From Nitrospirota bacterium (lineage in GTDB: Bacteria > Nitrospirota > Nitrospiria > Nitrospirales > Nitrospiraceae): a stretch of DNA of 64,000 nt. This document shows positions 1-64,000 of the stretch, in pieces (position 1 is the stretch's first letter; each line of letters starts with the position of its first letter). The translations under genes were made by a program, and so were the position numbers. The DNA lies in assembly GCA_004296885.1 (NCBI GenBank), contig SCVN01000023.1, positions 248,001-312,000 on the forward strand. The letters are read 5' to 3'. Under the pieces are notes generated by a model. The model searched no databases. It was not told the origin of the DNA and saw only the letters and a list, made by a program, of their open reading frames with translations.

Positions 1-1
1 C

Positions 2-1930
2 CTCACCCAGTTGGCCCAGGACGGCCAACTCGATCCTGTGATCGGCCGCGCCGACGAGATCGAACGCGTCCTCCAGATTTTGAGCCGCCGCACCAAGAAC
101 AATCCGGTCCTGATCGGGGAGTCGGGCGTGGGCAAGACCGCCATCGTGGAAGGTCTCGCCCAACGGATCGTGATGTCGGAGGTGCCGGACAATTTGTTGT
201 CGCGGCGCGTCATCGCCTTGGACCTTGGGTCCCTAGTCGCCGGCACCAAGTACCGCGGCCAGTTCGAAGAGCGATTGAAGGTGGTCATGAAGGAGATCGT
301 CCAGGCCGGCAACATCATCATCTTCATCGATGAGTTGCACACCCTGGTCGGAGCGGGCGCCGCAGAAGGCTCAATCGATGCCTCCAACATGCTGAAGCCG
401 GCCCTCTCACGCGGGGAAATTCAGTGCATCGGCGCCACCACGCTGGACGAATACCGCAAGCATATTGAAAAAGACGGCGCCCTCAAGCGGCGTTTTCAGC
501 CGATCTATGTGCAGCCCCCTTCGATCGACGAAACCATCCGCATCATTCAGGGGCTGCGCGACCGTTATGAAGAACACCATGGCGTGGAGATCACCGAAGA
601 GGCCATCACCGAGGCGGTCAAACTGTCCGACCGATACATCACGGACCGTTTCCTGCCGGACAAGGCGATCGACCTGATCGACGAGACCGGCTCGCGCGCG
701 AAGCTTCAAACCTACGCTCTGCCCGGAGAACTCAAAGCCTTGGAGCAAGAGCTGAAAAAGGTTTCGCGCGAGAAAGAGCTGGCGATTTCGCTCCAGAACT
801 TCGAAGAGGCCGTCAAGTTCCGGGAGGAAGAAGAGCGGCTCCGCAAGCTGCTGGACGAATCCAAGCGCGAGTGGAAGAAAAACCAGGAGAAGAACAAGCC
901 TGTCATCACCAAAGACGACGTCGCCTACGTCGTATCGAAGATGACCGGCATCCCTCTGTTCAAGTTGGAAGAGGAAGAATCCAGCAAACTGCTCCACATG
1001 GAGGACTACCTCCACAAACGCATTGTGGGACAGGAAGAAGCCATTTCAGCCGTATGCCGCGCCATCCGTCGGTCGCGGGCCGGCCTGAAGGAAACCAAGA
1101 AGCCCATCGGCTCGTTCATCTTCCTGGGTCCCACCGGCGTCGGCAAGACGGAACTCGCACGGGCTCTGGCTGAATTTCTGTTCAATTCCGAAGACGCCCT
1201 GGTTCGTATCGACATGTCGGAATACCAGGAGAAGTTCACCAGCTCACGGCTCTTCGGCGCCCCTCCGGGCTATGTCGGTTATGAAGAAGGGGGCCAGTTG
1301 ACCGAGCGTGTGCGCCGACGGCCCTATTCAGTCGTGCTATTCGACGAGATCGAAAAAGCGCATCCCGATATCTTCAACCTGCTATTGCAGGTCCTCGACG
1401 ATGGCGTTCTGACCGACAGTTTGGGCCGCAAAGTGGATTTCAAGAATACAGTCGTGATCATGACGTCGAACCTCGGGACTAAGCTGATCCAAAAAGGGGT
1501 GGCGCTCGGATTCCAACGAGCCGAAGCGGAGCAGAATCGGCGCATCAAAGACGAGGTTCTGGCCGAGTTGCGCCGCTCATTCAGTCCGGAGTTCTTGAAC
1601 CGCATCGACGAAGTTGTCGTCTTCCACCAGCTCGAGAAGGAACATTTGGTCACCATCGTGGATATCCTGATCAAGGAGCTCAACGGCCGTCTCCTGGAAC
1701 GCGGCGTCCAATTGGAGGTCGGCGACGACGTCAAGCATTGGCTTATCCAGGAAGGGTACCAGCCCCTGTACGGAGCCAGACCGATGCGGCGCGCGATCCA
1801 GAAGAATATCGGCGATCCGCTGTCGGAGGAACTGATCAAGGGGCGCTTCAAAGATGTCCGGAAGATCAAGGTTCTTCTTCGGGACGGCCTGCCCATCTTC
1901 ACGGAGGAAGAAGCGATGGCGGAGGTGTGA
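2..1930 (+). CDS. clpC: ATP-dependent Clp protease ATP-binding subunit ClpC (5' truncated)
   Basis: Hsp100 AAA+ unfoldase that feeds substrates to ClpP. The reading frame is open to the window edge (L-T-Q-L precedes the first internal TTG), so the N-terminal Clp_N repeats lie outside. D1 has Walker A GESGVGKT and Walker [14 protein letters not shown]-like coiled segment (about 770-880; [18 protein letters not shown]) is typical of ClpC rather than ClpB. D2 has Walker [22 protein letters not shown] and the C-terminal D2-small region ending [11 protein letters not shown]. Loops for adaptor binding cannot be judged. It is followed by a terminator-like hairpin. Identity is certain at family level; ClpC over ClpB or ClpA rests on the UVR motif and the lack of a long middle domain. 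Confidence 0.95.
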
Positions 1931-2000
1931 TTCCATCCACCTCTGCGCATTCCTCGTCGCGTGACACAAGCATTTTCTTCAGCCATGGACAAAAGACTGT

Positions 2001-2039
2001 ACGACCCTCGTGGGAACTTCCCCGGGGGTCGTTTCGTTT
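2001..2039 (+). terminator. Rho-independent terminator candidate after clpC
   Basis: ACGACCC (2001-2007) pairs with GGGTCGT (2026-2032), with an inner GGGA/TCCC stem. An A-rich stretch precedes it and TTTCGTTT follows. It lies about 70 bases after the clpC stop and upstream of tsaD. Confidence 0.55.
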
Positions 2040-2143
2040 GGAACGGGCCGCCCGGGGTTTCCCGATCCGCGACTCATCGCGCCGCTCCCAAGCTTCCCCA
2101 GGCGGCCTGCGCTGATGCCTCATCGTTGGCAGCCGTGCCCCTA

Positions 2144-3235
2144 ATGACCATGACATCTTCGGCACCAGTCATTCTTGGCATCGAAACATCGTGCGACGAG
2201 ACCGCCGCGGCTGTCGTTGCAGGAACGGGCCAAGTGCTCTCCTCCGTCTTGACCTCGCAGCATGATGTCCATGCCAAGTATGGCGGCGTGGTTCCAGAAC
2301 TGGCCGCCAGACGTCACATCGAAACCATCGAGCCCCTCGTCAAGGCCGCCATAGAGCAAGCCCGCCTCGGCTGGACGGACATTCATGCCGTTGCCACCAC
2401 GCGCGGCCCCGGCCTCGCCGGAGCATTGTTAGTGGGAGTGAGTTACGGCAAAGCCTTGGCCTATGCCTTACAAATTCCCCTGATCGGCGTCCACCATCTG
2501 GAAGGCCATGTGGCTTCGGCCTGGATCAATCGGCCTGACATTCCCTTTCCCTGCGTGGTCTTGGTCGTTTCAGGCGGCCACACCCACCTGTACCTGGCTG
2601 AATCGGACGACCGGTTTGAATTATTGGGGCACACATTGGATGATGCCGCAGGCGAAGCCTTTGATAAAGCCGCGGCGATGTTGGCCCTCGGGTTTCCTGG
2701 CGGCCCGGCTATCGATCGGGCGGCTCGTTCCGGCAATACAAAGGCCGTACGGTTTCCGAGGCCGTACGCGAAACCCGGGAACCTGGATTTCAGCTTCAGC
2801 GGCCTCAAGACTTCGCTCCGGTATTACCTCAGGGACCTCGATCGAGCCGGCCATCCCAGGCCCGTCGCGGATATCGCGGCGGGGTTCCAGGAGGCCATCG
2901 TGGATGTGCTCGTGACCAAGACCTTCGATGCCGCCTACCGGTGCGGCGTCAAGACCGTGGCGGTAGTCGGCGGGGTCTCCGCAAACAGCCGGCTGCGGAC
3001 CCGCCTTGTCCAGCGCGCACAAGCAGACGGAGTCCTTCTGGCGCTGCCTGACCCGGTCTATTGCACCGATAATGCGGCAATGATCGCCGCCGCCGGGCTG
3101 CGGGCCTATCGACGAGGCCATGTCGCATCATGGGAAATGGAAGCGGAGGCAGGGCTGGCTTTTCCCGCCGTGTCCCGTCTCCGGGCCCGTGGCGCATCCG
3201 GCAAGCGTGGCAAACCCTTCACGCAACCGGCCTGA
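2144..3235 (+). CDS. tsaD: tRNA N6-adenosine threonylcarbamoyltransferase TsaD
   Basis: Transfers threonylcarbamoyl from TC-AMP to A37 of ANN-decoding tRNAs (t6A), working with TsaB and TsaE. It is an ASKHA-fold protein of about 363 aa, normal for the family. The N-terminus is ILGIETSCDETAAAVV, followed by GPGLAGALLVG, the metal-binding HLEGH motif (in GVHHLEGHVAS), VSGGHTHLY, and a late GGVSANSRLR and DNAAMIA. The frame is open further upstream to 1961, but that segment includes the terminator-like hairpin and does not look like TsaD. The start was therefore placed at the ATG six residues before IETSCDE; a second ATG two codons on is equally possible. No clear Shine-Dalgarno was seen. Confidence 0.95.
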   Translation: MTMTSSAPVILGIETSCDETAAAVVAGTGQVLSSVLTSQHDVHAKYGGVVPELAARRHIETIEPLVKAAIEQARLGWTDIHAVATTRGPGLAGALLVGVSYGKALAYALQIPLIGVHHLEGHVASAWINRPDIPFPCVVLVVSGGHTHLYLAESDDRFELLGHTLDDAAGEAFDKAAAMLALGFPGGPAIDRAARSGNTKAVRFPRPYAKPGNLDFSFSGLKTSLRYYLRDLDRAGHPRPVADIAAGFQEAIVDVLVTKTFDAAYRCGVKTVAVVGGVSANSRLRTRLVQRAQADGVLLALPDPVYCTDNAAMIAAAGLRAYRRGHVASWEMEAEAGLAFPAVSRLRARGASGKRGKPFTQPA

Positions 3236-3261
3236 TCGGGAGGTTTCAGATTCCCACCGTT

Positions 3262-4950
3262 TTGGGCAACATCAACAATCTCAAAGCCAGCCAGATCCTG
3301 CAGCTGGAGCACCTGTACCGTCGGCGAGTCCCGGTGGACAAACTCATCAGCAACGAATTGGCACGGGCCTGCACCGAGCTGTCCCAGGAACTGCGCTGCC
3401 AACTCGGCCTGCTGATCAACCGGCGCGGCCTGATCGAGCAGGTGATCGTCGGAAACGGGCACGAGCTGGTGCTCAACGACCTCTCCCGTCTGCGTCTGGG
3501 AAATCGGCTGCTGCGCGGCGTGCGGCTGATCCACACGCATCTGCACAACGAGCCGCTCAGCCAGGACGACGTCACCGACCTAGCCTTGCTGCGACTGGAC
3601 CTGATCGCCGCGATCGGTGTTGGGGCCAACGGATTGCCGGCCGACGTGCAGGTCGCCCATCTTCTGCCCCCGAATCCCCAAGGCCGTGTCTGCGACATCA
3701 TGCCGGCAACGCCCTTTTATGCCTTCGAATTGGACTGTCAAAAATTCGTGGAGGCGTTGGAGGCCGAGCTGGCCCGCGGCAAAGCCAGCCACGAGGTCAA
3801 AGCCGGCCATGAAACCGCCATTCTGATCAGCGCCTCCAAGCAGTCCAGAGCCGATCAGGAAGAGCGCCTGGAAGAACTGGCCGAACTGGTCCGGTCCGAC
3901 GGCATGACCGTACTGGGGACCGTCGTCCAACGGACCCCGGAGATCCATCCGAAATACTTATTAGGGAGCGGCAAACTGAAGGATGTCGTGATCATGGCGC
4001 TCCATCAAAGCGCGGACTTGTTGATTTTCGATCAAGACCTCGCCCCGGCCCAGGTGCGGGCGATCGCGGACCTGACGGAAATGAAAGTCATCGACCGCAC
4101 ACAACTCATCCTGGACATCTTCGCCCGCCGAGCCCACAGCCGTGAGGGCAAAGTGCAAGTCGAACTGGCGCAACTCCGGTACCTGTTGCCGCGCCTCTCC
4201 GGGAAAAGCACGGCGCTGTCGCGCCTCGGGGGAGGCATCGGGGGAAGGGGACCCGGCGAGACCAAACTGGAGACGGATCGGCGCCGAGTCCGTGATCGCA
4301 TCGGCCACTTGGAACGGGAACTTGGGCATCTGACCCGCCATCGGGACCAGCGACGGGCGCGGCGAGTCCGCCACATGATTCCCATCATCTCCATCGTGGG
4401 ATACACGAACGCCGGGAAATCGACCTTGCTGAACGCGCTCACCGACAGCACCGTTCCGGCCCAGGACCGGCCCTTCGAAACGCTGGACACGTCCAGCCGA
4501 CGCCTCCGGTTCCCCCACGAACAGGAGGTGATCATCACCGATACGGTGGGCTTCATCCGCGACCTTCCCCAAGCCCTCGTGGGCGCATTCCGCACCACGC
4601 TGGAGGAGCTCCGGGACGCGGACCTCCTCCTGCACCTCGTCGATGCCAGTGCCAAAGATCCCTCCGCCCAGATCAAAGCGGTCGACGACATCCTCGCCCA
4701 GCTCGACCTCGATCACATTCCGCACATACTGGTCTTCAACAAATGCGACCGCCTGCCCGGCCATGAGGCGGACGTCTTATGCCGACGGTACGGAGCAATC
4801 GGCATCTCGGCCCTGCAGTCGTCAAGCCTGACACCACTGGTCGACCGTCTGGCCCAGACCATGCGAGCAAGGCTCACGCCACTACACCCGGTACCACAGA
4901 CGGCACCTTCCTTGGCTGCCCTGAGCGCAAGCCGGGAGCACCGCCCATGA
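3262..4950 (+). CDS. hflX: GTPase HflX (ribosome-associated)
   Basis: Ribosome-splitting TRAFAC GTPase. An N-terminal HflX domain is followed by the glycine-rich linker GGGIGGRGPGETKLETDRR, then a G domain with G1 GYTNAGKST, G3 DTVGFIRDLP, G4 NKCDR and a G5-like ISA. A long extra N-terminal region (LGNINNLKASQILQLEHLYR...) makes about 562 aa, longer than the E. coli protein. The start is uncertain. The frame is open to 3130 but that would overlap tsaD by over 100 bases. GGGAGG at 3238-3243 lies 6 bases before an ATT (3250) and 18 before the TTG used here. The stop overlaps the nth start (ATGA). Confidence 0.92.
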   Translation: MGNINNLKASQILQLEHLYRRRVPVDKLISNELARACTELSQELRCQLGLLINRRGLIEQVIVGNGHELVLNDLSRLRLGNRLLRGVRLIHTHLHNEPLSQDDVTDLALLRLDLIAAIGVGANGLPADVQVAHLLPPNPQGRVCDIMPATPFYAFELDCQKFVEALEAELARGKASHEVKAGHETAILISASKQSRADQEERLEELAELVRSDGMTVLGTVVQRTPEIHPKYLLGSGKLKDVVIMALHQSADLLIFDQDLAPAQVRAIADLTEMKVIDRTQLILDIFARRAHSREGKVQVELAQLRYLLPRLSGKSTALSRLGGGIGGRGPGETKLETDRRRVRDRIGHLERELGHLTRHRDQRRARRVRHMIPIISIVGYTNAGKSTLLNALTDSTVPAQDRPFETLDTSSRRLRFPHEQEVIITDTVGFIRDLPQALVGAFRTTLEELRDADLLLHLVDASAKDPSAQIKAVDDILAQLDLDHIPHILVFNKCDRLPGHEADVLCRRYGAIGISALQSSSLTPLVDRLAQTMRARLTPLHPVPQTAPSLAALSASREHRP

Positions 4951-5669
4951 TTTCCGCTGCCTCCGACCGCCGGAAGAGAGGCGGACGACCGGCCCGGCGC
5001 ATGACGCCCGGGATCAATGGCGGACCGACTCCGGCAGCCAAACGGCGAGCCGCGCGCATTCTCGATCGACTCGAGGGCACGCTGCCCGAGGTGCAGGTGG
5101 AACTGTCTCACCGAAGTCCGCTGGAGCTGCTCATCGCGACCATCCTGTCGGCTCAGTGCACGGATCGGCGGGTCAATCAAGTCACGCCGCAGTTGTTCGC
5201 CCGCTATCGGCAGGCAGAAGACTATGCCCAGGCCGACCACACGGAGTTGGAAACACTCATCCGGCCCACCGGCTTCTTCAAGAGCAAAGCCCGCAACATC
5301 GTCGCCTGCGCAAAGGCGCTCACGGCCCGTTTTGGCGGACAGGTCCCCGCCAGCATGGAGGAACTGACCAGCCTGGCCGGAGTCGGCAGGAAAACCGCCA
5401 ACGTCATCCTCGGCGCCTGCTTCGGCAAACCGGCCGTCGTGGTGGACACCCACGTCAAACGCGTCGCGACTCGTTTGCGGTTGGCGTCCAGCACGAATCC
5501 GGAAAAAATTGAAACCGCCTTGCAGCAACTGATCCCTCCATCCCTCTGGACCAAAGGTTCCCAGCGACTCCTGTTGCACGGACGCTATGTGTGTCTGGCA
5601 AGGGCCCCCCGCTGCGCGCATTGCGCGATCTACAGCCTCTGCGACTGGACCGGAAAGGCCGCACGATGA
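4947..5669 (+). CDS. nth: Endonuclease III (DNA glycosylase/AP lyase)
   Basis: Removes oxidised pyrimidines in base excision repair. About 240 aa. Shows the helix-hairpin-helix LAGVGRKTANVILG with the catalytic Lys, the catalytic Asp in VVDTHVKRVATRL, and the C-terminal [4Fe-4S] pattern C-x6-C-x2-C-x5-C (CLARAPRCAHCAIYSLC). A basic N-terminal extension (RRKRGGRPARR) of roughly 25 residues precedes the usual start and could aid DNA binding. The ATG overlaps the hflX stop as ATGA, and the stop overlaps the yicC ATG, so the three genes are probably co-translated. Confidence 0.95.
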   Translation: MISAASDRRKRGGRPARRMTPGINGGPTPAAKRRAARILDRLEGTLPEVQVELSHRSPLELLIATILSAQCTDRRVNQVTPQLFARYRQAEDYAQADHTELETLIRPTGFFKSKARNIVACAKALTARFGGQVPASMEELTSLAGVGRKTANVILGACFGKPAVVVDTHVKRVATRLRLASSTNPEKIETALQQLIPPSLWTKGSQRLLLHGRYVCLARAPRCAHCAIYSLCDWTGKAAR

Positions 5670-6544
5670 TCAAAAGCATGACGGGATACGGCCGACGCGA
5701 AGCCGCCTGGCCCGGAGGATCGGTGGCCGTGGAGATCCGCTCCGTCAACCATCGCCATTGTGAAATTTTCATCCGTTTGCCGAAGGGCCTGTCGGCCTTG
5801 GAAGAGGGTCTGAAACGGACCATTCAGTCCCGATGCCAGCGAGGACGGATCGAAGCGACCGTGTCCCTCTTCGGCAGGGTGGAGGGGGAGAAGCAGGTGA
5901 GCCTTGACCGCTCTCTCGCCAAACAGTACTATGCAGGGTTGCAAGCCATCAAGACGGGCCTCCGCGTAAGCGGCCAGGTGGATCTGGCCTTGCTGGCCGG
6001 CTTCCGTGAGATCTTCGTGCTCTCCGAAGCGCCCCTGGACGACCGGCGTCTGGGACAAAAGGTATCCCGGCTGATAACGGGAGCCCTGACCGATCTTGAC
6101 GGCATGCGCCGACGAGAAGGGCGTACGCTGGCGCAGGATATCGCGCAGCGGCTGAAGCTGGTCCGCAGAATCGCCCAGGCCATCGAAGCCCGCGCCCCTG
6201 ACTCGGTGCGCGGGCACTTCGAGCGCATGCAGACCAGAATTGCGCAGCTGAGCGGGACGGAGCAACTTGATCCGAACCGCATGGCTCAGGAACTGGCCCT
6301 CTACGCCGACCGCTGCGATGTCACCGAGGAGTTGACCAGGCTCGGATCACATGTTGCGCAGTTTGAAGCAACCCTCACCAGCCGGGAGCCCGTGGGCCGA
6401 ACGCTGGATTTTCTCCTTCAGGAGATGGGCCGGGAAGTGAATACCGTCGGGTCCAAGGCCAACGACGCCGAGATTGCCGGGCACGTGGTTCGGCTGAAGA
6501 GTGAGATGGAAAAGATCCGGGAGCAAGTCCAGAACATCGAGTAG
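5666..6544 (+). CDS. yicC: YicC family protein (endoribonuclease-like)
   Basis: About 292 aa, beginning MIKSMTGYGR as typical for YicC/YloC. The conserved RSVNHRHCEIFIRLP follows, and the C-terminus carries the DUF1732-like E-x-GRTLDFLLQEMGREVNT...KS-x-M-E-KIREQVQNIE. Family members include an RNase that helps degrade small RNAs and cleaves structured RNA; the function here is by homology. The ATG overlaps the nth stop (ATGATG). It precedes gmk and rpoZ, the usual yicC-gmk-rpoZ order of many bacteria. Confidence 0.93.
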   Translation: MIKSMTGYGRREAAWPGGSVAVEIRSVNHRHCEIFIRLPKGLSALEEGLKRTIQSRCQRGRIEATVSLFGRVEGEKQVSLDRSLAKQYYAGLQAIKTGLRVSGQVDLALLAGFREIFVLSEAPLDDRRLGQKVSRLITGALTDLDGMRRREGRTLAQDIAQRLKLVRRIAQAIEARAPDSVRGHFERMQTRIAQLSGTEQLDPNRMAQELALYADRCDVTEELTRLGSHVAQFEATLTSREPVGRTLDFLLQEMGREVNTVGSKANDAEIAGHVVRLKSEMEKIREQVQNIE

Positions 6545-6577
6545 CCTTGCTGAGGCGCCGATCGACCACTATTACAC

Positions 6578-7273
6578 ATGCCGCAAGATCCAGGACAACG
6601 CAAAGGATGGCTGTTCGTCGTATCCGCGCCGTCAGGCGCCGGCAAGACCACGCTCTGCAAGCAATTGGTCGCGACGGTGCCGGGACTTCGGCACTCGATC
6701 TCTTACACCACGCGGAAGCCCCGGCCGGGCGAAGTGCACGGTCGTGAATATTTTTTCGTGGAGGACCAACTGTTTCAGGACATGATTCAGCGGAACGAGT
6801 TTGCCGAATGGGCGCCGGTATACGGCCACTTCTACGGAACGCCGCGCAGCGCGTTGACCGGCATGATGAACCAGGGCCTGGACGTCCTGCTCGAAATCGA
6901 CACCCAAGGAGCCACACAGATCAAGAAGCGCTTCGAGGATGCGGTCTATATCTACATTCTGCCGCCGTCGCTGGAGACGTTGCGTATCAGGCTGGAGAAC
7001 CGCGGCGGGGATGCCCCGGAGGAAATCCAACGACGCCTCCAAAAAGCGCGGGAGGAAGTCTGGAGCTACCGGAATTACGACTACATCGTGCGGAACGACG
7101 ACATGAAACAGGCGTTGCAGGAACTCGAAGCCGTCATTCTGGCCGAACGCATCAAGACCAAACGGCTGGACATCGGCTGGCTTGAAGAAAACTTCATCCG
7201 CGAAAAGGACGACGCGTCCGCAGTTCGAGACGGATCCACCCTCACCCCACAGCAGGAGAACAGACGCCCATGA
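6578..7273 (+). CDS. gmk: Guanylate kinase
   Basis: Phosphorylates GMP to GDP. 231 aa. P-loop SAPSGAGKTTL near residue 17, the GMP-binding region SISYTTRKPRPGEVHGREYFFV, the lid region and the C-terminal YDYIVRNDD motif are present. The N-terminal lead MPQDPGQRKGW is short and acceptable. Its stop overlaps the rpoZ start as ATGA (7270-7273), indicating translational coupling with the RNA polymerase subunit gene. Confidence 0.96.
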   Translation: MPQDPGQRKGWLFVVSAPSGAGKTTLCKQLVATVPGLRHSISYTTRKPRPGEVHGREYFFVEDQLFQDMIQRNEFAEWAPVYGHFYGTPRSALTGMMNQGLDVLLEIDTQGATQIKKRFEDAVYIYILPPSLETLRIRLENRGGDAPEEIQRRLQKAREEVWSYRNYDYIVRNDDMKQALQELEAVILAERIKTKRLDIGWLEENFIREKDDASAVRDGSTLTPQQENRRP

Positions 7274-7632
7274 TCGACATGCTATCGTTGTTGCCAGAGG
7301 CCAACCAGGACCGGTTCGATTCGCGCCATCGCCTGGTGATCGCGGCCGCCCAGCGGGCGAAACATTTGATGCAAGGCGCGCCGCCTATGGGCCCGGTCCG
7401 GTTCACGAAAGAGACCACCCAGGCGCTCGACGAGGTCTTGCAGGGACGGATCAAGTTCCTCACAGGAAAAGACGCCCGACAGGCTCTCAAGGAAGCCAAA
7501 AAGGGTCGAGAGGGCGAACTGGAACGAACCGTCGCCGTCGAGTCGGCGGAGGACGCCCGGGAGATCAAAAAAGAGCTGAGCGTCTACGTGGATGACTCGC
7601 CCAAACCAGCGGAATCGGACAGCGAGGAGTAA
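7270..7632 (+). CDS. rpoZ: DNA-directed RNA polymerase omega subunit
   Basis: 120 aa, longer than the ~90 aa E. coli omega because of a charged C-terminal tail (KKGREGELERTV...DSPKPAESDSEE). The core omega signature RFDSRHRLVIAAAQRAKHLMQG is seen near residues 15-36, and a KETTQALDEVLQGRI helix follows, matching the family's conserved helical order. Position directly after gmk with a 4-base overlap supports the call. The acidic tail is not conserved in model omegas and its role is unknown. Confidence 0.88.
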   Translation: MIDMLSLLPEANQDRFDSRHRLVIAAAQRAKHLMQGAPPMGPVRFTKETTQALDEVLQGRIKFLTGKDARQALKEAKKGREGELERTVAVESAEDAREIKKELSVYVDDSPKPAESDSEE

Positions 7633-7644
7633 CGGAAGACCCCG

Positions 7645-8892
7645 ATGAGGCCCGAGCCGCCCATGAAGCTGACAGGGAAACGTCTCGTGCTCGGCGTGAC
7701 CGGCAGCATCGCGGCCTACAAGGCTGTCGGGCTATTGCGGACGTTCATGCGGGAGGGGGCCGACGTCTCGGTCGTCATGACTCAGGCCGCCGGCCGTTTC
7801 GTGACACCGCTCACCTTTGAGACCCTTTCCAAGCATCCGGTTGCCACCGACCTCTTCGCCGCTCAGCAGGACATGCCGCATCTGGCTCTGCCCGAGCGCG
7901 CCGATGCGGTGATCGTGGCCCCGGCCACCGCCAACCTGCTGGCCAAGTGCGCGCTGGGCCTGGCGGACGACCTGCTCAGCACCTTACTGTTGAACGTCAC
8001 CAGTCCACTGATCGTCGCACCCGCAATGGATGGCGGGATGTGGCACCATCAGGCCGTTCAGGCCCATGTCGCAACGCTTCGGGCGCGGGGGGTGACGGTC
8101 TTGGACCCGGAAGAGGGTCCGCTCGCCTCGGGCCGGATCGGACTCGGACGCCTGGCGGAAGAATCACGGATCATGGCCGCGCTGGAACAGGCCCTCGCTC
8201 CGCGACAAGATTGGACCGGCCAACGGCTGCTCGTGTCCGCCGGTCCGACGCAAGAAGCCATCGATCCGGTGCGATACATCTCCAACCGGTCGTCCGGCAA
8301 GATGGGGTACGCCATCGCACAGGCGGCCCGCGAACGCGGCGCCGCCGTGGCACTGGTCAGCGGCCCCACGACACTCACCGCCCCTCCCGGCGTCGACCTG
8401 ATTCACGTCGTCACGGCGGAAGAGATGCAGAAGGCCCTGCTGGCCCGCTTGCCCTGGGCCACCGTCGTCGTCATGGCGGCCGCGGTGGCGGACTTTCGAC
8501 CCTTGCGGCCATCCTCCGCCAAATTGAAAAAGGACGGCGGGTACTGGAAGAAGCTGGACCTCGCCCCGACCGACGATATCCTGCACCAGCTCTCGCAACA
8601 ACGCCGCGACCAGGTTCTCGTCGGTTTCGCCGCCGAGACCGAATCTGTGCTGGCCCACGCGACGGCCAAACTGAAACGGAAAGGTCTGGATCTCATCGTG
8701 GGCAACAACGTCGCCGCCGAAGGCTCCGGATTCGGTTCCGACACCAACGCCGCCACACTGATCGACCGCAACGGCCAGGTCAGGGAGCTGGGACTCCTGC
8801 CGAAACGAGAGTTGGCCGATCACATTCTGAATGCCGTCCTGACATTGATCCGCCCGCGCCGGAAACCGGGGCCTTCGAAAGGCGGCACCTGA
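7645..8892 (+). CDS. coaBC: Bifunctional phosphopantothenoylcysteine decarboxylase / phosphopantothenate-cysteine ligase
   Basis: Two steps of coenzyme A synthesis. The N-terminal flavoprotein (CoaC) half shows GVTGSIAAYKAV, PATANLLAKCALGLADDLLST and PAMDGGMW. The C-terminal CoaB half shows VSAGPTQEAIDPVRYISNRSSGKMG and AAVADFRP. 415 aa, normal length. The PxMNxxMW motif of well-studied enzymes has Asp in place of Asn here (PAMDGGMW); similar Asp variants occur in other phyla as I recall, so it is probably not inactivating. GGAAG at 7634-7638 lies 6 bases before the chosen ATG; a second ATG at 7663 (MKLTGKRL) is an alternative. Confidence 0.95.
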   Translation: MRPEPPMKLTGKRLVLGVTGSIAAYKAVGLLRTFMREGADVSVVMTQAAGRFVTPLTFETLSKHPVATDLFAAQQDMPHLALPERADAVIVAPATANLLAKCALGLADDLLSTLLLNVTSPLIVAPAMDGGMWHHQAVQAHVATLRARGVTVLDPEEGPLASGRIGLGRLAEESRIMAALEQALAPRQDWTGQRLLVSAGPTQEAIDPVRYISNRSSGKMGYAIAQAARERGAAVALVSGPTTLTAPPGVDLIHVVTAEEMQKALLARLPWATVVVMAAAVADFRPLRPSSAKLKKDGGYWKKLDLAPTDDILHQLSQQRRDQVLVGFAAETESVLAHATAKLKRKGLDLIVGNNVAAEGSGFGSDTNAATLIDRNGQVRELGLLPKRELADHILNAVLTLIRPRRKPGPSKGGT

Positions 8893-8971
8893 CCGTCACC
8901 GACTCGCCGGCATCGCGGCCGAGCGCGAGCACTTTCCCTCGCATCGCCGGCTCCGCACCCATGTTCTTTTA

Positions 8972-9000
8972 TTTACTACCTACTTAAAGGCTGCTACAAT
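8972..9000 (+). promoter_or_regulatory. Sigma70-type promoter candidate upstream of aroQ
   Basis: TTTACT (8972-8977), a 17-base spacer, then TACAAT (8995-9000), 34 bases before the aroQ ATG. The surrounding stretch is AT-rich against a GC-rich background. It would drive aroQ-efp-accB-accC-thiE. Confidence 0.5.
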
Positions 9001-9033
9001 ACACAACTTCGGCAAGCGAAACCCGAGTAGGCC

Positions 9034-9528
9034 ATGGCGACGCTCACGAACAGCACGAAAACCCGGTCGACGCTCCGCATCCTGGTGCTGCATGGGCCCA
9101 ATTTGAATCTGCTGGGAACGCGCGAGCGATCGCTCTATGGCCGCACGACGCTCAAAACCATCGAGGCGCAAATGGCCGAGCTGGCCAAGCAAGAGCGCAT
9201 CTACGTGGAGAGTCGGCAATCGAACCAGGAAGGGGAGTTGGTCACCTGGATACAGGACGCCCGCGACCGCTTCGACGCCATCGTCATCAATCCGGCCGGC
9301 TACACCCATACCAGTGTCGCCATCAGAGACGCCATTGCCGCCGTGGAGGTCCCGACCGTCGAGGTGCATCTCACCAACATCCATGCTCGGGAAAAGTTCC
9401 GCCGGCGGTCGTATATCGCCGCAGTGGCGGTGGGACAAATTTCCGGCTTCGGGCCTGCCGGCTATCTCTTGGGCATCAAGGCGGCCGTCGATCACGTGCG
9501 GCACACACGTTCATCCGCCGCCAACTGA
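9034..9528 (+). CDS. aroQ: Type II 3-dehydroquinate dehydratase
   Basis: Third step of the shikimate pathway. 164 aa. The catalytic region GPNLNLLGTRERSLYG carries the Arg and Tyr of the flexible loop. Further motifs are SNQEGELVTWIQ, NPAGYTHTSVAIRDA and EVHLTNIHAREKFRRRS with the catalytic His, then VGQISGFG. About 15 extra N-terminal residues precede ILVLHGPN. It heads a run ending at thiE, behind a plausible promoter. Confidence 0.96.
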   Translation: MATLTNSTKTRSTLRILVLHGPNLNLLGTRERSLYGRTTLKTIEAQMAELAKQERIYVESRQSNQEGELVTWIQDARDRFDAIVINPAGYTHTSVAIRDAIAAVEVPTVEVHLTNIHAREKFRRRSYIAAVAVGQISGFGPAGYLLGIKAAVDHVRHTRSSAAN

Positions 9529-9563
9529 GGCGTCTACGCTAAGGAAGAAAGGGGTTCTGACTC

Positions 9564-10124
9564 GTGATTTCAACCGCAGATTTTCGCAACGGGACCAGGC
9601 TGATGGTGGAAGGCGACCCGTACTACATCGTCGAGTTCCAGCACGTGAAGCCGGGCAAAGGGGGCGCGTTTGTCCGCACCAAGCTGAAAAGCTACAAGAC
9701 CAACAACATTCTCGATCGGACCTTTCGCTCGGGCGAACGGTTCGAGGAGCCGGACCTGGAAGAGCGGGAAATGCAGTTTTTGTATGCCGCCGGCGATTCG
9801 TACACCTTCATGGACACCGAGTCCTTCGAGCAGTTTACCTATGAGAAGAAGCAACTCGGCGAGAACGCAGACCTGCTCAAAGAGAACATGATCTCCAAGA
9901 TCCTGGTGTACGAACACCGGCCGATCGCCGTGGAACTGCCCATCTTCATTGAACTGAAAGTGGTGGACGGCGAACCGGGCGTGCGCGGCGATACGGCCTC
10001 CGGCGGAAACAAGCCCGTCATCGTGGAGACCGGTGCCGTCATCAAAGTGCCCCTGTACCTGGAAATCGGCGAGGTGATCAAGATCGACACCCGAACCAGG
10101 GAATACGTGGAGCGCGTCAGGTGA
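9564..10124 (+). CDS. efp: Translation elongation factor P
   Basis: Relieves ribosome stalling at polyproline. 186 aa with GTG start after AGGAAGAAAGG. Begins [14 protein letters not shown]. The tip loop reads [10 protein letters not shown], so the modified residue corresponds to Lys34, the residue beta-lysylated by EpmA in enterics; the modification system here is not visible in the window. Three OB-like domains and the C-terminal [15 protein letters not shown] are intact. Its TGA overlaps the accB GTG (GTGA). efp next to accBC is a common arrangement. Confidence 0.97.
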
Positions 10125-10693
10125 AGAAGCCACAACCGCACCGCCAGCCGAAACGAAACCCGACCCGCACCAAAGCCGCGAAGCCGGAGGCCCGCACGCC
10201 GCGCGCCGCCGGTTCGCAGGATATTTCCAGGGCGCAGCGGAACCACATCGCGCAACTGGTCGAGCTGCTGAAGGAGCATAACCTGACCGAACTGGAGTTG
10301 GAACGGGACGGCGTCAGAGTCCGAGTGCGCCGGGATTTCTTTCCGTCCGCCGGCCAGCCGATCTCCTGGGAGAACGCCTCGGCCGGTCAAGTCGCGCAAC
10401 CGGAGCCCAGCGCCGAGCCGACTCCGACGGCGGAAGTCGCCGGGGGCATCACGGTCACCTCGCCGATCGTCGGCACCTTTTACCGGTCGCCGTCCCCGGA
10501 CGCCGACCCCTATGTGAGCGAGGGGGACCTGGTCAAGAAGGGCCAGGTGCTCTGCATCGTGGAAGCCATGAAACTCATGAACGAGATCGAATCGGAGATG
10601 GACGGCCGGATCGTCAAAATCCTGGCTGAGAGCACAAAGCCCGTCGAATACGGGCAGCCGCTGTTTCTGATCGCGCCCGCGTCAGCGTCATAA
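10121..10693 (+). CDS. accB: Biotin carboxyl carrier protein of acetyl-CoA carboxylase
   Basis: Carries the biotin that shuttles CO2 between AccC and AccAD in fatty acid synthesis. 190 aa. The biotinyl domain has [12 protein letters not shown] with the acceptor Lys near residue 150, preceded by the thumb-like [17 protein letters not shown]. An A/P/E-rich linker joins it to an N-terminal helical region. The first ~30 residues are strongly basic and Pro-rich ([13 protein letters not shown]), longer than usual. GTG start overlaps the efp stop. Confidence 0.95.
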
Positions 10694-10717
10694 GAAGACC
10701 ACCCCGCAGGAGTCTCC

Positions 10718-12079
10718 GTGTTTAAGAAAGTGCTCGTCGCCAATCGAGGGGAAATCGCCCTCCGGGTCATTCGGGCCTGCCAAGAGCTTGGGATCCAGAC
10801 CGTCGCGATCCATTCCGAGGCGGATGCAGCCTCGGTGCACGTGCGGACAGCGGACGAACATGTCTGCGTCGGCCCGGCCGAGAGCGCGCTCAGCTACCGG
10901 AACATTCCCAACGTGCTCAGCGCCGCCGAGATTACCGGTGCCGATGCGATCCATCCCGGGTATGGATTTCTGGCTGAAAACGCGCATTTTGCGGAAGTCT
11001 GCGAATCCATCGGCGTGAAATTTATCGGACCCACTTCAGAAAACATCGCCATGATGGGGGACAAGGCCAAGGCGCGGGAACTCATGATCCGCCGCGGCAT
11101 TCCGGTCCTTCCCGGCAGCCCGGGCGAACTCCACAGCGAAAGCGACGCGCTGGAGGCCGCCCGCAAGATCGGGTTTCCGGTCATCATCAAGGCGTCCGCC
11201 GGCGGGGGCGGCCGCGGCATGCGCGTGGTCAACAAGGAAGAGGAAGTGGTCCGGGCCTTTCAGACGGCGCAAGCCGAAGCCAAGTCCACCTTCGGCAACG
11301 AGGGCGTCTATCTCGAACGGTACTTTCTGGAGCCTCGCCACATTGAAGTCCAGATCCTGGCCGACGAGCGGGGCCGCGTGGTCTTCCTGGGAGAACGGGA
11401 CTGCTCGATCCAGCGCCGTTACCAAAAGCTGGTTGAAGAAACCCCGTCCCCGGCCGTGGATGACCGGTTGCGCCGGGAGATGGGCCGCGTCGCCGTCGAA
11501 GCCATCAAAGCCGCCCACTATCGCAACGCCGGCACCGTCGAATTTCTGCTGGACAAGGACCAGAACTTCTACTTTATGGAGGTCAACGCCAGAATCCAGG
11601 TCGAACATCCGGTGACGGAAATGGTCACGGGCATCGACCTGATCAAGGAGCAGATCCGGATCGCGGCGGGCTTGCCCTTGGCCTTCCGGCAACAGGACAT
11701 CAAGCTGTCCGGCCACAGCTTCGAATGCCGGATCAACGCGGAAGATCCGGAGAAGTTCACCCCCTGTCCCGGCCCGATCTTCCGCTACCATCAGCCCGGC
11801 GGGATCGGCGTCCGGGTGGATTCGGCCATGGAAGCCAACAGTACCGTGGTGCCTCACTATGATTCGTTGATCGCCAAACTGATCACCCACGGGCAGGATC
11901 GCGACGAAGCCATGGCGCGCATGCGCCGGGCGCTGGGCGAGTTTGTGATCGAGGGGATCAAGACCACGATCCCGCTGCACCGCCGGATTTTCAGCGACGC
12001 GGAATTCCAAAAAGGCCGGGTCTCGACCAGTTACCTCGAACGCTTCCTCGCCAACCATCCGGTCAACCCTGCGCACTGA
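10718..12079 (+). CDS. accC: Acetyl-CoA carboxylase biotin carboxylase subunit
   Basis: ATP-dependent carboxylation of biotin on AccB. 453 aa, GTG start. ATP-grasp enzyme beginning [19 protein letters not shown], with [17 protein letters not shown], the glycine-rich loop [11 protein letters not shown], the catalytic [18 protein letters not shown] and the C-terminal region ending [10 protein letters not shown]. Follows accB by 24 bases, so both subunits are made from one transcript. accA and accD are not in this window. Confidence 0.97.
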
Positions 12080-12084
12080 CTCAG

Positions 12085-12726
12085 GTGGCTGCGCATCCAA
12101 CCCGTTCGTCTCCGCTCAAGGGCCTCTACGTCATCCTCGACCCGATCGCCTCCGGCAGCAAGCCCCCGGAGGAATTGCTGCGCGAGGCGGCCTCCGCCGG
12201 CGTGCGCTTGTTTCAATACCGCAACAAGACGGATTCCGCCCTGACCGTCTATCGTCAGGCCTTGCACCTCCGCCAAGTGGCCGCCGACGTGCAGGCCCTG
12301 TTCATCATCAACGATCGCTGCGATCTGGCCCTGGCGGTCGAAGCGGACGGCGTCCACCTGGGCCAGGACGACCTTCCAGTGCCCCTCGCCAGATCCCTCA
12401 TGGGACCGGACAAGTTGATCGGCATCTCCACCCACCGAGAGGCGGATGTTCAATCAGCCATAGCCGGAGGAGCCGACTATCTGGGTTTCGGCCCGATCTT
12501 TTCCACGGCCAGCAAACGGGACCATGAGCCGGTGGTCGGGCTCGAAGAGCTGCGCCGAATCAGAACCCTGACCAGGTTGCCGATCTTCGCCATCGGAGGG
12601 ATCACGGCAAACAACGTCGCAGCCGTTGTCGAGGCGGGAGCGGATGGAGTCGCGGTGATTTCAGCTCTGGCACAAGCTGCCGACGTGCCTGCGGCCGTTC
12701 GGGCCTTCAGAGCCCATCTCGGCTGA
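12085..12726 (+). CDS. thiE: Thiamine-phosphate synthase
   Basis: Joins HMP-PP and HET-P to form thiamine phosphate. 213 aa TIM barrel: GLYVILDP, LFQYRNKTDSA (QxR-x-K motif), IINDRCDLALAVEADGVHLGQDDLP, IGISTH, DYLGFGPIFSTASK and AIGGITANN. GTG start 5 bases after accC. The 3' end overlaps the convergent bioD end by 20 bases. No TPP riboswitch is visible in front of it, and there is no room for one. Confidence 0.95.
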   Translation: MAAHPTRSSPLKGLYVILDPIASGSKPPEELLREAASAGVRLFQYRNKTDSALTVYRQALHLRQVAADVQALFIINDRCDLALAVEADGVHLGQDDLPVPLARSLMGPDKLIGISTHREADVQSAIAGGADYLGFGPIFSTASKRDHEPVVGLEELRRIRTLTRLPIFAIGGITANNVAAVVEAGADGVAVISALAQAADVPAAVRAFRAHLG

Positions 12727-13471
12727 CGAGGTCGGCCAGCGTTTCGATGCCCGGATCGCGGGACAGTTCCGACACACCCACATCCCCCCCTCCGGCCAGG
12801 CCCGCCAGGTAGGGGAGAGGCCCAATCACGGGGACGCCGCTCCGTTCCTTCAGCAAGGCGACCGTCGAGGCCGCTTGCAGATCTTCATCCAAGGCTGCCT
12901 GATACGGAATCTGTTGGTTCAGCACCAGGGCCAGCACGGGAATCTTTCGCGCCCGCAAGGCTTCGAGCGTCAGCAGCGCGTGGTTGACGCCGCCGAGCGC
13001 GCAGCGGCCCACGAGCACGACCGGCAAGGCCAATCGCTCGATCAGATCCCGCATGTCTTCACGGTCGGTGAGCGGCACACAAAGGCCGCCCGCCCCCTCG
13101 ATCAGCACGGCACGATAGCGAGCCGCCAACCGTCCATAGGCTTCCACGATGCGGTCCAGACTGATGACCGCTCCGACTTGTCTGGCGGCGGCCAGCGGCG
13201 CGATGGGGGCAGAGAACTGATAGAGGCTCAGGAAAGCGCCGGGATCGTCGCCGGCCAAGCAAGTAAGAAACCGTTCCGCATCGGATGGCCCGGCAGAGCC
13301 TGCTTCATAACCGGTTTCAACCGGCTTCAGAACACCAACCGAGAGCCCTCGACGCTTTAAACAGACAACCAGCGCGGCCGTAACCACCGTCTTGCCGACA
13401 CCCGTATCCGTTCCGGTCACAAAGCAGCTGCCGGACGATAGGGGAGAGGCGCTGCGCGGAAGACCCGTCAT
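12707..13471 (-). CDS. bioD: Dethiobiotin synthetase
   Basis: ATP-dependent closure of the ureido ring of dethiobiotin. 254 aa. P-loop FVTGTDTGVGKTVVTAAL, the KPVETG motif, the IEGAGGLCVPL motif and the VLVGRCALGGVNHALLTLEAL region typical of BioD. Lies 16 bases downstream of the SDR gene on the same strand, so the two are probably cotranscribed. It supplies the cofactor for AccB encoded 2 kb away. No bioA, bioB or bioF is seen here. Confidence 0.93.
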   Translation of the reverse strand: MTGLPRSASPLSSGSCFVTGTDTGVGKTVVTAALVVCLKRRGLSVGVLKPVETGYEAGSAGPSDAERFLTCLAGDDPGAFLSLYQFSAPIAPLAAARQVGAVISLDRIVEAYGRLAARYRAVLIEGAGGLCVPLTDREDMRDLIERLALPVVLVGRCALGGVNHALLTLEALRARKIPVLALVLNQQIPYQAALDEDLQAASTVALLKERSGVPVIGPLPYLAGLAGGGDVGVSELSRDPGIETLADLVSRDGL

Positions 13472-13487
13472 GATCTGAAGCCTGCCA

Positions 13488-14243
13488 TCAGAGGATGCGA
13501 CTGTCCAGATTCCAAATTTGACCCGAGGCGGCGGGCAGCAGGGCCAGATGATAGATGGAGCGAGCGACCGACTCCACGTCCGTCAACCGACCCAGCACAT
13601 GCTCGTTCACGCCCATTGCCTCCTTGATGCCCGATTCTTCCGGCATGGCCGAGCCGGTCAGATTCGACCGGTGCCAACCGGGACAGACGGCATTGACTCG
13701 GACGTTGTCGGCGCCCCATTCGCGCGCCGCGCTTTTGACGAGACCCAACAGACCCGCCTTGGCCGCCGCATAGGCCGCCTGCCCGGTCGTCCCTTGCAAA
13801 GCCGAGAAGGAAGCGACGACCAACACGGAGCCTCCCTGCTGTCGAACCATGACGGGACCGGCAGCCTGCAGACAGTGAAACGTCCCGGTGAGGTTCGTCT
13901 CGATCGTATCCGTCCACTGCTCCACGCTGGTCTTGAGCACCAACCCGTTGCCGGCCTGCCCCGCATTGCAGATGAGCACGTCCAGGCGCCCCCAACGGGA
14001 GAGGAACGCATCGACCATGGCCCGCACCGGCTTGGCCTCTCGGATGTCGGCTTGCAGGCAGCAGGCAGTCCCTCCGCTCTCGACAACCGTCGCCGCGGTA
14101 CGTTCCGCCTCTTCTCGTCTTGTTCGGTAGTGCACTCCGACGTTCCACCGGGCACGGCCGAATTCCACACAGAGGGCCCTGCCGATGACGCCGGAGCCGC
14201 CGGTGACCAGCACGGAGGAGGGCGTGGAAGACTCTCTTCCCAT
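13488..14243 (-). CDS. SDR family oxidoreductase (FabG-like)
   Basis: Short-chain dehydrogenase, 251 aa. Rossmann glycine motif VLVTGGSGVIGRAL, NAG motif (ICNAGQAGNG), catalytic Ser in VVASFSALQG and YAAAK (Tyr/Lys), then the NAVCPGW loop. Position ahead of bioD suggests a role in acyl-chain or pimelate steps of biotin synthesis, but this is only context; FabG paralogues act on many 3-oxoacyl substrates. No other bio gene accompanies the pair. The start ATG is followed by MGRESSTPSS before the Rossmann strand. Confidence 0.85.
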   Translation of the reverse strand: MGRESSTPSSVLVTGGSGVIGRALCVEFGRARWNVGVHYRTRREEAERTAATVVESGGTACCLQADIREAKPVRAMVDAFLSRWGRLDVLICNAGQAGNGLVLKTSVEQWTDTIETNLTGTFHCLQAAGPVMVRQQGGSVLVVASFSALQGTTGQAAYAAAKAGLLGLVKSAAREWGADNVRVNAVCPGWHRSNLTGSAMPEESGIKEAMGVNEHVLGRLTDVESVARSIYHLALLPAASGQIWNLDSRIL

Positions 14244-14411
14244 CAGATCGTTCTCTGCGGTGAATGTGTCCGAGCGTCACCCACGATGGCATTATCGTGA
14301 ATTGGCCCGAGAAAACACAAGGAGGCACAGCCGGTGGCGCGTGCTTCAGCCTTGCTCGATTTCCCGCACTTGTGCTACCGTGTCGCGCCAATGTATCCAA
14401 CAGGAGTTGCC

Positions 14412-15197
14412 ATGCCCCATGTCCCCTTCAAACCGGCCCTCATAACCATGGCAGCCGTGGGGCTACTGTTTCTAGGCCATCCGGCCCTTCCCCTCGCTGC
14501 CGGCGCCGAGCCTGAAACCATCGCCCATGCCGACGAATACTTCCCCGACGCGCCGGGCAGCCGTTGGAAGTACCGGGGTTATGTGGAAGAGGGGCCTCTC
14601 CAGAAAATAGCCGGCAAGGGGTTTGTCAACGTGTCGACCGTCCAGGGGGTCGAAAATCTGAAAGGCGTCACCGTCAAAGTCTTTCACGATACGAATCCCG
14701 GCGACCACGGCCCCAGCGACAGTTACTACCGACGGGACGCAGTCGGGATCGTCTACTACGGGTCCCAACCGGGCACCCCGCTCGAAAAGCAATTGGTGCC
14801 CTATCAGATTGTCCGCTTCCCGCTGGTCATCCCGTCCTCGTTTCAGCAATTCGATCGGAAGGGCGTGACGCTCGGCGCAGATCTGGACGGGGACGAGCAG
14901 GAGGAACGAGTGGACGCCGAGGCCAGCGTGCACGTGCTTGGCAAAGACACCATCTCCGTCCCGGCCGGCACGTATCAGGACACCATCCGTATCGAGGCCC
15001 GGATGCGGATGCAAATTACCCTCTCAGGGAGCGGGAGGAAGGTCTACGGCACCGACGTGATGACCGCCTGGTTTGCCAGGGGAGTGGGGCTGGTCAAGTA
15101 CGTGGAGCGGCAGGAACTCCCGCCGGTCAAGACGGACCAGGGCTTCATCACCGAGATCATGGAAGAACTCGAAGAAGTGGTGATCGGAACCCGGTAG
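14412..15197 (+). CDS. Secreted protein of unknown function
   Basis: 261 aa. AGGAG at 14402-14406 sits 5 bases before the chosen ATG, and the product then starts with a Sec signal peptide (PALITMAAVGLLFLGHPALPLAAGA). The mature part starts with an HADEYFPDAPGSRWKYRG segment and appears beta-rich. It includes SVPAGTYQDTIRIEARMR followed by a TAWFARGVGLVKYVER strand; similar patterns occur in periplasmic lipid- or polysaccharide-associated beta proteins, but I cannot assign a family. Convergent with putA, with one base between the stop codons. Confidence 0.8.
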   Translation: MPHVPFKPALITMAAVGLLFLGHPALPLAAGAEPETIAHADEYFPDAPGSRWKYRGYVEEGPLQKIAGKGFVNVSTVQGVENLKGVTVKVFHDTNPGDHGPSDSYYRRDAVGIVYYGSQPGTPLEKQLVPYQIVRFPLVIPSSFQQFDRKGVTLGADLDGDEQEERVDAEASVHVLGKDTISVPAGTYQDTIRIEARMRMQITLSGSGRKVYGTDVMTAWFARGVGLVKYVERQELPPVKTDQGFITEIMEELEEVVIGTR

Positions 15198-15198
15198 T

Positions 15199-18165
15199 TC
15201 AGTCCGCGGGAGCAAACCCGCGGCGCAGGGTGTTTTCACTGGTCACCCGCATGACCATGAATTGATTCAAGTAGCCTTGCCCTCCCGTCTTCGCCCCCAC
15301 GCCGGACAAACGATGCCCGCCGAACGGCTGGCGGCCCACCAGCGCCCCCGTGATGGGGCGATTGATGTAGAGATTGCCGACATCGAACGACTCCGCCGCC
15401 AGACGGATATTGACGGGGCTCCGTGAATAGACGCCGCCGGTCAAGGCATAGGGCGAATCATTGGCCAGGGTAAGCGCTTCGCCGAAATCCCGCGCCTTCA
15501 ACACGGCCAGAACCGGGCCGAAAATCTCTTCCTGTGCCAGCCGTCCGCCGGGGGGCACATCGGCAAACACGACCGGCCCGACAAAATATCCTTCGCGTTC
15601 CACCTGCCGTTCCAGCACCAGTCGCCCTTCGCGCTTCCCGATCTGAATGTACTCACGCACCGTGGCGCAAGCCCGCTCATCGATCAGCGGCCCCATCCTG
15701 GTCCCCGGGTCTTCCGGATCGCCGATCGGCAGGCTGAGGACCGTATCCGCCAGCCGCTGCAGGAAGGACTCGTAGATTGCTTCATGGACGATGGCCCGCG
15801 AACAGGCTGAGCACTTCTGCCCTTGGTAGCCGGTAAAGGAGTCAACGACCCCCGTCACCGCCTCGTCAAGATCCGCCGTCTCGTCCACAATGATCGCGTT
15901 CTTGCCCCCCATCTCCGCGATAACGTGTTTGAGGCCCTGCCGTCCAGGCTCGACGGAGACCGCCTGGGCCAGGATCGAGAGTCCGACATCCTTCGACCCG
16001 GTAAACGCAATCATCCGCACATCCGGATGGCCGACCAACGTCCGCCCGACATCCGGCCCGCCGGGCATGAATTGCAAGACGCCGCTCGGCAGCCCGGCTT
16101 CGGCAAACACCTCCATCAACAGATGCCCGACCCGAGGCGACCGTTCCGACGGTTTGAACAGGACCGGATTGCCCGTCACCAGCGCGGCGCTGACCATGCC
16201 GGTCGGGATCGCCAGCGGGAAATTCCAGGGAGCCAGCACGGCGGTCGCTCCGCGCGGCGCATAGAGCACCTGGTTCTGCTCGCCCGGCGCCTGCCCCACG
16301 CATTGGGACTCAACGAGTCGCTGCATGTCTCGCGCATAAAATTCGAGAAAGTCGATGGCCTCCGCCACATCCGCATCCGCTTCACGCCAGGGCTTCCCCG
16401 TTTCGAAAATCTCCCAGGCTGCCAACTCCAGGCGCCGACGGCGCATAATTTCGGCAGCCTTGACCAGGTACGCCGCCCGTTCCGAGGGCGACACGGTCCG
16501 CCACGCAGGCCACTGTTCCTGCGCGACATGGACCAACGACGCGACGTCGCCTGGCGCAACTGTCGGCATCCGGCAAATGATTTCCTGCGGCCGAGCGGGA
16601 TTCCGCGAAACCAATTCGGGTCCGGATGGAACCGGACCGGCATCCGGCCATCGGGCCAGAGGCTTGTCCAGCAGGGCGCGGACGGAAGCCAGGGCCTCGG
16701 CCATCGCAGCCCTGGCCGACGCCAGGGAGAAGTCCGTATGGGGTTCGTTCTCAAACCGGTCTACACGTTCAATCCGCTGATCCATTGGCGGTGGGGCGGG
16801 GGAAGCCAGCAGCAAATCCACCGAAGCAGCTTCGGCATATTCTTTGCGCAAAAACGATTCATTGGAGGTATTTTCAAGAAGGCGTCGCACCAAGTAGGCC
16901 ATGCCGGGAAGAAACTCTCCGACCGGGGTGTAGAGCCGGACGCGACGTCCTTCCGCCACCACGGCATTCTGGAGCGGTTCCGCCATGCCGAAGATCATCT
17001 GGTACTCGCAGGCTTCGGGAGGCAGCCCGGTTGCGTCCGCCAGGGCCTGCGCATAAGCCAGGCTGCGGAGGTTATGCGTCCCAAACGAAGGCCGGATATG
17101 ATCCGCATGGTGGATCAACAACCGGCTCATCGCTTCGTAATTGGCATCCGTCTCGGCCTTGTGCCGGAACAGGGGGACCGGCCAGCCCCGCTGTCGGTAA
17201 CGAACCATGTCGGAATCCCAATAAGCGCCCTTGACCAATCGTACCCCCACCGGCGCCGTACGCTTGCCGGCCCACTGAATCAGGGCCTCCAAATCATGGA
17301 CAGACTCGGTCAGGTAGGCCTGCAAGGCAATGCTCCCATAAGGGTACTGCCGATAGGCCTCTTCGGAGAGCAGGCGCATAAATATCATCAGCGTCAGATC
17401 CTTGAGCTCCGCCTGCTCCATGTCGAACGTAAGACCGGCCGGCAGCCGGACCGCCAGGTCCAGGATCGGGCGCAGCCGCGCGGCAACCGACGCAAAACCG
17501 CCCTCCGGATCGATGGGGTCCAGATGGGAATAGAGCGCGGAGAGTTTCACCGAGAGGTTGACGCGCGGCAGGGGGCCCAAGTGATCCTGTTCGAGGCGTG
17601 AAGAGGAAGGCCAGTCACCGGCAGCTCGCCCCAGCCACGTCAACGCATCGAGGCAGCGGTCTCGATAGTGATCCGCCTCCTTCTCGCTGACCGTGGCTTC
17701 TCCCAAGAGATCCACGGAAAAACCCCGCCCGTCCTTCCACAGACCGGCCAGCACCGGTACCGCATCCCGTACCGAGTCGCCGGCAATGAAGGTGCGCGCC
17801 ATCTGTTCGATGCGCTTGCGGAGCGACCTGGCGCTGAGCCTCGCGCCCAACTTGCTTGCCGACACAGCCTGCACCCCCCACTGCAGGGGATTGGCGCCGC
17901 TCTGCAGGCCGGCAAAATACTCCTCCGCCAGTCTCGCCACCTGTGCATCGCTGTTCAACGAAGGCAACACGTCAACGAAGCGGAAGAGCTGCACCTTGAA
18001 CGTCTCGTTGCGCATGCACCAATCCAGCAGGCTGCTCGACCACCAGCGACGGTCGAAGAGCGACGGCACATGGCCGGCCGATTGCGCGGCCAGCATCCGG
18101 CCAATGCGTCCGGTGGCCGCCTCCACGTCCCGGTCACTGAGTTCTCTGCGATGCGTCCCGGTCAC
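15199..18165 (-). CDS. putA: Bifunctional proline dehydrogenase / L-glutamate gamma-semialdehyde dehydrogenase (PutA type)
   Basis: Oxidises proline to glutamate with electrons to quinone. About 990 aa, the size of PutAs that lack the N-terminal RHH DNA-binding domain, so it is not expected to self-repress. The PRODH barrel shows NLSVKLSALYSHLDP, VRLVKGAYWDSD and a late YQMIFGMAE. The ALDH half shows APWNFPLAIPTGM, AFTGSKDVG, AEMGGKNAIIVDE and catalytic Cys in GYQGQKCSACSRA. The frame is open to a TTG at 18195. I chose the GTG at 18165 because GAGG lies 5 bases upstream and a -10-like TATACT overlaps the TTG. PutA fits growth on amino acids or proline turnover. Confidence 0.93.
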   Translation of the reverse strand: MTGTHRRELSDRDVEAATGRIGRMLAAQSAGHVPSLFDRRWWSSSLLDWCMRNETFKVQLFRFVDVLPSLNSDAQVARLAEEYFAGLQSGANPLQWGVQAVSASKLGARLSARSLRKRIEQMARTFIAGDSVRDAVPVLAGLWKDGRGFSVDLLGEATVSEKEADHYRDRCLDALTWLGRAAGDWPSSSRLEQDHLGPLPRVNLSVKLSALYSHLDPIDPEGGFASVAARLRPILDLAVRLPAGLTFDMEQAELKDLTLMIFMRLLSEEAYRQYPYGSIALQAYLTESVHDLEALIQWAGKRTAPVGVRLVKGAYWDSDMVRYRQRGWPVPLFRHKAETDANYEAMSRLLIHHADHIRPSFGTHNLRSLAYAQALADATGLPPEACEYQMIFGMAEPLQNAVVAEGRRVRLYTPVGEFLPGMAYLVRRLLENTSNESFLRKEYAEAASVDLLLASPAPPPMDQRIERVDRFENEPHTDFSLASARAAMAEALASVRALLDKPLARWPDAGPVPSGPELVSRNPARPQEIICRMPTVAPGDVASLVHVAQEQWPAWRTVSPSERAAYLVKAAEIMRRRRLELAAWEIFETGKPWREADADVAEAIDFLEFYARDMQRLVESQCVGQAPGEQNQVLYAPRGATAVLAPWNFPLAIPTGMVSAALVTGNPVLFKPSERSPRVGHLLMEVFAEAGLPSGVLQFMPGGPDVGRTLVGHPDVRMIAFTGSKDVGLSILAQAVSVEPGRQGLKHVIAEMGGKNAIIVDETADLDEAVTGVVDSFTGYQGQKCSACSRAIVHEAIYESFLQRLADTVLSLPIGDPEDPGTRMGPLIDERACATVREYIQIGKREGRLVLERQVEREGYFVGPVVFADVPPGGRLAQEEIFGPVLAVLKARDFGEALTLANDSPYALTGGVYSRSPVNIRLAAESFDVGNLYINRPITGALVGRQPFGGHRLSGVGAKTGGQGYLNQFMVMRVTSENTLRRGFAPAD

Positions 18166-18194
18166 CGAAACCTCACGACTGTTTTCTGTCTCCA

Positions 18195-18223
18195 AGTATA
18201 CACCCTCGAAAGTTTCCCTTGAA
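18195..18223 (-). promoter_or_regulatory. Promoter candidate for putA
   Basis: On the minus strand TTCAAG (18223-18218), 17 bases, TATACT (18200-18195). This would start transcription near 18188, between the two possible putA start codons. The -35 match is weak. A divergent TTGAAA (18219-18224) with a poor -10 could serve the desaturase. Confidence 0.4.
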
Positions 18224-18318
18224 AACTATGAATGATTCCGCTAGGCTACGCCCGCCTTGCAGGAATACACCAGAGAGGAATGACTTCGGAGGCCGGACAA
18301 ACACGGGGAGGAAGCCTG

Positions 18319-19149
18319 GTGAACAAACCCATGCCGAAGACAGACTACCCCTGCATCGTCCTCTTTAGCGTCATCACCGTCGCCACCCTCGTTGGCGTCC
18401 CGCTCTTCGCCTGGACCTACGGCTTCACCAAACTGGACTGGATCATGTTTGCCATCCTATACATGGCCAGCGGCCTGGGCATCACGGTCGGCTACCATCG
18501 GTTGATCTCGCACCGAAGCTTCGACTGCCCCAATTGGGTCAAGGCCTGCTTCCTGATCGCTGGCGGCTGGGCATTGGAGAACTCCGCGCTGCGCTGGTGC
18601 TCGGACCATATCCGCCACCATGCGCGCTGCGACCAGGAAGAAGATCCCTATAACGCGCTCAAGGGGTTCTGGCACAGTCACTGCGGTTGGATTTTCATCA
18701 AGTCCCCCTACCGGGACGAAAAATACGAGACCAAGCTGCGCAAAGACCCGTTGATCATGTGGCAACACCGGTACTATCTGCCGATCATGCTCTCCGGCCT
18801 GCTGCTGCCCTTCGTCGTCGGACTTGCGCATGGGGGCTGGATCGGCGGGCTGAGCTGCTTTCTGCTGGCCGGAGTCTGCCGGACCTTCCTGGTCCTGAAC
18901 TCCACCTTCTGCATCAATTCGATCTGCCACATGTGGGGCTCCCAGCCGCACGGGACGGACGATAGCAGCAGGGACAGTTGGTGGATTTCGTTGCTCACCT
19001 TCGGCGAGGGCTATCACAACTACCACCATGCCCACCTGCGGGATTATCGCAACGGCCCCAAGTGGTACAATTTCGACCCCTCCAAATGGCTCATCTTCAC
19101 TTTGTCCAAACTGAGGCTGGCCTCGAATCTACAGCGCTACCAAGCCTAG
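18319..19149 (+). CDS. Membrane fatty acid (acyl) desaturase, delta-9 type
   Basis: Di-iron integral membrane desaturase introducing a double bond into acyl-CoA or lipid acyl chains. About 276 aa. The three histidine boxes are HRLISH, HIRHH (in WCSDHIRHHARC) and HNYHH (GEGYHNYHHAHLRDYRNG). Hydrophobic segments lie at the start (IVLFSVITVATLVGVPLFAW), centre and around LPIMLSGLLLPFVVGLAHG. GTG chosen because GGGGAGGA ends 7 bases upstream; an ATG 12 bases on is possible. The stop codon TAG lies inside the left terminal repeat of the element that follows. Confidence 0.9.
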   Translation: MNKPMPKTDYPCIVLFSVITVATLVGVPLFAWTYGFTKLDWIMFAILYMASGLGITVGYHRLISHRSFDCPNWVKACFLIAGGWALENSALRWCSDHIRHHARCDQEEDPYNALKGFWHSHCGWIFIKSPYRDEKYETKLRKDPLIMWQHRYYLPIMLSGLLLPFVVGLAHGGWIGGLSCFLLAGVCRTFLVLNSTFCINSICHMWGSQPHGTDDSSRDSWWISLLTFGEGYHNYHHAHLRDYRNGPKWYNFDPSKWLIFTLSKLRLASNLQRYQA

Positions 19150-19354
19150 CAGGCTGTTGAAAAAGTCCGCCAGCTTTGTTCTCGCGTCGCTCAGGGACTC
19201 AACGTACCGCACAGAGTACGCCTCGCCCCTTCGCTGGCTGCGGCCTCGCTGGACGGCCTTTTTGACCATCCTGCGGGAGGTTCTCATATCATCCCAAGCC
19301 ATCGAACGATTGGTGCCTGAGTGGCTCCAAAATAGTTTTCAACAGTCGGCTAGG
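19145..19354 (+). repeat. MITE-like element with 19-bp terminal inverted repeats
   Basis: CCTAGCAGGCTGTTGAAAA at 19145-19163 and the reverse complement of 19336-19354 (CCTAGCCGACTGTTGAAAA) agree at 17 of 19 bases. Inside, 19245-19272 is a second inverted partner of the left end. The ~210-bp element has no convincing ORF, and its left end contains the desaturase stop codon. From memory, similar CAGGCTGTTGAAAAAGTCC stretches are dispersed in Nitrospira genomes; not checked. Confidence 0.7.
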
Positions 19355-19389
19355 TCTTTTCCCCCTCCTATTACCGGCCCAATAGCCCC

Positions 19390-19419
19390 TTGTCTGAATC
19401 AGACGGGGGGGCGTATCAT
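19390..19419 (+). promoter_or_regulatory. Promoter candidate for the mrp operon
   Basis: TTGTCT (19390-19395), 18-base spacer, TATCAT (19414-19419), about 74 bases before the mrp ATG. Confidence 0.5.
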
Positions 19420-19436
19420 GACCCAGTGAACAGTCC

Positions 19437-19466
19437 GTGCCAGGCGCGTCAGACGACGCCCGGCAC
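19437..19466 (+). promoter_or_regulatory. Leader hairpin upstream of mrp
   Basis: GTGCC-A-GGCG-CGTC pairs with a GACG-A-CGCC-C-GGCAC arm, a nearly continuous stem of about 13 bp with a 3-base loop. It lies between the promoter candidate and the TAGGAGG ribosome site. No poly-U follows, so it is not a terminator. Function unknown. Confidence 0.45.
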
Positions 19467-19492
19467 CATGACGAGGGTAGGAGGCTGATTCC

Positions 19493-20383
<891 letters not shown>

Positions 20384-20408
20384 ACCCGCAACGATAAAGG
20401 AGAAGATC

Positions 20409-20714
20409 ATGGCGGAATTCGTGCGAGTGGCGGGAGCGGGAGATGTCAAAGCCGGCACCGGCATCACGGTTGAAGCAAACGGCCAAGCCATCGCCCTGTT
20501 CAACGTGGACGGGACCTTTTACGCAATCGACAACACCTGCGTGCATCGGGGCGGGCCTTTGGGAGAAGGCGAGCTGACCGGCGACACCGTCGCCTGTCCC
20601 TGGCATGGCTGGGAATACAACGTCAAAGACGGCAAGTGCTCCACCAGCCCCTCGGCTTGCGTCAAGACCTATGAAGTGAAAGTCGAAGGGCAGGACATAA
20701 AGGTTCTCTTGTAA
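20409..20714 (+). CDS. Rieske [2Fe-2S] ferredoxin-type protein
   Basis: 101 aa single Rieske domain. Cluster motifs CVHRGG and CPWHGWEY supply the two Cys and two His ligands. Resembles small ferredoxins of dioxygenase systems and NirD-like proteins rather than the bc1 Rieske subunit: no membrane anchor and no disulfide-bearing second Cys pattern. AAAGGAG lies upstream of the ATG. It probably carries electrons for an unidentified oxidoreductase; the partner is not adjacent. Confidence 0.92.
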   Translation: MAEFVRVAGAGDVKAGTGITVEANGQAIALFNVDGTFYAIDNTCVHRGGPLGEGELTGDTVACPWHGWEYNVKDGKCSTSPSACVKTYEVKVEGQDIKVLL

Positions 20715-20726
20715 AGGAGACCCACC

Positions 20727-21089
20727 ATGGCCACCTCCACCCATATCGACACGACGGAAACCTTCGTGCGGCTCTACGTCTTCCTCAGCCAATATCTGGA
20801 CCGTTGCCGTGACGAGGCGGCCCGCCGGTCGTTTCCCGAAGCGGAACTGCAGGCCCATCTGTCCGCGACCAAGGCCAAGATGCTGGACATCATGGCAGTC
20901 AACCGGGTGGTCAAAGAGAAAGTCTCACAGGAATGTGCCCGCATCCTGGCTCTGGGCGAGACCTGTCTGAAACAGGGGGGAGCAACCGCCTCGGTCGTGG
21001 AAGAGGTGAAGCGGGAACGGGCAATTCTCCAGAACAAGACCATCGCCCTAAGCGACCTCCTGGCGGTCTTTCGCGCGGCAGGCAATTAA
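20727..21089 (+). CDS. Small helical protein of unknown function
   Basis: 120 aa, AAAGGAG 9 bases before ATG. The sequence is predicted helical and charged (ETFVRLYVFLSQYLDRCRDEAARRSF, VVEEVKRERAILQNKTIALSDLLAVFRAAG), with no signal peptide or membrane segment. Two Cys are not in a metal motif. It sits 13 bases after the Rieske gene and just before another small unknown and lipA, so it probably belongs to the same transcript. I do not recognise a family. Confidence 0.7.
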   Translation: MATSTHIDTTETFVRLYVFLSQYLDRCRDEAARRSFPEAELQAHLSATKAKMLDIMAVNRVVKEKVSQECARILALGETCLKQGGATASVVEEVKRERAILQNKTIALSDLLAVFRAAGN

Positions 21090-21106
21090 CCCGGCGGGAC
21101 TGGGTC

Positions 21107-21472
21107 GTGCCGGAGCAGACCATCGAGAAGCACCAACTGGCCGGGGTGGACGAGCGGGATCGTGGATTCAACCGGCTGGTCGAGATCGAACCGACTGACG
21201 GGGGTCCTCGCGCTATCCTCCGGTATGAGGCGATGCTGATCGTGACCCCTCCCTGCCACACCGAATCTGCTTCGCTCGACCATCTGATCGGCCTGTTACA
21301 TAGCCGAGGCTACAGGCAGCTCCGCAGCCGGCTCAGTTTCCAAGGGACGGCCTATCTGGGCACGCAGAAGGACTGGATCGAATATCCAGACCCGGAGCAG
21401 CCAAGCCTCGTCACGGTCCTCCTACAACGGTTGCGGCAGATGTTCGGGTTCGACCGGAAGGGAACCGCATGA
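21107..21472 (+). CDS. Conserved-looking small protein of unknown function
   Basis: About 121 aa from a GTG (MPEQTIEKHQLAGVDERDRG...). The frame is open further upstream, but that part overlaps the preceding gene and is of shadow composition, so the later start was chosen. Contains ILRYEAMLIVTPPCHTESASLDHLIGLLHSRGYRQLRSRL, then TAYLGTQKDWIEYPDPEQ. Its stop overlaps the lipA ATG (ATGA), so it is translationally coupled to lipoate synthesis. No family recognised. Confidence 0.65.
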   Translation: MPEQTIEKHQLAGVDERDRGFNRLVEIEPTDGGPRAILRYEAMLIVTPPCHTESASLDHLIGLLHSRGYRQLRSRLSFQGTAYLGTQKDWIEYPDPEQPSLVTVLLQRLRQMFGFDRKGTA

Positions 21473-22371
21473 CCTTCGTCCCGCTACAGCAGATAGGCAA
21501 GTCGGAGGGAACGTCCCGGCCCAGCCAGGAACGCCAGCGACTTCCGCCCTGGTTCAAAGTCCGGCTCAGCCAGGGGCCTGACTATCGGGAGATCCGCCAG
21601 ACGATGGACCGGCTGGGGCTGCACACGATCTGCGAAGAGGCCCGTTGCCCGAATGTCTGGGAATGTTGGAACAACCGGACCGCTACGTTCCTGATTCTGG
21701 GCGACATCTGCACCAGGCGTTGCCACTACTGCGCCGTGACGACCGGCCGGCCGTTTGAACTGGACCGGGAGGAACCGTTACGAGTCGCGGAAGCGGTCCA
21801 GGCCCTGGGCTTGCGCCATGCCGTCATCACCTCCGTGAACCGGGACGAACTGCCGGACGGGGGAGCGGCGATCTTTGCCGAAACCATCAGACACATCCGC
21901 CGGCTGATTCCAAGCTGTGCCGTGGAAGTGCTGATTCCGGACTTCGAGGGCAACGAGGAGGCCCTGGCTTCCGTGGTGGCGGAACGGCCGGACATCCTGA
22001 ACCACAATATCGAAACCGTCGCTCGCCTCTTCCCTTCCATCCGCCCGCAGGGCAAGTATGCCCGGTCAATCGAGTTATTGGATTGGGCTAAGAGGCTCGG
22101 CGCGCGCACCAAATCAGGCCTGATCGTCGGGATGGGCGAGACTACCGAGGAAATCCGAGAAGTGATGCAGGACCTCCGAACGGCTCAGTGCGATATCCTG
22201 ACCATCGGGCAATATCTCCAACCCAGCAAGGACCATCTGCCCGTGGCTCGTTTCTACCACCCGGACGAGTTTGCGGCCTTCAAAACCGAAGGGCTGGCCC
22301 TCGGCTTCAGCCATGTCGAGTCCGGGCCGCTCGTCCGAAGCTCTTATCATGCTGAGCAGCAGATCCAGTGA
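21469..22371 (+). CDS. lipA: Lipoyl synthase
   Basis: Radical SAM enzyme inserting two sulfurs into octanoyl groups on lipoyl domains. 300 aa. The auxiliary cluster motif C-x4-C-x5-C (CEEARCPNVWEC) is followed by the radical SAM motif C-x3-C-x2-C (CTRRCHYC). VTSVNRDELPDGGA, LNHNIETV, KSGLIVGMGE and the terminal RSSYHA with the conserved Ser ligand are all present. Mrp encoded upstream could supply clusters. No lipB is visible here. Confidence 0.97.
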   Translation: MTFVPLQQIGKSEGTSRPSQERQRLPPWFKVRLSQGPDYREIRQTMDRLGLHTICEEARCPNVWECWNNRTATFLILGDICTRRCHYCAVTTGRPFELDREEPLRVAEAVQALGLRHAVITSVNRDELPDGGAAIFAETIRHIRRLIPSCAVEVLIPDFEGNEEALASVVAERPDILNHNIETVARLFPSIRPQGKYARSIELLDWAKRLGARTKSGLIVGMGETTEEIREVMQDLRTAQCDILTIGQYLQPSKDHLPVARFYHPDEFAAFKTEGLALGFSHVESGPLVRSSYHAEQQIQ

Positions 22372-22407
22372 ACTTACTGACAACATGATTTCCTAGACAA
22401 GTCGGCC

Positions 22408-23361
22408 ATGCCCAGCACAAAGAAACGACGAAGGAATGTTCCGGCTTCTATAGCTGACAAAGTCGCGTACATGGCGGACATGCTCTGCTGTGCGTGCGAG
22501 AAGCGAGGGCATCAAATTCATCACATCGATAGCAATCCATCGAATAACGACTTGGATAATCTAGTTCTTCTTTGCTTTGAACATCACGACGAAGTTACTT
22601 CACGTGGCGGATTATCGCGCAAGCTCTCCCCTGGCATACTCCGACAATATAGAAAAGCGTTATATCGCAAGATAGAAGCACGCAGAGAGATGTCGAGTGT
22701 TTTTAAACTCGCAAAATCGAAGAAGGCATTAACTAATACGGACCAGCTCTTTCAACTCATGCTAGATGCTGTCACGGTCAGGGAGGTGCAGAAAGTCTAC
22801 CAACAGTGCGGCCGACATGAATGGGAGCATGCCAGCGAGGTTGCTCGACAACTTAGATGGTTTACCGATTCCATTGGCCATCGAGCCAGGCATGCAATCC
22901 TGGAGATACTGGACGATATCTCATCCGGCGCAAGATTTGGAATTCCCGCACACGTGGCAAAATCCGTAGCATGTGTTGCATTCGATGCACTTCCAGTCAG
23001 AGGACTTAGAACCCCTAGTAAGCATAGAATCACACCTGAAGAAACCGAGCTTCTACACTATGGGCTATCTATCGGGCTCAATCTTGCCTATGACGGAGCG
23101 TTATATATTCACAATTTGGAAGTTGTTGAAGCAGGAGGCGAATTGCTTTGGAAAATTCTTCGATATGCTCGAATCAACAAACACAAAGTACTTCTACAAA
23201 ACACCTTAAGAGAATTTGACACCGCAGAAGACGCAGCAGCGAGAGCAAACAATACCGCCGCGCTCACTCTACTAAAAGTCCAACGCAAGCACGGCATGTC
23301 TGGAAACCATCGACACCCGGAATATCCCCTTGACCTAAACGAAAAGCTTGCCACTGAATAA
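22408..23361 (+). CDS. HNH endonuclease domain protein with unknown C-terminal domain
   Basis: 317 aa. Residues ~20-75 form an HNH/zinc-finger nuclease: MLCCACEKRGHQIHHID, then N-x3-NLVLLCFEHHDEV, giving CxxC, the catalytic His-His and a later Cys/His-His. The remaining ~240 residues are helical with no family I recognise. Clearly lower GC and different codon use (ATA, TTA, AGA) than its neighbours, so probably acquired. It lies 36 bases after lipA without an evident promoter. Could be a defence nuclease, a remnant of a mobile element or a restriction-like protein; not resolvable here. Confidence 0.75.
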   Translation: MPSTKKRRRNVPASIADKVAYMADMLCCACEKRGHQIHHIDSNPSNNDLDNLVLLCFEHHDEVTSRGGLSRKLSPGILRQYRKALYRKIEARREMSSVFKLAKSKKALTNTDQLFQLMLDAVTVREVQKVYQQCGRHEWEHASEVARQLRWFTDSIGHRARHAILEILDDISSGARFGIPAHVAKSVACVAFDALPVRGLRTPSKHRITPEETELLHYGLSIGLNLAYDGALYIHNLEVVEAGGELLWKILRYARINKHKVLLQNTLREFDTAEDAAARANNTAALTLLKVQRKHGMSGNHRHPEYPLDLNEKLATE

Positions 23362-23639
23362 TGTAGCTACTCACATTTCGGGTTAACTTGCGCAGACACG
23401 ACCGTTGCCTCATCCCCACGCTTTCCTGTGAAGATCAGGCCGCTGGAGCGGCATCGGAGCCCTGTTGTGCTCCGCCGTTGCCGAACCGACGCGTCAGCCG
23501 AAGGCTGGGGCGAGGACTGCTCGAAGTCCCGTTCGAGCAACGCTCGGGACGGGACGAGTTCCGCAGCCAAGCAAAGGTGAGGCTACGGCGGACCAACAGG
23601 GCTCTGGCATTAAGCGACAGCGGCCTGGCCTTCATATAA
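23362..23639 (+). other. Gene-poor stretch between HNH gene and the 23.7-30.7 kb cluster
   Basis: No credible gene. A hairpin GTCCCGT (23526-23532) / ACGGGAC (23549-23555) with an inner CGAGC/GCTCG is the only clear structure. A minus-strand frame (23435-23713) reads through with Ser/Arg-rich translation typical of noncoding sequence. It may be an eroded repeat or the right edge of the HNH insertion. Confidence 0.45.
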
Positions 23640-23668
23640 TTGACTCTCCTCCGACCCCTCCCTATAAT
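23640..23668 (+). promoter_or_regulatory. Near-consensus sigma70 promoter
   Basis: TTGACT (23640-23645), exactly 17 bases, TATAAT (23663-23668), about 35 bases before the ATG at 23704. It is the best promoter match seen in the window and would drive the MutL/GlmL-like cluster. Confidence 0.75.
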
Positions 23669-23703
23669 GCCGTCATCGCTGAATTTCCTGGATTTTCTTC
23701 CCC

Positions 23704-24075
23704 ATGAACCCACAGGTCAAAGCGCATCTGGCCCAGCGGATTGACGGGCTGAAAGCCGGTCTCAGACATGCCTTTGCCCTCGGCTCGCCCGATAAGCAAC
23801 TCACTGCCGAGGAAACGGCGCTGCTGGAGAAAGTCGCAACAACGATTGTCCGGCGAAAGATGTCCGGCCCGGCCCTGTTGTTTCTCGAATCGGCCGGCCC
23901 GATGAATTTCCTCGGCAGCCAGGCCTTGCACTTCCTGGCCCCCATCCTCGACCTGGCCTGCGACGCGCGGGAGGTCGAGCTGGCGGCTCATCTTCTTGAA
24001 CGGCGCGACGCCATCTCCCACCTCATCGCCATGATTGAAGCCTTGGACAGTCCCGGGACGACCGTTCCTCAATGA
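23704..24075 (+). CDS. Small helical protein, first gene of the MutL/GlmL-like cluster
   Basis: 123 aa, no signal or membrane segment. Helical with a hydrophobic core: MNPQVKAHLAQRIDGLKAGLRHAF, EETALLEKVATTIVRRKMSGPALLFLESAGPMNFLGSQALHFLAPILDL. The FLESxxPMNF-LxSQ-x-LHFL-x-P stretch has the look of a conserved motif. The stop overlaps the next ATG (ATGA), so it is probably made in step with the ATPase-like protein. Possibly an adaptor; no function can be assigned. Confidence 0.75.
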   Translation: MNPQVKAHLAQRIDGLKAGLRHAFALGSPDKQLTAEETALLEKVATTIVRRKMSGPALLFLESAGPMNFLGSQALHFLAPILDLACDAREVELAAHLLERRDAISHLIAMIEALDSPGTTVPQ

Positions 24076-25916
24076 CGCCCGCACCCGCCTCGCCGACAAG
24101 CCAGCAGGGAGATCATCCGCTCTCGGTGATCATTGCCACGGATTGCGGCAGCACCACGACCAAGGCCATCCTGATCGAGAAAGTCGGCAACGAATACCGG
24201 CAGACTTACCGGGGCGAAGCGCCCACCACGGTCGAAGCCCCGTTCGAGGACGTCACCCGCGGGGTCCTGAACGCCTTCGCCGAAGTCGAAGAGCTTTCCG
24301 GCCGCAAGATTCTGGACGGGGAGCGGATCATCACGCCGGCGCGGGAGGAGCAAGGCAAGAAAGTCGGCGTGGATATCTATGTCTCCACCAGCAGCGCCGG
24401 AGGCGGCTTGCAGATGATGGTGGCCGGGGTCGTCCAAAACATCAGCGGGGAGAGCGCGCAACGTTGCGCCCTGGGGGCCGGCGCGATCGTCATGGACGTC
24501 CTGGCCAGCAACGACGGCCGCTTGCCGCACGAGAAGATCGAGCGGATCAGGAGGCTGAGACCAGACATGATCCTCCTCTCCGGCGGGACCGACGGCGGCA
24601 CCGTCACCCACGTGGTGGAGATGGCCGAATACATCGCCGCGGCCGAGCCGCGCCCCAGGCTGGGCATGAGCTATTCGCTCCCGCTCATCTATGCCGGCAA
24701 CAAGGATGCGCAGCCGCGCATCAAGGACATCCTGGAGCAGAAGACCGCCCTGACCCTCACCGAGAATCTGCGTCCCACGCCGGAGCGGGAAAACCTGGCC
24801 CCGGCCCGCAACAAGATCCACGACTTGTTCCTGGAGCACGTCATGGCCCAGGCGCCGGGTTACAAGAAATTGATCGACTGGACCGGAGCGCCGATCATGC
24901 CGACGCCGGCCGCGGTGGGACTCATCATGCAGACCATCGCCAAGCGGGAAAACCTGAACCTGATCGGCGTGGACATCGGCGGCGCGACCACCGACGTCTT
25001 CTCCGTCTTCGGGGAGACCTTCAACCGGACCGTGAGCGCCAACCTGGGCATGTCCTACAGCATCTCCAACGTCCTGGCCGAGGCGGGTCTGGCGAACATC
25101 ATGCGCTGGGTGCCGTTTACGCTCGAGGAACAGGTCCTGCGCAACCGGATCAAGAACAAGATGATCCGGCCGACGACGATTCCCCAAACTTTGGACGAAC
25201 TCCAGATCGAGCAGGCCATCTCGCGGGAAGCCTTGCGGCTGGCTCTCATCCATCACAAGTCCCTGGCGACCGGCTTGAAGGGCGTCCAGCAGGAACGCAC
25301 GATCTCGGACATCTTCGAGCAGCAAGCTTCGGGTAAGACCCTGATCGACATGTTGAAGCTGGACTTGATCGTCGGGAGCGGCGGCATCCTGTCCCATGCG
25401 CCGCGCCGTATCCAATCCATGCTGATGATGGTGGACGCCTACGAGCCGCTCGGCTTCACGGTCCTCTCCGTGGACAGCATCTTCATGATGCCGCACCTGG
25501 GCGTCCTCTCCACGGTCAACGAACAGGCGGCGACGGACGTGTTCGTCCGCGACTGCATGGTCTACCTGGGCACCTGCGTCGCGCCGATCGGGCAGGGGAA
25601 GGACGGGGAACGTTGCGCCGACTATACGATCACCTTCGGCGGAAACCGATCAGCCGAGACCGGCGCCCTGGCCTTCGGCGACCTGAAGCTCTTGCCCCTC
25701 GGCACGGAGGAGCGGGCGACCGTCGAGCTGCGACCGGCCAAGAATGTAGACATGGGCTCAGGCAAAGGCACAGCAGTCACCCGTGAAGTCAGGGGAGGGG
25801 TGGTAGGGTTGCTGCTCGACGGCCGGGGCCGCCCGCTCCAGTTGCCTGGCGACAACCAGGCCAGGCTCAAGGCGCTCACAAAGTGGTATCAGGCGGTGGA
25901 CTTGTATCCGAGATGA
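24072..25916 (+). CDS. MutL/GlmL-family actin-fold protein (glutamate mutase accessory-like)
   Basis: 614 aa. Two ASKHA nucleotide-binding signatures are visible: IATDCGSTTTKAILIE near residue 23 (phosphate 1) and LIGVDIGGATTDVFSVFG near residue 300 (phosphate 2). Additional motifs are STSSAGGGLQMMV, ILLSGGTDGG and LIVGSGGILSHAP. Family members (MutL/GlmL) are encoded with the MutS/MutE subunits of B12-dependent methylaspartate mutase and are thought to be chaperone-like. No mutase, B12-binding domain or methylaspartase gene is nearby; instead four membrane proteins follow. Its role here is therefore unlikely to be mutase reactivation, but this is inference. Confidence 0.85.
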   Translation: MTPAPASPTSQQGDHPLSVIIATDCGSTTTKAILIEKVGNEYRQTYRGEAPTTVEAPFEDVTRGVLNAFAEVEELSGRKILDGERIITPAREEQGKKVGVDIYVSTSSAGGGLQMMVAGVVQNISGESAQRCALGAGAIVMDVLASNDGRLPHEKIERIRRLRPDMILLSGGTDGGTVTHVVEMAEYIAAAEPRPRLGMSYSLPLIYAGNKDAQPRIKDILEQKTALTLTENLRPTPERENLAPARNKIHDLFLEHVMAQAPGYKKLIDWTGAPIMPTPAAVGLIMQTIAKRENLNLIGVDIGGATTDVFSVFGETFNRTVSANLGMSYSISNVLAEAGLANIMRWVPFTLEEQVLRNRIKNKMIRPTTIPQTLDELQIEQAISREALRLALIHHKSLATGLKGVQQERTISDIFEQQASGKTLIDMLKLDLIVGSGGILSHAPRRIQSMLMMVDAYEPLGFTVLSVDSIFMMPHLGVLSTVNEQAATDVFVRDCMVYLGTCVAPIGQGKDGERCADYTITFGGNRSAETGALAFGDLKLLPLGTEERATVELRPAKNVDMGSGKGTAVTREVRGGVVGLLLDGRGRPLQLPGDNQARLKALTKWYQAVDLYPR

Positions 25917-25921
25917 GTCTA

Positions 25922-25995
25922 TCAAGTCGGAAAGTGTGAAAGTCTTTCAAATACCGACCCTATAACTTTTAGACTTTTCGACTTTCCAACTTTGA
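25922..25995. repeat. Intergenic hairpin built of 8-base units (AAAGTNNN)
   Basis: The left arm has AAGTCGGA, AAGTGTGA, AAGTCTTT. The reverse complement of the right arm reads AAAGTTGG, AAAGTCGA, AAAGTCTA, AAAGTTAT. The two arms pair imperfectly over about 28 bases around a 12-base loop. It lies between two genes of one cluster. Confidence 0.7.
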
Positions 25996-26006
25996 GACGC
26001 TAATTT

Positions 26007-27140
26007 ATGGCCCATTCCTACACACCAGGCCTGACAGTCACCGAGACAGCGGTGCTTCGCAAACGTCGGCTCCTGCCCATTCCCGGCACGGTCACGGTGA
26101 AGACCGGCGATCAGGTCCAGGCCAATACGGTGGTCGCGCGGACCGAGCTGGCCGGCAAGGTCCACGTGGTGAACGTGGCCAACCTGCTCGGAGCGGCGCC
26201 GGACGAGATCAGAGACTATCTGACCAAGAAGGAAGGGGAGACGATCACCCGCGATGAAGTAATCGCCGAGAGCAAGCCTTTGATCAAGTGGTTCAGGACC
26301 GAGATCCGGTCGCCCATTGCAGGCAAGCTGGAGTCCGTTTCCTTGATCACGGGACAAGTCCTCCTGCGCGAGCCGCCCAAGGCCCTGGAACTCCTGGCCT
26401 ATGTGGACGGGACCGTCGTCGAGGAACTGCCCGGCCAGGGCGTCACGGTGGAATGTACCGCCAGCTTCGTGCAGGGCATCTTCGGCATCGGGGGAGAGAC
26501 CTGGGGGGAACTGGCCATGGCGGTCCGGTCGCCGGATGAGCAGCTCACGCCTGGCCATCTCCAGCCCTCGATGAAAGGCAAGATCGTGGTCGGCGGTTCG
26601 TTCCTGGGGGCCGACACGATGGCCAAGGCCAGGGAGATCGGCGTGGCGGCCCTGGTCGTCGGGGGCATCCACGATAAGGATTTACGCGAGCTGTTGGGCT
26701 ATGATCTGGGCGTAGCGATCACCGGAACCGAGCGGATCGGCTTTACTCTCGTCATCACGGAAGGATTCGGCGTGATCCCCATGGCGGCCAAGACCTTTGC
26801 CCTGCTGGCAACCCATGAAGGTCAAAAGGCGTCAATTTCTGGCGCCACGCAAATCAGAGCCGGCGTCATCCGGCCGGAGATCATCATTCCGAAGCCTGCC
26901 AAGTCCGCCGCGGCGCAGCCTTCCGGCAAGGGAGCGGAAGAGCGGGCCGGCATCCAGGCCGGCGATCAGGTCCGGGTCATCCGCGACCCATTATTCGGCC
27001 GGATCGGCAACGTGAAGTCACTGCCGACGGATCTGCGACTGATTGAAACAGAAAGCCACGTCCGGGTGCTCGAAGTCGGGTTTGCGGATGGAAGCTCGAC
27101 CGTGATTCCCAGGGCCAACGTGGAACTCATCGAAGGCTGA
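26007..27140 (+). CDS. Barrel-sandwich/KOW-like protein of unknown function
   Basis: 377 aa, soluble. The N-terminus (LRKRRLLPIPGTVTVKTGDQVQANTVVARTEL) resembles a biotinyl/lipoyl-type barrel sandwich half as in RnfC or RNA polymerase beta'. A second such half may lie around FRTEIRSPIAGKLESVSLITGQVLL. The centre has ALVVGGIHDKDLRELLGYDLGVAITGTE. The C-terminus (IQAGDQVRVIRDPLFGRIGNVKSLP...VIPRANVELIEG) looks KOW/SH3-like. There is no acceptor Lys in an MKL motif, so it is not obviously biotinylated. It lies between the ATPase-like gene and membrane proteins, so it may be a scaffold. Confidence 0.75.
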   Translation: MAHSYTPGLTVTETAVLRKRRLLPIPGTVTVKTGDQVQANTVVARTELAGKVHVVNVANLLGAAPDEIRDYLTKKEGETITRDEVIAESKPLIKWFRTEIRSPIAGKLESVSLITGQVLLREPPKALELLAYVDGTVVEELPGQGVTVECTASFVQGIFGIGGETWGELAMAVRSPDEQLTPGHLQPSMKGKIVVGGSFLGADTMAKAREIGVAALVVGGIHDKDLRELLGYDLGVAITGTERIGFTLVITEGFGVIPMAAKTFALLATHEGQKASISGATQIRAGVIRPEIIIPKPAKSAAAQPSGKGAEERAGIQAGDQVRVIRDPLFGRIGNVKSLPTDLRLIETESHVRVLEVGFADGSSTVIPRANVELIEG

Positions 27141-27142
27141 GG

Positions 27143-28405
27143 ATGAACGAAGCGCGTGACATGACCGGCTTAATAGGATGGGCGCGCTTGCTGGTTCTGG
27201 CAATCGCCCTGGTCGCAGCCTGGCCGGCAGCCCTGTGGGCGTCCGGAGTCTCGGCCCCGCGCGAAGTGCAGGTCTTCGACACCCCCAACGACGGAGGCGG
27301 AGGCCTCACGGTGACCTGGGCGCCCGAGCCGGGGGAAGGGCCGTCGGTTCACTATCACGTCATGCTAGCCGCAGCCCAGGACGGGGCTTCGGCCAAGCAA
27401 CTGGCTGAGTTCCCCGCCAACAGCCACTATGCGAAGGAGCTCAAGAACCCCTGGTGGACCCGCCCGGTCCCCATGACCTATCACCAATACGACATCAAGA
27501 CTGGCAAGGGCGTCGAACTCAAGGACGGGACTTCCTACGTCGTGACCCTCGCCATGACCAACGGGGAGGAGCGGGCCGAGACAAGGGCGGCGCCGGCCAC
27601 GCCGGAGCCCAATTGGATCAACTGGAACCAGGCCAACAATCTGCTGCTTGTCCTGCTGTTCGGCGCGGTGCTCTTCGCCTCGATCCAGGCGGCCAAGAAA
27701 CGGGAGATATTCCTCCGACGCATCGCCGGGCTGGACGCGGTGGACGAGGCGATCGGGCGGGCCACGGAGCTGGGCAAGCCGATTCTTTATCTCACCGGCG
27801 CCGGCGACATGAGCGAACCCTCCACGATCGCCGCCGCCGTGATCCTCGGCCGCGTGGCCAAGCGCGTCGCCGCCTATGAAACGGACCTCATGGTGCCGCA
27901 TCGGGACCCGATCGTCATGGCCGTCTGCCAGGAGATCACCAAACAATCCTATCTGGAGGCGGGCAAGCCGGATGTCTTCAAGGAAGACTCCAATTTTTTC
28001 ATCACCACCGACCAGTTCAGCTACACGGCCGCCGTGGACGGGATCATGTTGCGGCGCAAGCCAGCCGCCAACTTCTTCATGGGCTCCTACTTCGCCGAGT
28101 CGCTGCTGCTGACCGAAACCGGCGCCAGCACCGGCGCCATCCAGATTGCCGGCACCGACTCCGACCACCAGTTGCCCTTCTTCGTGACAACCTGCGACTA
28201 TACGTTGATCGGAGAGGAGCTCTACGCGGCCAGCGCCTACCTGTCGCGCGAGCCGGTCCAGGTGGGCACGTTGCGCGGGCAGGACATCGGCAAGGGCATC
28301 ATCCTCTGCGTGCTGGGGATCGGGACGATCCTGGCGACGAGCGGCATCCTGTTCGGCACGGAGTTCCAAACGCTCTTTCTCGATTTCTTCAAGGACGTGA
28401 AATGA
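27143..28405 (+). CDS. Signal-bearing membrane protein with FN3-like domain
   Basis: 420 aa. A signal peptide (LLVLAIALVAAWPAALWASG) is followed by a fibronectin-III-like extracytoplasmic region (APREVQVFDTPNDGGGGLTVTWAP ... LKDGTSYVVTLAMTNGEE). A membrane segment follows at ~163-182 (NNLLLVLLFGAVLFASIQA). The next ~190 residues include RIAGLDAVDEAIGRATELGKPILYLTGAGDMSEPSTIAAA and MGSYFAESLLLTETGAS, with a last membrane helix near 380-400. The second half has the look of a conserved DUF. Two bases after the previous stop and overlapping the next start by 4. Function unknown. Confidence 0.8.
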   Translation: MNEARDMTGLIGWARLLVLAIALVAAWPAALWASGVSAPREVQVFDTPNDGGGGLTVTWAPEPGEGPSVHYHVMLAAAQDGASAKQLAEFPANSHYAKELKNPWWTRPVPMTYHQYDIKTGKGVELKDGTSYVVTLAMTNGEERAETRAAPATPEPNWINWNQANNLLLVLLFGAVLFASIQAAKKREIFLRRIAGLDAVDEAIGRATELGKPILYLTGAGDMSEPSTIAAAVILGRVAKRVAAYETDLMVPHRDPIVMAVCQEITKQSYLEAGKPDVFKEDSNFFITTDQFSYTAAVDGIMLRRKPAANFFMGSYFAESLLLTETGASTGAIQIAGTDSDHQLPFFVTTCDYTLIGEELYAASAYLSREPVQVGTLRGQDIGKGIILCVLGIGTILATSGILFGTEFQTLFLDFFKDVK

Positions 28406-29052
28406 TCTTCTTCCGCCGCCAACTGCCCCTGCTGATCACGCTCGTGACGGGAATCGTCTTCGCGGCCCAGTATTACGTGCCGCATCCCGCCTCCGAGGAG
28501 ATGCTGACCACCGTCACCAAGTGGTTGCAGATCATCGGCGGCTTCGCGCTCGTGCTGGGCGTCACCAGTCTTTTCCATCTCCATGCGGTCAAGATCCGCC
28601 GCAAGGAGCCGGGCTGGGGCTACAGCTTCGTCCTCTACGCGGCCATGCTCGGCACCATCGCGGTCGGGCTCTGGCTGGAGGGGAAGGAAACGGTCAACGG
28701 CACCATGACCGCCTTCGGCTGGATCTACAACTTCATGATGGTCCCGCTCCAGGGCACCATGTTTGCCATCCTGGCTTTTTTCATCGCCTCGGCCGCCTAC
28801 CGGTCGTTCCGGGCCAGGAGCCGCGAAGCGGCGGTGCTCCTGATCGCCGCCATCATCGTGATGATGGGCCGGGTGCCGCTGGGGGAGTATCTGGTGCCGA
28901 TCAGCGGAGACATCACGCAATGGATTTTGAACGTGCTCAACGCCTCGGTGCGGCGCGCGATCCTGATCGGGGTCAGCCTGGGCGCCGTCGCCCTGTCGCT
29001 GAAGATCATCTTCGGAGTCGAGCGCGCCTATCTGGGCGGGGGAAAGGAGTAA
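28402..29052 (+). CDS. Polytopic membrane protein (about 6 TM)
   Basis: 216 aa with hydrophobic segments near residues 8-25, 43-62, 75-93, 112-132, 142-160 and 183-203, separated by short charged loops (HAVKIRRKEPGW, RSFRARSREAA). No transporter or enzyme motif was recognised. ATGA overlap with the upstream gene implies co-translation. Likely a membrane subunit of the same complex as its neighbours. Confidence 0.78.
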   Translation: MIFFRRQLPLLITLVTGIVFAAQYYVPHPASEEMLTTVTKWLQIIGGFALVLGVTSLFHLHAVKIRRKEPGWGYSFVLYAAMLGTIAVGLWLEGKETVNGTMTAFGWIYNFMMVPLQGTMFAILAFFIASAAYRSFRARSREAAVLLIAAIIVMMGRVPLGEYLVPISGDITQWILNVLNASVRRAILIGVSLGAVALSLKIIFGVERAYLGGGKE

Positions 29053-29125
29053 AACGTGAATGGTGAATAGTAAAAGGCACGGAAAGACTTTTCGGCCTTT
29101 CACTGTTCACCGTTCACTATTTACG
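29053..29125. repeat. Intergenic hairpin built of 7-base units (GTGAANR)
   Basis: The left arm has GTGAATG, GTGAATA, GTAAAAG. The reverse complement of the right arm has GTGAACG, GTGAACA, GTGAAAG. The arms pair over about 30 bases with almost no loop. It fills the whole gap between two cotranscribed membrane protein genes. Confidence 0.72.
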
Positions 29126-29130
29126 CATTT

Positions 29131-29979
29131 ATGACCTTCGCCGAACGCATGTTGAAAATCGACCGCCGGATCATCTTCGCCGTGATCGGGCTCTGCACGC
29201 TCTTGCCGCTGCTCTACCCGGTGGGGCTGGCCATCCGGATTTCCCCGGAAGTGAAGGCCGTGCACGACTATATCGAATCCCTGCCGGAAGGCTCGGTCTT
29301 CCTCCTGTCGCTGGACTTCGACCCAGCCTCCAAGCCGGAGCTTTACCCGCAGGCCGTGGCCCTGCTCCGCCACGCCTTCAAGCACAACCTGCGCGTAATC
29401 GGCATGACTCTCTGGCTGCCGGGCACGGGCATGGCCAACGAGGTCATTACGAGGATCGCGGAGGAACAGGGCAAGGTCAACGGCAAGGACTATGTGTTCC
29501 TGGGCTGGAGCCCCGGCGGCAGCTCCGTCATCATCAACATGGGGCAGGACCTCTACAAAGCGTTCCCAACCGATTACGGCAACCAGCCGACCAAAGGCTT
29601 GGCGGTCCTGAACGGCGTCCAAAACCTCCGCGACGTGAGCTATGTGGTGAGCCTGGCGGCGGGCACGACGGGGATCGAAACCTGGTACGTGTTCGGCAAG
29701 GACAAGTACAAGTTCGAGCTGGGCGGCGGCTGCACCGGCGTGATCGCGCCAGGGCTCTATCCGCTCCTGCGCAGCGGCCAGATCAACGGCCTGATCGGCG
29801 GCCTGCGCGGCGCGGCCGAGTACGAAGTCCTGATCGGCCAGAAGGGCCGGGCGGTCGCCGGCATGGACGCCCAGTCCGTCACGCACTTTGCGATCATCAT
29901 CCTGGTGATCCTCTGCAACGTCTTCTATCTGTCCATCCGGAGGGCCAGGCAGGCCCAGGGGCAGGGGAGCCATTCCTGA
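29131..29979 (+). CDS. Membrane-anchored protein with N- and C-terminal TM helices
   Basis: 282 aa. TM helix near 14-34 (IIFAVIGLCTLLPLLYPVGLAI), about 215 extracytoplasmic or cytoplasmic residues, then TM near 252-272 (FAIIILVILCNVFYLSI) with a positively charged tail. The soluble part contains VFLLSLDFDPASKPELYPQAVALLRHAF, LGWSPGGSSVIINMGQDLYKAF, FELGGGCTGVIAPGLYPLLRSGQINGLIGGLRGAAEYE. The Gly-rich LGGGCTG and GLIGGLRGAAEYE look conserved. Its stop overlaps the next start (TGATG). No family assigned. Confidence 0.78.
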   Translation: MTFAERMLKIDRRIIFAVIGLCTLLPLLYPVGLAIRISPEVKAVHDYIESLPEGSVFLLSLDFDPASKPELYPQAVALLRHAFKHNLRVIGMTLWLPGTGMANEVITRIAEEQGKVNGKDYVFLGWSPGGSSVIINMGQDLYKAFPTDYGNQPTKGLAVLNGVQNLRDVSYVVSLAAGTTGIETWYVFGKDKYKFELGGGCTGVIAPGLYPLLRSGQINGLIGGLRGAAEYEVLIGQKGRAVAGMDAQSVTHFAIIILVILCNVFYLSIRRARQAQGQGSHS

Positions 29980-30731
29980 TGTCGTTTGAACTCTTACTCG
30001 GAGCCTGGGTCGCCACGGGACTGACCCTCTTCATCTTCACCTTCCTCTACGAGGACAACCCTCTGTTCAAGATGGCGGAGCACCTCTACGTGGGCATCTC
30101 CGTCGGCTATGCCATCGTCAAGACCTATGACACGGTAATCATCCGCCTGATCTACGAACCCATGGTCAAGCAAGGCGACTGGTCGCTGCTGATCCCCCTG
30201 GGTATCGGCATGCTCATGCTGGCCCGGTATGTGCCCAAGGCCACCTGGATGTCCCGCATCGCCTTCGCCTTCATCGTCGGGGTCGGCTCGGGTCTAGCCA
30301 TTCCCCGGGTCGTTTCGTCCTTCATCCTCAAGCAGGTCGAGGATACGGTGCGCCCGCTGGCCTCCATGGTGCAGGGAAACCCGACTTTCTCGTTCAGCCT
30401 GGCCGATCCGGCCAGCAACCTGAACGCCATCATCCTGCTGGTCGGGGTGGTCTCCGTGCTCTTTTATTTCTTCTTTTCGATCGAACACAAGGGGCCGGTG
30501 CAAGTCGCGGCCAGAACCGGCATCCTCTTTCTGATGATCGCCTTCGGCGCCGCCTTCGGCTATACGGTCATGGCCCGCATGTCGCTGCTCATCGGCCGGC
30601 TGACCGACCTTATCGAATATGCAGAGCCCCGCTACGGCCGGCCCTCCCTCTGGCTGGCCGCCGTCACGGTCATCGGCCTGGTTCTCTGGAGCATGAAACG
30701 CAGGCCACAGACAGAGCCCACGGAGGAATAG
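29979..30731 (+). CDS. Polytopic membrane protein, last gene of the cluster
   Basis: 250 aa with roughly six to seven TM segments: near 4-24 (LLLGAWVATGLTLFIFTFLY), 60-80, 88-108 (IAFAFIVGVGSGLAIPRVV), 150-168 (LNAIILLVGVVSVLFYFFFS), 178-200 and 220-240. It includes the polar segment YEDNPLFKMAEHLYVGISVGYAIVKTYDT between TM1 and TM2. No known transporter signature. It closes the run that began at 23704. Confidence 0.78.
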   Translation: MSFELLLGAWVATGLTLFIFTFLYEDNPLFKMAEHLYVGISVGYAIVKTYDTVIIRLIYEPMVKQGDWSLLIPLGIGMLMLARYVPKATWMSRIAFAFIVGVGSGLAIPRVVSSFILKQVEDTVRPLASMVQGNPTFSFSLADPASNLNAIILLVGVVSVLFYFFFSIEHKGPVQVAARTGILFLMIAFGAAFGYTVMARMSLLIGRLTDLIEYAEPRYGRPSLWLAAVTVIGLVLWSMKRRPQTEPTEE

Positions 30732-30818
30732 ACAGCCTCCTAAACGGTTGCAGAGGGCGCCCAGCCTCAGGTACCATCCCCACACTATGACTCACGCAAA
30801 TAAAGGACGAGCACCGGC

Positions 30819-32081
30819 ATGACCCAGGCCATACAAGACGCCCCCAAAGACCCAGCCAAGTTCCCGCTCTTGCGGAACCTCCAATATTCGCCGATCAAGG
30901 AGAAGGAAGAGCAGTATGTGGTCCTCTGGGACCCGACCGGGCTCAGCCAGGAGAAGCTGGTCCTGCCGGTCCATTACTTTTTCATCATCCAGCACCTCGA
31001 CGGCGAACATTCCCTCGAACAGATCGGGGCCGCCTACCTCAAGCGCTTCGGCGAATTCTTCATGCCGGACCGGCTGCAGCGGCTCATAGCGGACCTGGAC
31101 GAGAAACTCTTCCTGGAAGGGGAGCGGGTCGAGGCGGCCAAGCGTGCCGCCCAGGCAGACTATCGCAATGCCCCAGTCAGGCAGGCCAGGTTTTCAGGCA
31201 AGAGTTACGAGGCTGACGGAGCAAAACTCAAAGTACAGCTTGATGGATTCTTTACGTCCAAAGAAGGGCCGGACTTCAAGCCGTCCGAGAACAAGGGCAA
31301 GAAGATCAAGGGCCTGGTGGCTCCCCATTATGAGCTGCGCCAGGCGGGACCGATCTATGCCTGGGCCTACAAGGAACTGCAGGAGGCGGAGGCGCCCAGC
31401 CTGTTCGTTGTCCTGGGGACCAGCACGGCGGGCCTGACTCACCCCTTTGCCGTCACCGACAAGGATTTCGAGACTCCGCTCGGGGTCGTGCCGGTGGATC
31501 GGGACTTGGTCGCGAGATTCAAAAAGCTGGGAGGGGAACCCTTCTTCGACGAAGACCTCAGCCACCGCAACGAGCACACCATCGAATTCCAACTGCCGTT
31601 CCTGCAACATGCCATGACCGACAAACCTCCGTTTACGATCCTGCCGGTACTCTGCTCCTTCCCCCCCACCTGCATGGTGGATCCCGAGATGAAGGACCTG
31701 GCCGGACAGGTCGAGACCTTCATCGGCATCCTCAAGCAGGCCCTGGCTGAGTCGGGGAGGGACTACTGCCTGATCGGCAGCGCCGAACTGGCCCACCTCG
31801 GCATGAGGTACGGAGACCCATCGCCACCGACGGACTTCTCCTTCCACCGCTGCATGCAGACGGATTTGGAGATGCTCAAGCCGGTGGAGGAATTGAACCC
31901 TGCGTCCTTCGCTTCGTTCATCCAGAAGGAAGGGGACCAACGCCGCATCTCCGGCTTCGCCACGATCTATACCCTCTTGCGGCTGATCCAAGCGGAAAAG
32001 GGAACAGTGCTGCGCTACGACCGGGGCATCACGGATCAGTACAATTCGACGGTGACATACGCCTCCATGGCCTTCTTCTAA
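30819..32081 (+). CDS. MEMO-family protein (AmmeMemoRadiSam system B-like)
   Basis: 420 aa. The C-terminal ~260 residues match the MEMO1 family: LVAPHYELRQAGPIYAWAYKEL, FVVLGTSTAG, SHRNEHTIEFQLPFLQHAM, IGSAELAHLGMRYGD. The His of VAPH and the His of SAELAHLG are plausible metal ligands; the EHTIEF motif aligns with EHSIE in human MEMO1. The N-terminal ~110 residues (LSQEKLVLPVHYFFIIQHLDGEHSLEQIGAAYLKRFG) look PqqD-like. The AMMECR1 and radical SAM partners of the three-part system are not in the window. 87 bases after the membrane cluster. Confidence 0.85.
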   Translation: MTQAIQDAPKDPAKFPLLRNLQYSPIKEKEEQYVVLWDPTGLSQEKLVLPVHYFFIIQHLDGEHSLEQIGAAYLKRFGEFFMPDRLQRLIADLDEKLFLEGERVEAAKRAAQADYRNAPVRQARFSGKSYEADGAKLKVQLDGFFTSKEGPDFKPSENKGKKIKGLVAPHYELRQAGPIYAWAYKELQEAEAPSLFVVLGTSTAGLTHPFAVTDKDFETPLGVVPVDRDLVARFKKLGGEPFFDEDLSHRNEHTIEFQLPFLQHAMTDKPPFTILPVLCSFPPTCMVDPEMKDLAGQVETFIGILKQALAESGRDYCLIGSAELAHLGMRYGDPSPPTDFSFHRCMQTDLEMLKPVEELNPASFASFIQKEGDQRRISGFATIYTLLRLIQAEKGTVLRYDRGITDQYNSTVTYASMAFF

Positions 32082-32152
32082 AGAAACAATCGGCCGTCAG
32101 CTTTCAGCAAGACCTCTCTCCACCGCTCTTCTTCATCGAGCTCTCGGGAACG

Positions 32153-32181
32153 TTGACAAGTTCTCAAAAACCGCCGACAAT
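32153..32181 (+). promoter_or_regulatory. Promoter for the restriction-modification genes
   Basis: Perfect TTGACA (32153-32158), 17 bases, GACAAT (32176-32181), about 50 bases before the ATG at 32231. Gives the pair its own transcription. Confidence 0.65.
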
Positions 32182-32230
32182 CGATGAAACTGTCGAGGGC
32201 TGCCGAAGCGAGAATGGAGCCTAGCTATTG

Positions 32231-33043
32231 ATGCCAAACGATGTCGAATATCTTGAATTGATCCTTGAGCCAATACGGGTCTGCGCTCAATACAAACCAA
32301 AGTTCGGCCAAGGCGCGAAAGGAGGCGGGCTAACCTTGGCGCAGTTTCAGACACTATACCAAGGCGACCCGTTCTACAGCTGGTTCGGCCTCGATAACCC
32401 AATGATGTACGCCGCTCACAAGGCGGCTGGCGGCATGACTAGCGTCTATCGGCAGATTGGTATAGGTTGCGAAAAGTTGTTCCGCACCGTGCTTAAAGAT
32501 TCCCTTGGCCTTTCTGCAAGCGATGTCACATGGTCCTATGAGGTGCCACTGCCAAGCGGAAAGACTCGGACTCTCTACCTTGATGGGCGCGTCCCGCTTG
32601 ACAAGATCGCCGATGCGACCAAGCGTAAGCGATTCAAGATGTGGATGAAAGAGTCTTCGAAGGCCATCGGTGTTGATCCAAAAGTGTTCTCGACCTTAAC
32701 TGGCACCATCTTCGAAGTGCGACAGGGCTACAAGAGCAAGGACTCGAAGCGTCAAAATGCTGATATTGCCAACGCGGCAACGGCCTACACGAAGGCATAT
32801 CTTCCTTGCGCCGTGATTCTCTCGGCGCAGATCGACAACGACATTCTCATGCGCTACCGCGCAGAAAAGTGGGCTGTAGTCACCGGCATTGAAGGCGCGA
32901 AGAACCCTTTGATATCCACCTATGACTTCATGAGAGACGTCGTCGGCTACGACCTCGCTGCGTTTTTCAGACGGAATAGCAAAAAACTGCGCACCGAAGT
33001 TGACAGCGTCTTGAAGGCACTTCTTGCGCCGGAGATAACTTAA
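32231..33043 (+). CDS. Putative type II restriction endonuclease
   Basis: 270 aa, adjacent to and overlapping a DNA methyltransferase start (TAATG). Shows YAAHKAAGGMTSVYRQIGIGCEKLFR, a strand with LYLDGRV near 115-121, and FEVRQGYKSKDSKRQNADIANAATAY near 161-186; the Asp, Glu and the Lys-rich segment could form a PD-(D/E)xK-like site. The pattern reminds me of the CfrBI or XcyI/Cfr9I enzyme families, but I cannot decide, so no recognition sequence is proposed. Lower GC than neighbours. A TTG one codon earlier is also possible. Confidence 0.72.
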   Translation: MPNDVEYLELILEPIRVCAQYKPKFGQGAKGGGLTLAQFQTLYQGDPFYSWFGLDNPMMYAAHKAAGGMTSVYRQIGIGCEKLFRTVLKDSLGLSASDVTWSYEVPLPSGKTRTLYLDGRVPLDKIADATKRKRFKMWMKESSKAIGVDPKVFSTLTGTIFEVRQGYKSKDSKRQNADIANAATAYTKAYLPCAVILSAQIDNDILMRYRAEKWAVVTGIEGAKNPLISTYDFMRDVVGYDLAAFFRRNSKKLRTEVDSVLKALLAPEIT

Positions 33044-34287
33044 TGAGTGACGTTCTCGAACGCGAACAACTCCGCCAACGGGCGGACTATACCTATAAGT
33101 TCAACGCAAAGACCGGGCGGCATGGCTGGTTACGCCTAACACCCGCGTACTCTTTGAAGATCGTTGAAGAATTGGTTGTAGGATGCGAACGGGCCCGGAT
33201 GGTTTTCGATCCGTTTTGCGGTACCGGAACAACGGCCCTGAGCGCTGCATATCATGGCCATAAAGGGGTAACAACTGATATCAATCCTTTTCTGGTGTGG
33301 CTTGCTCAAGCGAAGACGGCGTACTACTTACCCAAAGTCATTATTGCCGCACGCAATGCATGTGCTTCCGCTCTCGACTTGGTGAAACGCAACGCGGTGG
33401 AGCCAGCGCCAGCGCCACCCATACACAACATCGAGCGATGGTGGCCTCCAAAAGCGCTTGAGTTCTTGCGTATGCTTCGTGCGGCCATACCAGCCGTAAC
33501 GAAGGATCGTTCCGCAGAACGGACATTGCTTCTGGTTGCCTTCTGCCGCTCATTGATTGACCTCTCACACGCCGCCTTCAACCATCAGTCGATGTCTTTC
33601 AAGGATGGCGGACAGCTTGATATCGATTTTGATATCGATATGGCCCGCATCTTTGTTGAGGACGTGCAATTTGTTCTCCACGGCGCCAGTGAAAATCCTC
33701 CAGGCGTCGGAAATGTTGTGCTTGGGGATTCACGAAACCCATCTACTGTAGTGCAAGGACCGTTTGACTTGGTCGTCACCTCACCGCCTTACGCAAACCG
33801 GATGTCCTACATTCGTGAGCTTCGGCCCTATATGTACTGGCTTGGATTCCTAACCAACGGTCGTGACGCTGGCGAGTTAGATTGGACGGCTATCGGGGGA
33901 ACGTGGGGCATTGCCACTAGCCGATTGATTGACTGGGAGCGTCCGAACTCGCACTTCAAAAGCAACCGACTCCGTGATGTGCTCAAAAAGATCGCGCGAG
34001 CCGATAACAAGAATGGAGTTATCCTCGCAAATTATGTGGCAAAGTATTTCGACGACATGTGGGCGCACTTTCAAGGCTTGGCTCCTGTGCTTGCGCCATG
34101 CGCAGAAGTGCATTACATCGTAGGGAACTCGACGTTCTATGGCTCGCTTGTCTCGACCGAACTTCTGTATGCCGATATGTTGACGGCTCTTGGTTTTGAG
34201 AATGTCGAATGCAGGACGATTCGCAAACGCAATTCAAAGAAAGAGCTTATTGAGTTCGATGTCTCAGGAAAGTGGAAGAACGGCTAA
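33043..34287 (+). CDS. DNA methyltransferase (N4-cytosine or N6-adenine class)
   Basis: 414 aa. SAM-binding motif I DPFCGTGTT at residues 56-64 and catalytic motif IV TSPPY at 246-250 (TSPPYANRMSY). TSPPY with motif I N-terminal to motif IV suits m4C enzymes, for instance partners of CfrBI- or Cfr9I-type nucleases. N-terminus DYTYKFNAKTGRHGWLRLTPAYS; C-terminus has the YVGNS-like IVGNSTFYGSLV. It protects host DNA from the upstream nuclease, with which it overlaps. Codon use and GC set the pair apart from neighbours. Confidence 0.85.
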   Translation: MSDVLEREQLRQRADYTYKFNAKTGRHGWLRLTPAYSLKIVEELVVGCERARMVFDPFCGTGTTALSAAYHGHKGVTTDINPFLVWLAQAKTAYYLPKVIIAARNACASALDLVKRNAVEPAPAPPIHNIERWWPPKALEFLRMLRAAIPAVTKDRSAERTLLLVAFCRSLIDLSHAAFNHQSMSFKDGGQLDIDFDIDMARIFVEDVQFVLHGASENPPGVGNVVLGDSRNPSTVVQGPFDLVVTSPPYANRMSYIRELRPYMYWLGFLTNGRDAGELDWTAIGGTWGIATSRLIDWERPNSHFKSNRLRDVLKKIARADNKNGVILANYVAKYFDDMWAHFQGLAPVLAPCAEVHYIVGNSTFYGSLVSTELLYADMLTALGFENVECRTIRKRNSKKELIEFDVSGKWKNG

Positions 34288-34385
34288 GAAGTCGTGCATT
34301 GGACAGCTTCCAACCGCCGCCGTTAGTTCGTGCCTGCTTTTCATGTCAAACGTTAGCCAGAATCGCTGTTTGGAGATCCCCCCGC

Positions 34386-34940
34386 ATGGCCAAGTTCTAT
34401 ACAGAGTTGAATGACGGACTGAAGCAGTTCATTGCGGCGCAGCATGTATTCTTCAACGCCTCGGCCCCGAATGAGGGCCGTATCAACCTCTCGCCCAAGG
34501 GCCTCGACACCTTCCGTATCCTGAGCGACAAGCAGGTGGCCTACCTGGACCTGACCGGCAGCGAGAACGAGACGGCCGCCCACATCGCCGAGAACGGAAG
34601 GCTGACGCTGATGTTCTGCAGCTTCGAAGACAAGCCTTCGATCCTGCGCCTCTACGGAAAGGGGCGGGTGGTGTTTCCTCGCGACCCAGAGTGGCAGGAG
34701 CTGCACCCTCAATTTCCGACGATCCCCGGCGAGCGGCAGATCGTGCTGCTCGACATCGAGTCCATTATGACGACTTGCGGGTTCGCCGTGCCGCTCTTCG
34801 AATTCAAGGGGCAGAGGACTCTGTTGCCCGACTGGTCCTGCAAGATGGGGGATGAGCGGCTCACCGAGTATCGGCACGAGCGGAATCTGAAGAGCATCGA
34901 CGGACTGCCGACGCACCTGGAAGAAGGACCAGCTGAGTAG
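34386..34940 (+). CDS. Pyridoxamine 5'-phosphate oxidase family (FMN-binding split barrel) protein
   Basis: 184 aa. Split-barrel flavin-binding fold: HVFFNASAPNEGRINLSPKGLDTFRILSDKQVAYLDLTGSENETAAHI, then LMFCSFEDKPSILRLYGKGRVVFPRD. The SPKG and NGRLTLMFCSFE pattern is common in the PNPOx-like subfamily found in many bacteria. Substrate not known; probably a general flavin or F420-dependent reductase-like protein, not the PLP salvage enzyme. Frame is open to 34272 but the ATG at 34386 fits the family start. Confidence 0.82.
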   Translation: MAKFYTELNDGLKQFIAAQHVFFNASAPNEGRINLSPKGLDTFRILSDKQVAYLDLTGSENETAAHIAENGRLTLMFCSFEDKPSILRLYGKGRVVFPRDPEWQELHPQFPTIPGERQIVLLDIESIMTTCGFAVPLFEFKGQRTLLPDWSCKMGDERLTEYRHERNLKSIDGLPTHLEEGPAE

Positions 34941-34957
34941 GGAGAAAGAGGAGGGCC

Positions 34958-35260
34958 ATGCACTACTTGCTGTTCTACGAGAAGGGACCGAATTTCGAGG
35001 TCCGGCAGGGGCCGTCGCGGGCGCCCCATCTGGCCCATGTGCAGGCTTCCGTCCGCCGAGGCGAGCTGGTCCTGGCCGGTTCGTTGCTCGATCCAAACGA
35101 CGGGGCGGCGGTCCTCCTGTTCAAGGCCGATTCTCCTGCCGTCGCCGAGGCCTTTGCGAAAGGGGACCCCTATGTCACCGAAGGGATCGTGAACAAATGG
35201 TGGGTGCGCAAATGGGACACAGTGGTGGGGAAAGACGCGGCCAACCCGCTGCCAGACTAG
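34958..35260 (+). CDS. YciI-like (YCII domain) protein
   Basis: 100 aa. MHYLLFYEKGPNF, RAPHLAHVQASVRRGELVLAGSLLDP, AVLLFKADSPAVAEAFAKGDPYVTEGIVNKWWVRKW: the His (HLAH) and Asp (GDPYV) of the YCII active site are present. Members include dehalogenase- or isomerase-like enzymes, mostly of unknown substrate. GAGGAGG before the ATG; cotranscribed with the PNPOx-like gene 17 bases upstream. Confidence 0.85.
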   Translation: MHYLLFYEKGPNFEVRQGPSRAPHLAHVQASVRRGELVLAGSLLDPNDGAAVLLFKADSPAVAEAFAKGDPYVTEGIVNKWWVRKWDTVVGKDAANPLPD

Positions 35261-35264
35261 GAGG

Positions 35265-35374
35265 AGAGCTGATGGCCTATGGCATATAGCGTATGGCCCG
35301 GAAACAACACAGATGGCGGCAGATTAGGACCCTGGCAACTAACTTTTGCCATAAGGGATCAGCCATAAGCTCTT
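35265..35374. repeat. Intergenic hairpin built of 7-base units (NNTATGG)
   Basis: The left arm has CTGATGG, CCTATGG, CATATAG, CGTATGG. The reverse complement of the right arm has CTTATGG, CTGATCC, CTTATGG. The loop is about 48 bases. It lies between convergent genes and could act as a bidirectional transcription barrier. Confidence 0.65.
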
Positions 35375-35380
35375 ATCGTT

Positions 35381-35908
35381 CTATTCTTTGATCGTCACTG
35401 TCATCGTCACCGGCTCAAGCGGATTATCGTGCTCGTCGCGCGGGAGGGCGACGATCTTGTCGATGACATCCAGCCCCCGATAGACCTCACCGAAGACCGA
35501 ATAGACCCGGTCCAGCCCGCCCGCTTCGGCTGCGCAGATGAAAAACTGCGACCCATTGTCATTGGGGTCCCTTGTGCTGTTGGTCTCGCGCGGCATCTTG
35601 GCCATGGAGATCGCGCCGCGCTTATGAGGGTGATCGTTAGGCTCGGGGTTCAGCCAGTAACCGGGACCGCCCGTACCGTGCAACATCCGATCCGGCTTGC
35701 GGCTCAGCGGATCGCCTCCCTGGATGATGAAGCCGGGCACGACCCGATGGAAGGTGAGGCCGTTGTAAAATCCCATTTTGGCCAAGGAGATGAAATTCTC
35801 CACGTGCCGGGGCGCCGCATCGGTATAGAACCGGATCAGCATCTCGCCGAACTTGGTCGAGATCACCGCCCGCGGATCTTTCTTCTGGAACTGCATGGTG
35901 TCGGACAT
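35381..35908 (-). CDS. Peptidyl-prolyl cis-trans isomerase, cyclophilin type
   Basis: 175 aa cytosolic cyclophilin (no signal peptide). TDAAPRHVENFISLAKMGFYNGLTFHRVVPGFIIQGGDP carries the active-site FHRVVPGF, then RGAISMAKMP, NDNGSQFFICAAEAGGLDRVYSVFGEVYRGLDVIDKI. The tract SRKPDRMLHGTGGPGYWLNPEPNDHPHKRG fits bacterial PpiB-type loops. The start was set at MSDTMQFQKK; an upstream GTG ten codons earlier exists but has no family support. Confidence 0.9.
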   Translation of the reverse strand: MSDTMQFQKKDPRAVISTKFGEMLIRFYTDAAPRHVENFISLAKMGFYNGLTFHRVVPGFIIQGGDPLSRKPDRMLHGTGGPGYWLNPEPNDHPHKRGAISMAKMPRETNSTRDPNDNGSQFFICAAEAGGLDRVYSVFGEVYRGLDVIDKIVALPRDEHDNPLEPVTMTVTIKE

Positions 35909-36013
35909 GGGGAGGAATCTAACAGCAGGAATGCGCACTTCGCAAGGGGCGTTTTCACGAGTGATTCGTATCTCGTCGTTCGTGAAGCGTTGTTCGTAGG
36001 AAGCGGCCTTTCT

Positions 36014-37330
36014 TCACGCTTCACGCTGCCGCAGCCCGTCGCCGGGTTTGATTCCAAGCCAGAGGATGCAGCCGAGCAGCGCAACCGCCGCGGCCACCCC
36101 AAGGGTGGCGGCCCAGCCGACTTGCTCGGCCAGCCAGGGGGTGAGGGTAGGGGAGAGGGCGCCGCCGATGTTGGCGCCGGTATTCATGAGGCCGGAGAGG
36201 GTACCCGCATGGGCTTTGGACAGGTCCACGGTCGAGGCCCAGTAGGCGCCGACGGAGAAGTAGAGCCAGCCGGCCCCCAGCGAGAGCAGGCCCAGCGCCG
36301 CGAAGGGCGACTCGGTATAGGCCCCCAACAGGATGGAGGCTGCGGCCAGCAACATGCCCAGGCCACCCACCCAGGCCCGCCCTCGATTGACGCCCCATCG
36401 GATGACCAGTCGATCGGTCACCCACCCGCCGAGCGGACAAAAGGCCGCGATCGCCACAAACGGCATGGCGGCATAGAAAGCGCCTCGCAGCAATCCGAAC
36501 CCGCGGACATTCACCAGGTAGAGGTAAAACCACGAGAGGTAGACGTAGGCCACATAGCCCAGGCAGGTGTAGCTCAAGACCAGCCACCAGACCGTCGGCG
36601 TCCGCAAAAAAACATGCCAGGGCACCCGCACATCCGATGGTGCGGACTCCACGGCACCAGGACCGGCGATCAGTTCGATCTCGGCTCGATTGACGTGAGG
36701 ATGGTCGGCAGGCCGATCCCTCGCATAGACATACCAGCAGCCGGCCACCAAAAGCCCGACCACCCCGGCGGCATAGAAGGCGGTCTGCCAGCCGAAATTC
36801 ACCATGATCCAGGCGGTGAGGGGAGGGGTCAGGGCGGACCCGACGCCCAGCCCGCCGATGGCGATGCCCATCCCCAGCCCCCGCTCGGACGGCGGCAGCC
36901 AGTTCGCGACGGTCCGGTTGAAGTTGGGCAATGCCGCGGCCTCGCCGATTCCCATCAGGAAACGGACCAGGACCAGAGAGCCGAGGATACCCAGCAGATC
37001 GGCAATCGGCAGCGTCGCGGCCACGGCGGTCAACGCGGTGAACGCAGACCACCAGACCAGGGCGACGGTGAGCACCCGGCGAGACCCCCAGCGATCGCCG
37101 AGCCAGCCGCCGGGAACCTGGCCGAGGGCATAGCCCAGCACGAAGGCGGAAAAGACCTCGCCCATCTGGACTTCCGTCAACCCCAAGGCCGGCATCATCT
37201 GGCGGGCCGTGACGGAGATGTTCACCCGATCCACGTAAGTGATGACGCTGATCGCCAACAGGAGGGCGAGAATGATCCAGCGGATGCGAGACGGGGATGC
37301 GTCCGGCGCAGTCATCGGGCTGCCAACCAT
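36014..37330 (-). CDS. MFS transporter, ACS (anion:cation symporter) family-like
   Basis: 438 aa, about 12 TM helices. N-terminal RWIILALLLAISVITYVDRVNISV and the inter-helix motif GWLGDRWGSRRVLT (MFS motif A) match the ACS/glucarate-type family, as do GIGEAAALPNFNRTVANWLPPSERGLGMG and the C-terminal half GGWVTDRLV. Such carriers take up organic anions (hexuronates, galactonate, phthalate); the substrate cannot be given. Divergently placed from the AsmA-like gene. Confidence 0.88.
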   Translation of the reverse strand: MVGSPMTAPDASPSRIRWIILALLLAISVITYVDRVNISVTARQMMPALGLTEVQMGEVFSAFVLGYALGQVPGGWLGDRWGSRRVLTVALVWWSAFTALTAVAATLPIADLLGILGSLVLVRFLMGIGEAAALPNFNRTVANWLPPSERGLGMGIAIGGLGVGSALTPPLTAWIMVNFGWQTAFYAAGVVGLLVAGCWYVYARDRPADHPHVNRAEIELIAGPGAVESAPSDVRVPWHVFLRTPTVWWLVLSYTCLGYVAYVYLSWFYLYLVNVRGFGLLRGAFYAAMPFVAIAAFCPLGGWVTDRLVIRWGVNRGRAWVGGLGMLLAAASILLGAYTESPFAALGLLSLGAGWLYFSVGAYWASTVDLSKAHAGTLSGLMNTGANIGGALSPTLTPWLAEQVGWAATLGVAAAVALLGCILWLGIKPGDGLRQREA

Positions 37331-37480
37331 CTCATCGGTCGCTTGTAGGCTTCTCCCGCCCCCCTGTCAAGGGCGACCTGAGCCTGGATTTCCAGCCGGT
37401 GATTCGGTAAGATGAGGCTCCTTGGTCCCGGGTTTCGCATCGCGTACGATCACCGCCGGTGATCCTCGCTCGGAGGAGGA

Positions 37481-40400
37481 GTGACGGTTCGGGCTCGACC
37501 TCTACTTCTCAGCCTGCTGGCAATCCTTCTTTTCGCCGTCCTGGCATTCCAGTTCTTCTACGATCCCGAGCAAGTCAAAGCCCTGCTGATCCAACAGGTC
37601 GAGGACCAACTCGGCCGCACCATGGAAGTCGGCCAGGCGCGGATCTCCCTGTTTCCCCGCATCCGGCTGGACCTCTCCGACGTCGTCATCCGGGACCTCG
37701 ACCCCTCGCGTGTCTTTTTCAAAGCCAAGAAACTTGATCTTGTGTTGCGCTCCACGCCCTTGCTCCAACTGCGCGTCGTCATCAAACGGGTGCATATCGA
37801 GCAGCCGGAAGTGACGCTGCACCGGAACCAGATGGGGCGGTGGAACTTCCAGTCCGGCTCCGCCGGCGCGACAAACGGGAGTCAAGGGGAACGCAATCCG
37901 CTGGGCCTGCTGCTCTTGATCCAGGAAGTGAAGCTCCTGGCCGGGCAGGTCACGATCCTGGATGAGTTTCGTCCAGGCGGGCAGCGGACGCTCCGCCTAG
38001 GCGTGACCGACGCCCACCTGTTTAGAAACTCCCAACAGGGGACGACCGAGGTGACGCTTGCGGCCACACTGCCCGGCGAGCAGGGCCTGTCCTCGCTCAG
38101 CCTGACGGGACAGATGAGCCAAGAGCCGGCCCAGGCAGGACAGTCGGCGAACGGCATGCTGGCCTCCCAACGCCTCCATTTCCAAGGCGACGCGGCGTTT
38201 TTGAACCTGGACTTGCGCCAGCTCGCGGACTTCTTCGGGCCCCGCCCGATTCCTCCGCGGATGAATGGCGCCGCCAACTTGCGCGGCGCCCTCTCCATGA
38301 AGCCCGGCGTCAAAGGCTACGACATCCTGTTGAGTAGCATGCAGGCCGACGTCGGGCACCTCATGCTCAAGGGACAGGCGGGGGCCTCCGGACTCATGAC
38401 GGGCCAGCCGACCTTTTCCCTCACCTTTACCTCCTCGCCGGTCGGGCTCGATGAGTTGTTGCAGCGCCTCCCCCTGCAATGGATCGACGCGCGGCTTCAG
38501 TCAGTCATCGAGAACCAGGAGATCAGAGGCACGGTGGAAGTGAGCACGGCCACGCTGACGGCGACCGTCGGCGCCGATGTCCCTCCGTCGCTCACCGGGG
38601 AACTCCGCATCCGTGACGGCCACGCCCTGATCGGAACCGACCGCACTCCGATCGAAGACCTGGCCGCCACCGTGGTAGTGGAGCCGGGCCGCATCAAAGC
38701 CACCGAACTCAGCGGCCGCTACGGCCCCCTGAAGGTCACGGCGGGGAAGGCCACCCTGGTCTTCCAGGAAGCAGGGCCCTCGTTCGAGCTGGATGTGCCA
38801 GGGGCCATCCAGGCTGCGGATCTGGTGGCGTTTCTGAGCCGGACCTTGGGGACGCAGACCTGGGTCCGACGTCTGGCCGAACTGCGCGAGGTGCAAGGCG
38901 ACGCTTTCCTGACCCTGCGGCTGGCCGGGTTGCTGAACAGCGAGGAGGGACTCCGATTTATCAGCGGGGAATTGGATGCGCACAACCTGAGCTTCCGCAG
39001 CCCCCACCTGCCGGATCGAGTGGAGAACGTCACCGGCCTGCTTCAGTTCACGCCAGCCAGCACCGTCTTCACGCGGGTGGCGGGACGCCTCGGCCCCAGC
39101 TATCTCTCGGTGGATGGCACCATCGACACGGAAGGGGTCGTGGCCTATCGTGACTTCGTCGTGAATGTGGCGGCGGACACGGCCCACCTCGAACGGCTCC
39201 TGCCGGACATCAAGTTCGTGACCAGCGCCATGAAGGGAACGGTCGCGGGAACCGTCGCCCTGTCCGGCTCGACCGACCAGCCGAGCATGCAGGCACGGTT
39301 GGATTTGAAAGACACGGCCATCCTGGTGCCGGGCCTTATTCAGAAAGCGATGGGGACCCCTGCGACGGTCGCCCTGGATACCGCCCTGGGCCGGGACCGG
39401 CGATGGATCATTTCACGCCTGGATTTGAACCTCCCGCCGCTGCACTTGGGCGGTAAGGGCCGCATGCGTCTGGGCGGTAAATTCTCCCTGGACCTGGCGT
39501 TGGCGGCGGAACCGCTTTCGCTGGCTGCGCTGCCGAAGGGGCTGGCGATGGGCGGGCTGGATGCGGGAACGCTGGAAGTGACTCTCGACATCAAGGGCAA
39601 AGGCACCCACTGGAAGACCTGGCAATACACAGGCTGGGTGGCCCTCACCAACGGCTTGATCAGCCCCAAGGGGGTCGAGGCTCCGCTCCGCGACGTGTAT
39701 CTGCGGCTTCAACTGGTCCGGAACGGGGCCGACGTCAAGCGCTTGTCGTTCAAGATCAAAGACAGCGACATCCGGCTGTCCGGCACCCTCCAGAACTGGT
39801 CGGCCCCCGTGATCCAGGCCCAGGCCGAATCCGCCCAACTCGATCTGGCTCTTGTGATTCCGGAAGGTGCACGTTCGCCGCTACGCCCCCTGCTCGAACA
39901 GCTGGCGGCCACCAGTCACGTCGCGCTGACGGCCAGTATCGGGCAGGGACGGTACAAGGGCCTGGCTTTGTCCACTCTCTCCGCCAAGGTCAGCATCGGC
40001 GACGGCCTCGTGATCGTCGAGCAACTGACCGGAGAGGCCTATGGGGGCAAGGTCGCCGGACGCCTTTCGGTCCGGCTGCCGGAAGAGAAGCCGGCGGACC
40101 TGGACATTGCCATCCAAGCCACACACGTCCCCTATGACAAGCTCTCGCAAGGCTTCGGAGACAAGAAGACGCAGGTCACGGGCAACTTTTCCGGCAGCGT
40201 GAGCCTCAAGGGACACGGCCGGGACCCGAAAGGGGACTTGCACAGCCTGAACGGTTCGGCGGAGATCGCCATCAAACATGGCCACATCCAACGGGGGAGA
40301 GTCGTGCCGCAGATCGTCAAAATTCTCAACCTCCCGGCTCTCCTGCAAGGCAAGGTGGACCTTGCCAAAGACGGTCTTCCGTTCGAACGGCTGAGCGCCA

Positions 40401-40846
40401 CGCTGGCGGTGAAGGACGGGGTCGTGAACAGCGAAAACGTGATTCTGGACGGTCCGGTCCTGAAAATCACCGGGGCCGGCAGCTATGACCTGACGGAAGA
40501 CCAATTCGATGTCGTAGTGGCAGTCAGCCCTCTCGGCTCCTACACGAAGCTGCTGCAAAGCATTCCGCTCTTCGGCAAACTCTTCGCCGGGGAACGCGAA
40601 GGCTTCACCACGGCCTTCTTTGAGGTCAAGGGACCGATGCAAGAGCCAACGGTGAGCTACATGCCCTTGAAGTCCTTGGCCACCGGCGTCACCGGCATGG
40701 CCCATCTCGCCTTCGACCTTCTGAAAAATACGCTCCTCTTGCCGAAAAACCTGATCGCGCCGTCCGACGATGCCCAGACCGAGCCTCCGGCCAAGGGCAC
40801 AACTCCGGATCAGACCGTCCCTGCGCCTGAGCCGGCCACGCCCTGA
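37481..40846 (+). CDS. AsmA-family envelope protein (large)
   Basis: 1121 aa, GTG start behind GGAGGAGGA. N-terminal anchor LLLSLLAILLFAVLAFQFFYDPEQVKALLIQQVEDQLGRTMEVGQA is the AsmA hallmark, followed by a long periplasmic beta-rich repeat region and a C-terminal AsmA_2-like part (FSGSVSLKGHGRDPKG, LNGSAEIAIKHGHIQRG, ISPLGSYTKLLQ-like). Ends in a Pro/Thr-rich tail. Members are bridge-like lipid transfer proteins between inner and outer membrane. Consistent with a diderm host. Confidence 0.88.
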   Translation: MTVRARPLLLSLLAILLFAVLAFQFFYDPEQVKALLIQQVEDQLGRTMEVGQARISLFPRIRLDLSDVVIRDLDPSRVFFKAKKLDLVLRSTPLLQLRVVIKRVHIEQPEVTLHRNQMGRWNFQSGSAGATNGSQGERNPLGLLLLIQEVKLLAGQVTILDEFRPGGQRTLRLGVTDAHLFRNSQQGTTEVTLAATLPGEQGLSSLSLTGQMSQEPAQAGQSANGMLASQRLHFQGDAAFLNLDLRQLADFFGPRPIPPRMNGAANLRGALSMKPGVKGYDILLSSMQADVGHLMLKGQAGASGLMTGQPTFSLTFTSSPVGLDELLQRLPLQWIDARLQSVIENQEIRGTVEVSTATLTATVGADVPPSLTGELRIRDGHALIGTDRTPIEDLAATVVVEPGRIKATELSGRYGPLKVTAGKATLVFQEAGPSFELDVPGAIQAADLVAFLSRTLGTQTWVRRLAELREVQGDAFLTLRLAGLLNSEEGLRFISGELDAHNLSFRSPHLPDRVENVTGLLQFTPASTVFTRVAGRLGPSYLSVDGTIDTEGVVAYRDFVVNVAADTAHLERLLPDIKFVTSAMKGTVAGTVALSGSTDQPSMQARLDLKDTAILVPGLIQKAMGTPATVALDTALGRDRRWIISRLDLNLPPLHLGGKGRMRLGGKFSLDLALAAEPLSLAALPKGLAMGGLDAGTLEVTLDIKGKGTHWKTWQYTGWVALTNGLISPKGVEAPLRDVYLRLQLVRNGADVKRLSFKIKDSDIRLSGTLQNWSAPVIQAQAESAQLDLALVIPEGARSPLRPLLEQLAATSHVALTASIGQGRYKGLALSTLSAKVSIGDGLVIVEQLTGEAYGGKVAGRLSVRLPEEKPADLDIAIQATHVPYDKLSQGFGDKKTQVTGNFSGSVSLKGHGRDPKGDLHSLNGSAEIAIKHGHIQRGRVVPQIVKILNLPALLQGKVDLAKDGLPFERLSATLAVKDGVVNSENVILDGPVLKITGAGSYDLTEDQFDVVVAVSPLGSYTKLLQSIPLFGKLFAGEREGFTTAFFEVKGPMQEPTVSYMPLKSLATGVTGMAHLAFDLLKNTLLLPKNLIAPSDDAQTEPPAKGTTPDQTVPAPEPATP

Positions 40847-40967
40847 TCGTTCCGCCTGTTGCCCCCACGGTTGACCCCTCTCAGCCCCCGTGATAGCATC
40901 GGCCAGTCTACGGGTTTTCCTTCAGACCCGAGACACGGTTCAACACTTGCCCGGACGGGAGCCCCTC

Positions 40968-42101
40968 ATGTCAGCCGAGCATGCCACGCTCATGATCGCA
41001 GCCAGCGAATCCGATTCGAACCTCTTTTACGCCACCCGTTTCATGGCGCCGGACCCGTTCATCTTCCTGGAGATCAAAGGAGAACGGATCCTGATCATGA
41101 GCGATCTCGAAATGGATCGGGCCCGCAGCCAGGCGACGGTGGATCGGGTCCTGTCCTACTCGGAGTTGGAACGCGACGTGCGCGGGAAGGGCGTGGACAG
41201 CCCCGGCTCATCCGACCTCGTGCACGCGGTGTTGCAATCGGAAGGGATCAAGCGGCTTCTGGTTCCCGGCAACTTTCCCTACGCCCATGCGGCGCGCCTG
41301 CTCGAGTTGGGCTACCGGCTCGAGACGAAGAAAGAGCCGTTTTTCGAGCGTCGGGTCGTGAAGACCGGCGAAGAAGTCCGCCACATCGAAGCGGCCCAGC
41401 GCGCCACCGAAGAAGCGGTGGCCGCCGCCCATGACGCGCTTCGCCGCACCACGATCAAGAAGGGGCTGCTCTGGCTGGACGGAGAGCCGTTGACCTCCGA
41501 ACAGATCAAGAAATTGATCAACGTGAAATTGATGGAGCGGGACTGCGTCGCCCAGCACACGATCGTGGCCGGGGGAGAACAGGCCTGCGATCCCCACAAT
41601 GAAGGATCCGGCCCTTTGCCGGCGGATCGCAGCATCATCTTCGACGTCTTCCCCCGTTCCGCTTCATCTCGCTACTTTGCGGACATGTCGCGCACGGTCG
41701 TTCGCGGCACACCTTCGCCGGACTTGATACGCTTGTACCAGACGGTGAAAGACGCCCAGGAAGAAGCGATCACCAAGGTCCGGGACGGGGCCGACGGGGC
41801 GAAGATCCACCAGGGCATCTGTGAACGCTTCGAGGCCGCCGGCTACAAGACCGGCCTGGTGAACGGTCGGATGCAGGGCTACTTCCACGGAACCGGCCAT
41901 GGAGTGGGGCTGGACATCCATGAACCGCCGCGGATCAGTAAGACCGGATCGCCCCTGCAGGAAGGCCACGTCGTCACCGTCGAGCCGGGGCTCTACTATC
42001 CCGGACTGGGCGCCGTCCGGATCGAGGACATGGTCCTGGTCACCAGCGACGGATGCCGGAACCTCACGAACTTCCCGAAGACGTTCGAGTTGGAATGCTA
42101 A
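40968..42101 (+). CDS. M24 family metallopeptidase (Xaa-Pro aminopeptidase-like)
   Basis: 377 aa. N-terminal creatinase-like domain, then a pita-bread domain with the five metal ligands: IIFDVFPR and YFADMSRT (Asp, Asp), HGTGHGVGLDIHE (His), TVEPGLYYP (Glu), VRIEDMVLV (Glu). Cleaves Xaa-Pro bonds. GGGAG at 40957-40961 sits 6 bases before the chosen ATG; the frame extends upstream to 40890 without family support. May feed proline to PutA encoded elsewhere. Confidence 0.9.
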   Translation: MSAEHATLMIAASESDSNLFYATRFMAPDPFIFLEIKGERILIMSDLEMDRARSQATVDRVLSYSELERDVRGKGVDSPGSSDLVHAVLQSEGIKRLLVPGNFPYAHAARLLELGYRLETKKEPFFERRVVKTGEEVRHIEAAQRATEEAVAAAHDALRRTTIKKGLLWLDGEPLTSEQIKKLINVKLMERDCVAQHTIVAGGEQACDPHNEGSGPLPADRSIIFDVFPRSASSRYFADMSRTVVRGTPSPDLIRLYQTVKDAQEEAITKVRDGADGAKIHQGICERFEAAGYKTGLVNGRMQGYFHGTGHGVGLDIHEPPRISKTGSPLQEGHVVTVEPGLYYPGLGAVRIEDMVLVTSDGCRNLTNFPKTFELEC

Positions 42102-42103
42102 GA

Positions 42104-42170
42104 AGCTTTCAGCCTTCAGCGGTCAGCTTTTTACAAGAAGCTGAATGCTGAGAACTGAGAGCTGAGAGCT
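42104..42170. repeat. Intergenic hairpin built of 7-base units (AGCTNAG)
   Basis: The left arm has AGCTTTC, AGCCTTC, AGCGGTC, AGCTTTT. The right arm has AGCTGAA, TGCTGAG, AACTGAG, AGCTGAG. Their reverse complements match over about 25 bases around a 5-base loop. It ends just before the SdhB-like ATG. Confidence 0.72.
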
Positions 42171-42177
42171 CTCTCAC

Positions 42178-43149
42178 ATGCGCCTGACCTTCACGATCAC
42201 CCGTTTCAATCCCGAAACCGACCCGCACCCGCACGACGAGCCCTACCGGCTGGACGTCGGCCGCGGCTGGACGGTTCTGGAAGCCCTGATCCGGATCAAG
42301 CATGAACAGGACGGCTCGCTGGCCCTCCGCTATTCCTGCCGCTCCGCCATCTGCGGGTCCTGCGCGATGGACATCAACGGGGCCGAGAAGCTGGCCTGCC
42401 GGACGTCTGTCCGCAAAGAACTCGAGCGTCACGGACACGTCACCGTAGCCCCCTTGCGCAACTTTCCGGTCATCAAAGACCTCGTCGTGGACATGGCGGC
42501 CTTCTGGGGCAAGGTCCGGGCCGTGACTCCCTGGCTGTCCGCATCGCTCCACACACAGCCGGGCCAGCCGGTCCGCCAGATGACGCTCTCGCGGGACCGC
42601 TATCAATTCCACAACGTGGACGCCTGCATCATGTGCGGCGCCTGCGTCGCCGCCTGCGCGTCGCACGAAGTGTCCCGCGGATTTCTCGGCCCGGCGGCCC
42701 TGGCCAAAGCGGAACGGTTCCTCGCCGACCCACGGGAGCCGGTGGACGCCAAGCGGACGCGCCTCCGCTTCCTGGAGCAACCGGACGGCATCTGGGACTG
42801 TACCCGCTGCAATTTCTGCGTTGAGGTCTGCCCGAAAGACGTCCAGCCCATGGAGGCCATCATCCGCCTGCGCCGCGCGACCATCGAGGCCGGGCTGACC
42901 CGTTCGGGGGGCGCGCGCCACATCACCGGCTTCATGACGCTGATCCGGCGGGGAGGGCGCCTGAACGAAGCCCTCATGCCGTTGCAAGTGGTCGGCTTCA
43001 ATCTCCGCCGCCTGCTGCACGTGCTGCCGCTCGGGCTCCGCATGCTGTGGAACGGCAAGGTGCCGAGCCCGCTGGCGCCGCCCATTCCCGGCATTGCGCA
43101 AATTCGGAATATCTTCCACTCGTTCGGCCGCCTCAAGCGGATCAGTTGA
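42178..43149 (+). CDS. sdhB: Succinate dehydrogenase/fumarate reductase iron-sulfur subunit, type E-like
   Basis: 323 aa, about 70-80 longer than usual SdhB because of a C-terminal extension. [2Fe-2S] site YSCRSAICGSCAM...LAC near residue 60; first [4Fe-4S] site CIMCGACVAAC; second site CTRCNFCVEVCPK. In classical SdhB the second site lacks one Cys and holds [3Fe-4S]; here Cys occurs at that position, which predicts a second [4Fe-4S], as known for type E enzymes of some archaea. A CCG-domain protein at 46411 would be the membrane-linked subunit. The flavoprotein SdhA is not in the window. Confidence 0.85.
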   Translation: MRLTFTITRFNPETDPHPHDEPYRLDVGRGWTVLEALIRIKHEQDGSLALRYSCRSAICGSCAMDINGAEKLACRTSVRKELERHGHVTVAPLRNFPVIKDLVVDMAAFWGKVRAVTPWLSASLHTQPGQPVRQMTLSRDRYQFHNVDACIMCGACVAACASHEVSRGFLGPAALAKAERFLADPREPVDAKRTRLRFLEQPDGIWDCTRCNFCVEVCPKDVQPMEAIIRLRRATIEAGLTRSGGARHITGFMTLIRRGGRLNEALMPLQVVGFNLRRLLHVLPLGLRMLWNGKVPSPLAPPIPGIAQIRNIFHSFGRLKRIS

Positions 43150-43159
43150 GCGGGTCATC

Positions 43160-43594
43160 ATGACCTATCAATACCGGATTCTGGAGGATGTCGCGCTGGC
43201 CGATACGGCGTTCGAAGCGACCGGCGACTCTCCGTCCGAACTCTTTCTCGCGGCGGGACAGGCCATCATCGAGACCCTCGCCGATCCACGCCGCGTGCAG
43301 CCGGCCTGCACCCGATCCTTCGAGCATCGCGACCGGGACCTAGCCGCCTTGCTGTTCGCCTGGCTCTCGGACATTGTGTATTTGAAAGACGCGGAAGGGC
43401 TCGTGTTCCGGGACGCCGAGGCCCGTGTCTCGAGGCAAGGCGACGACTGGCTCTTGCACGGCACCTTGTCCGGCGAGCCGATCGATCCGGCGCGCCATGA
43501 GCTCAGAGCCGACATCAAGGCGGTCACCAAGCATCTCTACGAGGTACGGGAGGAGGCAGGCCGGTGGATTGCCCGGGTGGTATTGGACATCTAA
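43160..43594 (+). CDS. Archease
   Basis: 144 aa. MTYQYRILEDVALADTAFEATGDSPSELFLAAGQAI and LFAWLSDIVYLKDAEGLVF match archease, the activator that helps RtcB form its guanylylated intermediate. DHTAD is replaced by LEDVALADTAFE, where the acidic residues are kept. C-terminal ELRADIKAVTKHLYEVRE keeps the conserved K-A-x-T-x-H. The ATG was placed 10 bases after sdhB. rtcB lies 550 bases downstream on the same strand, supporting the assignment. Confidence 0.88.
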   Translation: MTYQYRILEDVALADTAFEATGDSPSELFLAAGQAIIETLADPRRVQPACTRSFEHRDRDLAALLFAWLSDIVYLKDAEGLVFRDAEARVSRQGDDWLLHGTLSGEPIDPARHELRADIKAVTKHLYEVREEAGRWIARVVLDI

Positions 43595-43647
43595 TGGAAT
43601 TCGTGGAGGGATCGCTGAACGTCGGGCACACACCTAAGGAGGCCCCC

Positions 43648-44088
43648 ATGCTGACAGCCATCAGGCTCATCACGTTCGCCCTGGGCATCACGGCCGCAAC
43701 GGTCTATCCGGTTCAGGCCGGCACCCAGGCTCCGGCCGACGCCCACAGCACGCAATTGTCGCAACTGCTGCTCTCGTCCGCCTGGTGTTCCTTTTCCTAC
43801 AACCAGGTCAGCGGCGCCTCCCATTCGACCCGCGTGCAATTTTCGGCCAACGGCCATTGGGCGGCCGGCAGCCGGGGCGAGACCTATTCCAGCGGCCAGG
43901 CCGGATCGGTCGCCGGCCAGCATGATGCAGACACGGGAGGCCAATGGGCCGTCCAGCAGGGCCAGCTCTTCATGTCCAACCCGCCGGAAACACCGGGCCT
44001 GTCTCCGGTCCATCTGACGATCAAACGGAATTCCAACGGCTATCCCATCCTGACCGCCGACGGCAAGGAATATTCCCAATGCCGGTAA
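43648..44088 (+). CDS. Small secreted protein of unknown function
   Basis: 146 aa. TAAGGAGG 5 bases before ATG is a near-perfect ribosome site, suggesting high translation. The signal peptide LTAIRLITFALGITAATVYPVQAG is followed by LSQLLLSSAWCSFSYNQVSGASHSTRVQFSANGHWAAGSRGETYSSGQAG, a pattern of small periplasmic beta proteins. Two Cys could pair. It sits between archease and rtcB without an obvious link to RNA repair. Confidence 0.75.
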   Translation: MLTAIRLITFALGITAATVYPVQAGTQAPADAHSTQLSQLLLSSAWCSFSYNQVSGASHSTRVQFSANGHWAAGSRGETYSSGQAGSVAGQHDADTGGQWAVQQGQLFMSNPPETPGLSPVHLTIKRNSNGYPILTADGKEYSQCR

Positions 44089-44140
44089 GCACGCGGCAGC
44101 CCTGCCTTGGCAACAGGCCACGCGGCGGGCCCGGAGCCCG

Positions 44141-45592
44141 ATGAAGCTGCAGACGGACTTCACCGTCAACCGCATCACCGATGAGGTCTGGGAAATCCCC
44201 GTGACCGAGAAGCCCGGCATGCTCGTCCCGGCGAGAATCTACGCCACGGAGCCGATTCTCAGCAGCATGGACAGCGGGGTCTTCGAACAGGTCACGAACG
44301 TCGCCTGCCTGCCCGGCATCCGACGCTATGCCCTCTGCATGCCCGACGGCCATTGGGGCTACGGGTTCCCCATCGGAGGCGTCGCCGCCTTCGACCCGGA
44401 GGATGGCATCATCTCCCCAGGAGGCGTCGGCTACGACATCAACTGCGGCATGCGCCTGATCCGGACGGACCTGACCCTGGCCGAGGTGCGGCCCCGCTTG
44501 GAACAGCTCATGACCGAGCTGTTCCGGAACGTTCCGGCCGGCGTCGGATCGCGCGGCTTCCTGCGGGTTACCCCCCAGGAATTCGCGGACGTTATGCGCA
44601 AGGGCGCCCGCTGGTGCGTGGAGCGGGGATATGGCTGGCAGGAAGACTTGGACCGTACCGAGGAGCAAGGCTGCATCGGCGGGGCGGACCCTGCCGACGT
44701 CACGGACTATGCAGTTCAGCGGGGCATCACTCAACTGGGCACTCTGGGCTCAGGCAACCACTATCTGGAAGTGCAGGTGGCCTCCCAGGACCGGCTCTTC
44801 GACCCGCAGACGGCAGCCGCGTTCGGCGTGACCGGCCATGATCAGATCCTGATCATGGTGCATTGCGGCTCACGGGGCTTCGGCCACCAGGTCGCCAGCG
44901 ATTTCCTGAAAGTATTCGAGAAGGCCATGCGGCGCTACAACATTTCGGTCAAGGATCAGCAACTGGCCTGCGCCCCGTTCCGCTCGCCGGAAGGCCGGCA
45001 ATATTTTTCTGCCATGAATGCCGCTGCCAATACGGCCTTTGCCAATCGGCAGGTCATCACCCATCAGATCCGGGAGGCCTTCCAGTCCGTGTTCGGCCAA
45101 TCGGCCGAGGCGCTCGGCATGCACGTGATCTATGACGTCGCCCATAACATCGCCAAGGTCGAACGCTATGCCGAGGGAGACCTTGTGGTTCACCGGAAGG
45201 GGTCCACCAGAGCCTTCGGCCCGGGACGGCCGGAGATCCCTGACCTGTACCGTCAGGTGGGCCAACCGGTCATCTGCGGGGGTTCGATGGAGACCGGCTC
45301 CTATCTCTTGGTTGGGACGACCGATGCCATGGAGCACACCTTCGGCTCCACGATGCACGGCTCAGGCCGGACCATGTCGCGCGCCCAGGCCAAGCGATCG
45401 GTCAAAGGAGAGCAGGTGCAGCGAGACATGAAGCGACGGGGCATCATCGTCAAAGCCGTCTCCATGTCCGGCCTGGCCGAGGAGGCGGGATTTGCCTACA
45501 AAAACATTTCCGACGTCGTGGAGGCAGTGGATCGGGCGGGAATTACCAAAAAAGTGGCGGAGCTGCGCCCGATCGGGAACATCAAAGGCTGA
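44141..45592 (+). CDS. rtcB: RNA-splicing ligase RtcB
   Basis: 483 aa. Joins 2',3'-cyclic phosphate (or 3'-P) and 5'-OH RNA ends using GTP and Mn2+. Motifs: PDGHWGYGFPIGG, GGVGYDINCGMRL, TLGSGNHYLEVQ, HCGSRGFGHQVA, YDVAHNIAKVE and the nucleophilic His in STMHGSGRTMSRAQAKR. Archease is encoded upstream, so a complete RNA repair pair is present. Two small genes follow at short spacing. Confidence 0.96.
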   Translation: MKLQTDFTVNRITDEVWEIPVTEKPGMLVPARIYATEPILSSMDSGVFEQVTNVACLPGIRRYALCMPDGHWGYGFPIGGVAAFDPEDGIISPGGVGYDINCGMRLIRTDLTLAEVRPRLEQLMTELFRNVPAGVGSRGFLRVTPQEFADVMRKGARWCVERGYGWQEDLDRTEEQGCIGGADPADVTDYAVQRGITQLGTLGSGNHYLEVQVASQDRLFDPQTAAAFGVTGHDQILIMVHCGSRGFGHQVASDFLKVFEKAMRRYNISVKDQQLACAPFRSPEGRQYFSAMNAAANTAFANRQVITHQIREAFQSVFGQSAEALGMHVIYDVAHNIAKVERYAEGDLVVHRKGSTRAFGPGRPEIPDLYRQVGQPVICGGSMETGSYLLVGTTDAMEHTFGSTMHGSGRTMSRAQAKRSVKGEQVQRDMKRRGIIVKAVSMSGLAEEAGFAYKNISDVVEAVDRAGITKKVAELRPIGNIKG

Positions 45593-45619
45593 CATCGACC
45601 GGGAAGCGAGGGAGGCCCC

Positions 45620-45862
45620 ATGACAATCCGGCATCCGAGCAAGGACCGCTTCCGACTGACGCCCATCAGCGAGGCCCCTATCAGACCGTTGTTGGAGGCG
45701 GCCTTGCGGGACTTTCGCCAGGCGCTGATCGACCGCGGCGTCTATAAGAACAGGCACCGGAATCTGGACCGGGCGGTCAACGGCGCTCGGGACTTCGTGG
45801 ATTTTCTTTTCGAGGGGCCCTGGGTGTTGGAAAAAGGACGCCGGCGCTCGATGCCTCGTTGA
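45620..45862 (+). CDS. Small protein of unknown function
   Basis: 80 aa, GGGAGG before ATG, 28 bases after rtcB. Basic, helical: LTPISEAPIRPLLEAALRDFRQALIDRGVYKNRHRNLDRAVNGARDFVDFLFEGPWVLEKGRRR. No signal or membrane segment. May be cotranscribed with rtcB; no family recognised. Confidence 0.65.
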   Translation: MTIRHPSKDRFRLTPISEAPIRPLLEAALRDFRQALIDRGVYKNRHRNLDRAVNGARDFVDFLFEGPWVLEKGRRRSMPR

Positions 45863-45872
45863 AGCCGGACGA

Positions 45873-46265
45873 ATGACGCGGGCCCTTCTCATCGCGCTGA
45901 CCCTCTCGTTGTTCACCGCTTGCTCCCATCACATCCAGCTCATCGGCGCCGCCGACGGCACGACCATCACGGGCACGCACGACGTCTGGCACCGGACGAT
46001 TACCGTCACCTTGCCTTCCGGCATCAGGCTGGAAGGTCCGTACCAGCCGCTCACTACTGGATCAATCGGCGAGGGGTCGCTCTTCTTCGGCGCCAATGTC
46101 GCGGAGCTTCTCGGCCGCCCCATGAGCGGGCGTATGCACGGCTATGCACGCTTGACCGGCTCGGAACGCACCGTGCTGGAGATGGTCTTTGCGCTCGAGT
46201 GGATCGGGAGAGGTTACGGTGTCGCGAGGGTCAGCACCGGAGAGGAGTATCGGGTGATGTTCTAG
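45873..46265 (+). CDS. Putative lipoprotein
   Basis: 130 aa. MTRALLIALTLSLFTACSHH is a lipoprotein signal with lipobox LFTAC, so the mature protein would begin at Cys17. The rest is short beta-rich sequence (IQLIGAADGTTITGTHDVWHRTITVTLPSGIRLEGPYQPL, SLFFGANVAELLG). Fits an outer-membrane-associated small lipoprotein; function unknown. Confidence 0.75.
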   Translation: MTRALLIALTLSLFTACSHHIQLIGAADGTTITGTHDVWHRTITVTLPSGIRLEGPYQPLTTGSIGEGSLFFGANVAELLGRPMSGRMHGYARLTGSERTVLEMVFALEWIGRGYGVARVSTGEEYRVMF

Positions 46266-46410
46266 CACTCAGCCGGTCGAGGGCTCAGGCACGAAAAGAT
46301 AGCGACCGCACGCATGCCAGCGGCCCCAACGTTTCTTGCCGCGGACCATCCTATCGCCAAGCAACGCATCGCTGTGCTAAATTCGACGTCACTCATCCGA
46401 CGAGGTTGGC

Positions 46411-47343
46411 ATGTCCCTGCAATATGCCCTGTATCCAGGCTGTGCGGCCAAAGGCGCCACGCCGGAACTGTACCAGTCCACCATGGCCATCATCGGCCGG
46501 CTGGGCATCGAGGTGCAGGAACTGGCCGCCTCCTCTTGCTGCGGAGCCGGCGTCGTGGGGGAGGGGGAACCGGACGTTGCGTTGGCGCTGAACGCCAGAA
46601 CGTTCGCACAAGCCGAGCAGCTTGGGCTGGACGTCATGACCATCTGCGGGACCTGCCAAGGGGTGATGGGAGCGGCAAACAAACGCTTGAAACAGGAGCC
46701 GGGGCTCCTGAATCGGATCAATCGGGTCTTGGAACGCGACGGCCCCATCTACCGCGGCACGATCCAGGTCAAACATCTGCTGTGGATCCTGGTGCGCGAG
46801 GTCGGGTTGCACCGTCTCGGACAAGAAATCCGCGTGCCCCTGAGCGAATTCCGGATCGCGCCCTTCTACGGCTGCTATATTCTGCGCCCCTCCTGGGACC
46901 TGGGGTTCGACGACCCGGAAAATCCCACCTCGCTGGAGAAAGTCATCCGGGCCGTCAAGGGCGAACCGGTGGCCTATGCGGGCCGGACCAAGTGCTGCGG
47001 ATTCCCCGTCATCCTGGAGCAGGAAGCCATCGCCGTCGCCATGGCGGGCACGAACATGAAAGAAGCGAAGGACGGCGGCGCCGATTTCATGGTCACGCCC
47101 TGCCCCCTCTGCCACATGAGTCTGGACATCTACCAGGATCGGGCGGGGCAGGCCGTCAATGCCCACCTGAACCTTCCCATCCTGCACTTACCCCAGTTGC
47201 TCGGGTTGGCGATGGGCATACCGGCCAAGGATTTGGGCGTCTCGCGTCATCTGGTGCCGGTTCATGCGATTACCAGAGTCACGGAGTCACGTCGAATGCA
47301 GCTGACAGACCGTAAAGGAGTGGCGAGCCATGAAAGTCATTAA
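46411..47343 (+). CDS. CCG-domain protein (SdhE/HdrB-like subunit)
   Basis: 310 aa. Two CCG domains: YALYPGCAAKG ... ASSCCGAG ... ICGTCQG, and APFYGCYILRP ... RTKCCGFP ... TPCPLCHMSL. Such proteins (HdrB, SdhE/SdhC of type E succinate dehydrogenase) bind noncubane Fe-S clusters and hand electrons to quinone or disulfide. Because the window has an SdhB with an archaeal-type third cluster, I favour the SdhE role; HdrB remains possible. Its end overlaps the cupin gene start by 14 bases. Confidence 0.83.
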   Translation: MSLQYALYPGCAAKGATPELYQSTMAIIGRLGIEVQELAASSCCGAGVVGEGEPDVALALNARTFAQAEQLGLDVMTICGTCQGVMGAANKRLKQEPGLLNRINRVLERDGPIYRGTIQVKHLLWILVREVGLHRLGQEIRVPLSEFRIAPFYGCYILRPSWDLGFDDPENPTSLEKVIRAVKGEPVAYAGRTKCCGFPVILEQEAIAVAMAGTNMKEAKDGGADFMVTPCPLCHMSLDIYQDRAGQAVNAHLNLPILHLPQLLGLAMGIPAKDLGVSRHLVPVHAITRVTESRRMQLTDRKGVASHESH

Positions 47344-47650
47344 TCTCTCTGACTATCAGCAGTTCAACAACGAGAAGATGAAGAAGAACAATATCTTTCA
47401 GACGTCTCGTTTTTTCTGCGATGTCTATTGTTTCGAGCCGGGACAGGAGCAGAAAGGTCACATACACGGGGAGCAAGACAAGGTCTATCTGGTGCTGGAA
47501 GGGGAGGGGACATTCAAGGTGGGCACCGAGACGAAGGTGCTTGGGCCGGGGCAGGGCACGATGGCGCCGGCCGGTGAAGAGCATGGGGTCCTGAACCATA
47601 CAACCGGGCGCTTGAAGGTCCTGGTGTTCGTCGCGCCAAATTCCAACTGA
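47330..47650 (+). CDS. Cupin-domain protein
   Basis: 106 aa single cupin: FCDVYCFEPGQEQKGHIHGEQDKVYLVLEGEGTFKVG gives motif 1 with His-His-Glu ligands, and PAGEEHGVLNHTTGRLKVLVF gives motif 2 with His. AAAGGAG precedes the ATG, which lies inside the preceding gene. Small cupins of this kind are metal-binding enzymes or sensors; the reaction is not predictable. Ends before a bidirectional terminator. Confidence 0.85.
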   Translation: MKVINLSDYQQFNNEKMKKNNIFQTSRFFCDVYCFEPGQEQKGHIHGEQDKVYLVLEGEGTFKVGTETKVLGPGQGTMAPAGEEHGVLNHTTGRLKVLVFVAPNSN

Positions 47651-47670
47651 GGCACGATCCGCACGGATAC

Positions 47671-47715
47671 AAAACCGGCGGGACCTCCGATAGGGGCGCC
47701 CCGCCGGTTCTTTTT
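47671..47715. terminator. Bidirectional rho-independent terminator
   Basis: ACCGGCGGG (47674-47682) pairs with CCCGCCGGT (47700-47708), followed by TCTTTTT and preceded by AAAA, so it works on both strands. It separates the convergent cupin and nirK genes. Confidence 0.85.
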
Positions 47716-47728
47716 CCGACCGCTCGGC

Positions 47729-48694
47729 CTATTGCGCCGGCGGTGTGATCTCGCTCTGGGGAGCAACAGGCACCCAGGGCGTCATGGGCATCAGCGGCGC
47801 CGGCTTCGCGTCCGGCCCCACCACCAGCACGGCAATCGCGCCACGCAACGCGCCCGTCAGCGAGTGAGTGACCAGCGGGTAGGCGCCGGCCGATTCCGCC
47901 ACCACGTCAAACGTTGCCGCGCTGCCAGGTCCCACCACGTAGGTCTGAACCCCGGTCAACTTGTTGCCGGGATTGCCGCTCTCATACACATTGTCCCAAA
48001 TTTCTCCGATCGGGTGGAACGCGGAAAACTCGTTCGGACCGGCATTGACGAAATAGACCCGCACCCGCTCACCAGGTTTGGCCTCCAGCGGTTTGCCGCC
48101 GGTGACGAACGGATGATACTTGAAGATGCCGCCGTTGAACACGACATGGTCGAACTTCCGGTCAAACATGGCCGGGACGTCGTCCGGATTCTTGAACAGC
48201 TCCGACTGCACCAGGACATACTCACGATCCGCTTTCGGCCAGGCCTTGGCATTCTTGGGGTCCACGATAATGGCCCCGATCATGCCGCGGGCCACGTGCT
48301 GGATCATCGGCGGGGCGCCACAATGATAAAAGAAAATGCCCGGCTTTTTGGCCACGAAGGTGTAGCTGATCGTTTCGCCGGGATTGATCGCCCGATAGTT
48401 CTTCAAGAAGTCGATCTCCGCCGCATGGAAGTCCATCGAGTGCGGGTAGGTGTTGGTCTTGGGGTTTTCCAACGTGAACTTGATCGTGTCCCCCTCGGTG
48501 ACCCGCACGACCGGGCCGGGGAACTGGCCGTTGAACGTCCAGGCCTTGTAGGTTGCGCCCGAACCTTCGATGACGACGTCGGTCTCCTTTGCCGTCATGT
48601 TCACTTCATGGGTCGTGGCCGCAGCCGGCTGGGCCGTGGCAAGCAGGCCTCCCATCACCAGCATGGCGCCAAGAGCTGAACGCATCCGCTTCAT
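47729..48694 (-). CDS. nirK: Copper-containing nitrite reductase-like protein (NirK family)
   Basis: 321 aa with signal peptide (LGAMLVMGGLLATAQPAAA). Two cupredoxin domains. Type 1 Cu ligands: His85, Cys125, His133, Met138 (FFYHCGAPPMIQHVARGM). Type 2 Cu ligands: His90, His124, His277. Catalytic residues equal to Asp98 and His255 of Alcaligenes NirK are Asp88 (HSMDFHA) and His227. The C-to-H spacing of the T1 loop is one residue shorter than in that enzyme. Reduces nitrite to NO in denitrifiers; in Nitrospira NirK is known but its role is debated. The ATG follows GGAGG. A Crp/Fnr gene lies upstream. Confidence 0.88.
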   Translation of the reverse strand: MKRMRSALGAMLVMGGLLATAQPAAATTHEVNMTAKETDVVIEGSGATYKAWTFNGQFPGPVVRVTEGDTIKFTLENPKTNTYPHSMDFHAAEIDFLKNYRAINPGETISYTFVAKKPGIFFYHCGAPPMIQHVARGMIGAIIVDPKNAKAWPKADREYVLVQSELFKNPDDVPAMFDRKFDHVVFNGGIFKYHPFVTGGKPLEAKPGERVRVYFVNAGPNEFSAFHPIGEIWDNVYESGNPGNKLTGVQTYVVGPGSAATFDVVAESAGAYPLVTHSLTGALRGAIAVLVVGPDAKPAPLMPMTPWVPVAPQSEITPPAQ

Positions 48695-48750
48695 TCGCTA
48701 CCTCCTCAATGGATCGATGATACCAGTACACATGACTTACTGTGGCCGGC

Positions 48751-48756
48751 AGGATA
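48751..48756 (-). promoter_or_regulatory. -10 element candidate for nirK
   Basis: TATCCT on the minus strand. Its centre lies about 33 bases from the centre of the palindrome at 48776-48797, the spacing expected for a class II Crp/Fnr-activated promoter (operator near -41.5). The resulting transcript would have a leader of about 50 bases. Confidence 0.45.
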
Positions 48757-48775
48757 GCCTGCGGAGCCGCCGCAT

Positions 48776-48797
48776 AAACATGACCTACATCATGTTT
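48776..48797. promoter_or_regulatory. Crp/Fnr-type operator, perfect palindrome
   Basis: AAACATGA-N6-TCATGTTT: two exact 8-base half-sites with a 6-base spacer, the dyad format of the Crp/Fnr superfamily. It lies between crp (ends 48804) and nirK, 92 bases from the nirK start codon. Confidence 0.75.
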
Positions 48798-48803
48798 TGA
48801 AAA

Positions 48804-49529
48804 TTAATGGGGTCGGGAGGAAGCAGACGCCAGATCCGGCTGTTCAGACGCGAGGGCCTTCAGTTTGGCAAGGTCACGGATGACAATGTGCTTGGCCGTG
48901 CCGGACACCAACCGGGCGCGCTTAAACCGCCCCATGATGCGGATGGCGGTCTCCACCGTAATTCCGACCATATTGGCCAGGTCCTGGCGGGTCAACCGGA
49001 CGGTCAGGCGAATCCCGTTCGCATCCTTCACCCCGGTCCTGGCGGCCATGTTCACCAGCAGGGCGGCCAAGCGTTGTTCGGCCCGATCCAACGCCAGCAC
49101 TTTGGCGTTCTCTTGGGCCTCGTTCAGACGTTGGCCGAGGTACCGGATGACTTCAATGGCGGCCTCGGGATTCCGGCGGAGCACGTCGAAGTAGGCTTTC
49201 TTGCTCAATCGGAGTACACGCACATCCCCCATCGGCTGGGCACAGCCGGGATGGGGCGCTCCGTCAAAGACCGCCGCCTCGCAACAGAAGAGATCGCCCG
49301 GCAGCAGCACCTTGAGCGTCACCTCTTTTCCGTCCGGCGAGGTCTTGACGCACTTGACGCTGCCTTCTTTGAGGATGTGGAAATACTCCGCCGGATCCCC
49401 CTCTCGGAAGATAAACTGGTTCTTGCTGTAGGAGGACTCGACGATCTGACCAGCGAGATTCCGACGGTCTTGGACCGTCAGGACGTTGAGCAGCGGAATT
49501 TTCTTATGGAGAGGATCGGCGACGCCCAT
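48804..49529 (-). CDS. Crp/Fnr family transcriptional regulator
   Basis: 241 aa. N-terminal cyclic-nucleotide-like sensor: FIFREGDPAEYFHILKEGSVKCVKTSPDGKEVTLKVLLPGDLFCCEAAVFDGAPHPGCAQPM, then dimer helix and a C-terminal winged HTH with recognition segment LTRQDLANMVGITVETAIRIMGRFKR. No Cys array typical of Fnr [4Fe-4S], although CC and GC pairs occur near residues 82-100, so NO or heme sensing as in Dnr/NnrR is possible. Same strand and upstream of nirK; the palindrome between them is the likely target site. Confidence 0.9.
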   Translation of the reverse strand: MGVADPLHKKIPLLNVLTVQDRRNLAGQIVESSYSKNQFIFREGDPAEYFHILKEGSVKCVKTSPDGKEVTLKVLLPGDLFCCEAAVFDGAPHPGCAQPMGDVRVLRLSKKAYFDVLRRNPEAAIEVIRYLGQRLNEAQENAKVLALDRAEQRLAALLVNMAARTGVKDANGIRLTVRLTRQDLANMVGITVETAIRIMGRFKRARLVSGTAKHIVIRDLAKLKALASEQPDLASASSRPH

Positions 49530-49648
49530 TGCCTCAACGATCTTCCAGGATGGTCAAAACGGCCGCTCGCCGAGCAGCGCCTGAACGTGCTCGGTAGGGG
49601 AGCGCAGGCATCATACCACAGCCACCCCCCGTATTTTTCGACCTCCTG

Positions 49649-51508
49649 TCAGAGCATCTGCTTGGCCGCCTCGACGATTGAGCGCGCCCCGATGCCGAAG
49701 TGATCGATCAGCTCGTCCGGCTTGCCGCTGTGGGGGATTTCCAGGACCGCCAGCTTGCGCACGCGCACGCCCTCGCTGCCGACCGCCCCGAGCACCGCGT
49801 CGCCCAAGCCACCGTGCAGGTAATGGTCCTCCACCGTGAGGATGCGGTTCTGCGTCGCCTTCGCGCAGTTGAGCAGGGTCGTCCGGTCGATCGGGGCGAT
49901 GCTGTAGAGATCCACCACCCGCACCGCGATGCCGGCGGCCTTGAGTTGGTCATGCGCCTTCAGGGCTTCAAAGAGAGTGACACCGGCCGCTACAATGGTG
50001 AGTTTATCGGATTGGCTCTGCCGCAAGACCTTGGAGCCTCCGATCGCAAAGACCTCGTCGTTACCGTAGAGGATCGGCGCTTTAGGCCGGCCGGTCCGGA
50101 TATAGACCGGTCCCTGGTGGGCGGCGGCCGCCTCGATCATCCGGTAGGTGCAGACGGCGTCGGACGGGTAGAGCACGACCACGCCCGGCTGCGCCGCCAT
50201 CATGGCAATGTCCTCGAGGCCCATTTGCGAGGGACCGTCCTCGCCGATGCTTACTCCCGCATGGGTCCCGACCAGTTTGATGTTGGAATGGCTGATGGCG
50301 GCCACACGGATAAAGTCATAGGCCCTGGTGAGAAAGCAGGCGAAGGTGGCCGAGAAGGGAATCTTGCCGCACGCGGCCAGACCCATCGCGGCCCCCACCA
50401 TGTTCTGTTCCGCGATGAAATTCTCGAAAAACCGGTCGGGGAATTGCTTACCGAACTTGTCCGTATAGGTGGAGTTCTTCACATCCGCATCCAAGCCGAC
50501 TACCAACGGATTGGCTTCGCCGAGCGCCGCCAAGGCCGCCCCGAAAGCCTCGCGGGTGGCCACAGAGTCGGTTGACTTGTAGCTGGGCGGCGCCATGGCT
50601 TTGGCCGGTTTGCTCCCGTTCACAGAAGCAGCAGGCTTCTTGATGGCCGGCTCCGCGACTCCGGGCTTGAGCTGTTTCGTCAGCTCGTCGATGGCCTTCT
50701 GGCTCTCCTCGCCCTTCTTCAACGCCTTGCCATGCCAGTCCATCTTGTCTTCGACAAAGGAAATGCCTTTGCCTTTGAACGTCTTGGCCAGGAGCACCGT
50801 GGGCTTGCCCGTCGTCCGGGCCGCTTCGTCGAAGGCGGCCAGCAGGGCGGGGATATCATGGCCGTCCACCACAATGGCATGCCAACCGAACCCGGCCCAG
50901 CGGGACCGATAGGCCTCCATATTGTGCTGCAGCATGGTGGGGTCGCTCTGGCCCAGCCGATTGACATCCACGATGGCGCAGAGATTGTCCAAGGCAAACT
51001 GCCGGCCCAGTTCAACCGACTCCCAGACCGATCCCTCGACCGATTCGCCGTCGCCCATCAGCACATAGATACGCGCGCCGGAACGATCGAGCCGTTTGGC
51101 GTTCAAGGCCATGCCGATCCCGGCGGACAGCCCCTGTCCGAGCGAGCCGGTCGCAACGTCCACAAAGGGGAGACGCGGCGTCGGGTGTCCCTCCAGATCA
51201 CTGGTCAACGTGCGGAGCTTCAACAGGTCCTGTTTGTTGACCAGGCCGGCCTCGGCCCAGGCCGCGTAGAGGAGGGGGGCCGCATGCCCCTTGGAGAGCA
51301 CGAAACGATCATTGCTCAACTGCCGCGGCTGCTTCGGATCGTACCGCATCACAGAGAAGAAGAGGGTGGCGACGATGTCGGCGGCGGAACAACAACTGGA
51401 CGGGTGCCCGCTCCCTGCTTCGGACGTCGCCCGGACGCTTTCGATTCGCAAGTGGGCCGCTTTATTCGAGAGCGCGGCGATAAGAGTTTCCGGCATCGTG
51501 GTAGCCAT
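49649..51508 (-). CDS. tkt: Transketolase
   Basis: 619 aa, short form resembling archaeal/animal-type enzymes rather than the ~660 aa bacterial type. TPP site MGDGESVEGSVWESVELG; pyrimidine-half motifs FIAEQNMVGAAMGLAACGKIPFSATFACFLTRAYDFIR, KLVGTHAGVSIGEDGPSQMGLED; YIRTGR; C-terminal VEDHYLHGGLGDAVL. A linker (KKPAASVNGSKPAKAMAPPS) joins the two halves and is unusual. AAGGAGA before the ATG. Serves the pentose phosphate or Calvin-type pathway. Confidence 0.93.
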   Translation of the reverse strand: MATTMPETLIAALSNKAAHLRIESVRATSEAGSGHPSSCCSAADIVATLFFSVMRYDPKQPRQLSNDRFVLSKGHAAPLLYAAWAEAGLVNKQDLLKLRTLTSDLEGHPTPRLPFVDVATGSLGQGLSAGIGMALNAKRLDRSGARIYVLMGDGESVEGSVWESVELGRQFALDNLCAIVDVNRLGQSDPTMLQHNMEAYRSRWAGFGWHAIVVDGHDIPALLAAFDEAARTTGKPTVLLAKTFKGKGISFVEDKMDWHGKALKKGEESQKAIDELTKQLKPGVAEPAIKKPAASVNGSKPAKAMAPPSYKSTDSVATREAFGAALAALGEANPLVVGLDADVKNSTYTDKFGKQFPDRFFENFIAEQNMVGAAMGLAACGKIPFSATFACFLTRAYDFIRVAAISHSNIKLVGTHAGVSIGEDGPSQMGLEDIAMMAAQPGVVVLYPSDAVCTYRMIEAAAAHQGPVYIRTGRPKAPILYGNDEVFAIGGSKVLRQSQSDKLTIVAAGVTLFEALKAHDQLKAAGIAVRVVDLYSIAPIDRTTLLNCAKATQNRILTVEDHYLHGGLGDAVLGAVGSEGVRVRKLAVLEIPHSGKPDELIDHFGIGARSIVEAAKQML

Positions 51509-51546
51509 GTGTAGACTCTCCTTCCCTAGAGATCAGTGGCAGGGCA

Positions 51547-51575
51547 CTTGTAACAAAGTGACGCCCCCCAGTCAA
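51547..51575 (-). promoter_or_regulatory. Promoter candidate for transketolase
   Basis: Minus strand: TTGACT (51575-51570), 17 bases, TACAAG (51552-51547), roughly 40 bases before the ATG at 51508. Confidence 0.55.
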
Positions 51576-51708
51576 TTGCGCAAATTCTTTGGATTTACTT
51601 GCGGTCCCGCTTGCGACACACGAGCCCTATCTTACCTTATCGGCACCCGGGAGCACCGGCTTGAGGACATTCTTCGAGGCCGGGGAAAAGAATCGTTCGT
51701 GGAGGGCC

Positions 51709-52542
51709 CTAATGCGGAGCCCTCTGCCGGAAGAACCGGAGCAACAAATACGCATTGATCGCCACCACGGCGGCCAGGAGGCCGTGGGCGACTGCTGGAA
51801 TCGTGAGCTTCAGTTCCACAAGCACCCGAGACAATCCGAACCCGACCACGACCGCGTCAAAACTCATGCACAGGCGCCGGAAGGTTTCAGGGTCCATCCA
51901 GCGAATGAGATAGGTCCCGATGGGAATGCCGATCAGCACGCTCGGCACGATATACGGAATGATCTCCAGGCTGCCCATGCTATACAGCCCGATGAAGTAA
52001 TACGCGACGGCTGTCATGCTGGACTCCGCCGTGCGGATGACGGCCAGCGCTGCGCGAAAATCCTGCTTCGCATAGCCCTGATTATTGAAGAGCAAGGCCA
52101 GCGGCGGGCCTGAAATGGTGGTCACGGAATAGAGCAATCCGATCCCTGTTCCAAACGGTACGGCGATGGCGTTCTCGGCCTGGATAGGCCTCCGGATGCC
52201 GGCGGCCTGCAGGAGGATCAGGGGCAGGAGCATGAAATAGGTGATGAACTTGACCCAGCTCGGCTGGACCAACGACAGCACGTAGGCGCCGACTCCAACG
52301 CCGATGAGCAAGCCGAGGAGCATGGGCATCACGCGCTTCCAAATGTGCGGCACGCTGTGCCGGTTGATCAGCAGGACATAGCCGTTGATGACCAGCTCCA
52401 CCAGAACCAATGCCGGGTTCAGAATTCGGTTGACGTAAAACAGCAGGGCCACGGGGACGGTGATGGACGAGAAGCCATAGCCGAGCCCCCCGTTGACGAT
52501 CGCCGCCACGAATGTGATCAAGATAAGAGCAATGTGATCCAT
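51709..52542 (-). CDS. TauE/SafE family sulfite/anion exporter
   Basis: 277 aa with about eight TM helices. N-terminal IALILITFVAAIVNGGLGYGFSSITVPVALLFY and GLLIGVGVGAYVLS and GIGLLYSVTTISGPPLALLFNNQG match TauE/SafE. The LGYGFSS and GPPLALLFNNQG motifs are the family signatures. Likely exports sulfite, sulfoacetate or similar. Follows the Rrf2 gene on the same strand (48-base gap containing a CCTGAAC/GTTCAGG hairpin), suggesting control by that regulator. Confidence 0.85.
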   Translation of the reverse strand: MDHIALILITFVAAIVNGGLGYGFSSITVPVALLFYVNRILNPALVLVELVINGYVLLINRHSVPHIWKRVMPMLLGLLIGVGVGAYVLSLVQPSWVKFITYFMLLPLILLQAAGIRRPIQAENAIAVPFGTGIGLLYSVTTISGPPLALLFNNQGYAKQDFRAALAVIRTAESSMTAVAYYFIGLYSMGSLEIIPYIVPSVLIGIPIGTYLIRWMDPETFRRLCMSFDAVVVGFGLSRVLVELKLTIPAVAHGLLAAVVAINAYLLLRFFRQRAPH

Positions 52543-52590
52543 ATCTATCCTTGAATCTTTATGATGACATTTCCCCTGAACCGGTGATGT

Positions 52591-53034
52591 TCAGGATTGT
52601 GGCGTCTTGCGGCGACCCGATGCAAAGTCTCGCAGCGTATAGTTATCGAGAATTTCCGCTATCGCGTTACGAACATCCAACATGACCTGCTGAATTGGAC
52701 AACTGTCCGTCTCCGCATAAGGACAGTCCTGACACTTCTGATAGGCGGTCTTGCTGACGCAGGCGATCGGCGCCAGGGGGCCATCCAAAAGCCGGATCAC
52801 CTGTCCGAGCGTGATCTCTTCGGGCGCCTTCAGCAGGCTGTACCCCCCGTTGATGCCTCGCTTGCTGGTCAAGAGGCCCGCGTTCTTGAGCGTCAACAGG
52901 ATCTGCTCCAAAAATTCAATGGGGATATTTTGCCGTTCGGCGATCTCATGGCGCTGCAGGAGGGCGGAGTCCCGCTGCGCCGTCAGTTCCAGTAAGGCCC
53001 GAAGCGCGTACTCGCCTTTTTTGGAAAATTTCAT
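52591..53034 (-). CDS. Rrf2 family transcriptional regulator
   Basis: 147 aa. MKFSKKGEYALRALLELTA is the Rrf2 start, with an HTH (IAERQNIPIEFLEQILLTLKNAGLLTSKRG) and the GGYSLLKAPEEITLGQVIRLLDG wing. The cluster loop has four Cys (C-x8-C-x2-C-x7-C) instead of the three of IscR. This spacing is seen in some CymR/RsrR-like members and may bind Fe-S or another ligand. Likely regulates the downstream TauE/SafE gene. Confidence 0.9.
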   Translation of the reverse strand: MKFSKKGEYALRALLELTAQRDSALLQRHEIAERQNIPIEFLEQILLTLKNAGLLTSKRGINGGYSLLKAPEEITLGQVIRLLDGPLAPIACVSKTAYQKCQDCPYAETDSCPIQQVMLDVRNAIAEILDNYTLRDFASGRRKTPQS

Positions 53035-53073
53035 CTCAGACTCAAAAGTAAAGTGATTCGCTCAATTTTTCTG

Positions 53074-53103
53074 ACAATAGACGAACCGGAGACGCTGAGT
53101 CAA
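53074..53103 (-). promoter_or_regulatory. Promoter candidate for the Rrf2 gene
   Basis: Minus strand: TTGACT (53103-53098), 18 bases, TATTGT (53079-53074), 40 bases before the ATG at 53034. Confidence 0.5.
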
Positions 53104-53189
53104 GCTGTATGACGCAACTAACCGCATACCTCGTGGTCAAATCCCGACTCGTCACGTCATTGTACAACCCACAAAGCCCCCCATGATCT

Positions 53190-53270
53190 CCCTGTCGTTA
53201 CCTTGACAGGGAAAGGGGTTTCTTGTTAGTTTGACGCCGCTTCTGGAGGCGATATAGCCTCTGAAGCGGC
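53190..53270 (+). promoter_or_regulatory. Hairpins in the glyQ leader
   Basis: CCCTGTC (53190-53196) pairs with GACAGGG (53205-53211) and is followed by a U-rich tract. GCCGCTTC (53236-53243) pairs with GAAGCGGC (53263-53270) with an inner GAGGC/GCCTC. No T-box core sequence was seen. A TTGACG-N16-TATAGC pair (53231-53258) overlaps the second hairpin and may be the promoter. Confidence 0.4.
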
Positions 53271-53326
53271 CACATGGGCATCGACCCATCCCGTTATCGA
53301 CCAGGCAACAGCGGCAAGGGCGTTCT

Positions 53327-54223
53327 GTGACCCTCCAGGAGCTCATCCTCTCCCTCCATCGCTACTGGGCCGACCAAGGCTGCGTCATCCACCAACCCTA
53401 CGACTTGGAGATGGGTGCGGGGACGTTTCACCCGGCAACATTTCTGCGCGCGCTGGGGCCGGAGCCCTGGCGGGCCGCTTATCCTCAGCCCTGCCGCCGC
53501 CCCACGGACGGCCGCTATGGTGACAACCCGAATCGGATGCAACATTACTATCAGTACCAGGTGGTGCTGAAACCTTCGCCGGCTAACATTCAGGACCTGT
53601 ATTTGGAGAGCTTGACCCGCCTCGGCATCAATCCCAAGCAACACGACATCCGCTTTATGCAGGACGACTGGGAATCGCCCACGCTCGGAGCCTGGGGCCT
53701 GGGTTGGGAAGTGCGGCTCGACGGCATGGAAATCACCCAGTTCACGTATTTCCAAGAAGTGGGCGGGATCGAGCTCAACCCCATCACCGTGGAGATCACC
53801 TACGGCACCGAACGCATCGCCATGTACCTCCAGCAAGTTGATAACGTCTACGACCTTCGATGGAACGACCAGATCAGCTACGGGGACATCCATCACCAGA
53901 CAGAAGTCCAGTTTTCCACCTATAATTTCGAGGCCTCGGACACAACGATGCTCACGGCGACGTTTCAGACCTTCGAAGCCGAGTGCATGAAACTGATCGA
54001 CCGGGGGCTGATCCTGCCGGCCTACGACTACTGCATCAAGTCCTCCCACGTGTTCAATCTGCTGGACGCGCGCGGCGCCATCGGGGTCGCCGAGCGGACC
54101 GGCTTTATCGCCCGCGTTCGAGCCTTAGCCCACAAATGCGCCGAGGGCTACCTGGCGCAACGGGAACAACTCGGGTATCCGCTGCTCAAGAAGCAGACAG
54201 CGGGCAAGACGGTCACCAAGTAA
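53327..54223 (+). CDS. glyQ: Glycyl-tRNA synthetase alpha subunit
   Basis: 298 aa, GTG start. Class II alpha subunit: [89 protein letters not shown]. It is bacterial tetrameric type, forming the complex with GlyS encoded 11 bases downstream. The C-terminal [12 protein letters not shown] is typical. Confidence 0.97.
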
Positions 54224-54233
54224 CGACGCCCGG

Positions 54234-56411
54234 ATGATGCCACGCGTAAAGACAGGCCAAACCAGGACCAAGGCCAAGAGCAAGGCGGCCAAACCGGCTG
54301 CCGGCGAACTGCTCCTTGAGATCGGAACGGAAGAACTGCCGTATCAATTCATCCAGCCGGCCCTCCGCGCGCTCCACAGCCTGACCGAACAATTATTGCA
54401 AGAGCAGCGGCTCACGCATGGACCGGTACGAACCTTCGGCACCCCCCGGCGCCTCACACTGTCGGTTGCATCCTTGTGCGATCGCCAGACCGCGATGACC
54501 AAGGAAACGATGGGGCCTTCGAAGGCGGTGGCGTACGACGCAGCCGGCCAGCCGACCAGGGCTGCGGTCGGGTTCGCCGCCGGGCAGGGAGTGCCGGTCG
54601 AAGAACTCGAAGTCCGACAAACGCCCAAAGGCGAGTATCTGTTCGCCGTCAAACGCGAGACAGGACAGTTGACGGCATCGGTCCTGACCGAACTGCTCCC
54701 GACGCTCATCGGCAAGCTGTCCTTTCCCAAATCCATGAAATGGAACGACACGGGAGCCAGGTTCGGGCGCCCCATCCGCTGGATCCTGGCCCTCTATGCG
54801 GGGAAACCGGTTCCCTTCCAGGTCGCCGGGGTTCGTTCCGGCGCCCGCACTTGGGGACACAGGTTTCTCGGCCCGGCCGGCCGCAAAACATCCCAGGGCC
54901 TTCCGGTCACCGACCTCAAGTCATACCTGCGCACATTGGAGCAGCACGGCGTGATCCCGGATCAGGAACGCCGGCGCGAGCTGATCCTGGCACACGTCGA
55001 GAAACTCACCAAAGCGGCGGGCGGACGCCCGCATCGCGACGAGGAATTGCTGAATCAGGCGGTGTTCTCAACGGAATCCCCGCATCCGCTTCTCGGCGGA
55101 TTCAACCCCCAGTACCTGTCGCTCCCGAAAGAAATCCTCATGACCTCCATGAAGGAGCACCAGGGCTTCTTTTCGGTCCTGCGCAAAGACGGCGCCTTGC
55201 TGCCTGCGTTCGTGTCCGTCACCAATATGAAACTGGCCAACATGCGGCTGATTCAAGCCGGGAACGAACGGGTGTTGGCGGCGCGCCTGGCCGACGCCCG
55301 CTTCTTCTTCGACGAGGACCGCAAGGTCCGCTTGGCCGATCGGGTCGAGAAGCTCAAGGGCGTCACGTTCCACAAGAAAATCGGCACCGTATTCGAGAAG
55401 CAACAGCGGATCAGACAGTTGGCGGATCGACTGGCAGGCATGTTCGCCCTCGACCGTGATACCTCTCGGGCTTGCACGAGGGCCGCTGAACTCTGCAAGG
55501 CGGATCTGACGACCGGGATCGTCGGCGAGTTCCCCGCGCTACAGGGAATCATGGGCGGGGAATACGCCACACATGACGGGGAAGCGGACCAGGTAAGCCG
55601 GGCCATTGCCGAGCATTATTTGCCTCCTTCTATGGAGGGAGACATTCCTGGGTCGGCAGCAGGGAAAGTCCTTTCCCTGGCCGATCGTCTCGACACGATC
55701 TTTACCTTTTTCCGTGTGGGCCTCGTCCCGTCCGGCTCCGAAGATCCCTTCGCCCTTCGGAGAAACGCCCTGGCGGTTGTGCGCATCGCCCTTGAAGGAC
55801 GGCTCCCCCTGAACCTGGGGAATTTACATGTTCATATGGCCGACCTTTTAGATGACAAAGGCTTCAAACCAACTGCCTCCTCCAGCGACCCCACCGACTT
55901 CATACTGGAACGCCTTCGGTACTATGGTCGCACAGTTGACGGCCTGCGCGACGACGTGATGCTCGCCGTCCTGAAACCAACGCACCGCTCCCAATTGAAC
56001 TTGCTGACCCTCTACGACAAGATGACAGCCCTGCAGGCCATCACCGGCAGGCCGGAGTTCGAACCCTTAACCATCGGCTTCAAACGAGCGCACCGCATCG
56101 TTGAAAAAGAAAAATGGGACGCCGAAGAGATTAACCCCGCTCTGTTTCAACACCTGTCGGAAACCGAGCTCTACAAGGCGCTCGAAGATGCCCGACTCCA
56201 AGTTCCGTTCTCCATCACACAAGGCGATTATGCAACGGCCCTGGACGGGTTGGTCCGGCTCAAGCCGGCTATCGACGCATTTTTCGCCGGCGTTATGGTG
56301 AATGCCGACGATCAGGGCATCCGGGCAAATCGGCTTTCGCTCCTCTGCATGATCGATCGTCTCTTCCTCTCCTTTGCGGACCTGTCCGAGATCCTGGTAC
56401 CGGGCGCATAA
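54234..56411 (+). CDS. glyS: Glycyl-tRNA synthetase beta subunit
   Basis: 725 aa. Starts GELLLEIGTEELPYQFIQPAL after a Lys-rich lead (KTGQTRTKAKSKAAKP). SVTNMKLANMRLIQAGNERVLAARLADARFFFDED and LQGIMGGEYATHDGE and SLADRLDTIFTFFRVGLVPSGSEDPFALRRNALAVVRI match GlyS, which supplies the tRNA-binding half. The basic N-terminal lead of about 20 residues is not usual in E. coli GlyS. ATG at 54234 or 54237. Confidence 0.97.
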   Translation: MMPRVKTGQTRTKAKSKAAKPAAGELLLEIGTEELPYQFIQPALRALHSLTEQLLQEQRLTHGPVRTFGTPRRLTLSVASLCDRQTAMTKETMGPSKAVAYDAAGQPTRAAVGFAAGQGVPVEELEVRQTPKGEYLFAVKRETGQLTASVLTELLPTLIGKLSFPKSMKWNDTGARFGRPIRWILALYAGKPVPFQVAGVRSGARTWGHRFLGPAGRKTSQGLPVTDLKSYLRTLEQHGVIPDQERRRELILAHVEKLTKAAGGRPHRDEELLNQAVFSTESPHPLLGGFNPQYLSLPKEILMTSMKEHQGFFSVLRKDGALLPAFVSVTNMKLANMRLIQAGNERVLAARLADARFFFDEDRKVRLADRVEKLKGVTFHKKIGTVFEKQQRIRQLADRLAGMFALDRDTSRACTRAAELCKADLTTGIVGEFPALQGIMGGEYATHDGEADQVSRAIAEHYLPPSMEGDIPGSAAGKVLSLADRLDTIFTFFRVGLVPSGSEDPFALRRNALAVVRIALEGRLPLNLGNLHVHMADLLDDKGFKPTASSSDPTDFILERLRYYGRTVDGLRDDVMLAVLKPTHRSQLNLLTLYDKMTALQAITGRPEFEPLTIGFKRAHRIVEKEKWDAEEINPALFQHLSETELYKALEDARLQVPFSITQGDYATALDGLVRLKPAIDAFFAGVMVNADDQGIRANRLSLLCMIDRLFLSFADLSEILVPGA

Positions 56412-56426
56412 CCATGGTGAGCCGCG

Positions 56427-56930
56427 ATGCAGTCGGAGTCAACGCAGCCGAATCCGTCGGAACCGGCCGTCGACGCGGACAAAGCCGGGAAGCTGCGGCG
56501 CTACTCGTATGGAGTGTCGGCGGCCCTGATCGTCGCCTGCAATGCGGTTTTTCTGGCCGGACTCTGGGGGAGCGGGGTGAATCTGGATGCCTTGATCCGC
56601 ACGCCCGACGTCTTCGATGCCACCCAGGACGTCTGCCTGCGCTTCACCTGGCATCGCGTCATCGGCGCCGAGGAGCCGGTTCAACTCTGCCACGAGTGGA
56701 TCAACCTGTCCGATCCCTCGGGGAAAACCCACATCTTTCGCAAGGAAACCAAGGTCGTGCGGGGAGGGGACGGGAAGCTCTACTTCGACCACGGGGCGCA
56801 AGTGGACTACCGGCTGTTCCTGTTGGCCGCGTTCGTGGCCACGGTGATCGCGCTGGGCGTCACGGCCAAACGGCACCTGATCGCTCGGTATCGCATGAGG
56901 CTGGACATGCAGGGCAATACTCCGTCATGA
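56427..56930 (+). CDS. Membrane protein of unknown function (two TM)
   Basis: 167 aa. TM near residues 29-48 (YGVSAALIVACNAVFLAGLWG) and near 127-147 (LFLLAAFVATVIALGVTA). The ~80-residue loop contains TRHRVIGAEEPVQLCHEWINLSDPSGKTHIFRKETKVVRG-like sequence (Cys twice), possibly exported. It is 15 bases after glyS and 43 before ppdK. No family recognised. Confidence 0.7.
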   Translation: MQSESTQPNPSEPAVDADKAGKLRRYSYGVSAALIVACNAVFLAGLWGSGVNLDALIRTPDVFDATQDVCLRFTWHRVIGAEEPVQLCHEWINLSDPSGKTHIFRKETKVVRGGDGKLYFDHGAQVDYRLFLLAAFVATVIALGVTAKRHLIARYRMRLDMQGNTPS

Positions 56931-56973
56931 TTGTCATCCAAGGTTGGGACGCATCATAAGAGGAGAGGCAGGC

Positions 56974-59865
56974 GTGAGCACGAAGAAATTCGTCTATTAC
57001 TTCGGTGACGGCAAAGCCGAGGGCGACGGAAACAGCAAGAACCTCCTGGGCGGCAAAGGCGCCGGCTTGGCCGAGATGACGAATCTGGGCATCTCCGTCC
57101 CTCCCGGCTTTACCATCTCCACCGATGCTTGCATCGAATACTACCGCCACAAGAAGACCTTCCCGCCGGGCATGTGGGATCAGGCCCTCCAGAGCCTCAA
57201 GCGGGTGGAGCGATCCATGGGGGCACAGTTCGGCAATCCCGCCAGCCCGCTGCTCGTCTCGGTGCGTTCGGGCGCCAGGGCCTCCATGCCGGGCATGATG
57301 GATACGGTGCTGAACGTCGGCCTCAACGAACGGACCGTCGAGGGGCTGACCGCCAAGACCAAGAACGAACGGTTCGCCAAGGACAGCTATCGGCGCTTCA
57401 TCACCATGTACGGCAACATCGTCATGGGCGTGGAGCGGGAGCACTTCGAGCATATTCTGAAAGAGAAGAAGGCCGAGCGCGGACTCGTGCACGACACCGA
57501 CCTGGACGCCAAGGCCCTGACCGACCTCGTGGTCCGGTTTAAAGCCCTGGTCAAACGAGAGACCGGCCGTGAGTTTCCGGAAGACCCGCTGGACCAGCTC
57601 CGGATGGCGATCAATGCCGTCTTCTCCTCCTGGTACGGCGCCCGCGCCGTGACGTACCGGCGACTCTACAACATTCCCGACAACTGGGGCACCGCCGTCA
57701 ACGTCGTCGCCATGGTGTTCGGCAACATGGGGGATACGAGCGGCACCGGCGTGTCCTTCACCAGGAATCCGGCCACCGGCGAACGGGCTTTCTTCGGCGA
57801 ATGCCTGTTGAACGCCCAGGGAGAGGACGTGGTCGCCGGCATCCGCACGCCGCTGCCGGTCACGGCCCTGGCCAAGACGCTTCCCGGAGCTTACAAGGAC
57901 CTGGTCAAGACCTACCGGACGCTCGAGCAGCATTATCGGGACATGCTGGACCTGGAATTTACGATCCAGGAAGGCAAGCTCTACATGCTGCAGACCCGGG
58001 TGGGTAAACGCACCGGGATCGCCGCCGTCCGGATTGCCGTGGACATGGTCAAGGAAGGGCTGATCAGCAAAAGCGAGGCGGTGCTCCGCGTCGGCCCCGA
58101 GCAGCTCTCGCAGTACCTCTATCCGGTGTTCGACGCCGCGGCGGAAAGCAAGCATCCCTCATTGGGCAAAGGTCTGCCGGCCGGTCCCGGCGCCGCGGCT
58201 GGCAAAATCGCCCTGACCCCGGACAAGGCCGTGGACATGCAGGCCCGCGGTGAGCGGGTCATCCTGGTCCGCCAGGAGACCAGCCCCGACGACATCCACG
58301 GCATGAACGCCGCGCTCGGGTTTCTGACCGCGCGCGGCGGCATGACCTCCCACGCGGCCGTCGTCGCCCGGCAGATGGGCAAGGTCTGCGTCGCCGGCTG
58401 CGAGTCCATCGAGGTCACCGGCAGCACGACCGTCAAGATCGGCGGCCGGCCCTTCAAGGAAGGGGATTTCCTCTCGATCAACGGATTCACGGGCCACGTC
58501 TACGGAGACGACATCCCGGTGGTCGAGTCGGAGGTCATCCAAGTGATCCAGGGCAAACTCGACGCCCGCCAGTCCGAGAAGTACCGCTGTTTCGCCACGC
58601 TCCTGGGATGGGCCGATCAGGTCCGCCGGCTCAAAGTCAGGGCCAATGCGGACGTGCCCGACCAGGCCATGATCGCGCGGGGATTCGGGGCCGAGGGCAT
58701 CGGGCTCTGCCGGACCGAGCACATGTTCTTCGCGGAAGACCGCATCCCCATCATGCAGAAAATGATCCTGGCCAGAACCAGCAAGGAGCGCGCGCAGTAC
58801 CTGGCGCAACTCCTGCCGCTTCAGAAACAGGATTTCATCGGCCTGTACCGGGAGATGAAGGGGTTCCCCGTCACCATCCGTCTGCTGGACCCGCCGCTGC
58901 ACGAGTTCCTGCCCAAGCGGGAAGACCTGATGGTCGAGATCGCGCGCCTGGAATTGACCGGCGCGGACCCAGCGCTGGTGGAGGAAAAACGCAAGCTGCT
59001 GGCGCGGGTCGAGGAACTCCACGAGTTCAACCCCATGTTGGGCCTCCGCGGCTGCCGGCTCGGCATCACGATGCCGGAAATCACCCGCATGCAAACCCAG
59101 GCCATCATCGAAGCCGCCTGCGAGCTGGCGCGCGAGGGCAAGAAGATCGTGCCGGAGATCATGATTCCCCTGGTGGGCATGGTCTCGGAAATGAAAGCCC
59201 AGAAGGATCTCATCCGAGAGGTGGCGGAGGAGACGCTCAAGCAGCGCGGCGTCAAGCTCTCCTACCTGATCGGCACGATGATCGAACTGCCGCGGGCCGC
59301 CGTCACGGCGCGCCGCATCGCGGAGGAGGCCGAATTCTTCTCGTTCGGCACCAACGACCTGACCCAGACCACGTTCGGGTTCTCGCGGGACGACGCGGCC
59401 AAGTTCATCGCCTTTTACATGCGCCGGCAGGATAGCTGTCCCCATTGCCTGAGCACCGACGTGGACTGGAAAGACATGCGCTGCCGCGCCTGCGATGCCG
59501 CCATCGCCAAGAAATCCGAAAACATTCTGGAGTCGGACCCGTTCGCCGTCCTGGACCGGGAGGGGGTCGGCGCCATGATGAAGATGGCCATCACCGAGGG
59601 CCGCGCCACCAGACCCGACATCAAGCTCGGCATCTGCGGCGAGCACGGAGGCGACCCCAGCTCCGTGGAATTCTGCCATCAGCTGGGGTTGGATTACGTC
59701 AGCTGTTCGCCCTATCGTGTCGCCATCGCGAGGCTGGCGGCGGCGCAGGCGGCCTTGACCGGGGCAGCGGAGAAAAAGCCGGCGCTTCGTTCTTCGAAGA
59801 AAAAGGCCAAGGCCAGCCGGACCGGCCGCGCCGCCGCGCCGGCCAGAGCTTCCAGAAAACGGTGA
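56974..59865 (+). CDS. ppdK: Pyruvate, phosphate dikinase with zinc-ribbon insertion
   Basis: 963 aa (usual ~875-900). Interconverts pyruvate, ATP, Pi with PEP, AMP, PPi. N-terminal ATP-grasp: GGKGAGLAEMTNLGISVPPGFTIST, VSVRSGARASMPGMMDT; phosphohistidine loop ARGGMTSHAAVVARQMGKVCV (catalytic His); C-terminal barrel GIGLCRTEHMFF, GTNDLTQTTFGFSRDDAAKF, ICGEHGGDP. A CPHC (residues 822-825) / CRAC (837-840) zinc-ribbon sits in the barrel after FSRDD, and a Lys/Arg-rich tail follows residue ~930. GTG chosen after AGGAGAGG. Stop overlaps ribD GTG. Confidence 0.95.
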   Translation: MSTKKFVYYFGDGKAEGDGNSKNLLGGKGAGLAEMTNLGISVPPGFTISTDACIEYYRHKKTFPPGMWDQALQSLKRVERSMGAQFGNPASPLLVSVRSGARASMPGMMDTVLNVGLNERTVEGLTAKTKNERFAKDSYRRFITMYGNIVMGVEREHFEHILKEKKAERGLVHDTDLDAKALTDLVVRFKALVKRETGREFPEDPLDQLRMAINAVFSSWYGARAVTYRRLYNIPDNWGTAVNVVAMVFGNMGDTSGTGVSFTRNPATGERAFFGECLLNAQGEDVVAGIRTPLPVTALAKTLPGAYKDLVKTYRTLEQHYRDMLDLEFTIQEGKLYMLQTRVGKRTGIAAVRIAVDMVKEGLISKSEAVLRVGPEQLSQYLYPVFDAAAESKHPSLGKGLPAGPGAAAGKIALTPDKAVDMQARGERVILVRQETSPDDIHGMNAALGFLTARGGMTSHAAVVARQMGKVCVAGCESIEVTGSTTVKIGGRPFKEGDFLSINGFTGHVYGDDIPVVESEVIQVIQGKLDARQSEKYRCFATLLGWADQVRRLKVRANADVPDQAMIARGFGAEGIGLCRTEHMFFAEDRIPIMQKMILARTSKERAQYLAQLLPLQKQDFIGLYREMKGFPVTIRLLDPPLHEFLPKREDLMVEIARLELTGADPALVEEKRKLLARVEELHEFNPMLGLRGCRLGITMPEITRMQTQAIIEAACELAREGKKIVPEIMIPLVGMVSEMKAQKDLIREVAEETLKQRGVKLSYLIGTMIELPRAAVTARRIAEEAEFFSFGTNDLTQTTFGFSRDDAAKFIAFYMRRQDSCPHCLSTDVDWKDMRCRACDAAIAKKSENILESDPFAVLDREGVGAMMKMAITEGRATRPDIKLGICGEHGGDPSSVEFCHQLGLDYVSCSPYRVAIARLAAAQAALTGAAEKKPALRSSKKKAKASRTGRAAAPARASRKR

Positions 59866-60980
59866 AGGACGCGGCCCGCGACCGTCGGTACATGGCGCTG
59901 GCCCTCCGGCTGGCAGCCAAGGGGCAGGGACGCACCAGCCCCAATCCGATGGTCGGGGCGGTGGTTGTGGCAAGCAACCGGATCGTCGGGCAGGGGTATC
60001 ATCGCCGGGCCGGCGGTCCCCATGCCGAAGTGATCGCTCTCCAAGCTGCAGGCCCCCGTACACAAGGCGCCACCCTTTACGTCACCCTCGAACCCTGCTG
60101 TCATACCGAGAAGCGCACCCCTCCCTGTGTGCCGGTCCTGATCGCCGCCGGACTGAAGCGCGTCGTTGTCGCGATGCCGGATCCCAATCCTCATGTCGGC
60201 GGACGAGGCATCAGAGCCCTGCGTAAGGCCAGCCTTGAGGTCGCCGTCGGGTGCCAGCGCGACGAAGCCGAACGGCTGAACGAAGCCTATCGCCATTGGG
60301 TCAGAACCGGCTTGCCCTTCGTCACCCTGAAAGCCGCAATGACCATGGACGGCAAAATCGCCACGGCTGGCGGCGAGTCCCAATGGATCACCGGGGAACC
60401 GGCACGACGCTATACCCACCAGCTGCGCAGCCGGATGGACGCAATCCTGGTCGGGGCTGGGACGGTCCAGCGCGATGACCCCCGATTGACTGTGCGGTTG
60501 GGGAGAGGAGCGGTCGCGCCCAAACCGACTCATCAACCCTTGCGCGTCATCCTGGACAGCCGGCTGCGCATTCCCCTTATATCCAGAGTCCTCGGCCCCG
60601 GAACGGTCATCGCCACCACCGCTCAAGCCCCGGCCGGAAAGATACGACAAGCGCAGGCCAAGGGCGCCCAGATATTGGTCCTGCCAGCCCGGAATGGCCG
60701 GGTATCCCTACGCGCTTGCTTGGCCGAGCTGGGGAAACAGGGCATCACATCGGTGCTGATCGAAGGGGGCAGCGAAATCAACGCCTCCGCCATTCGGGCG
60801 GGACTGGTCAACCGGGTGGCCCTCTTCATCGCCCCCACCTTATTGGGTGGCCAAGACGCGAAAGGCCTCATCGGCGGGCTTGCGCCGAAACGGTTGGCGC
60901 AGGCGATGCCGCTCGACGATATCCGCATCCAACCTCTCGGGAGGGATTTCCTGCTGGAAGGGACCCTCTCGACGAAGTAG
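59862..60980 (+). CDS. ribD: Bifunctional riboflavin deaminase/reductase RibD
   Basis: 372 aa. Deaminase half: zinc motif GGPHAEVIALQAAG and PCCHTEKRTPPC (His, Cys, Cys ligands), NPMVGAVVV. Reductase half: VTLKAAMTMDGKIATAGGESQWITGEPAR, RSRMDAILVGAGTVQRDDPRL, VLIEGGSEINASAI. Makes 5-amino-6-ribitylamino-uracil phosphate. GTGA overlap with ppdK; an ATG at 59892 is an alternative start. Other rib genes and an FMN riboswitch are absent here. Confidence 0.94.
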   Translation: MKDAARDRRYMALALRLAAKGQGRTSPNPMVGAVVVASNRIVGQGYHRRAGGPHAEVIALQAAGPRTQGATLYVTLEPCCHTEKRTPPCVPVLIAAGLKRVVVAMPDPNPHVGGRGIRALRKASLEVAVGCQRDEAERLNEAYRHWVRTGLPFVTLKAAMTMDGKIATAGGESQWITGEPARRYTHQLRSRMDAILVGAGTVQRDDPRLTVRLGRGAVAPKPTHQPLRVILDSRLRIPLISRVLGPGTVIATTAQAPAGKIRQAQAKGAQILVLPARNGRVSLRACLAELGKQGITSVLIEGGSEINASAIRAGLVNRVALFIAPTLLGGQDAKGLIGGLAPKRLAQAMPLDDIRIQPLGRDFLLEGTLSTK

Positions 60981-61125
60981 CCGGTCAGGCACATCCGACG
61001 TACCAGTTTGGATTCCTCAGCACAAAACCGTACAGACCCGTCCCCCGCGCCAGTCACGAACAGGCTGAAATTTCAACGTCCTCGCAAGAGTCCCCGCTGG
61101 TACCGCTTTTGCTTTGTGTCCCGGC

Positions 61126-61905
61126 ATGGGACCGCACCGACTCCTAGCACCGCTGGATCCGTTCTTCACAGAGCCGGCCGTCGCGACTGCGATAGACTCG
61201 CTGGGCGCATCGCTCCGCGCACGCGATATCAACACCTATGCCCATTCTTCCCGTTTGATTCCCTATGCCAGCAAGATCGGGGAAGTCCTGAGCCTCTCCC
61301 CGGACCGGCTCCACATCCTGCAATGCGGCGCCTTGTTGCACGATATCGGCAAGCTCGTGGTGCACGAACAGATTCTCAGCAAGCCGGCGCCTCTCTCTGA
61401 TCCCGAGTGGTCGGTCATGCGACAACACCCGGCCTCCGGCTACCGAATCGCGGCCGCCGCGTCCGTGCCGGACGCCATCGCCCGCATCTCCCTCACACAC
61501 CATGAATGGTACGACGGGTCCGGGTATCCGCTGGGGCTGAAAGGAAAGAGGATTTCGCTGGAGGCCAGAATCTGCGCGCTCGTGGACGTACTGGACGCCC
61601 TCACCTCAACCCGCTCCTACAGACAGCCGATCAGCTTCACAGAGGCCGCGCTCGCCATACAAGCCGAGCGTGGAACTCACTTCGACCCGCTGGTCGTGGA
61701 TGCCTTCCTCTCCGTACCGGTCGAGGTCTGGGTTGGGCTGCGCCCGGCCGATGCATTGCCCTCACCGACGGCGCGGGACACGATATTTGACCGTTTTGAC
61801 AAGCCGAATACAAAGGTGATACGGTCTGCCGGTGCGCATCCGCCTCACTTCTCCGACCCTGTTCCACATCATGTGCCTTCTTCTGCTGTTCACTGCTCCT
61901 TCTGA
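61126..61905 (+). CDS. HD-GYP domain protein (putative c-di-GMP phosphodiesterase)
   Basis: About 259 aa. HD-GYP landmarks: AHSSRLIPYASKIG, LLHDIGKLVV (HDxxK), QHPASGYRIA, LTHHEWYDGSGYP (HHExxDGxGYP), ALVDVLDALTSTRSYRQP. There is no membrane or sensor domain before it; only ~35 residues precede the first motif, so it is a stand-alone enzyme. The last 75 bases overlap the next gene. A TTG four codons upstream is another start. Predicted to break down c-di-GMP. Confidence 0.88.
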   Translation: MGPHRLLAPLDPFFTEPAVATAIDSLGASLRARDINTYAHSSRLIPYASKIGEVLSLSPDRLHILQCGALLHDIGKLVVHEQILSKPAPLSDPEWSVMRQHPASGYRIAAAASVPDAIARISLTHHEWYDGSGYPLGLKGKRISLEARICALVDVLDALTSTRSYRQPISFTEAALAIQAERGTHFDPLVVDAFLSVPVEVWVGLRPADALPSPTARDTIFDRFDKPNTKVIRSAGAHPPHFSDPVPHHVPSSAVHCSF

Positions 61906-63133
61906 TCACAGCTCCGCCGCCGCAGACGCAACCGGCCAATCCTTGCCGGACCTGGTCCAGGCTTACCTGGACGCCGACGCCCCCGACAAGGCCGCAGTCC
62001 TGCTGGCTGATATCCTGAAGGACCCCCAGGCCACTATCGCCACGGTGACCGGTCTGCTGAAGCAAGGGAAGGCCTATGGAGTGGCGCCGGTCGGGCTCCA
62101 GCCTGGGTTGCCGGTCACGGTGCACGCACGGACCTATCGCTATGGGCTCTACGTGCCGCCGACCTATGACCCGACGAAGGAATATGCGTTGGTGTTGTGT
62201 CTCCACGGGGCCGGCTTCACCGGCGATGCCTATTTGGAACGATGGCAGACCCGCCTCGGGGAGAACTATATCCTGGCTTGCCCCACCTACATGCAGGGCA
62301 CCTGGTGGACCAGACACGGAGAAGAGCTCGTCCTGGCCACGCTCCGGACCGTGCAAGCGCGCTATCATATCGATCCGGACCGGGTCTTCCTGACCGGCAT
62401 GTCGAACGGCGGCATCGGGACCTATCTTGTCGGCACCCACAATGCGCCCCTCTTCGCCGGGCTCGCGCCGATGGCCAGCGGCCTGGATACCGTGCTCATG
62501 CCGTTTTTGGAGAATCTAAAGAACACGCCGGTCTATATGATCCATGGCCGTCAGGACGACGTCATGCCGGTCGAACTCAGCCGGGCGATCGCGCAAGAGT
62601 TGACCCGCCTCGGCTATGTCTTCCAGTATCAGGAACATGACCGGGTGCATCCCATGGCCGGCGGACACTTTTTCCCGCGCGAAGAGTTGCCCGCCTTGGT
62701 CCGCTGGTTCGACGGCCAGCGCCGTACCGCCTTGCCCAAGCGCCTGATCGTCGCCCGCGACGCCACGCACCTGACGCCCTTCGGATGGGCCAGGATCGAC
62801 GCCACGGACCGGATTGCGGCCTTCACGGACCTCTTGACCGACAGCCGGGACGAAGCTATCGTGAGCCGCCGCTACGCGCGACTGGATGCAGAGATCGTCG
62901 GCCCCAATCGCATTGAAGTACGAACCGAACGGGTGAAGCGGTACAGTCTCTACCTGAACGAGACTTTGGTGGACTTCTCCCAACCGGTGACGATTACGAC
63001 GAACGGACGGATCGGTTTTCAAGGGCTGGTCGTCCCCGGCATGGAGACCTTGCTGCGGGACGCGCGGCAGCGCCAGGACAGACGAATGTTGTTCCCGGTC
63101 CTGCTCCACCTCGCCATGGAGGATGTGCCGTGA
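61832..63133 (+). CDS. Secreted alpha/beta hydrolase (esterase/depolymerase-like)
   Basis: 433 aa, GTG start overlapping the HD-GYP gene. Signal peptide LFHIMCLLLLFTAPSDHSSAAA. RYGLYVPPTYDPTKEYALVLCLHGAGFTG is the oxyanion region (LHGAG), GMSNGGIGTYLVG gives the nucleophile Ser, and IHGRQDDVMPVE plus the late HPMAGGHFF give Asp and His candidates. Resembles feruloyl esterase/PHB-depolymerase-like proteins. C-terminal ~120 residues form a separate beta domain. Confidence 0.85.
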   Translation: MRIRLTSPTLFHIMCLLLLFTAPSDHSSAAADATGQSLPDLVQAYLDADAPDKAAVLLADILKDPQATIATVTGLLKQGKAYGVAPVGLQPGLPVTVHARTYRYGLYVPPTYDPTKEYALVLCLHGAGFTGDAYLERWQTRLGENYILACPTYMQGTWWTRHGEELVLATLRTVQARYHIDPDRVFLTGMSNGGIGTYLVGTHNAPLFAGLAPMASGLDTVLMPFLENLKNTPVYMIHGRQDDVMPVELSRAIAQELTRLGYVFQYQEHDRVHPMAGGHFFPREELPALVRWFDGQRRTALPKRLIVARDATHLTPFGWARIDATDRIAAFTDLLTDSRDEAIVSRRYARLDAEIVGPNRIEVRTERVKRYSLYLNETLVDFSQPVTITTNGRIGFQGLVVPGMETLLRDARQRQDRRMLFPVLLHLAMEDVP

Positions 63134-63948
63134 CCGTGCCGCACACCCACGATGTCCGAACCGGTTCGAGCCGGGCTCGGCGGATGCTGGCCGGCCTGAT
63201 GCTCGGATTGATCCTGTCCGTTTCAACGGCTTCGGCGGACAACTGCCCCGTCGCCGCGGAACAAGGCCACATGACGTTTCCCGTCGACCGCCTGGATTCC
63301 GCCTCCCGCTGCCTGGTCTCCTCCGTGGCGGACAGCCCGACCACCGCCGGCCTGGTCGGCCCGATCCGAATCCCGATCCCGCAATACCTGTATGAATATC
63401 TCCTGGACCATCCGACGATCATTGCGGCGCTGCTGCAGAAAATGGGCATGGGCAATTATCAGTTCATGCACAGGGGACCGAATCAATTCTGGGGCAACGA
63501 TGGAGACGGCACGCAAGGCCTGTTCTCGTTGCTTCAGCGCGAAGGAACCACCCGCATCTATCATATCGATGGGTACCATGAAGGGCATGTCTTTCCCATG
63601 GTTCGCGCCAAGGCGGTCGTGTTTCTCAAGATGGCCCAGACCGCATCGCCCGATGGACATCCGGCCGTGGACACCTCGCTGATCGCCTATACGAAACTCA
63701 ACGATCCGGTTCTCTCCGGCCTCGTCTGGGTCCTGCGCCCCCTGGTCGGGGACGCGGTCACGCGCAAGCTGACGCGGGGATTTGACGTCACTAACCAATT
63801 GGGTGCCGCCATCGCCCAAAACCCGGACCGCATCATCCAGGAACTGCCGACGCTCCCGGCCATTGCACCGCAGGAACAGCGGGCCTTGACCGCCTTGCTG
63901 CAGACTCTCCCCCCGACCGGCATGACCTTGCCCCGTCTGACCCCATGA
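63130..63948 (+). CDS. Secreted protein of unknown function
   Basis: 272 aa, GTG overlapping the previous stop (GTGA). Signal peptide RRMLAGLMLGLILSVSTASA, then a Cys pair (CPVA, CLVSS). Contains YLLDHPTIIAALLQKMGMGNYQFMHRGPNQFWGNDGDGTQGLFSLL and YHIDGYHEGHVFPMVRAKAVVFLKMAQ. The conserved-looking HRGPNQFWGNDGDG could be a ligand site. No family assigned; cotranscribed with its neighbours. Confidence 0.75.
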   Translation: MTVPHTHDVRTGSSRARRMLAGLMLGLILSVSTASADNCPVAAEQGHMTFPVDRLDSASRCLVSSVADSPTTAGLVGPIRIPIPQYLYEYLLDHPTIIAALLQKMGMGNYQFMHRGPNQFWGNDGDGTQGLFSLLQREGTTRIYHIDGYHEGHVFPMVRAKAVVFLKMAQTASPDGHPAVDTSLIAYTKLNDPVLSGLVWVLRPLVGDAVTRKLTRGFDVTNQLGAAIAQNPDRIIQELPTLPAIAPQEQRALTALLQTLPPTGMTLPRLTP

Positions 63949-64000
63949 CGCCGGCGCGCTCATTCCTCCTGCTGTGCTGGGTGGGCACCTGTTGCTTCCT
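63945..64000 (+). CDS. Start of a further secreted/lipoprotein gene (3' truncated)
   Basis: ATGA overlap with the preceding stop. The first residues, MTPARSFLLLCWVGTCCFL, look like a signal peptide. The frame runs off the window. Confidence 0.5.
   Translation, partial: MTPARSFLLLCWVGTCCF

Follow-up and report, generated by a model that had tools for sequence, protein, structure and literature searches.

A conserved gene system links a long-type MutL-family ATPase-like protein with four membrane proteins in Nitrospirota and two other phyla

A published account assigns MutL/GlmL the role of chaperone to glutamate mutase (PMC4682846), and in the glycerol dehydratase reactivase the alpha subunit joins an ATPase to a swiveling domain, with ATP hydrolysis driving the exchange of subunits with the client (PMC7674605). 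Both kinds of system resemble the locus analysed here. GlmL/MutL of glutamate mutase and OraL of ornithine aminomutase share with the product of gene B, over residues 20-494, the ASKHA family and its nucleotide-site motifs, and the diol/glycerol dehydratase reactivases (DdrA/PduG type, 1NBW) combine an ASKHA ATPase with an alpha/beta domain, parts that are held in one chain in natural fusions of B with gene C. The peripheral subunits RnfC and NqrA have a barrel-sandwich hybrid domain of the kind to which C shows profile matches. The PilM-PilN-PilO and GspL inner-membrane platforms also bring an actin-fold protein together with bitopic and polytopic membrane partners, as here, but no part of A–G has a Pfam match to those families.

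The locus comprises seven ORFs, A to G, on the forward strand at 23704–30731 of the window, which is the whole 64,000-nt stretch of DNA that was analysed, from a host genome of 3.26 Mb. A seven-gene cluster had been proposed from the letters alone in an earlier note, and every one of its ORFs was recovered in place and on that strand. The features are as follows.

23640..23668, + strand: predicted operon promoter, TTGACT-17-TATAAT, 11/12 consensus matches, 35 nt before gene A
23704..24075, + strand: gene A, 123 aa, ORF whose position before B is kept in three phyla
24072..25916, + strand: gene B, 614 aa, long-type MutL-family ASKHA ATPase-like protein (PF13941, E=4.5e-126)
25917..26006, + strand: B/C intergenic hairpin, -24.8 kcal/mol, z=-4.4
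26007..27140, + strand: gene C, 377 aa, barrel-sandwich, alpha/beta middle and KOW/Tudor C-terminal domains (AF2, profiles, Foldseek)
27143..28405, + strand: gene D, 420 aa, signal/TM, FN3-like, TM, DUF6754 and TM, topology predicted (PF20539, E=1.1e-114)
28402..29052, + strand: gene E, 216 aa, six TM, without family (hydropathy/topology)
29053..29130, + strand: E/F intergenic hairpin, -38.7 kcal/mol, z=-9.4
29131..29979, + strand: gene F, 282 aa, TM, Rossmann-like alpha/beta domain of ~200 aa and TM (AF2, topology)
29979..30731, + strand: gene G, 250 aa, six or seven TM, without family (hydropathy/topology)
30819..32081, + strand: gene H, Memo/AmmeMemoSam_B, outside the core (PF01875, E=6e-39)

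All seven ORFs are under purifying selection, with dN/dS of 0.03-0.21 against three close relatives in which dS is unsaturated, and this, together with a gene order kept across three phyla, indicates that they are real genes. Five of the products (A, C, E, F and G) stay below the cut-off of every Pfam and NCBIfam family; the A product is helical, with the conserved core LFLES..P.NFLGSQAL.F..P...LLERRD. The genes had been said to be linked by six ATGA-like or very short junctions, which is right for four of them (ATGA overlaps at A/B and D/E, 2 nt at C/D, a 1-nt overlap at F/G) and wrong for B/C and E/F, where gaps of 90 and 78 nt each hold a strong hairpin.

BLASTP and profile searches over 91 loci, and then over 50 further loci, showed that the order A-B-C-D-E-F-G is kept in Nitrospirota, Methylomirabilota and Planctomycetota while the flanks vary, so that the core genes do stay together in related genomes, the opposite of what the earlier note had named as evidence against its reading. 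Across phyla, B is 69-72% identical to the protein of the window, C 54-60%, D 46-60% and the remaining products 40-70%. DUF6754, the domain carried by D, occurs in 102/346 Nitrospirota genomes, all of them in the window's own taxonomic order: 97/100 in the window's family (f1, which holds Nitrospira), where the system is single-copy, and 5/5 in f2 and f4, with none in f3 or elsewhere among the 346. High-quality genomes of f3, a sister family in the same order, lack MutL as well as DUF6754, a clean case of natural absence that would allow a physiological comparison. The domain is further present in 15/95 Methylomirabilota and 90/343 Planctomycetota genomes. One locus labelled Klebsiella pneumoniae (L086, CAMBFS010000002.1) carries DEFG ~53-61% identical to the window together with an Acido-Lenti-1 RNA; this labelling is almost certainly mistaken and the sequence perhaps comes from Acidobacteriota, and DUF6754 is found in 2/297 genomes of the phylum of L086.

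Flank clustering and Pfam checks found no gene family common to the flanks across phyla beyond A–G, and apparent extra cross-phylum partner families turned out to be shadow ORFs overlapping core genes. The flanking genes are LipA and Memo in Nitrospirota, PGK/TIM in Methylomirabilota, and FtsY-like, DNA polymerase I, FloA, ion channel and other genes in Planctomycetes. Gene H (Memo) follows G throughout Nitrospirota and was not found beside G in Methylomirabilota or Planctomycetota. In one planctomycete a flotillin gene, floA (L128:11687-12712), lies divergent to the DEFG operon and was not seen at the other DEFG loci examined. Genomes of the NS-4 type have extra DNA between C and D, which in L078 (4622-5374) encodes a Tll0287-like protein.

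B and D also occur together in genomes in which they are unlinked. Genomes with both DUF6754 and MutL, DUF6754 only, MutL only and neither numbered 83/7/11/242 in Planctomycetota, 14/1/4/76 in Methylomirabilota and 42/3/2/14 among the relatives, the Fisher tests and p-values on these counts ignoring shared ancestry. Exceptions among the relatives are mostly incomplete genomes, and several of the MutL-only genomes of Planctomycetota and Methylomirabilota carry short GlmL types. In three genomes of 4 Mb, by size and arrangement apparently those of anammox bacteria (G158, G284 and G190), A-B-C (L182-L184) and D-E-F-G (L131, L129 and L128) form separate operons of the same genome, and several Planctomycetes have DEFG twice in tandem (L122, L138, L139). 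The modules are not absolute, because in the Planctomycetes L126, L127 and L132 C-D stand without adjoining E-F-G. Proteins of ~700-840 aa join the MutL domain to the barrel-sandwich region of C (L178:6278-8749, L179:7310-9814, L180:703-2808), and in L178 and L179 to its middle domain as well. They form a diverged branch of their own in a few Planctomycetes, none was seen beside DEFG, and by their domain make-up they tie the putative ATPase to the barrel-sandwich protein. Genome G236 holds two of them (L178, L179) and also has a complete A-G cluster in which DEFG is doubled, a combination that suggests a second, divergent system. A D-E fusion in L073 was rejected since the joined frame spans a run of N, and a joined E-F frame in L003/L080 was not counted, E being matched only in part. 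The co-occurrence of unlinked B and D and their shared operons support the earlier proposal that the ATPase-like protein works with a membrane complex, and on sequence evidence A–G is a conserved system of two modules, ABC and DEFG.

The predicted promoter, already noticed as near-consensus, has counterparts in the relatives: TTGACTC...TATAAT stands before gene A in 50/56 loci, mostly of Nitrospirota and mostly 64-75 nt from the start, and two more Nitrospirota loci have a weaker box. The DNA around the boxes differs among loci, and as read from these alignments the promoter is a phylogenetic footprint. Hairpins with z<-3 were found in 38% of the B/C and 41% of the E/F gaps folded in relatives, and in none of the folded C/D or F/G gaps. 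Those in many relatives (e.g. L012, L013, L014, L018) have completely different sequences between genomes, and the E/F hairpin was ruled out as a mobile repeat, the genome holding one full copy. The hairpins may govern how stable the mRNA is, or the ratio of one module to the other.

The AF2 model of C (pLDDT 84.8) has a barrel-sandwich domain at ~10-190, an alpha/beta middle domain at ~190-297 and a KOW/Tudor tail. Its family profiles match Biotin_lipoyl in 19/25 members (best 7e-6), RnfC_N in 18/25 (best E 1.3e-4), KOW in 15/25 and NQRA_N in 4/25, and Foldseek also recovered the KOW part, all of which agrees with the barrel-sandwich/KOW-like protein that had been described from the letters. 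A Foldseek likeness of C to viral proteins was set aside, as it involves the KOW domain only. The middle domain gave no convincing match in PDB or Pfam and has a weak likeness to swivelling or PA-type domains (Foldseek E >1e-3; PA in 1/25 members, E=0.02; RraA, E=0.16).

D carries PF20539/DUF6754 at 382 bits against a cut-off of 27, a domain for which neither a named function nor a relative of solved structure was found. Hydropathy predicts a signal/TM segment, a periplasmic FN3-like region, a TM segment, a cytoplasmic DUF6754 and a final TM segment; the FN3-like region (fn3, E=0.02; profile match to the exopolygalacturonase 2uve, E=1e-4) bears out the signal-bearing FN3-like membrane protein seen earlier. 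E and G are polytopic and F is bitopic, again as described before. E is ~75-99% identical across Nitrospiraceae, and charged and aromatic residues are invariant in both E and G. F was modelled with a pLDDT of 84.3 and a pTM of 0.80, and by the positive-inside rule its Rossmann-like domain is predicted to be periplasmic. It has no clear relative in PDB; its Foldseek matches were set aside as generic Rossmann folds with rmsd mostly of 9-22 Å. Sequence searches found a solved relative for the FN3-like domain of D and none for the D core, E, F or G, and profile comparisons of D with F as homologous halves and of E with G came back empty.

A rival reading is that the cluster encodes an energy-linked complex, in which C would be an RnfC/NqrA-like peripheral subunit, DEFG a redox or ion-translocating core and B an ATP-dependent activator as in the activation of 2-hydroxyacyl-CoA dehydratase. 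The RnfC_N and NQRA_N matches of C, the match of the B-C fusion L178 to both at E=1e-3 (both below cut-off), the invariant residues of E and G and the occurrence of the cluster in respiratory lineages all fit such a role. However, barrel-sandwich domains are widespread, C has middle and KOW domains beyond those of the Rnf/Nqr subunits, no RnfA/D/E or NqrB/D/E and no other redox family was matched in D–G (Pfam, NCBIfam), and no redox neighbour is common across phyla. We consider this reading unlikely. The label of "envelope or energy-linked machine" in the earlier note is a guess that none of these results confirms.

B matches PF13941 (MutL) over positions 1-449 of the 450 of the profile, which confirms the two-signature ASKHA protein noticed at the start, and its motifs DCGSTTTK, DIGGATTD and GSGGILSH, the phosphate and adenosine sites of ASKHA, are invariant in 16 diverse members. 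Its actin fold, with weak MreB-like_C and FtsA matches, leaves some room for a cytoskeletal or envelope scaffold, in which B would form a filament or ring in the fashion of MreB, FtsA or PilM on a DEFG platform and shape or build the envelope; as a membrane platform that includes the predicted periplasmic FN3-like domain of D, DEFG would suit that role. Against it, the MutL family has been described as a chaperone and no cell-shape or division gene is a conserved neighbour, and we find a scaffold a shade less probable still than an energy-linked complex.

Membership in PF13941 also raises the question of whether B is an ordinary GlmL or OraL, the reactivase of a B12 mutase encoded elsewhere, next to which its neighbours would be incidental. 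B scores below all three curated cut-offs, with 224/475 bits for GlmL (NF040745), 198/600 for OraL (NF040744) and 155.6/204 for glmL_fam (TIGR01319), whereas the mutase-linked controls L170 and L172 reach 554-556 bits. In the MutL tree, in which a few rows have long branches, a branch with 100/100 support parts the short GlmL types from the cluster and fusion types. Unlike GlmL and OraL, B is longer by ~120 C-terminal residues and has no adjoining mutase, while the short proteins L170 and L172 adjoin Met_asp_mut_E and L177 adjoins methylaspartate ammonia-lyase. The earlier note had counted a mutase pair elsewhere in the genome, with an identical conserved set of partners, as evidence against the membrane reading; the glutamate mutase E chain PF06368, the B12 mutase family searched, was above its cut-off in 0/61 genomes (the host and 60 relatives). 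Because the curated scores, the tree and the gene context all separate B from GlmL, we place it by sequence in a separate long MutL subfamily that is neither GlmL nor OraL; of the earlier "MutL/GlmL-type" label, the MutL part stands and the GlmL part does not. With its neighbours kept across phyla as well, an ordinary reactivase is very improbable. A chance or lineage-limited operon without joint function, which has nothing in its favour except that no function is known for the cluster, is scarcely credible given the order kept in three phyla, the unlinked co-occurrence, the B-C fusions and the conserved promoter.

The reading that we prefer, and hold tentatively at a little short of an even chance, is that A–G encodes an ATP-driven inner-membrane machine of two modules, in which B, by way of C, remodels, loads or reactivates DEFG. 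A-B-C would be a cytosolic ATPase module, with B cycling between ATP states like other ASKHA proteins, and the barrel-sandwich and alpha/beta domains of C would pass its movement on to D-E-F-G. The latter would form an inner-membrane complex built around E and G as its multipass core. The DUF6754 of D would face the cytoplasm, and the outer face would carry two domains, the alpha/beta one of F and the FN3-like one of D. ABC would then serve DEFG as a chaperone or loading ATPase dedicated to it, much like a reactivase, and let it work repeatedly on a substrate, which might be a cofactor, a lipid or a solute; none of the domains of A–G points to one. That ABC would remodel or load DEFG by means of ATP hydrolysis is suggested by analogy with the glycerol dehydratase reactivase. 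The two differ in that no sequence match to solved reactivases was found, the likely client here is a membrane complex, C adds barrel-sandwich and KOW domains, and the likeness to the swiveling domain is weak.

DUF6754, PF20539 and PF13941 are named in no paper of the searchable literature and no gene of the cluster matched a PADLOC model of anti-phage defence. The A–G system is undescribed in searchable papers and as a whole matches no known machine. It could be assigned to none of the known systems compared here, and its biochemical role could prove a variant of something familiar. More cautiously than for the mechanism itself, we suggest a new class of ATP-driven inner-membrane machine, in which a four-protein membrane complex that bears alpha/beta domains at either face is powered or maintained by a reactivase-family ASKHA ATPase. 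The class would extend over nearly all Nitrospiraceae, a single group of Methylomirabilota and roughly one in four Planctomycetota genomes, among them those of apparent anammox bacteria. The proposal lends itself to direct tests through the arrangement of the genes in modules (ABC, DEFG), the fusions and the fixed promoter. Solving the complex would yield a new structure, because five of the seven proteins have no Pfam family above its cut-off and the membrane parts, save for the FN3-like domain of D, have no solved relative by sequence. An ASKHA ATPase whose family is known for chaperoning soluble B12 mutases is found here within a conserved membrane system, one that is near-universal in the family containing Nitrospira and occurs in other lineages of importance to the nitrogen cycle. 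If the proposal is true, the known range of reactivase-type ATPase activities would widen.

Follow-up and report, generated by a model that had tools for sequence, protein, structure and literature searches.

The window analyzed herein is a stretch of 64,000 nucleotides of contig C23, part of the 3.26-Mb genome of a member of the Nitrospirota, to which MAGs of Nitrospira/Nitrospiraceae are the nearest relatives with a name. Two of its genes stand in tandem on the minus strand. The first, hereafter crp (48,804–49,529), codes for a regulator of 241 amino acids that matches PF00027 (73 bits) and PF13545 (66.6 bits), which gives it the cNMP-binding-like sensor domain and HTH_Crp of the Crp/Fnr superfamily, and whose recognition helix reads VETAIR. 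The second (47,729–48,694) codes for a protein of 321 amino acids with a signal peptide, annotated as the copper nitrite reductase NirK by its copper-ligand motifs, read from the sequence, and by its best family, TIGR02376, with a score of 207.8 bits that is below the curated cut-off of 296.3. The genes are separated by 109 bp, in which nirK has a ribosome-binding site, GAGGAGG, at 48,701–48,707 (minus strand). A small cupin gene at 47,330–47,650 adjoins nirK and may be a member of its neighborhood; a close relative of this cupin is also found near the gene that replaces nirK at locus L162, described below.

In the gap between crp and nirK, at 48,776–48,797, lies AAACATGACCTACATCATGTTT, a perfect dyad of the form AAACATGA-N6-TCATGTTT with zero mismatches between its half-sites and with the core ATGAY-N4-RTCAT. 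The exact dyad that the original prediction had noted just behind crp was thus found, as was the TATCCT on the nirK strand, at 48,756–48,751, 33 bp away from center to center. Allowing up to three mismatches, it is the only match to the pattern in the window (0.03 expected in shuffled sequences); an autoregulation of crp was rejected, since there is no second match and hence none before crp. Perfect 8-6-8 dyads as such are not rare, as the window contains five of them, so the dyad alone proves little and its significance depends on conservation. Two other elements of the gap, a second half-site-like ACATGACTTAC at 48,730 and a GCAGG-CTAT-CCTGC dyad around the -10 element, were present only in close relatives and lost beyond them, and were not taken as functional. 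Elsewhere in the genome, a second perfect ACATGA-N6-TCATGT was detected at C9:17613. It spans the likely start codon of an ORF for a small membrane protein and was judged a chance occurrence.

Conservation was evaluated in 52 distinct loci of relatives, aligned on the site and read on the nirK strand. Most positions of the 20-bp site carry about 1.1 to 2.0 bits, ATGA..TCAT is nearly invariant, and the spacer never departs from 6, while the remaining intergenic DNA is mostly near zero in information. Besides the site, just two elements are conserved: the -10 element (about +29 to +35 from the center), which in the window is the TATCCT, and a T-rich tract directly 5' of the site (-13 to -19; 0.6–1.1 bits), at 48,800–48,806 on the minus strand of the window, where it overlaps the stop codon of crp. 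A TANNNT hexamer follows the site at an offset of 19 in 38 loci and of 20 in 14, that is, in 52/52, compared with at most 7 of the 52 loci at any other offset, and this hexamer is 32 or 33 bp from the site center in every locus. When it is placed at -12 to -7, the dyad is centered at -41.5 or -42.5 and the T-rich tract falls at about -55 to -61. This is also the position of the alpha-CTD at class II promoters, and the tract is a candidate alpha-CTD contact. No -35-like hexamer was found in the crp–nirK gap, which fits the expectation for this class. As far as geometry goes, the region thus has the center near -41.5, the good -10 and the missing -35 of a class II promoter, and the comparison supports the class II placement that had been predicted for nirK. 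Given this conservation, the putative operator is almost certainly a genuine binding site that, together with its promoter, has been retained across the Nitrospira family. Class II activation of nirK from this site is probable; the geometry suggests activation, although it does not by itself prove the sign of the effect.

The distribution of the site was surveyed in 175 genomes of the family, in which a nirK-linked crp was called at E ≤ 1e-40. The exact AACATGA-N6-TCATGTT was detected in 56 of the 175 genomes, nearly always at nirK, and the reversed control pattern in none, while the degenerate AAYATGAY-N4-RTCATRTT was detected in 75 (control, 3). The degenerate site is present in 73 of the 88 genomes with a nirK-linked crp, as opposed to 2 of the 87 without one (Fisher p = 3e-31). 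Likewise, 55/57 nirK upstream regions with crp contain the site at two or fewer mismatches, whereas none of the 26 without crp (0/26) has it with fewer than four. The original prediction had suggested looking for copies of the dyad near nitrogen-metabolism genes. From these searches, the operator appears to serve nirK nearly exclusively, and not nitrogen metabolism at large.

Seven g14 genomes contain another nirK, about 63% identical and with no adjoining crp, that is preceded by the same site and by a GTATCCT (GGTATCCT) -10 element; here, too, the site lies behind a gene on the same strand. Second nirK genes with no linked crp (loci L267–L275, in G020, G022, G024, G030, G031, G038, G043, G035, and G037; about 63–64% identical) have the operator with one to four mismatches and the -10 at equal spacing. 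In three genomes (G005, G008, and G074; loci L159, L160, and L162) the target is swapped, as the unit of crp and site stands before a cluster with genes for a CxxCH cytochrome c and a divergent multicopper oxidase, which replace nirK; site and crp thus stay together. At L160 the operator is present in two copies. In another genome, G051, a perfect operator (L161:4023–4042) with a TATCTT one base closer was found 5' of a gene that, with its PLCPC motif, resembles the catalytic subunit of ferredoxin-thioredoxin reductase. Taken together, the genome counts, the nirK upstream regions, the second nirK genes, and the swapped targets make the linked crp the best candidate for the reader of the site, and its product very probably is the protein that reads, and putatively binds, the operator.

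The recognition helix and the operator were compared using orthologs from other families of the order. Regulators with a V/T/P/LETx(I/T)R helix face ACATGA or ATATGA in nearly all cases, KETTSR orthologs face an AATGAT operator, and the LETTSR ortholog with a site (L252) faces TTTGAT/TATGAT. The EETxVR orthologs face TTGAT or TTGAC in 7/7 cases, which corresponds to the classical Fnr box TTGAT-N4-ATCAA. In the tree, the EETxVR sequences fall outside a 38-row clade (99/100) containing the other helix types, so the switch from EETxVR to VETAIR is one event and carries the statistical weight of one event. The pairing of operator and helix agrees with the covariation of residue 180 (residue 192 of the window regulator) with the same base (Rodionov et al. 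2005; PMC1274295). A change of Fnr S212 to Ile as the only explanation of the T to A substitution was rejected, because the KETTSR helix keeps the Ser and yet faces AATGAT. The lineage-specific half-site of the original prediction is supported, with a refinement: ACATGA/ATATGA and TTGAT track the helix type, and ACATGA is absent from the classical Crp/Fnr motifs compared, but the half-site is not wholly unlike the Fnr box, of which ATGAY-N4-RTCAT is, on comparison of the sequences, a variant with one base changed per half. In two genomes of one genus (G062 and G065; loci L197 and L198), a distant crp (46–48%) with an EETVVR helix lies beside nirK with a TTGAC/TTGAT box, and perhaps replaced the usual regulator.

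Other readings of the dyad were weighed. The number of perfect dyads in the window would allow for a chance inverted repeat, a reading already refuted by the conservation and by the occurrence of the exact pattern, but not of its control, at nirK in the family; its probability is negligible. The dyad could also serve mainly as the intrinsic terminator of crp, forming an A/T-flanked hairpin. As RNA, the crp-side strand does fold into a 9-pair hairpin (two-hairpin segment of -14.9 kcal/mol, z -3.4), and T runs lie behind the dyad in many relatives. However, the sequence itself is near-invariant, beyond what pairing would account for, the spacer and the distance to the -10 are fixed, and the scan gave no terminator match. 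That the site is gone where crp is gone, is retained with swapped targets, and is also present at the unlinked nirK, although there too behind a same-strand gene, weakens this reading further. Despite the foldable strand, the terminator was rejected as the main role on the sequence conservation and the lack of a terminator match, and we consider it very unlikely.

Two further readings accept the site as real. Its reader could be a different Crp/Fnr paralog, alone or in cross-talk with the nirK-linked regulator, since the same genome encodes a paralog (G000:C18:3427–4149, L279) with the identical recognition residues VETAIR, which could bind too, and since G138 and G155 have a perfect site 5' of the gene that neighbors a relative of this paralog. 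The site nevertheless tracks the nirK-linked crp irrespective of the paralog, being present in 43/53 genomes with crp only versus 2/10 with the paralog only, and no such site was detected beside the paralog in the 30 loci examined, on which ground the idea that the VETAIR helix of the paralog brings sites to its own locus was rejected. A reading by the paralog is thus unlikely. Similarly improbable is repression of nirK by the regulator from this site: some Crp/Fnr proteins act as repressors, and a protein on this operator would sit over the -35 region, a position from which the polymerase can be blocked, but a promoter with no usable -35 hexamer, an operator centered at -41.5/-42.5, and an upstream T-tract has the layout of class II activation. 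The paralog itself has an N-terminal CxxC...C and adjoins a gene for an outer-membrane protein; in G138 and G155, it is this neighbor that has the operator at its 5' side.

The fold model of the nirK-linked regulator (pLDDT 84.6) is a CRP fold, whose best structural matches are Mycobacterium tuberculosis CRP and GlxR. Among 72 distinct orthologs, the helix residues E193, T194, and R197 are invariant, as are C60, C82, C83, and H93, while C96 is variable; the CC pair is absent from ten more distant Crp proteins. The N-terminal cluster cysteines, which Fnr combines with a fourth in its sensor domain, are missing, as residues 1–59 of the regulator contain no Cys. When aligned to CRP, C60 corresponds to a strand residue of the pocket and C82-C83-H93 to the phosphate-binding cassette; where the cNMP pocket would have its phosphate-binding Arg, 72/72 orthologs have His93. 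Tentatively, the regulator may represent a new sensor class, in which C60, C82, and C83, together with His93, would hold a metal, an Fe-S cluster, or an NO-reactive center in the cNMP pocket and control nirK via an operator derived from the Fnr box. Copper as the ligand, if true, would suit a target that is a copper enzyme.

In the mechanism that we propose, and regard as very likely as a whole, the neighboring Crp/Fnr-family regulator would use the dyad as its operator. Triggered by a signal sensed by its cysteine-bearing cNMP-type domain, a dimer of the regulator, we infer, would bind to the nirK promoter on ATGAY-N4-RTCAT, at -42.5 and over the missing -35 element, and would recruit RNA polymerase by class II activation. 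Regulator, site, and nirK would be co-inherited as a near single-target circuit. NirK is present in all Nitrospira analyzed, and its role in nitrite oxidizers has been stated as unknown (PMC8115632). A near-dedicated regulator and a sharp operator would mean that NirK is made on a specific cue, the identification of which would show the purpose of NirK, and the operator would be a direct handle on the timing of nitrite reductase production in these nitrifiers. Also, the TTGAT, AATGAT, and ACATGA operators, with differing helices and at the same promoter position, offer an order-wide natural series on the change of DNA specificity in Crp/Fnr proteins.

That crp adjoins nirK has already been published, whereas our literature search for the operator in Nitrospira found no earlier report. 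Camejo et al. (2017; PMC5596200) described, for N. moscoviensis, N. defluvii, OLB3, and UW-LDO-01, an Fnr gene 5' of nirK and suggested that nirK may be under its control; we saw no mention in that paper of an operator, of the geometry of the promoter, of covariation with the helix, or of conserved cysteines. Beach et al. (2021; PMC8510549) assigned a Crp/Fnr homolog of Nitrospira, which may not be the ortholog of the window regulator, to NnrR with a proteobacterial matrix. As this matrix derives from R. sphaeroides and enterobacteria, sites of the ATGAY type would not be expected to be found with it, and regulons predicted in Nitrospira from proteobacterial Fnr or NnrR matrices may miss them. 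NnrR is, like the regulator proposed here, a Crp/Fnr activator of nitrite reductase genes, but its operator ctTTGcgnnnncgCAAag (PMC1274295), with the consensus TTGcg-N4-cgCAA, differs from the site described herein.

With the CRP of E. coli and M. tuberculosis (TGTGA-N6-TCACA), the system shares the N6 spacing; its closest solved folds are, as seen above, those of M. tuberculosis CRP and GlxR. The half-site, however, has CATGA instead of TGTGA, CRP Arg180 is V/T, and an invariant His-Pro-Gly stands where CRP has the phosphate-binding Arg. FNR of E. coli and DNR are alike in fold family, spacing, the TGA core, the recognition Glu and Arg (E193 and R197), and class II placement. The differences from FNR are the outer base of the half-site, A here and T in FNR, so that the half-sites read ATGAT/ATGAC instead of those of TTGAT-N4-ATCAA; the positions of Fnr V208 and S212, which are V/T and I/T in the regulator; and the missing N-terminal cluster cysteines of the oxygen sensor. 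The FNR/DNR box itself is the operator that the more distant EETxVR orthologs of the regulator face.
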